A DNA stretch of 34,022 nt from Candidatus Bathyarchaeota archaeon (lineage in GTDB: Archaea; Thermoproteota; Bathyarchaeia; RBG-16-48-13; GCA-020355125), in contig JAOZHB010000039.1 in assembly GCA_026015035.1 (NCBI GenBank), forward strand, positions 1 through 34,022. Reading direction: 5' to 3'. The position numbers were made by a program, and so were the translations under genes. The notes beneath the pieces are model-generated. The model did not search any database. It was not told the origin of the DNA and worked only from the letters and a program-made list of their open reading frames with translations. Positions 1-34,022 of this stretch are shown here, one piece after another (position 1 is the first letter of the stretch; each line of letters begins with the position of its first letter).

Positions 1-131
1 AGCTGTGGCGAATAGATTCCGTGAAGATGTAGATCAACTTGTGAGCCAAGACATCGAGGACAGACACGGATCCACGTGTCAGGATCTGAATGATTTACAT
101 GTTGTTTCTCTTCGCTCACGACATCATTCAC
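1..131 (-). CDS. partial zinc-ribbon protein (N-terminal part)
   Basis: The frame is open from GTG at 131 (or GTG at 119, which has GAGGTG about 9 nt upstream) to the window edge, so the C-terminus is missing. It contains CPRC about 25 residues in, within TWIRVCPRCLGSQV, the look of a zinc-ribbon knuckle. It lies 12 nt after the PepSY-like gene on the same strand, so the two probably share a transcript. The opposite strand is also open here (2-169), but it lacks a start and a recognisable motif. Function unknown. Confidence 0.5.
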   Translation of the reverse strand, partial: MNDVVSEEKQHVNHSDPDTWIRVCPRCLGSQVDLHLHGIYSPQ

Positions 132-143
132 CTCACTACCCAG

Positions 144-581
144 CTAAGCGCATACTAGCATACCGATAATTTCGCTTGTGCTAGCATCTATCCAGACTTC
201 ATAGTGGTGACCAGGACGGTTTGCTTGTTCAAACTTGATTACCCAACAAAGCCGAAATTCTTCTGCACTCGGTTTATACGGGGGCGCGTAGATCGGCGCT
301 TTCTCCTCCATTTTTATCGATAAAATCCTTCCAGTTGTCATGTTTAAGTCGTCGTAGTAGTCTCTGCCTATTTGAATGAATGGTTGAATGAATGGAAGAG
401 TGCTTAAGCTATCCTGTAATTCCGCGTCATCGTTTTTTAATCGTGCATTTTCGTTTGTTAATACACTTATTTGATCTTGAAGACCTATGGCTGAAGAACT
501 CAAACTGATAATAAAGCCAGCGAATATAATGATCATTAAGACACTCATTTTTCTATTCGTAATTTTCACCTTCATTTCCAC
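144..581 (-). CDS. membrane-anchored protein with PepSY-like C-terminus
   Basis: This is a short protein of about 143-145 aa. It has a basic N-terminus, one hydrophobic segment (about residues 12-32, signal anchor), a short heptad-like stretch (about 35-58) and a C-terminal part ending in YEVWIDASTSEIIGML. That ending resembles the strand-turn-strand of PepSY domains, which are extracytoplasmic and often regulatory or inhibitory. The annotated start is GTG at 581; ATG at 575 is equally plausible. The stop is TAG inside an AGCTAAGCGC string. An AT-rich TATA-like stretch lies at about 600-640. The PepSY call rests on a short motif. Confidence 0.55.
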   Translation of the reverse strand: MEMKVKITNRKMSVLMIIIFAGFIISLSSSAIGLQDQISVLTNENARLKNDDAELQDSLSTLPFIQPFIQIGRDYYDDLNMTTGRILSIKMEEKAPIYAPPYKPSAEEFRLCWVIKFEQANRPGHHYEVWIDASTSEIIGMLVCA

Positions 582-699
582 CTATCTAACTATAATTCGC
601 TCACTTAGTACTATATTAATAAACATTATATAATGATTTGCTTAGCATAATAAGCCAGCAATTAATAAATGCTGGTCAGCTAAAAAGGCTGAGAACAAG

Positions 700-831
700 T
701 TGAAGCGAACATACATCATAATTATCACAGCTGTCGTTACGATAATTTCTATTGTGGGATACGTTGGGTTGGGTCCTATCTATTTGTTTACTGAGACGCG
801 CGCGCGCTCGTCTATATCCTTTATCCCTTGA
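700..831 (+). other. possible truncated membrane-protein start ending in a (GC)n tract
   Basis: An open frame from TTG at 700 encodes a basic start, then about 20 hydrophobic residues (YIIIITAVVTIISIVGYVG), like a signal anchor. It runs into an alternating CG tract at 797-807 and stops at 829. The N-terminus looks genuine and the tail does not, so this may be the stub of a broken gene. No homologue is recognised. The gap 582-1223 otherwise holds the small gene at 843-971 and GC-rich palindromes. Confidence 0.25.
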
Positions 832-842
832 AGTATGTTTTC

Positions 843-971
843 TTACTGTAATTCCTCGATTCTCTCTTTCACTGCCTGGAGTTCTTTTTCGAGTCCTTTA
901 GCGTATTTTTTGAGTCGTTCTGTTTGTTCTTCTTTCGATAGATATTTTCTGTGATGACCGTGTCCACCCAT
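843..971 (-). CDS. 42-aa His-rich-start small protein
   Basis: This short ORF starts at ATG 971 and stops at TAA 843-845. It begins MGGHGHHRKYLSKEEQ and continues as a highly charged amphipathic helix rich in Lys, Glu and Leu (RLKKYAKGLEKELQAVKER), probably a coiled coil. From recall, tiny archaeal proteins with an MGHGHH-type start followed by a KEE helix are common and sometimes called DUF5320-like, with no assigned function. The His cluster could bind a metal. It stands alone between gene debris. Confidence 0.55.
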   Translation of the reverse strand: MGGHGHHRKYLSKEEQTERLKKYAKGLEKELQAVKERIEELQ

Positions 972-1022
972 GCAGCAACATTTCGTTTAACGCGCGCTAA
1001 GCCAGAAGGGTTCTTGCAACTA

Positions 1023-1134
1023 ATGAACTAAAACTGCTGCGTGCGCGCTTCAAGTTTCTTAATAACAATCATAGAAACATACGAGGACATACGATTACTT
1101 ATATCATATCTTTAGCGTGCGTGCTTTAGTTCAT
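1023..1134. repeat. inverted repeat flanking GC-alternating tracts
   Basis: ATGAACTAAA at 1023-1032 is exactly inverted as TTTAGTTCAT at 1125-1134. Next to each arm, on the inside, is a GC-alternating tract: GCGTGCGCGC at 1039-1048 and GCGTGCGTGC at 1115-1124. The 70-bp core has no ORF. It could be a tiny palindromic element or a remnant. Confidence 0.35.
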
Positions 1135-1215
1135 AGCCTTAGATTGGACGATAATTTTAACAAAGAGGATTGAAATAGCTAGTTAAATATGGCAATTCTT
1201 CAAAAATTTAGGAGC

Positions 1216-1236
1216 GGAGGCTGTTACATGGCCTCC
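1216..1236 (-). terminator. hairpin at the aminotransferase stop
   Basis: GGAGGC (1216-1221) pairs with GCCTCC (1231-1236) around a 9-nt loop. The stop codon of the aminotransferase gene (1224-1226, minus strand) sits in the loop. There is no clear T-run, so this is a possible terminator or mRNA 3'-end structure. Confidence 0.3.
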
Positions 1237-2363
1237 TTGACGCATTTCGAAAGCAACGCTACTCCTTCGCGGATATCATCTAAGGACATATGGGTGTAAG
1301 ACAGCCTTAGGTTCTTGATATCTTGCTGCCGCCAATGCAATATACGGCCTGGCGAGTACACTACGCCCCTTTTCGATGAAAGCTCCTCTAACTTCTTCAG
1401 ATCTATCGTCTCCGGTAGCGTGACCCACGCGAACAACCCGCCTCGTGGCATTATACACTTTATGACTCCGCCGAGGTTCTCTTCCAGAGCATCCATCAAG
1501 GTATCTCTCTTCTCCTTGATGATGGCGACATGCGAGGAGATGTGGCTCCACATATGTTCTTTGAGATAATCTGCGACGATCATACAGCTTAGGGTGCTGG
1601 TTCCTGCGTCCCAGCGGTGTGTGAGGATGTCGTCTAGGTACTTGTCGGGAGCGCAGAAGCAACCTAGTCTCAAGCCCGGTCCCAGTATCTTTGAGAAGGA
1701 AGCGACAAATATGACGTTGTCCGAGTTGCCCATCTTGTACATGGAAGGAGGAATTATCCCCTTCTCGAAGTCTAGGTCTCCGTAGCAGTCATCCTCCACT
1801 ATCGGTATCTCATACTCTTCTGTCAGTTCTAGCAGACGCTTCCTACGTTCAAGGCTCAATATGGCTCCAGTCGGATTCTGGTGGCTGTCGGTGACGTAGA
1901 TCAACTTAGGCTTAATGTTGTAGTGGGAGAGGTTCTTGAGTGTGTTCTCCAGGGCATCCATGTCCATACCATCAATATAGTCGATCGGAATACCCACTAT
2001 GTTGGCTTGCATGTACCGGAAGAAGCTAAGGGTTCCCATGTAGCAGAGTTCTGAAGTGATGACTGTGTCTCCAGGTTCTATGAAATGTCTTCCTATCAGT
2101 TCGATGGCCTGCATCGAACCGGCGGTCAGGGCTATGTTTTCCACAGGCAGTGGTTCTCCCTCTCGGTGCTCGAAGCGGCTGGACGCTACTTCTCGTAGAC
2201 CCAAGTAACCTTTGTTGCTGTATCCGGCGTGTGCATGTTGCCCGGGATAGAAAACAAGCTCACTCCCCCGAAGAGTCAGGACACGTTCGGCGCTCTCGGT
2301 CAATTCCTGAACTGGAAAACTCTCCGGAGGTGGCTTACCTCCAGTGAATACATATTTTTCCAA
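1224..2363 (-). CDS. PLP-dependent aminotransferase (class I/II, 2-aminoadipate/MocR-type fold)
   Basis: The protein of 379 aa is a fold-type I aminotransferase, transferring an amino group between an amino acid and a 2-keto acid. Visible are HQNPTG (161-166), DDCY after VE (about 190-194), and the PLP lysine K225 in SFSKILGPGLRLG. The C-terminal GGLFAWVTLP segment is typical of the LysN/AspC-like subgroup. The N-terminal wHTH of MocR regulators is absent, so this is an enzyme. Substrate cannot be fixed. It is divergent from the 2-hydroxyacid dehydrogenase, and a TATA-like element at 2386-2395 lies so close to the ATG that the mRNA may be leaderless. Confidence 0.85.
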   Translation of the reverse strand: MEKYVFTGGKPPPESFPVQELTESAERVLTLRGSELVFYPGQHAHAGYSNKGYLGLREVASSRFEHREGEPLPVENIALTAGSMQAIELIGRHFIEPGDTVITSELCYMGTLSFFRYMQANIVGIPIDYIDGMDMDALENTLKNLSHYNIKPKLIYVTDSHQNPTGAILSLERRKRLLELTEEYEIPIVEDDCYGDLDFEKGIIPPSMYKMGNSDNVIFVASFSKILGPGLRLGCFCAPDKYLDDILTHRWDAGTSTLSCMIVADYLKEHMWSHISSHVAIIKEKRDTLMDALEENLGGVIKCIMPRGGLFAWVTLPETIDLKKLEELSSKRGVVYSPGRILHWRQQDIKNLRLSYTHMSLDDIREGVALLSKCVKEAM

Positions 2364-2385
2364 ATGTTCACATCCTACTAGTATA

Positions 2386-2395
2386 TTTTATATAT
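2386..2395 (-). promoter_or_regulatory. TATA box for the aminotransferase gene
   Basis: On the minus strand the sequence reads ATATATAAAA. Its centre is about 26 nt from position 2365, and the ATG begins at 2363, so transcription would start at or next to the start codon (leaderless mRNA). Confidence 0.45.
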
Positions 2396-2463
2396 TTGTT
2401 GTGAACCTTGCTAGTGAAATATATAATATTTTCTGTGATTTATATATAATTGTAGTGTGAGGA

Positions 2464-2544
2464 GCGCGCACGCTTGAGAGGCCGGGTATGAGGGTGATTA
2501 AGTGAAATGTAGGAAACCCAAACCAGAGTTCTCCCCGCGCACGC
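2464..2544. other. spacer bounded by two GCGCACGC tracts
   Basis: In the 275-bp divergent gap 2364-2638, GCGCGCACGC (2464-2473) and CGCGCACGC (2536-2544) are direct copies bracketing about 62 bp of mixed sequence. The rest of the gap is AT-rich (two TATA-like strings at 2421-2450). No gene is seen. Confidence 0.3.
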
Positions 2545-2638
2545 AAGGATAGTATTAAGTATAGACCATGGCTTCAGTATAGAGTAGCAAGGTAACACTC
2601 GTTAAACTAGAACGAAGTGTCTTCTGGAGGAATATTAT

Positions 2639-3640
2639 CTGAAGAAAGTCATACTTCCTTGGCCTACGGACAAAGAATTTGTCAAGGTTATTTCCCAAGC
2701 TGCGAAGCTACTTGATGAACTTCAGAAATCTGCAGATGTTGATACCTCACCCATATCTAATGAGGAGGAGTGGTTTAAACGAGGCAGAGAAGCATATGCA
2801 ATAATGAGAGCTGAGATGGAGTGGTCCATTGACCATGAGTTCCTAGGGCAGGCAACAAATCTCAGAATGGTCCAGACACCTAGCATTGGCTACGACGGTA
2901 TTGACATCGAGGCGTGCACTGACCACGGCGTGATTGTCTGTAACGTTGTAACCTATTCCGAGTCTGTTGCCCAACATACTTGGGCACTGATCTTGAACGT
3001 GTCCAAGCACATTGCTAAGGCTGACAGGGTGATGAGGACAGGTGGCTGGCCCGATTGGCCGAGTAATTTCTTCGGGATAGAAATCCAGGGCATGACCCTA
3101 GGAGTTATCGGTCTGGGGGATATCGGTGGACGGGTGGCGTTGAAAGGTTCCTTGGCCTTCAATATGCGAGTCTTGGCATACGACCCCTTCGTCTACCCCG
3201 CACGGGCCCAACTCTATCATGCACAGCTCGTGGACCTCGAGAAGTTATTGCGGGAGTCAGACATTATCTCCATTCATTGCCCACTTACTCCCCGGACATG
3301 GCACCTCATAAGTGCAGCGCAATTGACGCTGCTTAAACCAACGGCCATTCTGGTGAATACCGCTAGAGGCGCGGTAATCGACGAAAAGGCGTTGATTGAG
3401 GCCTTAGAGAAGGAACAGTTGTTCGGTGCTGGTCTCGATGTGTTCGAGGAGGAACCCCTCAGCCCCGCGAGCCCACTGCGAAGACTGGAAAACGTAATAC
3501 TGACACCTCACCTAGCTTATGCTACGAAGAAAGCCGTTAGTAATACTTGGATAGGCGCAGTAGGCAACATCCTCAGATATATTAAAGGCGAGAACCCGAA
3601 CTGGATTCTAAATCCTACTGTCCTAAGCAAGAGAGAATAA
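2639..3640 (+). CDS. D-isomer specific 2-hydroxyacid dehydrogenase, apparent CTG start
   Basis: This is an NAD(P)-dependent oxidoreductase interconverting 2-hydroxy and 2-keto acids. The Rossmann motif GLGDIGG is at about 158-164 (counted from CTG). The catalytic Arg lies in NTARGAVID, the Glu in DVFEEEP and the His in LTPHLAY, as in the PGDH/glyoxylate reductase family. The first ATG is 2804, but the frame is open upstream with a convincing N-terminus (KKVILPWPTDKEF) and contains no ATG, GTG or TTG. A strong GGAGG (2626-2630) sits 8 nt before CTG 2639, so CTG is the likely start. That gives 333 aa, the usual family length. The substrate is unknown. It is followed by a co-oriented sugar-acid dehydratase. 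Confidence 0.88.
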   Translation: MKKVILPWPTDKEFVKVISQAAKLLDELQKSADVDTSPISNEEEWFKRGREAYAIMRAEMEWSIDHEFLGQATNLRMVQTPSIGYDGIDIEACTDHGVIVCNVVTYSESVAQHTWALILNVSKHIAKADRVMRTGGWPDWPSNFFGIEIQGMTLGVIGLGDIGGRVALKGSLAFNMRVLAYDPFVYPARAQLYHAQLVDLEKLLRESDIISIHCPLTPRTWHLISAAQLTLLKPTAILVNTARGAVIDEKALIEALEKEQLFGAGLDVFEEEPLSPASPLRRLENVILTPHLAYATKKAVSNTWIGAVGNILRYIKGENPNWILNPTVLSKRE

Positions 3641-3703
3641 TATATACTATCCACATATTCAAAAAGGTAATTTAGTAATAATAAACTTATGGGAGAAGAA
3701 AAA

Positions 3704-4885
3704 ATGAAGGTTACAAGTGTTGAAATCTTTGAAGTGGATACCGAAATTAGTCCTTACTGGCATCCGGTAATTGTTCGAATCAATACTGATGAAGGAATAA
3801 ACGGATTGGGAGAGGTGGGTCTTGCCTATGGTTCGGCCCAGAGTGCGGGGGCTGGCATAGTAAAAAACCTCGCTGAAGATTTTGTGATCGGTTCTGACCC
3901 GATGAAAACGGAGAAAATGTGGGATACCTTATTCCACTCAACGTTTTGGGCGTTAGGGGGTGGACCCGTGGTATTCGGTGGCATCAGCGCCATTGACACG
4001 GCATTCTGTGATATTAAAGGGAAGGCATTAGGAGTCCCAGTCTACCAACTCCTAGGCGGAAAAACGAATGAATCGCTGCGAACGTATGCAGGCCAGATCC
4101 AATTTGGGTGGGGACCGACCACGCGATGGTGTACACGACCTGAAGACTATGCAGAAGAAGCTGCTAAGGCGGTAGCAGACGGCTATGACTGTATTAAAGT
4201 GGATCCCGTAATCTTAGATGCCAAAGGCGACTACAATACCGCGATCCGCGGCGTGCTCCCCCACGATCAAGTCACATTGTTCTACAATCGGGTTAAAGCA
4301 GTGCGCGACGCCGTGGGCCCCGACGTAGACATCATTATCGAAGTGCATTCCATTCTCAACGCGACTGCAGCCATCCAAATGGGGCGCTTATGGAAAGAGT
4401 TTAACTGTATGTACTACGAGGAGCCGGTCCACTATCTCAATGTTGATCTGCAACAAAAAGTCACGCACAACGTGCACATCCCCGTCGCAGCGGGAGAGCG
4501 CCTATATACGCGGTGGGGGTACCGCCAGTACTTTGAGAAGCAATTGTTAGATATCATTCAACCAGACCTCGGTCTCGTCGGCGGCATCACCGAAGGCAAA
4601 AAGATCTGTGATTACGCCTATACCTATGACATCATGGTCCAGGTCCATGTGTGTGGAAGCCCAATCGCGACGGCGGCAGCGCTCCAGTTAGAAGCCGCCA
4701 TCCCAAACTTCATGATCCATGAACATCATACCTATGCTTTAAAAGAAGGGAATATCAAGCTGTGTAAACAAAACTACCAGCCTCAGAATGGATACTTCGA
4801 TACTCCAGACCTGCCTGGTCTGGGAATTGAACTAAATGACAACGTAATAGGTTCACCAAGCTATGTCGTTAAAGAACTACGATAA
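3704..4885 (+). CDS. enolase-superfamily (MR/MLE) sugar-acid dehydratase
   Basis: About 393 aa. It has a capping domain followed by a TIM barrel. Visible residues (from ATG 3704) are KVD at 165-167, E213 and H215 in IIEVHS, E239 in YYEEP, E265 in AGERLY, D288 in QPDLG, and H315 in VQVHVCG. The xxH motif after the first metal ligand and the late His fit the galactonate/mannonate/gluconate dehydratase group, which convert an aldonic acid to a 2-keto-3-deoxy acid. The first metal ligand is Glu instead of the usual Asp. ATG 3704 is preferred over ATG 3689 because GGAGAAG (3692-3698) is 5 nt upstream. TATA-like AATATATAC at 3638-3646 may serve it alone. Confidence 0.82.
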   Translation: MKVTSVEIFEVDTEISPYWHPVIVRINTDEGINGLGEVGLAYGSAQSAGAGIVKNLAEDFVIGSDPMKTEKMWDTLFHSTFWALGGGPVVFGGISAIDTAFCDIKGKALGVPVYQLLGGKTNESLRTYAGQIQFGWGPTTRWCTRPEDYAEEAAKAVADGYDCIKVDPVILDAKGDYNTAIRGVLPHDQVTLFYNRVKAVRDAVGPDVDIIIEVHSILNATAAIQMGRLWKEFNCMYYEEPVHYLNVDLQQKVTHNVHIPVAAGERLYTRWGYRQYFEKQLLDIIQPDLGLVGGITEGKKICDYAYTYDIMVQVHVCGSPIATAAALQLEAAIPNFMIHEHHTYALKEGNIKLCKQNYQPQNGYFDTPDLPGLGIELNDNVIGSPSYVVKELR

Positions 4886-4894
4886 CTAGCAAGA

Positions 4895-4913
4895 GCGCGC
4901 TAGCTAGCTAGCC
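4895..4913. repeat. composite (GC)3(TAGC)3 palindromic repeat
   Basis: GCGCGC (4895-4900) runs directly into TAGCTAGCTAGCC just after the dehydratase gene. It joins the two motif classes scattered through this window's gaps and carries TAG in several frames on both strands. Confidence 0.7.
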
Positions 4914-4922
4914 AATATATAT
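4914..4922 (+). promoter_or_regulatory. TATA box of the regulator gene
   Basis: AATATATAT is centred about 60 nt before GTG 4978, predicting a start near 4944. It lies immediately after the (TAGC)3 repeat. Confidence 0.4.
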
Positions 4923-4977
4923 GTAGGATTCATAATCTCTTTCCTTTTTTCCCATTAACAGAGTTCTAACATATGTT

Positions 4978-5421
4978 GTGACTGGCTTGGAGATGGACGA
5001 GGAGAAAGTCGAGAGCGAGCTGAAGGGGAACACCCTCCGGGTTTACTGGACCGTATTGAGGTCCGAGAACGGAGTCGTAGGTGTCAGGGAGGTCCAAAGA
5101 ACCCTTGGTTTCTCAAGCCCGAACTTGTCCTTGTATCACTTGAGAAAGCTTGAGAACCTTGGCCTGGTCAGGGAAGAGAGGGGAGAGTACCGTCTTATAA
5201 GAGAGGTTCGGGTGGGCGTCCTGAAGCAGTTTACCAAGATGGGGACACTGATGGTCCCTAGGTACACGCTGTACGCAACCATGTTTACAACCCTCTTGAT
5301 CTATTTCGTACTCCAGCTTCAAGAGGTTAACTTCTACAGCGTCTTCGCTCTGATCTTCGGTGTCCTAGCCACAACGATCATGTGGTACGAAACCATCAGG
5401 ATCTGGCGCCAGAAACCCTAA
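4978..5421 (+). CDS. winged-helix transcriptional regulator with C-terminal membrane anchor
   Basis: 147 aa from GTG 4978; ATG 4993 (MDEEKVESEL) is an alternative. Residues 15-75 form an ArsR/MarR-like winged helix: VREVQRTLG, then the recognition helix SPNLSLYHLRKLENLGLV, then a wing ending GEYRLI. Residues 95-140 form two transmembrane helices (about 97-112 and 119-137) ending in a basic tail. Membrane-tethered wHTH proteins of this layout are common in archaea and probably sense envelope signals. It stands upstream of the DUF4382 surface protein, a plausible target. Confidence 0.75.
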   Translation: MTGLEMDEEKVESELKGNTLRVYWTVLRSENGVVGVREVQRTLGFSSPNLSLYHLRKLENLGLVREERGEYRLIREVRVGVLKQFTKMGTLMVPRYTLYATMFTTLLIYFVLQLQEVNFYSVFALIFGVLATTIMWYETIRIWRQKP

Positions 5422-5490
5422 TGGACAAAAAGTTGAACACTGTATCCGCTTAGTGTACAACAGATTTGTACAACTGTTCAAAAATATTGT

Positions 5491-5498
5491 ATTATATG
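5491..5498 (+). promoter_or_regulatory. TATA box of the DUF4382 gene
   Basis: ATTATATG lies about 43 nt before ATG 5538. The predicted transcript start is near 5521, leaving a 17-nt leader. Confidence 0.45.
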
Positions 5499-5537
5499 CA
5501 CCGATGTACATTTCGCAAGGTAGAAATAGGGGTAAAA

Positions 5538-6629
5538 ATGGACGAGGGAAAAGGAATGGCAGACAATTTAACGAGAGTTGCCCTCTTTGGCGTGATCGGT
5601 CTAATATTAGCAGCTTCCATCATCCTAGCGGTGCAATTCATTCCCATACTTGAAGAACCTCCCATAGCCGAAGCTGGAGGCATGCTAATCATAAATGTTA
5701 CAGATGCTCCTGCGGAAGAATTGGAGGAACTCTTCTTGCGAATAGATGAGGTGCTGGTGCATAAGGCTGGCGGAGACGAAACTTGGATGGATATTGCTGT
5801 AATGGAAACTGAACCCTTCGACTTACTACTGTTAGTAGACACTTCTATGAACCTAGCGGTGGGAGATATCCCAACGGGTAAGTACACTGAAATAAGGATA
5901 CACGTCGATAATGCTAATGCGACCATCGATGGAGTAGAAGAACTTCCTTTAAGTATTGTTGCAAATGGATGGTTGAAGGTGAAAGTACACTTCACGATTG
6001 AGGAAGCATCGGTCACCAGCGTGACCGTAGACATCGAAGTTAACCCCGAGCCAATAGTGAATGCCAGAATCCTCCACCCAGTCGTTAAAGCGGATGTCAA
6101 ATATGTCCTAGTGCCTGAAACACACGTACGCGCGACACTGGAACAGAATTATTATCTGTGGGCTGAAAACGATACCGTTGATCCCACTCCCTTTGCCTCT
6201 GAAAACACTTCGATAAGTGATGTTGCCTTAACGGGGGCCGTCTTAAGGCTTAGACTCTCCATACGAAACATCGGAACCGCTGCTTGGTCAGCTGTCCAAT
6301 TGAAGGCACAATACTCTATAAACCAAATGGATTGGGATGATGTAGGAACTGGAGAGTGGCTTTACTCAGATGGTTTAGGGGATGATGGTGTACAAATTGG
6401 AATTGGCGGACTTCTCTTGACCGGTAGCACGGTTCCGGAACATTTCGTCGAATCAGCGCTGACAGTAACTATAATCGATATTCCTGTTGATGGTCAAGGA
6501 GAGTGGGATATCTGCATTGAAAGCGATGGAGCGATTTCAGGGGAAACATATTACTTCCGACTTGTCCTATCGGATGGAACTTCCCTAGACGTATACTCGG
6601 AATATCCAACCTTAAAAACAGTTACATAG
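5538..6629 (+). CDS. secreted or membrane-anchored DUF4382-domain protein
   Basis: About 363 aa from ATG 5538; ATG 5556 is also possible. A hydrophobic segment (ALFGVIGLILAASIILAVQ) near residues 15-35 acts as signal anchor. Next comes a DUF4382 domain, starting GMLIINVTDAP and with DIPTGKYTEIRIHVDNAN, running to about residue 200. The remaining C-terminal beta-rich part is acidic and Ser/Thr rich and not recognised. DUF4382 is a beta-sandwich in exported proteins of archaea and bacteria without a known biochemical role. Stop TAG is followed 3 nt later by a CTAGCTAGCTA string. It lies between the regulator and a repeat protein in the same direction. Confidence 0.75.
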   Translation: MDEGKGMADNLTRVALFGVIGLILAASIILAVQFIPILEEPPIAEAGGMLIINVTDAPAEELEELFLRIDEVLVHKAGGDETWMDIAVMETEPFDLLLLVDTSMNLAVGDIPTGKYTEIRIHVDNANATIDGVEELPLSIVANGWLKVKVHFTIEEASVTSVTVDIEVNPEPIVNARILHPVVKADVKYVLVPETHVRATLEQNYYLWAENDTVDPTPFASENTSISDVALTGAVLRLRLSIRNIGTAAWSAVQLKAQYSINQMDWDDVGTGEWLYSDGLGDDGVQIGIGGLLLTGSTVPEHFVESALTVTIIDIPVDGQGEWDICIESDGAISGETYYFRLVLSDGTSLDVYSEYPTLKTVT

Positions 6630-6632
6630 AGT

Positions 6633-6643
6633 CTAGCTAGCTA
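6633..6643. repeat. CTAGCTAGCTA palindrome after the DUF4382 gene
   Basis: It begins 3 nt downstream of a TAG stop (6627-6629) and supplies further TAG stops in other frames. It precedes the AGGAGG site of the next gene. Confidence 0.7.
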
Positions 6644-6666
6644 AGTGTGTTAGGAGGCTAATTTAA

Positions 6667-7062
6667 GTGTCTGAAAAAATGGTACAAACTGAGAACTTGA
6701 CGTCCTTGAAACTTCAGGTTGACCGTGATTTAAAGGTGCATTCCTTTACGGACAACAGTGCGACGTGGAAATTCATAAACCCCATACCGTTCGTTGACTT
6801 GGTTGAAAAGTACAACAATCTTTTGGAAGAAACAGGGGAAGTATTGACGTCCATGAAAATCCAAGTGGATCGTGATGGACAGGTACATTCCTTTACTGAC
6901 ACTAACTCAAAATGGAGATTCGAGGACCCCATACCGATAATTAACCTGGTTGAAAAATACAAAGATGTATTGGCTAACGTCACCCTAGAACTCAAAGCCA
7001 AAAAAGATACTTTACCAAAAGATTCTCGTGACCAATTCCGTAACAGAAGTTGGCCGTTTTAA
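6667..7062 (+). CDS. tandem-repeat protein of unknown function
   Basis: 131 aa from GTG 6667, with AGGAGG about 9 nt upstream. Two copies of a 49-residue unit start at residues 11 and 60. Shared landmarks are LTS(L/M)K(L/I)QVDRD, VHSFTD, W(K/R)F, NPIP or DPIP, and LVEKY. Each unit predicts two short beta strands followed by a helix. The basic tail ends RNRSWPF. The DNA copies (6697 and 6844 onward) are still very similar, so the duplication is fairly recent. The protein is soluble with no signal sequence. No known domain is recognised. Confidence 0.7.
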   Translation: MSEKMVQTENLTSLKLQVDRDLKVHSFTDNSATWKFINPIPFVDLVEKYNNLLEETGEVLTSMKIQVDRDGQVHSFTDTNSKWRFEDPIPIINLVEKYKDVLANVTLELKAKKDTLPKDSRDQFRNRSWPF

Positions 7063-7074
7063 TTAATTAAAATG
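7061..7074. repeat. TTAATTAATTAA six-frame stop palindrome
   Basis: TTTTAATTAATTAAAA overlaps the TAA stop of the repeat protein. A second copy lies at 7278-7290, just after the next gene. Its period of 4 and palindromy put TAA in many frames on both strands. Confidence 0.6.
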
Positions 7075-7113
7075 ATTAAACAGGTTTCGAGGGATGATTA
7101 ACTGGGTGAACGT

Positions 7114-7275
7114 TTGGACTGTATGGTGAAGGTTCCCCTGGAGCTTCTGAGACAGGTGGACATACTTGTGAAACGCTTTGACTACGGGAGCAGAGAGGAG
7201 TTTGTTGAGGCCGCTATTCGCCGCGTCATCAATTATCATTCCTTAACCCTGCCGCCGCTAAAAGCGAATAGCTAG
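7114..7275 (+). CDS. small ribbon-helix-helix DNA-binding protein
   Basis: About 50-53 aa. The core is a strand (CMVKVPLELLRQVD), helix 1 (ELLRQVDILVKRF), turn (DYGSREE) and helix 2 (EEFVEAAIRRVINY), the classic Arc/CopG/MetJ arrangement. The strand should begin a few residues before ATG 7123, which favours TTG 7114. Such proteins are dimeric repressors. The stop TAG (7273-7275) lies within AATAGCTAGC, so a TAGCTAGC repeat provides the terminating codon. It may regulate the neighbouring small genes. Confidence 0.7.
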   Translation: MDCMVKVPLELLRQVDILVKRFDYGSREEFVEAAIRRVINYHSLTLPPLKANS

Positions 7276-7297
7276 CTTTAATTAATTAAATGAAGCC

Positions 7298-7405
7298 ATG
7301 GAAGAGACCCTCAAATACACGCCTGAGCCTGCTAAGAAATTCGAGTTAGGCATCCTACGCGAACTAAAAGAGGCTGCAAAGGAACAGAAACGAGTTAAAG
7401 AATAA
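7298..7405 (+). CDS. 35-aa charged small protein
   Basis: ATG 7298 to TAA 7405 encodes METLKY-like start (MEETLKYTPEPAKKFELG) followed by an amphipathic helix rich in Glu and Lys. It lies between the RHH gene and a terminator-like hairpin. The size and position resemble an antitoxin or an accessory peptide, but no family is recognised. A competing ATG at 7290 gives only 18 codons. Confidence 0.35.
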   Translation: MEETLKYTPEPAKKFELGILRELKEAAKEQKRVKE

Positions 7406-7437
7406 GAGGGATACCTTTTCCCTCCCCCATTTTTTTA
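7406..7437 (+). terminator. weak hairpin plus T-run
   Basis: GAGGG (7406-7410) can pair with CCCTC (7420-7424), followed by a run of 7 T at 7430-7436. A (CG)n tract follows at 7440-7448. It sits directly after the 35-aa ORF, as expected for the end of the small-gene operon. Confidence 0.4.
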
Positions 7438-7520
7438 ATCGCGCGCGCTAAAACATGCTAATTCAAATATGTTGCGTGGCATATCCAGAGTGATAGAATT
7501 TAAATGGTTGATAGGATTAA

Positions 7521-7658
7521 ATGAGTGAAGCAGCGTTTAGAACGATGCTTGACCACGCCAGAATGCAATATGCAAGATATGTCACAGTTAAAGACTTGGC
7601 TCTTTGGAGAAAGCGGATCCAAGATCTCGAAGCGGAGTTGAAGAAGTCAACTATCTAG
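7521..7658 (+). CDS. 45-aa helical small protein
   Basis: ATG 7521 to TAG 7658. The first half is MSEAAFRTMLDHARMQYARY and the second a charged helix (LALWRKRIQDLEAELKKS) with a coiled-coil look. No family recognised. Codon use is consistent with neighbouring genes. A poor upstream site (GGATTAA) makes expression uncertain. The following 188 bp (7659-7846) has a GCTAGCTAGC repeat at 7700 and nothing else recognised. Confidence 0.35.
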   Translation: MSEAAFRTMLDHARMQYARYVTVKDLALWRKRIQDLEAELKKSTI

Positions 7659-7846
7659 TTAACCTACATTCTCTTTAATCCAATCCAAGTAAATAAGAGG
7701 CTAGCTAGCAAAGAAGAGGCATTAAACCCACCGCAACAAAGTCGCCTTGGAATATGAATAAAGTATTAGAGCTACCCTTTAGCAAATTTACCACTAATAA
7801 GCTGGCTCTAAAGATAATGGACTGAATACAGAGACATTCAAACAGG

Positions 7847-8158
7847 TTGGATTACATGTTGATGGTAAAGCTCGAGATTGATAGTTCAAGATTGATCCCG
7901 TTGAGAGAAGCAGTGGGTACGAAATCCTTACTCATGGATGTCCCTGAGGGAAATACAGTCAATGACATGATATTGAGTCTTGATGAAAAGTTTGGTTCAG
8001 CATTCAAGAAGATGTCAGGTAAGGAATTATATGACAGAGTCGTCACTCGTTACAATATTTTCTTAAATAATAAAGCGTTATGGCTACCACAACAGCTTAG
8101 CATTACTTTAAAGAATGGCGACGAAGTAAAAATTCTCTTACCATCTGGGGGAGGCTAA
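7847..8158 (+). CDS. MoaD/ThiS-family sulfur carrier protein
   Basis: 103 aa from TTG 7847, or 100 aa from ATG 7856. It has a ubiquitin-like beta-grasp fold and ends LLPSGGG, giving the C-terminal Gly-Gly that is thiocarboxylated in molybdopterin synthase small subunits. The segment KNGDEVKILLPSGGG is the family's last strand. It probably supplies sulfur for the pyranopterin dithiolene of the tungsten/molybdenum cofactor. It converges with the AOR operon, fitting that role. The usual partner MoaE is not in the window. The stop is followed by AAAGCTAGCTAG (8156-8168). Confidence 0.82.
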   Translation: MDYMLMVKLEIDSSRLIPLREAVGTKSLLMDVPEGNTVNDMILSLDEKFGSAFKKMSGKELYDRVVTRYNIFLNNKALWLPQQLSITLKNGDEVKILLPSGGG

Positions 8159-8217
8159 AGCTAGCTAGATCCTCAGTTATTAGGTGTGGGAAGAAAAAAA
8201 GAGTGGGATATAGGGAT

Positions 8218-10086
8218 TTATTTTCGTCTCATTGATCCGAATACTTGTTCAAGATGTTCTATACCAAGTCGTTTTAAGGTTCTTCGCCGTGGTATGCCTT
8301 GTTCGTCCCAACCCAAGCTATTGTAGTACTTCTTTTTGTCTTTCAAGACTTGCTCCCGATCTGTGGTCACTCCCTTCAAAGGACCTGACGGTAGGGGTTC
8401 GTAGAAACGAGGAGGATTATCGTCGTCTTCTGCGCTCCATACGTGGTCAGGACCACTCACCAAAAGAGAGGCTCTCTGGATTGCTAGCATTCTTGGACCC
8501 ATACTTCTGTACCAGTCGTTTGCTGTGATGTCCCATCCTGTAACTGATCTAAGCATCCCCCACATTGGTGCTAGGTTGTCTTCGAAGATGTTGAATCCGC
8601 AGATTACAGCTGAGTCACCGAAGCCCCATAGAATATCGCCCGCATTCTTGTTCGGGGCCATACCTCCACATGACGTGTGATCAGAGCCTTGAACGGACGT
8701 CGCATAGGCAATTATTGGTTCATAGTCTAAACCACTTCGAGTTCCATGAGCGCCTATAGCCATTCCCTTTACGTGGACGACATAAGGCATTAGGTCTATT
8801 CCTTTCATTTTTCCTATCTTAATGGCAGCCCTATATGTCCCCTCTGCCAGGATGTCCCCAACTCCCTCTCTTTTAGCAATCATCTCTGCGAGCTTTCCAA
8901 AGGCTTTTGCGTCTCCCCACTCCAATGGAAAACCGATGTCTTCTAGTGTAAGCACTCCTCTTTGGTATAATTCTCCTGCAAAGCCTAAAGCACTTCCTCC
9001 TTGAATCCCGCAGAGACCCATGTCATCGCCTATCGCTGCAACATATACGTTTCCTTCAGGCTCAAAAATACCTAGATTTGTACCCATGTAAGCTTGGATT
9101 TCGTAGTCCGGGTTATCTGTAATAGCTCCTTTAAACACTCCCTCGGTTATTGCTGAGACTTTGAGACACGTAGTCGGACAACCATAGTCTCCCCAGTACC
9201 GTTTCACCCAAACTTTCCGTTCGAATTCATCGACTCCAAAGCTTCTCTCATCATGCCACTCCTCCTGCCAGTTCCTCACCGGCTCTGAGGAGGTTCCAGC
9301 ACCCACTTCATAGCCAGCAGCACCTGTACCCCATCGTCTCATGCTATCGTTTTTTAAACAGCTCTGCGTAATTTTCGTAAGGTATTGAAGAGTTTTTTTC
9401 ATATCGAATGGTGCTGGAACGGGACCTGTTCCTTTAGCTACAACGGCTTTCAAATTCTTCGATCCCATGACTCCTCCATAACCGCCATACCCTGCACCAT
9501 GCGTCCACTTCATCATGACCGCGGCGAGTCTAGAAAGATTCTCTCCAGCGGGACCAATGTAGAGAATTCCAGGCTCTTTCCACATTCGCTCTTTTCCACG
9601 TCTATCGTCAAGGCTGTCAATCACTTCTTTGTTTATCATTCGAATGGTCTGTTTGCCATCCTTTCCCCAGAGATGGCGCGCGTCTTTTATCTCGGTAGCT
9701 CCGTCTTCGATATATATGTACACGGGATTATCGGCTTTTCCTGTGACGGTTACTCCATCATATCCAGCGCATTTCAAGTCGATGGGGAACTCCGCGGCAA
9801 CCGTTGAACCGATTATGCTATTAGTTAAAGGGGATTTACCTGATACACAAGCCCTCATTCCGGGGTAATACCCTGTTAAAGGCCCAGTATAAATAGTTAA
9901 AATGTTTTCAGGACCTAAAGGATCCACTTCACCCCATTTGATTCCCAGTCGATCCCAAAGGATCTTCGCAGCAAGCGCTCGCCCTCCAAGGTATTTTCTT
10001 AGAATGTCTTCTTTCACCGTAACATCCTTGCACTCGTTGGAGGTAAGGTCTACCTCTAGGAACTTACCTGCATAACCTCCTGCCAT
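8218..10086 (-). CDS. tungsten-type aldehyde:ferredoxin oxidoreductase, variant cluster motif
   Basis: 622 aa, full length for the AOR family, which oxidises aldehydes to acids with a W (or Mo) bis-pyranopterin and one [4Fe-4S] cluster. N-terminal GYAGKFLEVDL, GPLTGYYPG, KSPLTNS, and MGSKNLKAV mark AOR domains 1-2. The cluster motif, normally CxxCxxxC, is D300-Y-G-C303-PTT-C307, so the first ligand is Asp. The late Cys is probably C496 in AVICGF. TAA of the upstream ferredoxin gene overlaps the ATG (TAATG), so they are co-translated. Substrate unknown; the 4-cluster partner recalls AorA/AorB modules. Confidence 0.9.
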   Translation of the reverse strand: MAGGYAGKFLEVDLTSNECKDVTVKEDILRKYLGGRALAAKILWDRLGIKWGEVDPLGPENILTIYTGPLTGYYPGMRACVSGKSPLTNSIIGSTVAAEFPIDLKCAGYDGVTVTGKADNPVYIYIEDGATEIKDARHLWGKDGKQTIRMINKEVIDSLDDRRGKERMWKEPGILYIGPAGENLSRLAAVMMKWTHGAGYGGYGGVMGSKNLKAVVAKGTGPVPAPFDMKKTLQYLTKITQSCLKNDSMRRWGTGAAGYEVGAGTSSEPVRNWQEEWHDERSFGVDEFERKVWVKRYWGDYGCPTTCLKVSAITEGVFKGAITDNPDYEIQAYMGTNLGIFEPEGNVYVAAIGDDMGLCGIQGGSALGFAGELYQRGVLTLEDIGFPLEWGDAKAFGKLAEMIAKREGVGDILAEGTYRAAIKIGKMKGIDLMPYVVHVKGMAIGAHGTRSGLDYEPIIAYATSVQGSDHTSCGGMAPNKNAGDILWGFGDSAVICGFNIFEDNLAPMWGMLRSVTGWDITANDWYRSMGPRMLAIQRASLLVSGPDHVWSAEDDDNPPRFYEPLPSGPLKGVTTDREQVLKDKKKYYNSLGWDEQGIPRRRTLKRLGIEHLEQVFGSMRRK

Positions 10087-10634
10087 TAGATCAACTCCTT
10101 TGCGGTGTCACCATATAAACGATATGCCAAATCCGATGTCACCTTATCAGGCGTCTTCGCATAAAGCCTATAGGAAACGGATGTGTTGGACGTCGATCTG
10201 TCAACCACCCAGAGAGTGCGATATCCTCCTTCTTCGCAAGCCTTCGCGCATTCTGGATCCCCCTCACATAAGTCGCATATCGTTGCCTTGTTGGTAACCG
10301 GGTGAAGAAACGGCACCTTGCCAGGACAAGCGTTTAGACAGTTACCACAACTTGTGCAGGCTTCATCGTCAACTGTGATTGCGCCTGTATTGGTATTCCA
10401 ACTCAACGCGTTCACTGGGCAACTTGGTATGCAAGGAGCGTCTTCGCACTGAGCACAAAGATGTGGCACCTCCAAGGTAGGAACAAGCATAAACACTCTG
10501 ACCCTTGAAGCTGCAGGCCATATCTTTCCCTCATGTTTAATGGAACAGGCAACTTCGCACCTCCTGCAACCACTACAGTTCACGTAGTCCCTTGCAATCC
10601 ATACAGGTTTTTGTGTCGAGGACATACAAATCAC
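10086..10634 (-). CDS. four-cluster ferredoxin-like iron-sulfur subunit of AOR
   Basis: About 179 aa from ATG 10625; an upstream GTG at 10634 is also in frame. Sixteen cysteines form four [4Fe-4S] sets: CSGCRRCEVAC (from residue 17), CAQCEDAPCIPSCP, CTSCGNCLNACP and CDLCEGDPECAKAC. This is the HycB/DmsB/AorA type of electron-transfer subunit. It overlaps the AOR by one base and probably moves electrons from the AOR cluster to ferredoxin or another acceptor. The C-terminal 40 residues after the last cluster are not recognised. No flavin subunit (AorC-like) is adjacent. Confidence 0.88.
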   Translation of the reverse strand: MICMSSTQKPVWIARDYVNCSGCRRCEVACSIKHEGKIWPAASRVRVFMLVPTLEVPHLCAQCEDAPCIPSCPVNALSWNTNTGAITVDDEACTSCGNCLNACPGKVPFLHPVTNKATICDLCEGDPECAKACEEGGYRTLWVVDRSTSNTSVSYRLYAKTPDKVTSDLAYRLYGDTAKELI

Positions 10635-10730
10635 AACAAAAGATATTTACTCTTCAAACAGTTATTAGTCTATTGGTAAACACTCTACAAAGATAATTAA
10701 GGTAATAGTTGAGGTTTAATCGATTTTAAT

Positions 10731-11123
10731 GTGGTGAAAAACATGAAGAAAGCGATAGTGAGTAAAAAGTTTCCCAAATCGGATCTCCCATTCTCCCATG
10801 GATTCAGATCAGGTAATTTTGTCTTCACATCTGGTCAAGTAGGTAGAAATCCAGAGACAGGAGAATTAGCTGAGGGAATAGAAGAACAGACAAGACAGAC
10901 TTTAGTAAATATCGAGACAATACTCAAAGAAGCAGGATGCTCTAGAAGGGACGTCGTTAAGGTCACTGTTTTCTTACCTGATATCAGAGATTATAATGAT
11001 ATGAATAAGGTTTACAACAGTTTCTTTAGGAAACCGTATCCTGCTAGAAGCTGTGTGGAAGCGAAGCTTGCAAACCAAAGGTATAAAGTCGAGATAGAAG
11101 CGATAGCATACAAAACTAGTTAG
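10731..11123 (+). CDS. RidA (YjgF/YER057c/UK114) family imine deaminase
   Basis: ATG 10743 gives 126 aa, with GGTGA 5 nt upstream; GTG 10731 is the longer alternative. Family signatures are FTSGQVGRNPETGEL near the N-terminus and PARSCVEAKL with the catalytic Arg at 102. RidA proteins are trimeric and hydrolyse reactive 2-aminoacrylate or related enamines and imines released by PLP enzymes. That fits the aminotransferase and amino/hydroxy-acid genes nearby. The stop is TAG, then a GCTAGCTAGC string at about 11160 before the next promoter. Confidence 0.88.
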   Translation: MVKNMKKAIVSKKFPKSDLPFSHGFRSGNFVFTSGQVGRNPETGELAEGIEEQTRQTLVNIETILKEAGCSRRDVVKVTVFLPDIRDYNDMNKVYNSFFRKPYPARSCVEAKLANQRYKVEIEAIAYKTS

Positions 11124-11172
11124 CTATCCATGTTCTTCCATCGGAAACAAGTTACCATCAGCTAGCTAGCCC

Positions 11173-11180
11173 ATATAAAA
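11173..11180 (+). promoter_or_regulatory. TATA box of the cupin gene
   Basis: ATATAAAA starts 42 nt before ATG 11215 and gives a predicted start near 11203. It abuts an AGCTAGCTAGCCC repeat. Confidence 0.5.
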
Positions 11181-11214
11181 AAGTTAACAAGCACTTATTA
11201 AGGAATGTGAAGCC

Positions 11215-11661
11215 ATGCTGGAGAAGCCTCTAGTCACGTATGAAGATGAGGCGAAGCCCATTCGGATAGCTAGGAAAGGCTCAACAGGTTACTTGACTAT
11301 TAAAAAATTGATGGATCCAGAGGATACGGGAAGCATATCAGGGATAGTTCTAATAGCTGAAGCGCCTCCCAACCAAGAACCAATCACTCCACACGCTCAC
11401 AGAGATGTCGAGGAGTCAATGTACGTAATAACAGGACATGGGAAGTCCATTCTTGGTCCAACTGTTGAAAACATGAAGACCTTCCCCATCAGGCCAGGCA
11501 CGTGCATATACATTTCAGCAGACTACTATCACGTAATTGAGGGGGCGGGGGAAGAACCGATGAAACTCGTCGTTTCTTATTTCCCCACAGATAAAAAGGG
11601 TAAATCCCATCGTGAAATCGCGACAGAACTAACCAATGTACCCCTACAAGACAAATATTAA
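11215..11661 (+). CDS. single-domain cupin protein
   Basis: 148 aa. Cupin motif 1 is PHAHRDVEESMYVITG with HxH, Glu and Gly in place (about residues 61-77). Motif 2 is FPIRPGTCIYISADYYHVI with Pro, Gly and His. This makes a metal-binding double-stranded beta-helix in the cytoplasm, possibly an isomerase, dioxygenase or sugar binder. The 243-bp gap downstream (11662-11904) holds no recognised gene. Confidence 0.82.
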   Translation: MLEKPLVTYEDEAKPIRIARKGSTGYLTIKKLMDPEDTGSISGIVLIAEAPPNQEPITPHAHRDVEESMYVITGHGKSILGPTVENMKTFPIRPGTCIYISADYYHVIEGAGEEPMKLVVSYFPTDKKGKSHREIATELTNVPLQDKY

Positions 11662-11904
11662 AGAAGAAGACTGTCTCCTTCCACACTTAAGAGCCTCATA
11701 ACTTTTGGAACCTTTGTATGGGTTGAGAGAAAGCCCTGGTGCGTTTTCCCCGCATCCTCTTATTAAGGTTTACTACAGGATTCTTCTCGTCATAGCTGAT
11801 GCAGAAAGCTTTTGATAGAGATTGGAGTCAACGGATGCTGGCTTAGGTAGCTGAACCTAAAAAAGGTTTGAACGAGTCGGAGCGTTTTTAGGATACATGG
11901 AGGG

Positions 11905-12951
11905 CTATCTCATTATCCTTTTTACGTCTATTCCGAGGTTTCTGCAGGTTTCGAAAATGCTTTGCCACGACTTCTCGTCTACGGGTATTCCCTCTTTCCT
12001 CCTCTTCTCCATCGTCCTATGCTCCCTCTCCCCTGGCAGCAGAACCTCATCGAATCCGGGCCTGACGGGGGAAGACTTGACCTCAGCGACCAGTCGGTCC
12101 ACCTCGTCCTTGAATTCCTTCACTGGTACGAACGCGGCTATGTTTTGAGCGGTCATGAGGGCTCCCTGCCCTCTCGCCCTTGACCCAGTTCCGGAGAGGT
12201 TCAATGCGCCACCCAGGATGTCGATCGCGAGGTTTATTCCGTAGCCTTTGTATGTACCAAAGGGCAGTAGCGATCCGCCTCTCTCCCAGAATTCATCGAT
12301 GTTCTCTAAGGTTACGTCGTGACCCTTGACGGGGTGTCCCTGTCGGTCGATCAACCACCCCTCAGGGATTGGCTTCCCCTCTAAGAGGAGTGTCCGAACG
12401 TGTCCTTGGGCGACTATGGTCGTGGCGAAGTCCAAGACTATAGGGTACGCCTTGCCAGCAGGGATGGCGATGCTCATGGGATTTGTTCCAGTAACGGGCC
12501 TCGTGCCCCCCCACGGAGCACAGACAGGACCTTCCCGCGCAACAACTGTCCCGATCATATCACTCTCCACTGCCATCATCGAGTAGTAGAAGAGGTTGGT
12601 GATCCACTCACCATTGACGACGCTGCATGAGGCGATTCCTTGCTTCCTCGCCTTCTTCACAGCGATCTCCATCGCCCTTTTAGCAGAGACAGGCCCCCAA
12701 GCACCGCCTGCATCTAATAGAGCTGACGCTGGAGTCTCTTTCAAAACCTTCATTTTTGCCTTAGGTCTTTTTCTGGTAAAGGTTGGTAAGACCCTGACAC
12801 CGTGGGAATCAATTCCACGTAGGCTACCCATAACCAAAACGTCGGTGATAGTCTCCGCGTCTTCTTTTGAGACCCCTGAGGCTCTTACCATCCGAGTACC
12901 AAGTCTTCTCCATCCCTCCTCAGGAAAAGTTGGCACTAAATTCACCCCCAA
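11905..12951 (-). CDS. Ldh2/MDH2-family NAD(P)-dependent hydroxy-acid dehydrogenase
   Basis: 348 aa from TTG 12951 (GTG 12945 is also possible). The family covers archaeal malate, sulfolactate, ureidoglycolate and 2,3-diketogulonate dehydrogenases, which do not use a classical Rossmann fold. Visible are RGIDSHGVR with the catalytic His (about residues 45-53), TGTNPMSIAIPAG, a nucleotide-binding loop, LLPFGTYKGYGI, and the C-terminal VLLPGEREHR. A homologue with the same layout sits at 17690-18724. It ends with TAG. It is co-oriented with the decayed D-aminoacylase just upstream of it. Confidence 0.88.
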   Translation of the reverse strand: MGVNLVPTFPEEGWRRLGTRMVRASGVSKEDAETITDVLVMGSLRGIDSHGVRVLPTFTRKRPKAKMKVLKETPASALLDAGGAWGPVSAKRAMEIAVKKARKQGIASCSVVNGEWITNLFYYSMMAVESDMIGTVVAREGPVCAPWGGTRPVTGTNPMSIAIPAGKAYPIVLDFATTIVAQGHVRTLLLEGKPIPEGWLIDRQGHPVKGHDVTLENIDEFWERGGSLLPFGTYKGYGINLAIDILGGALNLSGTGSRARGQGALMTAQNIAAFVPVKEFKDEVDRLVAEVKSSPVRPGFDEVLLPGEREHRTMEKRRKEGIPVDEKSWQSIFETCRNLGIDVKRIMR

Positions 12952-13005
12952 AATATCCCATTAGTGAATCATATTCTCAGTAATGCTATTAAATGGAGAG
13001 GGTTA

Positions 13006-13702
13006 TCAGTGTACCTTGAACCCTGGTCCACGCAGAACCTTCCCCAGCAAAGAACCAGTGTGCTCACCACGATCTATAACGAGAGTTCCGTTGACGAATA
13101 CGTATGGGATGCCCTCCGGATACAAGTGTGGTTTCCTGTTCACAGGACTTGGATAGGATGCTTTATCCGTAACTCTCTCGGCGTCGAAGATGACCAAATC
13201 AGCCCACATGCCTTCCCTTAAAAGACCTCGAACCTTCAACCCAAGCCTCTGAGCCGGCAATGACGTCATCTTCCTGACAGCCTCCTCCAGAGTCACTATC
13301 TTCGCCCCAACTTCCTCAGGCATGTCAAATCGAGTCACACCTCGAACCCACTTCCTCAGAACAATGACCATCCCGCCATAATCCCTCGGATGCGGACTCA
13401 TCTTCCCTAGCCACCCATAAGGCGCTCGAAACCAGCTGTCAGTGTTCGGTATGCACGCAGGATGCTTGAATCCAATGCAAAGGTCCTCCGCTTTGTGCCC
13501 TCTACTTGCCACGCCTATCTCCACCAGGTCAAGGCCCTCGTAGCGCGCGCGCTATCACCCTATCCGCCTGGTCCGAGTCGCAACTTCCCACTTTAGCTAT
13601 CCTACCCATCTTGATCGCGATGTCCGCCTTGAACCAAGGATTTCCCGTCCCGTCGATGACCAAGCCGTTCCTGATCACAGTGTCAAAACCCAATAAACTC
13701 AC
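13006..13702 (-). pseudogene. D-aminoacylase / N-acyl-D-amino-acid deacylase, internally deleted
   Basis: Both ends of an amidohydrolase are present but the centre is missing. From GTG 13702 the frame reads FDTVIRNGLVIDGTGNPWFKA and then GRIAKVG, the classic N-terminus, then stops after DRVIARALRGP. In another frame, starting near 13539, comes the C-terminal third: YEGLDLVEIGVASRG, HPRDYGG, MTSLPAQRLGL, and GLLREGMWADLVIFD. Intact enzymes have about 480-530 aa; only about 230 remain, so roughly 1 kb was lost, including most metal ligands. The break coincides with TAGCGCGCGCGCTA (13541-13554). It is surely non-functional as a D-aminoacylase. Confidence 0.85.
13541..13554. repeat. TA(GC)5TA palindrome at a deletion junction
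   Basis: This perfect 14-bp palindrome lies exactly between the N-terminal and C-terminal fragments of the D-aminoacylase and belongs to neither half. See the pseudogene entry. Confidence 0.75.
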
Positions 13703-13859
13703 CGTATATCAACGATGGCTATTGAGAGAACTGTGAACTCTGAAATCTTTCTAGAAGGCAGTGCTGTAGACAGAGTAACTCCTCCATAACCATACACAGG
13801 ACATCAGTACTTAAGAATTAGCATAAGAAAGGAACGAGATTTGAGGCTAATACTAACGC

Positions 13860-13866
13860 TTATAAT
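13860..13866 (+). promoter_or_regulatory. TATA box of the ThDP enzyme gene
   Basis: TTATAAT is centred about 40 nt before ATG 13903 (start near 13889), and GAGGG at 13892-13896 gives a ribosome site 6 nt from the ATG. A second TATA-like string at 13883-13889 is too close to the ATG. Confidence 0.4.
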
Positions 13867-13902
13867 GACAGGAGAAACTATGTTATATACCGAGGGATTG
13901 TT

Positions 13903-15534
13903 ATGAAGGGTGCTGAAGTTGAGGCGAAGATACTCAAGGCTGAAGGCGTAGAGTTCGTAAGTCTCTTCCCGGATCAAGAACTTGCCAACGCCGTAGCTGG
14001 AGAAGGTATCAGAACAATAATGGCCAGACAAGAGAGGGTGGCCATTAACATCGCAGATGGCTACAGTCGGGTGTTAAATGGGCGTAAAATAGGCGTCTGT
14101 AGCATGCAGCCAGACGCAGGGATACAGAACTCCTTTGCCGGTGTGGCCCAAGCCTACGCGGATTCCTCCCCGATACTCGTTCTACCCGAAGGTACTTCGA
14201 GGAGCAAGTATAGAACCTTCCCCATCGTTGATGTATACTCAAGTTACCGTCAGGCGACGAAGTGGGTTGAAACCATATGGTCAGTGGAGCAGATACCGGA
14301 GCTGATGAGGCGGGCTTTCACTCATCTTAGGTCAGGAAGATTGGGGCCAGTTCTACTGGATTTGCCCAGCGATGTTGCCCGAGAAGAGTTGGAGGAAACA
14401 AAATTCAGGTATGCTCCTGTTAAAGGTTGGAAGATGGGTCCAGATCCCAGAGACGTTGAAGTAGTAATTCGAGCCGTCCTGGCAGCCAAGAATCCCGTTA
14501 TCCTAGCTGGACAAGGTATCTTATACGCGGAGGCTTGGGATGAGTTGATGGAGTTCGCAGAGCTGCTTCAAACACCTGTCATGACGACTATGTGCGGGAA
14601 AAGCGCTTTCCCGGAAGACCATCCCCTCGCATTGGGTCTCGCTACCTCCTACGGCACGAAGATGGCTGGCCACTTCCTTAGGAAAGCAGACTTCTTGTTC
14701 GCCGCTGGTGCAAGCCTGACAGACTATTTCCTGTCCTTTCCACTCCCGATCCCTGCTGGCGCCAAAGTTGTTCAGTTGACCAACGATGAATATGACATCA
14801 ACAAACACGTGGCGGTTGACTATGCTGTGATGGGCGATGCCAAGCTGACCCTGAAGGCGTTGGTCGAAGAGGCAAAGCAGAGAGGAAGAGCAAAGAAGCG
14901 AGAAGACGTGGTGAAGGAAATAGGAAGCGTCAAACGTGAGTGGTTGAATGAGTGGACGCCCAAGCTAGATTCGAGGGAAGTCCCTATCAACCCCTACAGG
15001 ATTCTTTGGGATCTCATGCACACCGTTGACAGGAAAAACACTATTGTCACGGCTGAAGCAGGAATGTCGAGGAACTCCTTAGGGCCTTTCTGGGAGGTCA
15101 CTGTTCCGAGGGGCTACGTGGGATGGGGTCACACGACTACACTTGGATTCTCTCTGGGGCTCGCCATTGGAGCAAAGTTAGCAACACCTGAAAAGTTGGT
15201 AATAAACATGATGGGGGACGGTGGGTTTGGCATGGTTGGAATGGACTTCGAAACCTCAGTTAGGGAGAAACTCCCTATATTGACCATCGTCTCAAACAAC
15301 TCAAGCCTGTCAACCATTCGCTTGTTTCCTAACGCTCACAAGCGTTACTCACTAGGCCGCATGAGTGGAAAATACGCCGAGGTTGCCGACGCACTTGGTG
15401 GCTGGAGTGAGAGGGTTGAGAAGCCCGACGAAATCGTCCCTGCCGTAAAGAGGGCTGTGAAGTCGGTTCAATCTGGAAAGAGCGCCCTACTGGAAATCAT
15501 CACAAAGCTTGAAACAGCAGTATCGAGGCCATAA
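13903..15534 (+). CDS. thiamine diphosphate enzyme of the acetolactate synthase/decarboxylase family
   Basis: 543 aa with the three ThDP-enzyme domains. Pyr domain: Glu44 in MARQERVAINIADGY, the residue that activates the cofactor. Central domain: LAAKNPVILAGQGI (about 190-205). PP domain: GDG at 438-440 and NN at 465-466, the GDG-(x)n-NN metal/diphosphate motif. It would decarboxylate, ligate or cleave a 2-keto acid or acyl-CoA. Acetolactate synthase, sulfopyruvate or benzoylformate decarboxylase and oxalyl-CoA decarboxylase are all relatives, and the sequence does not decide. No small regulatory subunit follows. It is divergent from the D-aminoacylase remnant. Confidence 0.87.
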   Translation: MKGAEVEAKILKAEGVEFVSLFPDQELANAVAGEGIRTIMARQERVAINIADGYSRVLNGRKIGVCSMQPDAGIQNSFAGVAQAYADSSPILVLPEGTSRSKYRTFPIVDVYSSYRQATKWVETIWSVEQIPELMRRAFTHLRSGRLGPVLLDLPSDVAREELEETKFRYAPVKGWKMGPDPRDVEVVIRAVLAAKNPVILAGQGILYAEAWDELMEFAELLQTPVMTTMCGKSAFPEDHPLALGLATSYGTKMAGHFLRKADFLFAAGASLTDYFLSFPLPIPAGAKVVQLTNDEYDINKHVAVDYAVMGDAKLTLKALVEEAKQRGRAKKREDVVKEIGSVKREWLNEWTPKLDSREVPINPYRILWDLMHTVDRKNTIVTAEAGMSRNSLGPFWEVTVPRGYVGWGHTTTLGFSLGLAIGAKLATPEKLVINMMGDGGFGMVGMDFETSVREKLPILTIVSNNSSLSTIRLFPNAHKRYSLGRMSGKYAEVADALGGWSERVEKPDEIVPAVKRAVKSVQSGKSALLEIITKLETAVSRP

Positions 15535-15854
15535 GCTACCATACAACTCCAATTTTTAATTACATTGAGTCCGTATGCTTTAATCATTATATCAAAAAGA
15601 CAAGATAATTCCAAATAATACTCCAATTTTCTGCCTAGCTAGCTTGTAGATCCAAATCGTTTACAACAGAGGACGGAAAAGAACCGAACAAGAAAAACTC
15701 CGTGGCACAATAAAGCTAGCTGGCTTTTACCCATCCTCCTTGTTTACTTCTAATTCACCATGTTTGCATTCAGCTAGTTAGCTGACTTATCTTCAGTTTA
15801 TTTCAAGCCTCTTAATTGTGGCTAGGATGCGCATGTTAAAGACGGACCTACACT
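15535..15854. other. gene-free gap with three palindromic TAGC repeats
   Basis: Between the converging ThDP and zinc-ribbon genes lie CTAGCTAGCT (15635-15644), AGCTAGCTGGCT (15713-15724) and CAGCTAGTTAGCTG (15770-15783). The rest is AT-rich with no ORF of note. Confidence 0.6.
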
Positions 15855-16163
15855 TCATTGCAAGCCTTCCTCAGGTATTTTCCAATCCAAAAACACCTCA
15901 AAAGGCATGATTATTGGTAGTGTTGGTTTGTCAAGGGGGTGTCTTCCAAAACGACATTTATTCCCCCTTCTCTCAAGGATGTAACGTCGACGACAGTACG
16001 GACATGTAAAATAGGTAATACCTAAATTGAAGAAGAAGGACCTCGAATGCACTATTTTACAAACAGGACATGTAAAAGTAAGGTTCAACCACTCAGTAGT
16101 CGTCCATAATAGCCATACCACTGCCGCTATTATGAATACTACTGTAAATATGATGAAGTTCAA
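15855..16163 (-). CDS. small membrane protein with a zinc-ribbon pair
   Basis: 102 aa. The first 24 residues are a single transmembrane helix (FIIFTVVFIIAAVVWLLW). After it come CPVC (about 33-36) and CPYC (about 54-57), a treble-clef or zinc-ribbon pair separated by 17 residues, then a basic stretch RRRYILERRGNKCRFGR. The ribbon most likely faces the cytoplasm. No specific family recognised. Its promoter region is AT-rich (16164-16210). Confidence 0.6.
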   Translation of the reverse strand: MNFIIFTVVFIIAAVVWLLWTTTEWLNLTFTCPVCKIVHSRSFFFNLGITYFTCPYCRRRYILERRGNKCRFGRHPLDKPTLPIIMPFEVFLDWKIPEEGLQ

Positions 16164-16275
16164 GTCTTTTCCCCTAAATAAACTATTAAATTATAATTTA
16201 AAGTTTGGTAAAGTTTGGGAAATACCCTCTAGTTAAGCCGTATATTGATAGTATTTGCCTGTCTATGGTAAAAGC

Positions 16276-16432
16276 CTAAAGTTCTTCAAATCCTTCTTTG
16301 GAATAATAAATGCAAACTGCCCCTTCTACAAGTTCCTTTTCTTTGTATTTGTATAATGACCCAGTCGTAGATCGATTCTGCTATGAAATCATTTGATTTC
16401 TTTAAATCGATTATTTCTCTGGGCTGTCAGAT
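16276..16432 (-). pseudogene. remnant of a frameshifted gene
   Basis: Two adjacent minus-strand frames read like protein. One runs PREIIDLKKSNDFIAESI then YDWVII (about 16432 to 16365). The other, one frame away, runs SLYKYKEKELVEGAV then CIYYSKEGFEEL and stops at TAG 16276-16278. No start is present and a TGA lies just upstream of the first. It looks like the C-terminal tail of a gene disabled by a frameshift and 5' loss. The source family is not recognised. The rest of the gap 16164-16480 holds only the hairpin at 16417. Confidence 0.35.
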
Positions 16433-16446
16433 TGTTGTGCCCAGAG
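16417..16446 (-). terminator. 8-bp hairpin followed by a TAGC repeat
   Basis: CTCTGGGC (16417-16424) pairs perfectly with GCCCAGAG (16439-16446) around a 14-nt loop. It lies about 35 nt past the stop of the MR/MLE gene at 16481. AGCTAGCTA (16445-16453) separates it from the gene. It may end that transcript or protect its 3' end. Confidence 0.4.
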
Positions 16447-16480
16447 CTAGCTAAATGTTTTGTATGGAACGATGTATTTC

Positions 16481-17587
16481 CTAGTGTACTGTGTGTTTTT
16501 CTATGAATTCTTCATCCAATTCTACGCCTAATCCGGGACTTTGGGGGATGTGAACATACCCCTCTTTGTCTATGGGGATGGGTTCAGTCAATATACTATC
16601 CCTTTGTTCAATGGTTACGATTGGTGGTTCATAGCCGAACTCGACGTATGGACAGTTAGGAGTCAACCCTATCAATTGTAGTGACGATGCTAACCCAAGA
16701 CCGCAGATACTATGGGTGTGGGGTACAATCAACTTATCATAGGCTTCAGCCAGGATAGCGATCTTCTTGCCGTTGTGTATTCCTGCGCGAATAGTATCTG
16801 GTTGGACGATGTCAAAACAGCCTTTGTCAAAGAATTGTCGAAATCGGCGTAGACTTCTCTCTCCTTCGGCCCCCGTTATCATAAGGGTCTCCATCTTCGT
16901 CGTTAGCTCAGATATTCCATCCAAGTCTTCTCTGTGAAGGGGTTCTTCGAGCCAGAAAACATTCAGTTTCTCCATAGCTCTTGCCATCCTATACACAGTT
17001 CGGTGAGACCACACAGGCGGTACTCTGTGACCTGCCTGATTTGCGTCTACCATTATTTCCATGTCGTCTCCAACAGCATCTCTCACCGCTTTTATAACAG
17101 CCAAGTCCTTCATAGGGTCAGGGAAGTGGGCTCGTAGCTTTATGGCTTTAAACCCTTTATCGAGAAATGTCACAGCATCCTTAGCTCTTTCTTCAGGTTC
17201 TTTCAAGTTTATTGTAGCTGCATACGCTAAGACTTTATCTTGATATCCACCGAGGAGCTTGTAAATGGGTTTTCCGACTATTTTTCCAGCTATGTCTAAA
17301 AGAGCGATCTCTATGCCTGCAGGTAATCCGCGTATCGTTCTTGATAACCTTTCTATGTCAAAAGGGTCAATTTCCTGATGAACAAGGGAAGTCTTTACAT
17401 AGTCAATGGTTCGTCTAGGTACTCCCTCAGATAACGCAATACCTGTTACACCTTCATCCGTAAACACCTGAATGAGTTGAGTTGGATAGGTACTGTATTG
17501 TCTCAATCCCCCAAGCCATCCAGGGCGTAGTCCAGGTTTTGGGAGGGGTAGTTTTAGCGAACTAAGAGTGACATCTACTAGTTTCAT
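16481..17587 (-). CDS. enolase-superfamily (MR/MLE) protein, second copy
   Basis: 368 aa from ATG 17587. Metal ligands are D181 in MVDANQ, E214 in WLEEPL and E243 in GAEGERS. The barrel base on strand 2 is K150-L-R152 (KxR rather than KxK), and H290 lies in VPHTHSICG. The pattern fits a mandelate-racemase/galactarate- or rhamnonate-dehydratase-like enzyme; the substrate cannot be read. It is quite different from the enzyme at 3704-4885, so this is not a recent duplicate. TATA-like AAAATATAAG lies about 40 nt upstream. It sits next to an Ldh2 dehydrogenase on the same strand. Confidence 0.83.
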   Translation of the reverse strand: MKLVDVTLSSLKLPLPKPGLRPGWLGGLRQYSTYPTQLIQVFTDEGVTGIALSEGVPRRTIDYVKTSLVHQEIDPFDIERLSRTIRGLPAGIEIALLDIAGKIVGKPIYKLLGGYQDKVLAYAATINLKEPEERAKDAVTFLDKGFKAIKLRAHFPDPMKDLAVIKAVRDAVGDDMEIMVDANQAGHRVPPVWSHRTVYRMARAMEKLNVFWLEEPLHREDLDGISELTTKMETLMITGAEGERSLRRFRQFFDKGCFDIVQPDTIRAGIHNGKKIAILAEAYDKLIVPHTHSICGLGLASSLQLIGLTPNCPYVEFGYEPPIVTIEQRDSILTEPIPIDKEGYVHIPQSPGLGVELDEEFIEKHTVH

Positions 17588-17689
17588 AAGTGATTACCTA
17601 CACTCAAAAAAGAGGGGTTATCTTATATTTTAACTAACCAGTTTCAATTAACTAGTAGCTAACTAAAAAAAGTGGCGGGATGTGAATGA

Positions 17690-18724
17690 TTATTCAACGA
17701 TTTTCTCTACGTCGAGTCCCAGCTCCGTCGCTGTCTTCGATAGGGCTTCCCAATCTGGGTCGTCTAAGGGGATGCCTTCCTTTATCCGCGTCTCCATGGT
17801 TCTGTGTTCTATTTCACCGGGGACGAAGACTTCTTTAACCCCAGTCCTTGTGGGTGAGGCTTTGATGTAGTCTATTAGACGGTCAACTCGAGACGTATAG
17901 TCTTGGAGGGGCGTGAATCCTGAGGGGTCAATTGCCATGAATAGGTGGCCATACCTCTTGTTGTCGAAGCTACAGCCTGCACCAAGGCCTCCGGTTAAGG
18001 CATCGATGATGATTGCTAGACCGTAACCTTTGTAGGTTCCAAAGGGTAAGAGGGCGCCTCCTTCAAAGAAGTCCTTAGGATTGGTTGTAGGCTGACCTTC
18101 TTTGTCCAAGATCCAGCCTTCTGGGATGGGTTCTCCCCTCATTGCCATCACTGAAAGATGTCCGACTGCAACTTGGCTGGTAGCGATATCCCAAACTATG
18201 GGTGGATGCTTACCCGCGGGAACTGCAATGGCGATTGGGTTAACACCTAACACTCGTGACGCACCTCCCCATGCAGCCATACCTGGGTGGCAGCTACAGG
18301 TGACTATTCCAATCTTTCCCTTAAGGGCTGCCATCTCCGCATAATAATATAACGCTCCGATGTGGTCGTCCCCTTCTTTAGGATTGTAGGTTCCAACAGC
18401 ACCGATTCCATAGGTATCAGCCTTACGCATAGCTGTTTCCATTGCTTTCTTACCCGTGACAAAACCGAAGCCCCTGTTATTATCCCACATAGCAGTAGTA
18501 GAGGCGTCCTTGATGACGATAATTGGTGCGTCAGGTACAATTTTTCCCTCTTTAACATTATTGATGTATCTTGGTATGGCTCTAACTCCGTGGGAGTCAA
18601 CGCCTCGGAGGCTGGTTCTAACGAGGTTGTCGACGACTATCTCCGCTTCCTCTTGTGGTGTGCCAGCTGACATGAACATTTGTATGCAGAGTTCTTTTAA
18701 TTTCTCAGCGTGGATAAGTTTCAT
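17690..18724 (-). CDS. Ldh2/MDH2-family NAD(P)-dependent hydroxy-acid dehydrogenase, second copy
   Basis: 344 aa from ATG 18724, with GGTGATG just upstream. It has the same family marks as the 11905 gene: RGVDSHGVRAIPRY with the catalytic His, LGVNPIAIAVPAGKHPPIVW, LLPFGTYKGYGL, and VFVPGEIEHRTMETR. The two proteins are clearly homologous but diverged. Its neighbour at 16481 is an MR/MLE enzyme, and this dehydratase/dehydrogenase pairing recurs around sugar-acid and hydroxy-acid catabolic clusters. Upstream CTTAAATAA (about 18756-18764) may be its TATA box. Confidence 0.88.
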   Translation of the reverse strand: MKLIHAEKLKELCIQMFMSAGTPQEEAEIVVDNLVRTSLRGVDSHGVRAIPRYINNVKEGKIVPDAPIIVIKDASTTAMWDNNRGFGFVTGKKAMETAMRKADTYGIGAVGTYNPKEGDDHIGALYYYAEMAALKGKIGIVTCSCHPGMAAWGGASRVLGVNPIAIAVPAGKHPPIVWDIATSQVAVGHLSVMAMRGEPIPEGWILDKEGQPTTNPKDFFEGGALLPFGTYKGYGLAIIIDALTGGLGAGCSFDNKRYGHLFMAIDPSGFTPLQDYTSRVDRLIDYIKASPTRTGVKEVFVPGEIEHRTMETRIKEGIPLDDPDWEALSKTATELGLDVEKIVE

Positions 18725-18927
18725 TTCTCATCACCTTAACCATGATCTTACAATTTATTTAAGACTTTGTAGTACTCAAAAAAGAGCTGGGTAGCTGGCT
18801 CAACAAATGCATTCAAGGCTGACAGTCTTCATGATTGAGAAAATCTTGGATCTTTCGAGAGTTAAAACGTACAGTAGATGGACGAATAACATCATATTGA
18901 TTCGATTAAAATGGGATGCCTCCAAAT

Positions 18928-18937
18928 CTTATAAATT
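18928..18937 (+). promoter_or_regulatory. TATA box of the nitroreductase gene
   Basis: CTTATAAATT lies 39 nt before ATG 18976; a start near 18959 is expected. Confidence 0.5.
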
Positions 18938-18975
18938 AGAGAAGGTTACTCCAATTCAATGCGGGAACTGATTAC

Positions 18976-19527
18976 ATGGACTTGGATAAAGCAATTATGG
19001 GTAGAAGAAGCATTCGAAAATTCCAATCTCGAGAGGTGCCACGAGAGTTAATTGAACAATCTCTTCAAGCCGCAATTTGTGCACCCTCTGCAAAGAATGG
19101 GCAACAGTGGCGATTCACCGTTCTTACGGGAGAAGCGAAGCAGAAGTTTACCACCTTCTTCCGAGAAACTCTAGACAGAATTTGTGAGGAAGCGGGCAAA
19201 CAAGCTGCGGGCTCTGCATTTCACTCATGCAAATGCATGGAAGAAGCACCTGTAAACATCGTGGTGTGGAATACCAGTGAGAATAATTGGGAGACCGAAA
19301 TACATAGCGTCGCAGCTGCGATCCAGAATTTCTTATTGAAAGCCTATTCATTGGGCTTGGGTACTTTATGGATTGGAGACATCTTCCATGCATATACCGA
19401 GACTATTGCGTACTTCAACAAGCCATGGAAGTTGACTGCTGTAATTGCTGTTGGTTGGCCTGACGAAAATCCCTCGCCGAGAAGAAGAAAACCACTGGAA
19501 GAAGTTACTGAATTTATTGTTAGCTAG
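18976..19527 (+). CDS. nitroreductase-family FMN oxidoreductase
   Basis: 183 aa. The N-terminal motif GRRSIRKFQSREVP and the APSAKNGQQWRFTVLTG segment bind FMN. The C-terminal AVGWPDENPSPRRRK closes the typical fold. These homodimeric flavoproteins reduce nitro groups, quinones, enones or flavins with NAD(P)H, and some archaeal members act in cofactor metabolism. Natural substrate unknown. The TAG stop (19525-19527) lies inside GTTAGCTAGCTA, so the repeat supplies the terminating codon. Confidence 0.85.
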   Translation: MDLDKAIMGRRSIRKFQSREVPRELIEQSLQAAICAPSAKNGQQWRFTVLTGEAKQKFTTFFRETLDRICEEAGKQAAGSAFHSCKCMEEAPVNIVVWNTSENNWETEIHSVAAAIQNFLLKAYSLGLGTLWIGDIFHAYTETIAYFNKPWKLTAVIAVGWPDENPSPRRRKPLEEVTEFIVS

Positions 19528-19558
19528 CTATTAGCACCTTAAAATCAATAGTAAAACG

Positions 19559-20818
19559 TTATTCAATCGTGGAACTGGGTGTTGATACCGTGGTTTTCAA
19601 TGTTTCAGGTATTGTTGTCATAATTGGTAGTCTTACGAACAGGTCTAGTCCAAGAGCTATCAGGAAGACATAGGCTGGGCCAATGGCCTCCCATATCAAG
19701 CCCCCTACGATGGGTGCGACGATGCTGGATATTCCACCGAAAAACCCAAGGAGGCCCCTCCATCGCCCAAGGTACGTGGATGGCACCAGTTCAGGTGTCA
19801 TGGAACCGATAATCACGATACTGATCACACCTGTAAAGCCCCTCAATAATGAGGAGACCAGCAAGAGTTCGGGAGTGGGCGCAACAATAAGGACGATGCT
19901 AGCTAGACCCACGAGGGGTAGGAGGAGGTAAAAAACTTTTTTACGGCCCATTCTATCGGCGACTCTACCTATGGACGGGGCCAGCAAGATCTTCACCAAG
20001 ATTCCGACAGTAGCCATGGCTCCGATGATAAGTTGGTCTGCACCCTTGACTTCGTTGGCAAAAAGAAACCAAAAAGGAGTTGTCATATTCGTGGTTAACA
20101 TGGTTAGGGTATAGAATATGATAAACCTCTTGGCTGGTGAATTATGTCGGAGGATTTCAAAGGCACCGCCTAAAAAGCCAGAGCTCTCCTGTCCACCCGT
20201 TTCCTGTTGACTGCCTCTCGAAACCTCTTTCAGCTGGGTAAGTATGAAGAAGAAGAGAATGGAGTACGCAATAAATTGGAGCCAGTATAACGGTCTAATG
20301 CCTTCGGCACTGATACCTCCAAAAAACGTTATTAAAAACGCTGCTACCATGGGTGCAAGTAGAGAGGGTGTGGAACCTGTTCCCTCGCAGAGTGCTTTAG
20401 CCGTAGCCCTGCTTTCGCTTTTTAGTGAGAGATCACAGATTACGCTGCAATGAAATCTCATGGCGAGTCTGGCTAAAATGATGGCTGGGATGATCATCGT
20501 CCAGTTGGGTGCTAAAGCATATAATAGAGAGGAGATAGTCACCAGACCGCAGCCCAAAATAAAGAGTTTTCTTAAACTATATTTATCATGCATCAAACCG
20601 ATGGGGATTGCGAGAAGGGTGCTTCCTAATCCTGCGAGGCTATTTACTGACCCAAGTTGAACAGGAGACGCTCCTAACTTACTGACGTAAATGTTAGCGT
20701 ACTCTAAGGTCAGTTGATTAAAGAAACGGTTGAATACCCTCCTCGTAACTACTATTCTCCAGTTCCTCTTCTGCTGCTTCCACACAGACACAATCTCATG
20801 AATGCTTTTAAGAGCCAT
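19559..20818 (-). CDS. MFS transporter
   Basis: 419 aa with about 12 predicted transmembrane helices. The first cytoplasmic loop has GLMHDKYSLRK, a degenerate form of the MFS loop motif, and the second half has GRVADRMGRKKVF. Substrate unknown; sugar, drug or carboxylate carriers are all possible. It converges with the nitroreductase gene. It contains the one clear coding copy of the CTAGCTAG-type string in the window (19898-19906). Confidence 0.82.
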   Translation of the reverse strand: MALKSIHEIVSVWKQQKRNWRIVVTRRVFNRFFNQLTLEYANIYVSKLGASPVQLGSVNSLAGLGSTLLAIPIGLMHDKYSLRKLFILGCGLVTISSLLYALAPNWTMIIPAIILARLAMRFHCSVICDLSLKSESRATAKALCEGTGSTPSLLAPMVAAFLITFFGGISAEGIRPLYWLQFIAYSILFFFILTQLKEVSRGSQQETGGQESSGFLGGAFEILRHNSPAKRFIIFYTLTMLTTNMTTPFWFLFANEVKGADQLIIGAMATVGILVKILLAPSIGRVADRMGRKKVFYLLLPLVGLASIVLIVAPTPELLLVSSLLRGFTGVISIVIIGSMTPELVPSTYLGRWRGLLGFFGGISSIVAPIVGGLIWEAIGPAYVFLIALGLDLFVRLPIMTTIPETLKTTVSTPSSTIE

Positions 20819-21028
20819 AGGACGACAACCCGAAGAGGAGATTTGAAATTAAACTCTGTATGACAGGGACTTTGTTAAATGTTTCTTAAGCTTTATTAAC
20901 TTGAGAGAGAATGGTTGACGATAGCTAGAAAGATTATCTCAATCTCCTCCAGTATACGAAGTATCGATGTTCAATTGGATCAATATAATCTTCGGTAGTA
21001 GCTAGTGAGTATGTAAGGGTTTAGCTAG

Positions 21029-21124
21029 TTAGTCGGTTCTCATCAGTATATCCTTTATGATGACAACGTCTTCTTGGAATACCATCCCCTGAAGCGTAAT
21101 ACAGTTCGAGTAGGATAAAGCCAA
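21029..21124 (-). other. possible gene tail or 31-aa ORF
   Basis: Minus strand, from TTG 21124: MALSYSNCITLQGMVFQEDV then VIIKDILMRTD and TAA inside a TTAGCTAGTTAG repeat area. The sequence reads like protein but has no good start, so it may be the remnant of a longer gene. The rest of the gap 20819-21181 contains TAGCTAG-type strings at 20922, 21000 and 21022 and no other gene. Confidence 0.2.
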
Positions 21125-21181
21125 ATTTCTGAAACCTAAATCATAAATATCAAATACACATACAAAAACGAGTGATGTACT

Positions 21182-21445
21182 ATGTCTGAAGTTGAGACAA
21201 AAATTCAAGAATGTATAGACGAAATTATGTCATATAGATCATACGCCCCATCAGAGGTTGATCGGATGGTAAACTCCTTGAAGGAGATCGCAAACTGTGT
21301 GAAGAACCCTACAGAGGAAAACGAAGCAAAAGCATTGACAAAGGTTACAGGGCTTTATCAAGAGGTTGCCTCATACTCAGGTTACATTCCAACCACAGCC
21401 AACAACCTCAAGACCATTAAAGAAGGGCTGGAAAAAGCCAAGTAA
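21182..21445 (+). CDS. 87-aa helical protein with an internal duplication
   Basis: ATG 21182, with TATA-like ATAAATAT at 21143-21150. Two half-repeats are visible: MSYRSYAPSEVDRMVNSLKE (about 15-34) and ASYSGYIPTTANNLKTIKEG (about 64-83). Each is a Ser-Tyr-x-x-Tyr-x-Pro turn leading into a helix with a Leu-Lys pair. The middle is a charged helix. The protein is soluble and acidic, has a single Cys pair (C12, C38), and matches no family I recognise. It precedes the second AOR by about 245 bp. Confidence 0.65.
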   Translation: MSEVETKIQECIDEIMSYRSYAPSEVDRMVNSLKEIANCVKNPTEENEAKALTKVTGLYQEVASYSGYIPTTANNLKTIKEGLEKAK

Positions 21446-21604
21446 TAGCGAAGAAAAAATTTTCTGTAATGTAAACACCTAACGCAATAGGGAGCTAAGT
21501 AAACGATAAACCTCTCAGCTTTTTTCTTAAAACTGTGTAAATCCAATGAAGTAGCTAAGCTTCTCCGCTGCGAAGTTAACTGACTCGCTCATTCAATAAG
21601 GTTA

Positions 21605-21624
21605 TAGCTAGCTAACTAGCTAGG
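21605..21624. repeat. double TAGCTAGC repeat
   Basis: TAGCTAGCTAACTAGCTAGG lies just upstream of the AOR promoter at 21643. It is one of the longest copies of the dispersed motif in the window. Confidence 0.7.
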
Positions 21625-21642
21625 GTCAGTTTAAAAAAAGGG

Positions 21643-21651
21643 TTTTTATAT
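21643..21651 (+). promoter_or_regulatory. TATA box of the second AOR gene
   Basis: TTTTTATAT, the same string as before the glycyl radical gene (28322-28330). Predicted start near 21673; the coding start is TTG 21693. Confidence 0.5.
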
Positions 21652-21692
21652 GCAAATCGTGTATATTTTCTAACTTTTCGGAGAGATTGATT

Positions 21693-23486
21693 TTGGGCGG
21701 ATACATCGGTAAAATTTTGAAGATAAATCTCACATCAGGAAAAATCAAAGAAGAAACTCATGGCGAAGCTTTCTACAGGAAATGGCTAGGTGGATATGGG
21801 CTTGGTTCCAGAATTCTCTACAACGATATTCCAGCTAACACCGACCCTTTAGAACCTGAAAACGTCGTTGGATTAACTACAGGTATCTTGACAGGAACTC
21901 TTGCCCCTTTCAGTGGGAGCTTCACAGCAGTCGGAAAGTCACCGTTAACAGGCACTTGGGGGGACTCCCGAGGAGGGGGATTCTTTGGTCCGGAACTGAA
22001 ATACGCGGGATTTGACGCCGTTTTCTTCCATGGCCGATCTCAAAAACCGGTGTATCTTTGGATAAAAGACGGTGAAGCAGAGATAAGGGATGCGTCAGAT
22101 GTTTGGGGAAGAAATGTCAACGACACTGAAGCAATTCTCAAAGAGAAGCATCAAGACAAAAGGGTACAAGTAGCCTGTATTGGGTCATCTGGGGAAAAAC
22201 TCTCTTTAATATCGGCGATCATGACAGATGAAGGGCGTGCAGCGGGTCGACAAGGCTTAGCCGCGATTATGGGGTCAAAGAAGGTAAAGGCCATTGCGGT
22301 GAGGGGACGAGGAAGAATACCTGTGGAAGACATGGACCAAGTCTTGGACTTTCGAAAGAAAGTTCTGGATGCCATGAAGAAAAACCCCATGTACGATAGG
22401 TTTTGTAAGTATGGAACTACAGGTGGGACAGCAGCCTCAGCTATCAGCGGTGACTCTCCTGTGAAGAATTGGAGTGGTGTTGGTAGCGAGGACTTCCCCA
22501 CGGCGGAAAAGATCGGTGGAGACAGCGTAATCAAGTATGATATAGGACCGTATGGTTGCTTTGGCTGTCCCGTCGCCTGCGGTGGCCTCCAAAGGGTTGA
22601 AAGCGGACCCTATACCGTTGAGGGACATAAACCCGAATACGAAACCCTTGCCGCCTTTGGCACAATGTGTCTCAACGACAACGTGGAATCAATCATTTAC
22701 CTCAACCATCTGTGCAACAATTATGGTTTGGACACCATATCCGCCGGAGGCACCATCGCCTTCGCCATCGAGTGCTACGAGAAGGGCATTATATCGAAGG
22801 ATGAAACAGACGGCATCGCGTTGAAATGGGGAAACCACAAGGCTATCGTTGAGATGACGGAGAAACTTGCCAAACGGGAAGGATTCGGAGACATCTTAGC
22901 CGACGGTGTAAAAGTAGCTGCAGAGAAGATTGGTAAAAGCTCCAAGAAATATGCAATACATGTTTGCGGTCAAGAGTTACCAATGCATGATCCCAGGGAT
23001 GTCCATAATCCCTACAATAAAAAAAATGCCCTCATGTATGTCGCCGACGCTACGCCAGCCAGGCACACCCAAAGCCCCCATGACGGATTCGCCTTACAAG
23101 CTACAGGCATATGCAGTTTCGGGGGCTTCTTGGGACGCGGCGGCGAGGGCGTACCCCAACTCACCGATTTCATCAACGCCATCACAGGCTGGAGTATAAC
23201 TACTTCGGACATGCGAGACATTGGCGACCGAATTGCCACGATGAGGCAGGCATTCAACATTCGAGACGGCTTAAAACCATCGGACTTCACATACCCCGAT
23301 CGAGTCTTAGGAAAACCCCCACTGACGTCCGGACCATCGGCGGGTGTAACGATCGAGAAACAGGTCAATTTACAGGTCGAGGAATACTTCAAGTCCATGG
23401 ACTGGGATCTCAAGACAGGAAAGCCGCGGAAAAAGAAGCTGATAGAGCTTGGATTAGAAGACGTAGCAAGCGACCTCTGGGGATAA
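21693..23486 (+). CDS. tungsten-type aldehyde:ferredoxin oxidoreductase, second copy
   Basis: 597 aa from TTG 21693, chosen because GGAGAG (21680-21685) is 7 nt upstream; TTG 21687 is too close. The start GGYIGKILKINLTSGK matches AOR. Domain 1 shows GILTGTLAPF, GKSPLTGTWGDSRGG and MGSKKVKA. The cluster motif is complete: C289-FG-C292-PVA-C296, with a late Cys in TGICSFGG. It would oxidise an aldehyde to an acid and reduce ferredoxin. Unlike the 8218 gene it has no adjacent ferredoxin subunit, so it may act alone like hyperthermophile AOR. The two enzymes are only moderately similar. Confidence 0.9.
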   Translation: MGGYIGKILKINLTSGKIKEETHGEAFYRKWLGGYGLGSRILYNDIPANTDPLEPENVVGLTTGILTGTLAPFSGSFTAVGKSPLTGTWGDSRGGGFFGPELKYAGFDAVFFHGRSQKPVYLWIKDGEAEIRDASDVWGRNVNDTEAILKEKHQDKRVQVACIGSSGEKLSLISAIMTDEGRAAGRQGLAAIMGSKKVKAIAVRGRGRIPVEDMDQVLDFRKKVLDAMKKNPMYDRFCKYGTTGGTAASAISGDSPVKNWSGVGSEDFPTAEKIGGDSVIKYDIGPYGCFGCPVACGGLQRVESGPYTVEGHKPEYETLAAFGTMCLNDNVESIIYLNHLCNNYGLDTISAGGTIAFAIECYEKGIISKDETDGIALKWGNHKAIVEMTEKLAKREGFGDILADGVKVAAEKIGKSSKKYAIHVCGQELPMHDPRDVHNPYNKKNALMYVADATPARHTQSPHDGFALQATGICSFGGFLGRGGEGVPQLTDFINAITGWSITTSDMRDIGDRIATMRQAFNIRDGLKPSDFTYPDRVLGKPPLTSGPSAGVTIEKQVNLQVEEYFKSMDWDLKTGKPRKKKLIELGLEDVASDLWG

Positions 23487-23644
23487 CTCTCCCCCCTCCC
23501 TCATCTTTTGTAAACCCTGATTTACATTTTTAATAACAAATCTGCTAGTTCATGACCTCTCTATAACGCTGGCTAACTAAAACTAGGTAGCTATATGAAA
23601 AAGGTAAAAAAGGGTGGAACGAGGTTACACTCATTACAAAATAG

Positions 23645-23896
23645 CTAGCTATTCACTTTTTCAAATGAAATTTTCACGAAATCCTTTATTCTCATTCCTT
23701 TTGCAACATCTCGAACATAACGGATTCTTCGTTCTTTCATTACATTTAAAATAATTAATGACGGGAGAACTGCTATTATTAAAAAAATCGGTAACCCGAA
23801 GAAGAATAATGCAAATACAATAACGTCCATTGGATTTGATGGAATTATTTGCTCGCCAATATAAACTAAAAGAAAGCGCGCGCGCGCTTCGTTCAA
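23645..23896 (-). CDS. small membrane protein, start shaped by a (GC)6 tract
   Basis: 83 aa from TTG 23896, whose first codons (EARAR) are the (GC)6 tract; ATG at residue 23 (MDVIVF) is a better start. One long hydrophobic stretch (VIVFALFFFGLPIFLIIAVL) forms one or two membrane passes. A basic cytoplasmic tail ends KISFEKVNS. Stop TAG lies inside TAGCTAGCTA (23642-23651). It follows the MtmB-like gene on the same strand. No family recognised. Confidence 0.45.
   Translation of the reverse strand: MNEARARFLLVYIGEQIIPSNPMDVIVFALFFFGLPIFLIIAVLPSLIILNVMKERRIRYVRDVAKGMRIKDFVKISFEKVNS
23876..23887. repeat. (GC)6 tract
   Basis: Twelve bases of pure alternating GC in an AT-rich surrounding, between the small membrane gene and the MtmB-like gene. 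A TAGCTAGTTAGC string lies 15 bp further on (23903-23914). Confidence 0.8.
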
Positions 23897-23941
23897 ATCG
23901 ATAGCTAGTTAGCTGCTTTGGTTTTTTAATGTAGGAGTTAA

Positions 23942-25387
23942 CTATATGTTTAAACCGATGTCTCGAAGGTAGTTCCTGGCCTTTCGCTCACCCTTGATGT
24001 ATTCTTCAGTTGGAGTCTGCATGTACCAGTCATACGCTTTCAACCCCGCTGCTAAAAATTCAGTCGGGTGTTCCCCGTAGATGTGCATTCGTTGATCTTG
24101 ACGGACAGGTTGAAGGGGGTGATCCACGAGCCTTTCCTTACTAACTCTTTCGGAGAGTTCGACGAAGTCCTCCAGCCTGAGATTGGATTTAAGAGTGGCA
24201 TCAGACGTCTCGATCACCCAATTCGTATGGGTGGGGGGGTTCGTCGCTCCAACCCTGAAGTTAAGTCCAAGTAGAGTACTCCTTATAGACGACAGGGCTA
24301 CCCGCAACAGGTAGGGCTCCGACGTCATGTCGTAATAAATCCGGTTCCATCCCCATATCCCTGTATAGTAAATTTGATTCGTGTTCTTGCGAAGTGCCTT
24401 CTGGACGGCGAAGGACCGCCACTGCATCCCCTCAACATCACGTGAAGGCCCCTGAGGATGAACGACTTCTGCCTTTCTTGGCAGGAAATCACCTCCTGCG
24501 GAGGCTCCTCCTATCCCGATGATGGTGTCGCGATACACCAGCCAGTTGGCCAAACACCCCACCGTCGACTCGATCATACGGCCCTCCACACTCCCGCCCC
24601 AGGGGCCAGCCCCCGATCCCCCGCTTAACCCGAAACACCCTAACTCGTGATAGATTTGGGCCGCACCGATGAGTTCTTCCTCCACCATGAGGTCGGGTAG
24701 AATCGTGAAGAAGCCGCCGTCACTCGTCCGCAGCCCCCGCTCGGTATCCAATGGCGCCAGCATCGAGAACGCGTCCGTCAACACCGGATAATAGGCGATT
24801 GCTAACCCACTACGACCCGCCATCGCCAAGCCCTCCCGCACCTTCGCAACCGCCCGCCGCGCCGCGTACGCCCGCGAGGCCATCGTGTGGACCTCCCATC
24901 CATCGATCCGCGCATACATGAAGCCTTCAATCAGATCCACGCGCTCATGTCGCACCAGCTCCCGCACAATGATGGGCAGCGGGATCAGCGCGTCCGACCA
25001 GGGGCCGTGACCCGTCACATTGATGCCCGGGGGCCTGCGGTCCCCGATGTCCTGCGTCCGCCACACGCGTTGGTCGCGGCCCCTGCCAATCTTGATCTCG
25101 GACGGGTTTTCTCTCAACGCGTCTCGCACTTCGTCTTCGGTGAACGTGATCGTCCGGTGGGTGTGGGTGCAGTACACGCCCAGTTCGCCGAGGAGGTCAA
25201 CCGCGGCTTGAAACAACGCGTCAGTATACGCGTCCTCCACCTCGTAGAACCGTTCGGGGCCTTCCTGTTGCAAGTCATGTCTCGCGATGAGTTCTTGCAG
25301 CTTTTTGAAGAGGGCGAGTCCCCACTCCTTGTCACTCAGTTTGCGTCCTGTACGCGCCCGTTCCGCAACCTCTAACAGACTGATCAT
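23942..25387 (-). CDS. MtmB-family (monomethylamine methyltransferase) homologue without pyrrolysine
   Basis: 481 aa from ATG 25387 (GAGGTGA 8 nt upstream); GTG 25399 adds four residues. Compared with my recollection of Methanosarcina MtmB, matches include GVYCTHTHRTITFTEDEV near the N-terminus, AMAGR, and the C-terminal TPTEEYIKGERKARNYLRDIG. MtmB carries pyrrolysine at residue 202, read through UAG. Here the aligned site in AGRSGLAIAYYP is Ala202 (GTG numbering; 198 from ATG), and no in-frame TAG occurs. It is therefore a TIM-barrel methyltransferase of altered chemistry or substrate, as MtgB is to MttB. No corrinoid protein or RamA gene is nearby. The 5' half is much more GC-rich than the 3' half. 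Confidence 0.8.
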   Translation of the reverse strand: MISLLEVAERARTGRKLSDKEWGLALFKKLQELIARHDLQQEGPERFYEVEDAYTDALFQAAVDLLGELGVYCTHTHRTITFTEDEVRDALRENPSEIKIGRGRDQRVWRTQDIGDRRPPGINVTGHGPWSDALIPLPIIVRELVRHERVDLIEGFMYARIDGWEVHTMASRAYAARRAVAKVREGLAMAGRSGLAIAYYPVLTDAFSMLAPLDTERGLRTSDGGFFTILPDLMVEEELIGAAQIYHELGCFGLSGGSGAGPWGGSVEGRMIESTVGCLANWLVYRDTIIGIGGASAGGDFLPRKAEVVHPQGPSRDVEGMQWRSFAVQKALRKNTNQIYYTGIWGWNRIYYDMTSEPYLLRVALSSIRSTLLGLNFRVGATNPPTHTNWVIETSDATLKSNLRLEDFVELSERVSKERLVDHPLQPVRQDQRMHIYGEHPTEFLAAGLKAYDWYMQTPTEEYIKGERKARNYLRDIGLNI

Positions 25388-25544
25388 CTTTCTTCTCACC
25401 TCAAACCATTAAGATGGGTCATTTAATGCGTTTCTAGAGTATCTATTCACTATTTTTATTTAAAACATACCCTCGAGGCCATATTTCCATGCGATGGTCA
25501 ACATAACGACGATTTATCCAGACTGTGAAACAGTTTGTAAGTAG

Positions 25545-26801
25545 TTAGCTATCCAAGGAGGTGTTTCTTGTTGGGGGCTTGACTGGAAGAATTGTTGCAG
25601 CGGAAACGCACATACTGATCCCCAGAAAGATGAGAGTGGCGGAATAGTTACCTGTTAACTCGGTTAGGTATCCCCCAATCAGTGGGAGTAATCCGCCGCC
25701 AACCGCACCTGTGAAGAAGATGACTCCAAAGAGAGACGGCCCATACTTGGACCCAAAGTAGTCCGCTACGATCGCGGCGTACTGTTCTGGGAGACCCCCA
25801 TAAGTCACACCGTAAAGGGTTGCCCACGCGTACAAGAGGGTGATGTTGGGCGGGATCATGGTTGATGCGAAGATCGAGACTGCAATTCCCGTGGCGCACA
25901 CAAGTATTGTATGCTTTCTGCCAATCATGTCAGATACAATGCCGAAGATAAAGCTTCCAACCGCACTCATGACCCCTATTATGCCAAATGCGGATGATGC
26001 AAGTAACGGGTCGATCCCCAACCTAATGATATGTGGAACCACAAACGTGAGTAACGATATAATGCTGCCTACCGTAAAGAAGTAGGATACATTGATCAGC
26101 TTGTAAACGTCGGTCGCTACCGCCTCTCGCACCGTCCAATCATTCTTCGTTTCCAGTGCGATCTGACCTTGCAATGGCTTGCCACCATCCACCTCTAATC
26201 CGATCGACTGGGGGCTGTCACGGAATATTAGGTACCCTAGAAAGCACACAACCACTATGACCAGGGCTCCCAAAACGACGTATGTCAAACGCCAACCATA
26301 GGTGACTATCAACCAAGCAGCAAAAGGCACTAGAATCGCCTGTCCTAAGCTGATCCCGATGCTCGACCAGCCAATAGCCTTTCCTCTGTCCTTCAGGAAG
26401 AACTTCGCGAGAATCATGTTTGGAAGTATGTAAAGGATTGATGCTCCTGTGGCGGCTATCACGCCCCAAGTAACGTACAATTGCCACAATTCATTTACTA
26501 AGGATGAGAGGACGCCGCCAGAGCCCAGGAGGAGTCCACCTACGAGTATGGATTTCCTTCCACCAATCTTGTCCAATAATCTGCCGACGAACACCCCCGA
26601 TACGCCATAAACCCAAAAGAATATCGTGACCACGCCAGCAGTCATTGCTTCCGTCCAACCGAATTGGGCTTGGAGGGGTACGAAGAATACACCCATTGAG
26701 TATCTTAAACCATACATGAACAAGTAGGTTAGAACACTCATGATGAAGATTATCCACCCGTAATAGATGGGGAGCCTTCGGTAGATAGTATCTCGGGGCA
26801 T
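25545..26801 (-). CDS. MFS transporter, monocarboxylate/oxalate-formate antiporter-like
   Basis: 418 aa from ATG 26801 (GGGAGATGAG just upstream); the frame extends to 26846. It has twelve predicted helices. The N-terminal GWIIFIMSVLTYLFMYGLRYS and GVFFVPLQAQFGW segments, then GRLLDKIGGRK in the first cytoplasmic loop, are typical of the oxalate:formate antiporter/monocarboxylate branch, often carriers of organic anions. The middle loop is hydrophilic (about residues 200-225). It lies upstream of the MtmB-like gene on the same strand (146-bp gap), making joint function possible. Confidence 0.82.
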   Translation of the reverse strand: MPRDTIYRRLPIYYGWIIFIMSVLTYLFMYGLRYSMGVFFVPLQAQFGWTEAMTAGVVTIFFWVYGVSGVFVGRLLDKIGGRKSILVGGLLLGSGGVLSSLVNELWQLYVTWGVIAATGASILYILPNMILAKFFLKDRGKAIGWSSIGISLGQAILVPFAAWLIVTYGWRLTYVVLGALVIVVVCFLGYLIFRDSPQSIGLEVDGGKPLQGQIALETKNDWTVREAVATDVYKLINVSYFFTVGSIISLLTFVVPHIIRLGIDPLLASSAFGIIGVMSAVGSFIFGIVSDMIGRKHTILVCATGIAVSIFASTMIPPNITLLYAWATLYGVTYGGLPEQYAAIVADYFGSKYGPSLFGVIFFTGAVGGGLLPLIGGYLTELTGNYSATLIFLGISMCVSAATILPVKPPTRNTSLDS

Positions 26802-26896
26802 CTCATCTCCCGCTTTATCAGCCTTAATACTGCATCCAAAACTCAAACATGGGGGTTTCTAATAACTTTTAGCTAGTTACGCTAGATGGGGAAATA

Positions 26897-26904
26897 GCGC
26901 GCGC
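26897..26904. repeat. (GC)4 tract
   Basis: GCGCGCGC in the 280-bp gap 26802-27080. A micro-ORF on the minus strand (MGFTSKMNELINGA then RYFPI) runs across it and stops, as at other tracts here. Confidence 0.6.
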
Positions 26905-26946
26905 CATTTATGAGCTCGTTCATCTTGGAGGTGAATCCCATATAGT

Positions 26947-27075
26947 CTAATCTTCCATCCCTGAGAACAACTCTAACATGTTTTCTAGATAGATTCCAGT
27001 AGCTTGGAATCGTCGAGACGCGTTCTTGTAGAATCGTCGGGTTTCAGCATCGGATAGGGTTGAGCGGTCGATCAA
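26947..27075 (-). CDS. possible 42-aa protein or frameshifted extension of the upstream gene
   Basis: From TTG 27075 the frame reads IDRSTLSDAETRRFYKNAS and RRFQATGIYLENMLELFSG before TAG at 26947, a coherent basic-then-acidic helical peptide. The frame is open further upstream through the end of the 27081 gene, in a different phase. It is either a separate small gene or the rest of that gene after a frameshift. No convincing ribosome site is seen. Confidence 0.35.
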   Translation of the reverse strand: MIDRSTLSDAETRRFYKNASRRFQATGIYLENMLELFSGMED

Positions 27076-27080
27076 GGTGT

Positions 27081-27374
27081 TTACGTCTCTTTGAGCTCGC
27101 GAGTAAGGGAGGCTTGATCCTGTAACTTCTGTAACTCCCCACTCAACTGGTCCAACTCGGCCATAGTATGCACGTTAGCCAACAGGTTCATCGCGTCTAA
27201 GGGTGTGGAAATGTTGCTCATCATCATGGAGGGTGCTTCTTTACTCCACTCCTTAATCAGTGCGTCGAACGTCTTCTGCAGTCGGGGATCTCTGAGTTTT
27301 GGTCGAAACCGCTTGTACAACCGTTCAATCTCCGCCAACAACAACCGCCGAAAACTCGGTGTAAGTCTCCCCAT
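27081..27374 (-). CDS. small archaeal protein with MGRxTPSFR-type N-terminus
   Basis: 97 aa from ATG 27374, preferred over ATG 27401 because MGRLTPSFRRLLLAEIERL resembles the N-terminus of small archaeal DUF proteins (I recall MGRT-PTYR starts). The first half is basic and helical, the second acidic (AELDQLSGELQKLQDQ). It is predicted all-alpha and soluble. The adjacent overlapping frame (26947) may be part of it. The gap 27402-27635 shows no gene. Confidence 0.5.
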   Translation of the reverse strand: MGRLTPSFRRLLLAEIERLYKRFRPKLRDPRLQKTFDALIKEWSKEAPSMMMSNISTPLDAMNLLANVHTMAELDQLSGELQKLQDQASLTRELKET

Positions 27375-27635
27375 CCTGACCGTCAACCCCAAACAACCCA
27401 CCCATTCACAGCCTATTAAACAACCATTTAGGGAAAGGGGGAGGGGCCTATCGATAACTAGCTTTCTTTTCTATATTCACCGTTAGGGTAGTTACTGCAT
27501 CCATAGAACTCTCCATGTCTGCTTTTTAGCGGGTGTGTTTAATAGCAGTATTATCTTACTATTACTATCTATCTTGTTTATACGCACGCGTGTTCCTGAG
27601 CCCGCTTTCACCGGGTAACTATATTTCTTAGCATA

Positions 27636-28061
27636 TCAAGGTCGTTCTGATGAACCTAAGCCATTGGCCCGGGTATTAGTCAGAAACGATGAACGGAACT
27701 GCACGCCCCAGCGGCCCTTTAGCCTGGTGAAAATCCAGAGGGTGTCAAACCCATTATACTCAGTACCATCCTCGTGCTGCCTCGACTGACGTATCGCCAG
27801 GTGTACCTTGTCGACACCGACCTGTACGGGATTAATCGACAGGCTGGCGGTGTGATGCCATCCTTCTTCGTCAAGCCGTCGGGTCACCTCTTCCTGAGCG
27901 GCTCGGAAATCGTCGGTAGTTTCCCACCATTGAAACCTGTTCTGTGCCAGTCGTAGATGTGGAAAATGCATCTCGACGAGTTGTGCCTCGGTATCACGAG
28001 CGTTGAAGGCGACACTCCAACGGCGAAATGAGGCCATTGCTTCCTTGGCTGAATCCTTCAT
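27636..28061 (-). CDS. SnoaL/NTF2-like protein (DUF4440 type)
   Basis: 141 aa from ATG 28061, with GGAGGT 4 nt upstream; the longer reading starts at TTG 28076. The N-terminal ASFRRWSVAFNARDTEAQ helix, then VEMHFPHLRL and a beta-rich second half with FDTLWIFTRLKGRWGVQFRS, is the cone-like NTF2 fold used by SnoaL cyclases, ketosteroid isomerases and many uncharacterised proteins. FNARDTEA is the typical family start. Function unknown. Confidence 0.65.
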   Translation of the reverse strand: MKDSAKEAMASFRRWSVAFNARDTEAQLVEMHFPHLRLAQNRFQWWETTDDFRAAQEEVTRRLDEEGWHHTASLSINPVQVGVDKVHLAIRQSRQHEDGTEYNGFDTLWIFTRLKGRWGVQFRSSFLTNTRANGLGSSERP

Positions 28062-28104
28062 AGGTACCTCCATCAACTATTAACCGGCTCCTTTTTAATG
28101 ATAA

Positions 28105-28282
28105 CGCGCATGCTACCATATCTCTCTATTAGTAAAGGATAGAATTACGTGCGCACTTTTATATTTACAGCGCGCGCTAGGCGATAATGAACCGCTAAAA
28201 CAAGTATTAGTTAATCATGTTTAACGTGAAGTGAAGTTAGCTAACGTATTAGTGAAATACGAGCACTCTAGCATTAGCGCGC
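28105..28282. repeat. dense cluster of perfect palindromes upstream of the glycyl radical gene
   Basis: Within 180 bp: GCGCATGC (28106-28113), GTGCGCAC (28149-28156), GCGCGCGC (28170-28177), GTTAGCTAAC (about 28238-28247) and TAGCGCGCTA (28275-28284). All are short, self-complementary and mostly alternating purine/pyrimidine. The gap 28062-28431 has no gene. Confidence 0.65.
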
Positions 28283-28284
28283 TA

Positions 28285-28313
28285 CTGGCTGTCGATAAAT
28301 ATCGGCTAGCCAG
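28285..28313. other. hairpin-forming inverted repeat before the glycyl radical promoter
   Basis: CTGGCT (28285-28290) pairs with AGCCAG (28308-28313), and inside it CGATA pairs with TATCG, separated by a small internal loop. It lies about 9 bp upstream of the TATA box, a position suited to a regulator site. Confidence 0.45.
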
Positions 28314-28321
28314 CTAAAGAC

Positions 28322-28330
28322 TTTTTATAT
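28322..28330 (+). promoter_or_regulatory. TATA box of the glycyl radical enzyme gene
   Basis: TTTTTATAT; predicted start near 28353, leaving a leader of about 79 nt before ATG 28432. Confidence 0.5.
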
Positions 28331-28431
28331 CGTAAAGATATCTAATTCATAAATGTTGATATTGACGAAGACTTGATTGATTTATGTGAATAACTAACTT
28401 TTTATTCGGGAATAAAGGCTGGAGAGCTAAA

Positions 28432-30834
28432 ATGGAGATCAAGATAGTTGAGCAGTTGCCCGTAAACGTCCTTAAGGATCTGCGACTGCGTTCTCGAAGC
28501 GGACGAGTTGAACGGCTTTATGCCGTACTCCAAGAGCGTATGACTAGGACACAGAAGAGCTGGGGCAGCAACCTCACGGTACTCGAAGACCCGTCTACGG
28601 CTCAACTGCCCTTTGTGCTTCGCCGCGCTAAAGCGTTCGAGAAGGTTCTTTTAGAGATGCCTATCGACATCGAAGAAGACGACCTCATTGTCGGAAATAC
28701 TGTGGAGGACGGAGTTATCATCCGTGTCGGTCGGCCTAAGTACGCAACGGAAGAAGAGCGAGAAGCTTACGAAAGTTCCCTCACCGGTACTCAACGGAGT
28801 CAGTTAGAGACGGGTTTAGCCCACAAGACGCCGTACTACTCGGATGTTCTAGAGAAGGGGCTTTTGGGCGTCATCGCTCAAATTGACGCTAAGATCGTCG
28901 AGATCGCCAGTCGCCAGTCATCCGAAGAGCGAGATGCAAAGGTGGCCCTATTCCAGGCGATGCGCCTTGAATGCCAGGCGGTTATCGCGATGGCTAACCG
29001 GTATGGCGATTTAGCCCAAACGCTTTCAATCAGGGCCAGCAGCCCTCAGCGGCGTGACGAGCTTCTTAAGATAGCCGAGGTCTGTCGTCGCGTGCCCGAG
29101 TTCCCCGCTTCGACGTTCCACGAGGCAGTGCAGTCCTTCTGGTTCATCCATCATGCTTTCCGCGCCTCAGGAACCGGAATTTCCTTGGGCCGCATCGACC
29201 AATTCCTCTATCCCCATTTAAAGAGGGAGTTAGATGAAGGAGAGATCACCTTGGAGGAGGCGCAAGAGGCTATCGACTGCCTTTGGCTTCGCTTCAACGA
29301 CCGCGCCCAGATATGCCGGGAATACTTTTTCTCGGATACTGCTGAAAACCTGCGTAAGAAGCTCGTGCCATCGGGTACAGGGGGAGATCTGGAGACGCCT
29401 GGCCACCGCACTCGTCCCTTTTCCGAAGCTGACCGCGCATCAAACCACATGGGGCAGAACCTCCTTCTCAGCGGCATTCGACCCGACGGATCCGATGGGA
29501 CAAACGAACTCACCTATGTCTGTCTCAATGCCTTGGAGAAGTTCGCCTTAACTCAACCGGTTGTTTCCGTGCGTCTCCACAAAACGTCACCCCACGACTT
29601 GATAATTCGAGTGGCGGAAGTCCTCAAGAAAGGGGGAGGTCAGCCCTTCATCGACAACGATGACGTTCTCATTCAAGGCTACTTTGATCTGGGGGTGCCC
29701 CTTGAAGACGCCCGCGACTACGCAAACTCCAACTGCTGGGAGACCATGATCCAGGGCAAGTCCGACCAGGAGCTGATTCGGGGCATAAATTTCCTCTTGT
29801 GGCTTGAACTAGCCCTGAATAGAGGGGTCTCACGAGTTAACGGCAGCCAAGTAGGCTTGGACACTGGAGACCCCCAGAAATTCGAGGCTTTCCAGGGATT
29901 GATGGACGCTTGGAAGGCCCAGACGGACTACCAGCTCCAGCAAGCCATCGATTACATTGGAGGGGGCGTCGTGAACGGAACGCTTGAGCACAGCGGCCAC
30001 GGCAAATACTGTTATAACCCGTTGCTCTCAGCCCTCACTCGCGACTGCATCGAAAACGAGAAGGATTTGATCCGGGGAGGCGCCCGCTACACGATCTGGC
30101 ACGTAATGGGAGAGGCCCTTGCAAACTCCATCGACGCCATGGCGGCCGTCAAGAAGATGGTGTTCGAGGACAAGACGGTGACAATGGAGGAGCTGCTGAC
30201 CGCGCTCGAAGCTGACTGGGAGGGCTTCGAAAACCTCCGCCGACGAATAGTATCCAAGATACCCAAGTTCGCCAACGACGATGACTACGCTGACGACATC
30301 GGACGGGAGATGATGGACTACTTCTTGGACAGAAGTCGGTTCCACGCAAAGAGGTATCCGACGATCATCTTCCCATGCTCCGTAGGCACATTCTCCTGGT
30401 ACTTCCAGATTGGGATGGAGGTGGGGGCGACGCCGGACGGACGTCACTCTCGCAAGGCCGTGGCAGCCAATTTATCTCCAGTGGTTGGAGCAGCCGGTTC
30501 GGGGCCTACGGCGGCGATACATTCCTACGTGAAGATGCGCGTTGGAGACTTGGCTGCGGGGGCGCCGATAGACTTACGCTTCTCCAAGGGTAGCCTGAAG
30601 GGCGAAGCAGGCACACAGCGGCTGGCAGGCTTCATCAAGGCGTTCATCGCGTTAGGGGGAAATATGTTAACGCTGTCGTTGACCGATGTCGAGGAATTGA
30701 AGCGGGCGATGAAGGAACCGGAGAAGTACAGGCATCTACGGGTTCGGGTGGGAGGGTGGACAGCGTATTGGGTAACGCTGAACGAAGAGTATCAACGCCT
30801 CCATATTCAAAGGGTTGAGCATGGGTTGGTTTGA
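28432..30834 (+). CDS. glycyl radical enzyme (pyruvate formate-lyase superfamily), unassigned substrate
   Basis: 800 aa, full length, with GGAGAG 5 nt before ATG 28432. The catalytic Cys is C435 in ANSNCWETMI, with the usual Glu two residues on (E437). The glycyl radical site is G775 in RVGGWTAYW near the C-terminus. The family makes a thiyl radical for C-C, C-N, C-O or C-S cleavage, including PFL, glycerol or diol dehydratases, choline TMA-lyase and decarboxylases. Cys-Trp-Glu, where choline TMA-lyase and glycerol dehydratase have Cys-Val-Glu, and GGW at the radical site set it apart from the enzymes whose motifs I remember, so the substrate is open. The required radical-SAM activase is not in the window. 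Confidence 0.88.
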   Translation: MEIKIVEQLPVNVLKDLRLRSRSGRVERLYAVLQERMTRTQKSWGSNLTVLEDPSTAQLPFVLRRAKAFEKVLLEMPIDIEEDDLIVGNTVEDGVIIRVGRPKYATEEEREAYESSLTGTQRSQLETGLAHKTPYYSDVLEKGLLGVIAQIDAKIVEIASRQSSEERDAKVALFQAMRLECQAVIAMANRYGDLAQTLSIRASSPQRRDELLKIAEVCRRVPEFPASTFHEAVQSFWFIHHAFRASGTGISLGRIDQFLYPHLKRELDEGEITLEEAQEAIDCLWLRFNDRAQICREYFFSDTAENLRKKLVPSGTGGDLETPGHRTRPFSEADRASNHMGQNLLLSGIRPDGSDGTNELTYVCLNALEKFALTQPVVSVRLHKTSPHDLIIRVAEVLKKGGGQPFIDNDDVLIQGYFDLGVPLEDARDYANSNCWETMIQGKSDQELIRGINFLLWLELALNRGVSRVNGSQVGLDTGDPQKFEAFQGLMDAWKAQTDYQLQQAIDYIGGGVVNGTLEHSGHGKYCYNPLLSALTRDCIENEKDLIRGGARYTIWHVMGEALANSIDAMAAVKKMVFEDKTVTMEELLTALEADWEGFENLRRRIVSKIPKFANDDDYADDIGREMMDYFLDRSRFHAKRYPTIIFPCSVGTFSWYFQIGMEVGATPDGRHSRKAVAANLSPVVGAAGSGPTAAIHSYVKMRVGDLAAGAPIDLRFSKGSLKGEAGTQRLAGFIKAFIALGGNMLTLSLTDVEELKRAMKEPEKYRHLRVRVGGWTAYWVTLNEEYQRLHIQRVEHGLV

Positions 30835-30992
30835 CGGGTCCGTGAACCCAACCCAACGTTTTTTCCGAAGCATTGTGGCGTAGTCCCTTAGCGAGCTGTT
30901 AAATCTAAACCAAACAGCACGATGTAAAGCCAGTTGAGGGATCTTAGGGAGACTTATACGCATGTGATCCGTAGCAATATGCCTTCAGCAAA

Positions 30993-32153
30993 CTAACGAT
31001 CACTCTTTTTTTTCAAATGATTTCTTATGCGTGTTAAAGGCAGGAAACTAATAAGCGATGTTATGCTCAACATTGTGAAGGACGGGGTGAAGCCATAGGT
31101 ATCAATCATGGTGCCCAGTAGGGGTGGGATGACAGCGCCTACTATGAAACTGGTGCTAAGATTGATACCGATCATTGTTCTGAGGAACTCTTCTGGCGTT
31201 ATATCTGAGAGATAGGCGTCGGTGGTAGCTAGTAAGCCAAAGGTCGAGAAGCCAGACAACGTGCAGGCAAGATAGAGAGGCACCCCCTGCGTCACTGTTA
31301 TCAAGAAGAGAGAAAATGCGTTGAGCGTTATTAGCGTGAAGACCGTTTTTTTCCTTCCGAAGAGGTCGGATAATCGACCGCATATGGGTCCACTGAAGAT
31401 CCCCGCTATTTGAAGGGTGGAGAAGAGAAGAATTGCCTCACTATAGGTCACCCCCTTACCCTCAGTGAAGTATTGCGTTCCAAAGGCGTTCAAACCTCTA
31501 TATCCTACTATGAAGATGGAACTCGTCAATATCAGAAGAAGCGCTGGCCCATATGTCTTCGTCACTCTCTCTTTTGGAGGTGTTAACACGGGTTTTGAGT
31601 CATTCAGATAGAACCAGAGGAGGGGCGTCAGCAGAAATCCCAGAAAGGACAGGGCTAAAAAGGCGGATTTCCAGCCATATGATAAGACGATGGCACCAAT
31701 TACCAATGGGGAGATAAAGGAGCCTATGGCGCCTCCCGCCTGGTGATACCCCATGACCTGGCCTCTCTTTTCTGCGTAAGTATCAGCCAGAAACGATATT
31801 CCTAAAGGATGATAGGTACTCCCTCCAACCCCAGCCAGAAACAGCAATAAAGCAAAAACCCAAATATTAAAGGAATACGTAAAGACCAAGCCTATCAACA
31901 TGAGGACCAAGGAATTGAAAATCAATCCTAGACTCATCAACAATTTCCGGCCGAAGCGGTTAGAAAGATTACCAAAAGGTGCTTGGAATAAGGCATAGGA
32001 GAAACTGAAGCAGGCTACAAGTACTCCAACCGAAAAGTGAGACAGATCATATTCAATTGTTATTTTAGGAATTGCCACTGGAAGAAGTAACTGATAGACA
32101 TGATTTAAAGCGTGTGTCATACAGATAAGGATTAAAGACGAACTCTTAGCCAT
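30993..32153 (-). CDS. MFS transporter
   Basis: 386 aa from ATG 32153, twelve predicted helices. The first half has FGNLSNRFGRKLLM and the second GRLSDLFGRKKTVF, both standard MFS loop motifs (G-x-x-x-D/N-R-x-G-R-K). No substrate-specific signature. It converges with the glycyl radical gene across 158 bp with no gene (30835-30992); transport of that enzyme's substrate or product is a reasonable guess only. Confidence 0.82.
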   Translation of the reverse strand: MAKSSSLILICMTHALNHVYQLLLPVAIPKITIEYDLSHFSVGVLVACFSFSYALFQAPFGNLSNRFGRKLLMSLGLIFNSLVLMLIGLVFTYSFNIWVFALLLFLAGVGGSTYHPLGISFLADTYAEKRGQVMGYHQAGGAIGSFISPLVIGAIVLSYGWKSAFLALSFLGFLLTPLLWFYLNDSKPVLTPPKERVTKTYGPALLLILTSSIFIVGYRGLNAFGTQYFTEGKGVTYSEAILLFSTLQIAGIFSGPICGRLSDLFGRKKTVFTLITLNAFSLFLITVTQGVPLYLACTLSGFSTFGLLATTDAYLSDITPEEFLRTMIGINLSTSFIVGAVIPPLLGTMIDTYGFTPSFTMLSITSLISFLPLTRIRNHLKKKSDR

Positions 32154-32379
32154 ATCAAAGTCTTCTTAATGGGAGATGTGTAATGACAGTGCTTTTGTAT
32201 TTGCTTGTCCTATATAACCTTTAATTGGTCGTACCTTGGGTAAAATCAGCCATCGTCGTCTAGTCTACGATACACAATAACAGTTCTTATATCGTGGGAT
32301 TACCAAGCTCTTCTCAACTTATCCTCATGACTCCATGTAGCTAGCTGTTTTGAATTTACAAATGTCTAACAGAAAATGC

Positions 32380-32793
32380 CTACCAAGTGCAAATTCTAGA
32401 AATTAAGTGGGGTACGTTAGCATTGATAGCTAGCAAGCTAGACCAATACTGTAAGCACAGGTAGACGAACCTCTCCCATTTTTCCTCGTGTAAAAAACGA
32501 TAAAATGAAAAAAAATTTTCTGGGAAGGACAGTAAATCGCGGCGTATTTCGTCTAAAGCGCCTAAAAAACGGCTCGTTGCACAGGGAAATGACGTGGTTA
32601 TTGCATGCATTATGCCTTGTAAAATCCGTCTGAACGGCCTGAGAACGTCTCTAGGGTCCGTGGGCCCCATACGTCAACCTAGTGAATACCATGATGAGAC
32701 GGGTCGACATAGGTATCGCAGGTTCATGGACCACGGCCTCGTCGATTGCTTCGAGCCATGCCGATGGTAACCCAAATCAGTCAAAGCTAGCAT
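32380..32793 (-). pseudogene. decayed gene with frameshifts
   Basis: Three overlapping minus-strand frames read in series. MLALTDLG from ATG 32793; then (LPSAWLEAIDEAVVHEPAIP, MSTRLIMVFTRLTYGAHGP) ending near 32650; then (DPRDVLRPFRRILQGIMHAI, TTSFPCATSRFLGALDEIRR, FSFYRFLHEEKWERF) to about 32440. Each switch needs one frameshift. The combined protein would be about 130 aa or more; its family is not recognised. The tail crosses a TAGCTAGC string (32427-32434). Sequencing errors could also explain the shifts. The gap 32154-32934 otherwise has TAGCTAGCT at 32337 and AGCTAGCTA at 32850. Confidence 0.4.
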
Positions 32794-32982
32794 AATGCTC
32801 AATGAAAGGCAAATGTGATATTCTATTTTCCAAACAATGTAGTGTGAGCTAGCTAACTTTTTTATTCTCTCAAATGAGTCCTTCCAAAAGATAATGATAA
32901 AACTTAATAGCTTTACTTTGAAGAGTTATGCTTATTGTTGAGGGAGAATCGGGTACATCAGATGTATCAGGAGGACAACAGC

Positions 32983-33402
32983 GTGACAAGTATTGTATGG
33001 GAAGATAGATTCTCTGTGGGAATAGCTCTAATCGATGAACAGCATAAAATGCTAATACAACGGTTAAATGACCTCTCCAAAGCCATCGAGATGAATCAAA
33101 GTGTCAGAGAAATTGTGAGGGTTCTGGGCTTTCTAATTGAGTATACAAATTTCCATTTCTCAATAGAAGAGAAGCACATGATAGAGAACGACTATCCTGG
33201 ACTAAATCATCATAGGACACAACACGAGGAATTCAAGACGACCCTAAATCACCTGACTGAAGACTTTGAGGAAGAAGGCGCAACAAAAGCACTTGCTGAT
33301 TCCATCAACGTCTTTTTGACTAACTGGCTTGTTACACATTTTCAAGAAGTTGACATCGAATTCGGTAAATTCTTAATCGAAAAAGGACTCTTGCTTAGCT
33401 AG
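32983..33402 (+). CDS. bacteriohemerythrin-like O2-binding protein
   Basis: 139 aa from GTG 32983, chosen because AGGAGG (32969-32974) is 8 nt upstream; the frame extends to TTG 32935. All seven expected di-iron ligands are present: H21 (DEQHK), H58 and E62 (FHFSIEEKH), H77 and H81 (HHRTQHEEF), H119 (VTHF) and D124 (EVDIEFG). The four-helix-bundle protein binds O2 reversibly and may scavenge or sense oxygen, useful to an anaerobe with oxygen-sensitive AOR and glycyl radical enzymes. The TAG stop (33400-33402) is part of CTTAGCTAGC. It converges with the flavodoxin gene. Confidence 0.88.
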   Translation: MTSIVWEDRFSVGIALIDEQHKMLIQRLNDLSKAIEMNQSVREIVRVLGFLIEYTNFHFSIEEKHMIENDYPGLNHHRTQHEEFKTTLNHLTEDFEEEGATKALADSINVFLTNWLVTHFQEVDIEFGKFLIEKGLLLS

Positions 33403-33421
33403 CACGCGTTATTCAATCTAA

Positions 33422-33865
33422 TTATTTACTTGCCTTAGCGAGTTCACTACCGAGGGCTCTGCATTTGTCCAGCACCGTCTGGTTCGGGGCTCCGCGAGAC
33501 TCGACGGATTCCCCAACCTGGGTACCAACTCGGCTGAAGAGGCTTAGCGCCTCCCTGACTCGCCCCCCTCCACCATGACTGTAGAACACGACGTATGGCT
33601 TTCCCTGATACCCGGGTTCGTTCCGATGTATGTACCAGTCGTCCATGAAGGTCTTTAAGGTTCCCGCAAGATAGCTGAAATAGTCTGGGGTGCCGAAGGC
33701 GACACAATCGTACAGAGGGTATTCCTCTATTGGATATCGCTCGTCATTGGCGTTGTGGAGGGTCACCTCGCAGCCCTCCGATCTGAGGCCTTCCGCTATC
33801 TCTTCAGCCATCGTACCGGTGTTGCCATGCTGCTGCGAGTGATACAATACCAGTGCTTTCGTCAT
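33422..33865 (-). CDS. flavodoxin-family protein
   Basis: 147 aa from ATG 33865 (the frame extends to 33880). The start KALVLYHSQQHGNTGTMAEE is the FMN phosphate loop (YHSxxxGNTxxMA). The middle FGTPDYFSYLAGTLKTFMDD and YSHGGGGRVREAL segments bind the isoalloxazine. The TPDYFSYLAGTLKTFMDD stretch resembles WrbA/multimeric flavodoxin-type NADPH-dependent reductases more than short-chain flavodoxin. It could carry electrons for reductive or radical enzymes. Confidence 0.8.
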   Translation of the reverse strand: MTKALVLYHSQQHGNTGTMAEEIAEGLRSEGCEVTLHNANDERYPIEEYPLYDCVAFGTPDYFSYLAGTLKTFMDDWYIHRNEPGYQGKPYVVFYSHGGGGRVREALSLFSRVGTQVGESVESRGAPNQTVLDKCRALGSELAKASK

Positions 33866-33910
33866 TTTAACCACCCCCATTTATTCGACCTCTACCTTAT
33901 TTACCTTTTT

Positions 33911-34022
33911 TTATAGCGCGCGCGTGCTATCCTGAAGATGATGATTTCTCTTCAACCAGAGGGCAAAATCAGCGAAGGATGTGAGGGGTTCATCGTGGTG
34001 GGGTGAGGATACTCACCTAAAA
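33911..34022 (-). other. (GC)n tract and short open frame at the right edge
   Basis: A GC-alternating tract (33916-33927) lies inside the near-palindrome ATAGC...GCTAT (33913-33930). A minus-strand frame (HHDEPLTSFADFALWLKRNH, then QDSTRAL and TAA) ends in this tract; its upstream side is cut by TGA at 34013-34015. It could be the tail of a decayed gene. Nothing else is seen in this terminal stretch. Confidence 0.25.

Follow-up and report, generated by a model that had tools for sequence, protein, structure and literature searches.

Simple methylamines are probably activated by pyrrolysine (Pyl), and primary amines need the Pyl adduct. It has been known for years that some members of the MtmB family lack Pyl (non-Pyl MtmBs). 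The first function demonstrated for one of them was published in March 2026, when MtqB of Methanococcoides methylutens Q3c was found to demethylate tetramethylammonium and choline; the accompanying MtmB-family tree comprised 1,061 sequences, most of which had no assigned function (PMC13044021). In Bathyarchaeia, pyl genes were reported in a representative in 2021 (PMC9723677), and mtmB-type genes were mentioned in a survey of the class (PMC8407382). The O-demethylase MtgB of Ca. Baizosediminiarchaeum, a protein of ~300 aa, was reported to lack homology to known MT1 methyltransferases, and MtgA passes its methyl group to tetrahydromethanopterin (H4MPT; PMC10989822). The gene described here was first seen in an earlier note, made from the DNA letters alone, as an MtmB homologue with Ala at the Pyl site. 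Its remark that non-Pyl MtmBs are far less described has been partly outdated by the MtqB study.

The window, which is the whole stretch of 34,022 nucleotides analyzed from a Candidatus Bathyarchaeota archaeon, encodes this protein on the minus strand (Table 1). The gene end given in the earlier note matched the ATG, which is preceded by GAGGTGAG and is the likelier start; the in-frame GTG is the possible alternative. The protein matched the Pfam family PF05369 (MtmB) over residues 8–254 with 83.8 bits (E 1.5e-23), well above the curated cut-off of 25 bits, and this profile search was the check that had been proposed. A single-sequence phmmer search of the PDB found only MtmB (1L2Q, E 1.8e-21). 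A profile of 19 relatives aligned with 1L2Q from one end to the other (E 2e-55; positions 9–472 of the profile against chain 13–457), and it matched 13 further homologues, aligned separately, with a probability of 100 over 441 columns. Because these profile alignments cover nearly the whole chain, the homology is full-length, although the Pfam match spans the N-terminal half alone. The dN/dS of the gene against its two closest relatives was 0.08–0.13, which shows purifying selection. The full-length profile alignment and the dN/dS together ruled out chance similarity or a frame error. An AlphaFold model whose input was two sequences, the window protein and L009, had a mean pLDDT of 32, too low to be of use.

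Table 1. Features of the window around the MtmB-like gene.
Feature	Position	Strand	Basis or remark
Non-Pyl MtmB-family methyltransferase (predicted MT1-type)	25387..23942	minus	481 aa from ATG; PF05369 and 1L2Q profile match
Ala198 codon (Ala202 from GTG), in the Pyl202 column of M. barkeri MtmB1 and the UAG column of the G033 Pyl-MtmB	24794..24796	minus	alignments
In-frame GTG, possible alternative start of the MtmB-like gene	25399 (ORF 23942-25399, 485 aa, P0001)	minus	
Shine-Dalgarno-like GAGGTGAG	25395..25402	minus	seven bases upstream of ATG 25387; sequence read
MFS carrier, upstream neighbour of the MtmB-like gene	25545..26846	minus	NCBIfam best matches L-lactate MFS and oxalate/formate antiporter, both below cut-off
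Aldehyde ferredoxin oxidoreductase-type gene	8218-10634	minus	
Aldehyde ferredoxin oxidoreductase-type gene	21687-23486	plus	
Glycyl radical enzyme, PFL/glycerol dehydratase type	28432-30834	plus	NCWE replaces the usual GCxE-like motif

The Pyl site was lost in this protein. In the phmmer alignment to 1L2Q, residue X (Pyl202) faced the Ala of GLAIAYYP, and two MAFFT alignments assigned the Pyl column identically; the window protein has no in-frame UAG at this position. Another Bathyarchaeia genome, G033, encodes an MtmB with a single UAG that falls exactly in the column of the window Ala198, and the register of the Pyl column was therefore confirmed. The homology, the Ala at the Pyl202 site and the YCTHTHR...TEDE and TPTEEY blocks described in the earlier note were thus all borne out. 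Glu229, Glu259 and Gln333 of MtmB, which surround and contact the pyrrolysine ring in the MtmB structures, were aligned in the multiple alignment with Phe, Gly and Gly, respectively. Since these three residues were also replaced, the loss extends beyond a single codon to the entire Pyl environment. The Pyl-MtmB of G033 retained the HE, EQMP and NQYYP segments, in which the same three residues lie. Across the branch of the window gene the Pyl column was occupied by V, T, A, H, C or I, and Arg111, His131, Tyr204-Pro205, Thr208 and Tyr289 (GTG numbering) were fixed, unlike in MtmB1. These clade-specific residues show a diverged site. The gene is placed within the MtmB family and outside the monomethylamine methyltransferases (Pyl-type MtmB), as a further, divergent member of the known non-Pyl MtmBs.

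In a maximum-likelihood tree of 37 rows, the 20 rows including the window gene were split from the rows including MtmB1 with a support of 100/100. Matches at E<=1e-60 were found in seven of the 257 genomes of the class, and among 398 genomes sampled across the phylum the window's own genome alone passed 1e-40. The branch of the window gene is well supported and, within the class and phylum genomes searched, was found only in Bathyarchaeia. A scan of genome contigs with the window protein alone returned one match (DAOVBJ010000059.1, 86% identical), and the viral contigs searched contained no relative. The nearest named relative was Candidatus Bathyarchaeota isolate CSMAG_1002.

The assembly comprises 2.06 Mb in 146 contigs and is 88% complete with 7.4% contamination, so that an absence from it is not proof. 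It contained ten matches to PF05369, and none of them had an internal stop. Contigs C73 (L041) and C139 (L042) were 93% identical along all of C73 and had the same gene order, which may reflect a segmental duplication or a bin that mixes two populations; the ten homologues are accordingly an upper bound for one cell. Eight PF02607 corrinoid proteins, one RACo, two MtrH matches and CdhD/E-type genes were also encoded. The corrinoid protein, RACo and methyl acceptor that a corrinoid-dependent MT1 system requires were thus all present at the genome level. The family searches found neither MCR nor MttB (PF06253) in the assembly, and for pylS they gave background matches alone, all below the cut-off, in these 88% of a genome. 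The statement in the earlier note that there is no corrinoid protein therefore held for the neighbourhood and failed for the genome, and the genome search that it had suggested recovered corrinoid proteins and RACo, with pylS absent. A genome of the same GTDB family without MCR (G003) carried PylS above the cut-off and 23 MttB matches, some of which were fragments and most of which had an in-frame UAG. It contrasts with the window's genus, which has neither PylS nor MttB.

Four of the ten MtmB homologues (C5, C73, C139 and C141) had an adjoining corrinoid gene. In C5 the two genes lay on the same strand and overlapped by 4 bases. Corrinoid genes also adjoined relatives in two other genomes, G001 and G007. 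No adjoining corrinoid gene was found at the window gene, at C27, C89, C133 or C42, or at the window gene's relative in G001; the C146 paralogue was truncated by the contig end. The four nearest relatives of the window gene with visible context (C27, C89, C133 and C73 of G001) all lacked one. The corrinoid-adjacent members lay deep in the window's branch, with C5 directly beside the window subclade. The C5 paralogue grouped with the window set at 99/97 and was 43% identical in the best alignment, and corrinoid dependence would therefore be expected by descent. The simplest reading would be that the window protein uses a corrinoid partner encoded in trans. Three of the remaining four corrinoid genes lay beside URO-D-type genes and one beside an unassigned gene, so the sharing of these proteins with the window protein is a conjecture. 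Corrinoid genes beside URO-D-family genes were seen on the G000 contigs C25, C68 and C40 (L066, L067 and L068), with a divergently placed MtrH gene on C40. These loci are possibly further methyltransferase systems.

The DNA of the window resembled that of C27 and of the G001 contig only as far as the gene boundaries, whereas C27 and the G001 contig had their flanks in common as well. The window copy thus sits away from the position common to its closest relatives, and the MFS and aldehyde-oxidoreductase neighbours therefore tell little of the substrate. The organic-anion MFS carrier pointed out in the earlier note does adjoin the gene, but it is weak evidence, since the neighbours are not conserved and the copy is off the shared position; in the relatives the pairing of the carrier with the MtmB-like gene was not conserved. 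One of the two aldehyde ferredoxin oxidoreductase-type genes was directly beside a ferredoxin-like gene, and the C89 paralogue also had such a pair nearby. The glycyl radical enzyme scored far below every NCBIfam equivalog cut-off, and a role for it with choline or hydroxyproline was therefore rejected. C27 and the G001 relative shared UxuA-like and SAF-domain genes beside the MtmB-like gene, and G001 had in addition a galactarate/altronate dehydratase-like gene. In the window's genome, each of the four window-set members had an MR_MLE dehydratase at a distance of at most about 9 kb. Near all ten MtmB homologues there were 4 against 1.7 expected (P 0.09); the test limited post hoc to the four window-set members gave P 0.01, and MR_MLE genes are frequent in this genome. 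A sugar-acid operon was thus not accepted as the explanation, because the proximity was within chance over all paralogues and the window copy lies outside the shared position; it was kept as a rival only.

Here, we favour the explanation, with a probability of roughly 0.6, that the window protein is a Pyl-independent MT1-type corrinoid methyltransferase whose partner is encoded elsewhere and whose methyl group goes to H4MPT. We infer both the methyl-transfer activity and the partner in trans, and the route and the substrate would be as follows. The methyl donor of the enzyme would be some small methylated compound, though not monomethylamine, and the acceptor would be the cob(I)amide of a corrinoid protein whose gene lies elsewhere in the genome. 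The RACo gene is present, and its product would hold the corrinoid in the reduced state. An MtrH-type protein, also encoded, could then move the methyl group to H4MPT, from where it might enter the Wood-Ljungdahl pathway (CdhD/E present). The substrate would already be activated for methyl transfer, as in a quaternary amine or possibly an O-methyl compound. Pyl might then be dispensable, because a methyl group that carries a positive charge or is activated in another way would not need the Pyl adduct.

A narrower form of this explanation is that the protein acts like MtqB on quaternary amines such as choline, tetramethylammonium or betaines. It is possible, though well below even odds: the sole characterized non-Pyl MtmB does so (PMC13044021), and non-Pyl MttB with glycine betaine offers an analogy, but the window branch is deeply split from the MtmB1-like rows and has its own fixed residues, and no betaine or choline transporter was recognized among the annotated genes of the window. 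Somewhat less probable, and in our view unlikely, is that methyl transfer was abandoned and the barrel now serves another reaction or binding only. The lack of an adjoining corrinoid gene throughout the window subclade, the loss of Pyl and of all its contact residues at the aligned positions, and the divergent fixed residues would fit such a change. However, relatives of the same branch directly adjoin corrinoid genes, one of them nested beside the window subclade, a common core is kept across the paralogues, and the gene is under purifying selection.

We are more doubtful that the protein is an O-demethylase of methylated sugar acids or plant-derived methoxy compounds that feeds the acid to nearby dehydratases. 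The UxuA-like and SAF-domain genes common to C27 and G001, the dehydratase-like gene of G001 and the MR_MLE genes near all four window-set members agree with it, and other Bathyarchaeia O-demethylate methoxy-aromatics via an unrelated enzyme (PMC10989822). Against this stand the general abundance of MR_MLE genes and the position of the window copy outside the shared neighbourhood. No MtmB-family enzyme is known to act on C-O bonds. A broader proposal seems equally doubtful, namely that the bathyarchaeal Pyl-less MtmB branch turned to methyl donors of a new class (e.g., O-methyl sugar acids or plant-derived methoxy compounds), with several substrate-specific MT1s per archaeon sharing a corrinoid pool. 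Least credible by far is a true monomethylamine methyltransferase working without Pyl. Membership in the MtmB family speaks for it, but Pyl, Glu229, Glu259 and Gln333 are all replaced in the window protein and kept in the Pyl-MtmB of its class-mate.

Non-Pyl MtmBs are numerous, and a function has been demonstrated for one only. This assembly has about ten of them and belongs to a genus without PylS or MCR; in a relative of the same family, PylS and numerous MttB genes with a UAG are retained. The assembly therefore offers a compact natural set in which to ask what function an MtmB barrel serves when its Pyl site can vary, and it also bears on which methylated compounds Bathyarchaeia use.

Compared with MtmB1, the monomethylamine methyltransferase of Methanosarcina barkeri (PDB 1L2Q, 1NTH and 1TV2), the window protein is a full-length homologue with ~21% identity, which conserves GRxG just before the Pyl site and differs at Pyl202 and the three contact positions given above. 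The Pyl-MtmB of G033 (L073:9086-10477), from the same class and family, shared 57% identity with M. barkeri MtmB1, against only 22% with the window protein. It lay in a block (L073:3995-11235) with pylS above the cut-off and corrinoid genes, and a UAG-containing MttB was nearby; pylB, pylC and pylD in this block were read from the sequence, outside the family scan. MtqB and the window protein are both non-Pyl MtmB homologues and corrinoid-dependent MT1s, as predicted for the latter. However, MtqB has the assigned cognate corrinoid protein MtqC and feeds methanogenesis, whereas the window gene has no adjoining corrinoid gene and a non-methanogen host. By description, which is the only basis of this comparison, MtqB branches near the Pyl-MtmBs, whereas the window branch is well separated from MtmB1. 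MtgB of Ca. Baizosediminiarchaeum is also a bathyarchaeal corrinoid MT1, but it belongs to a different family. The glycine betaine methyltransferase MtgB is a non-Pyl MttB and thus a member of PF06253, a family without a match in the window's genome. The parallel that the earlier note drew with it was nevertheless supported, as both cases share the theme of a Pyl-less relative with a changed substrate, which is predicted here for the window protein.
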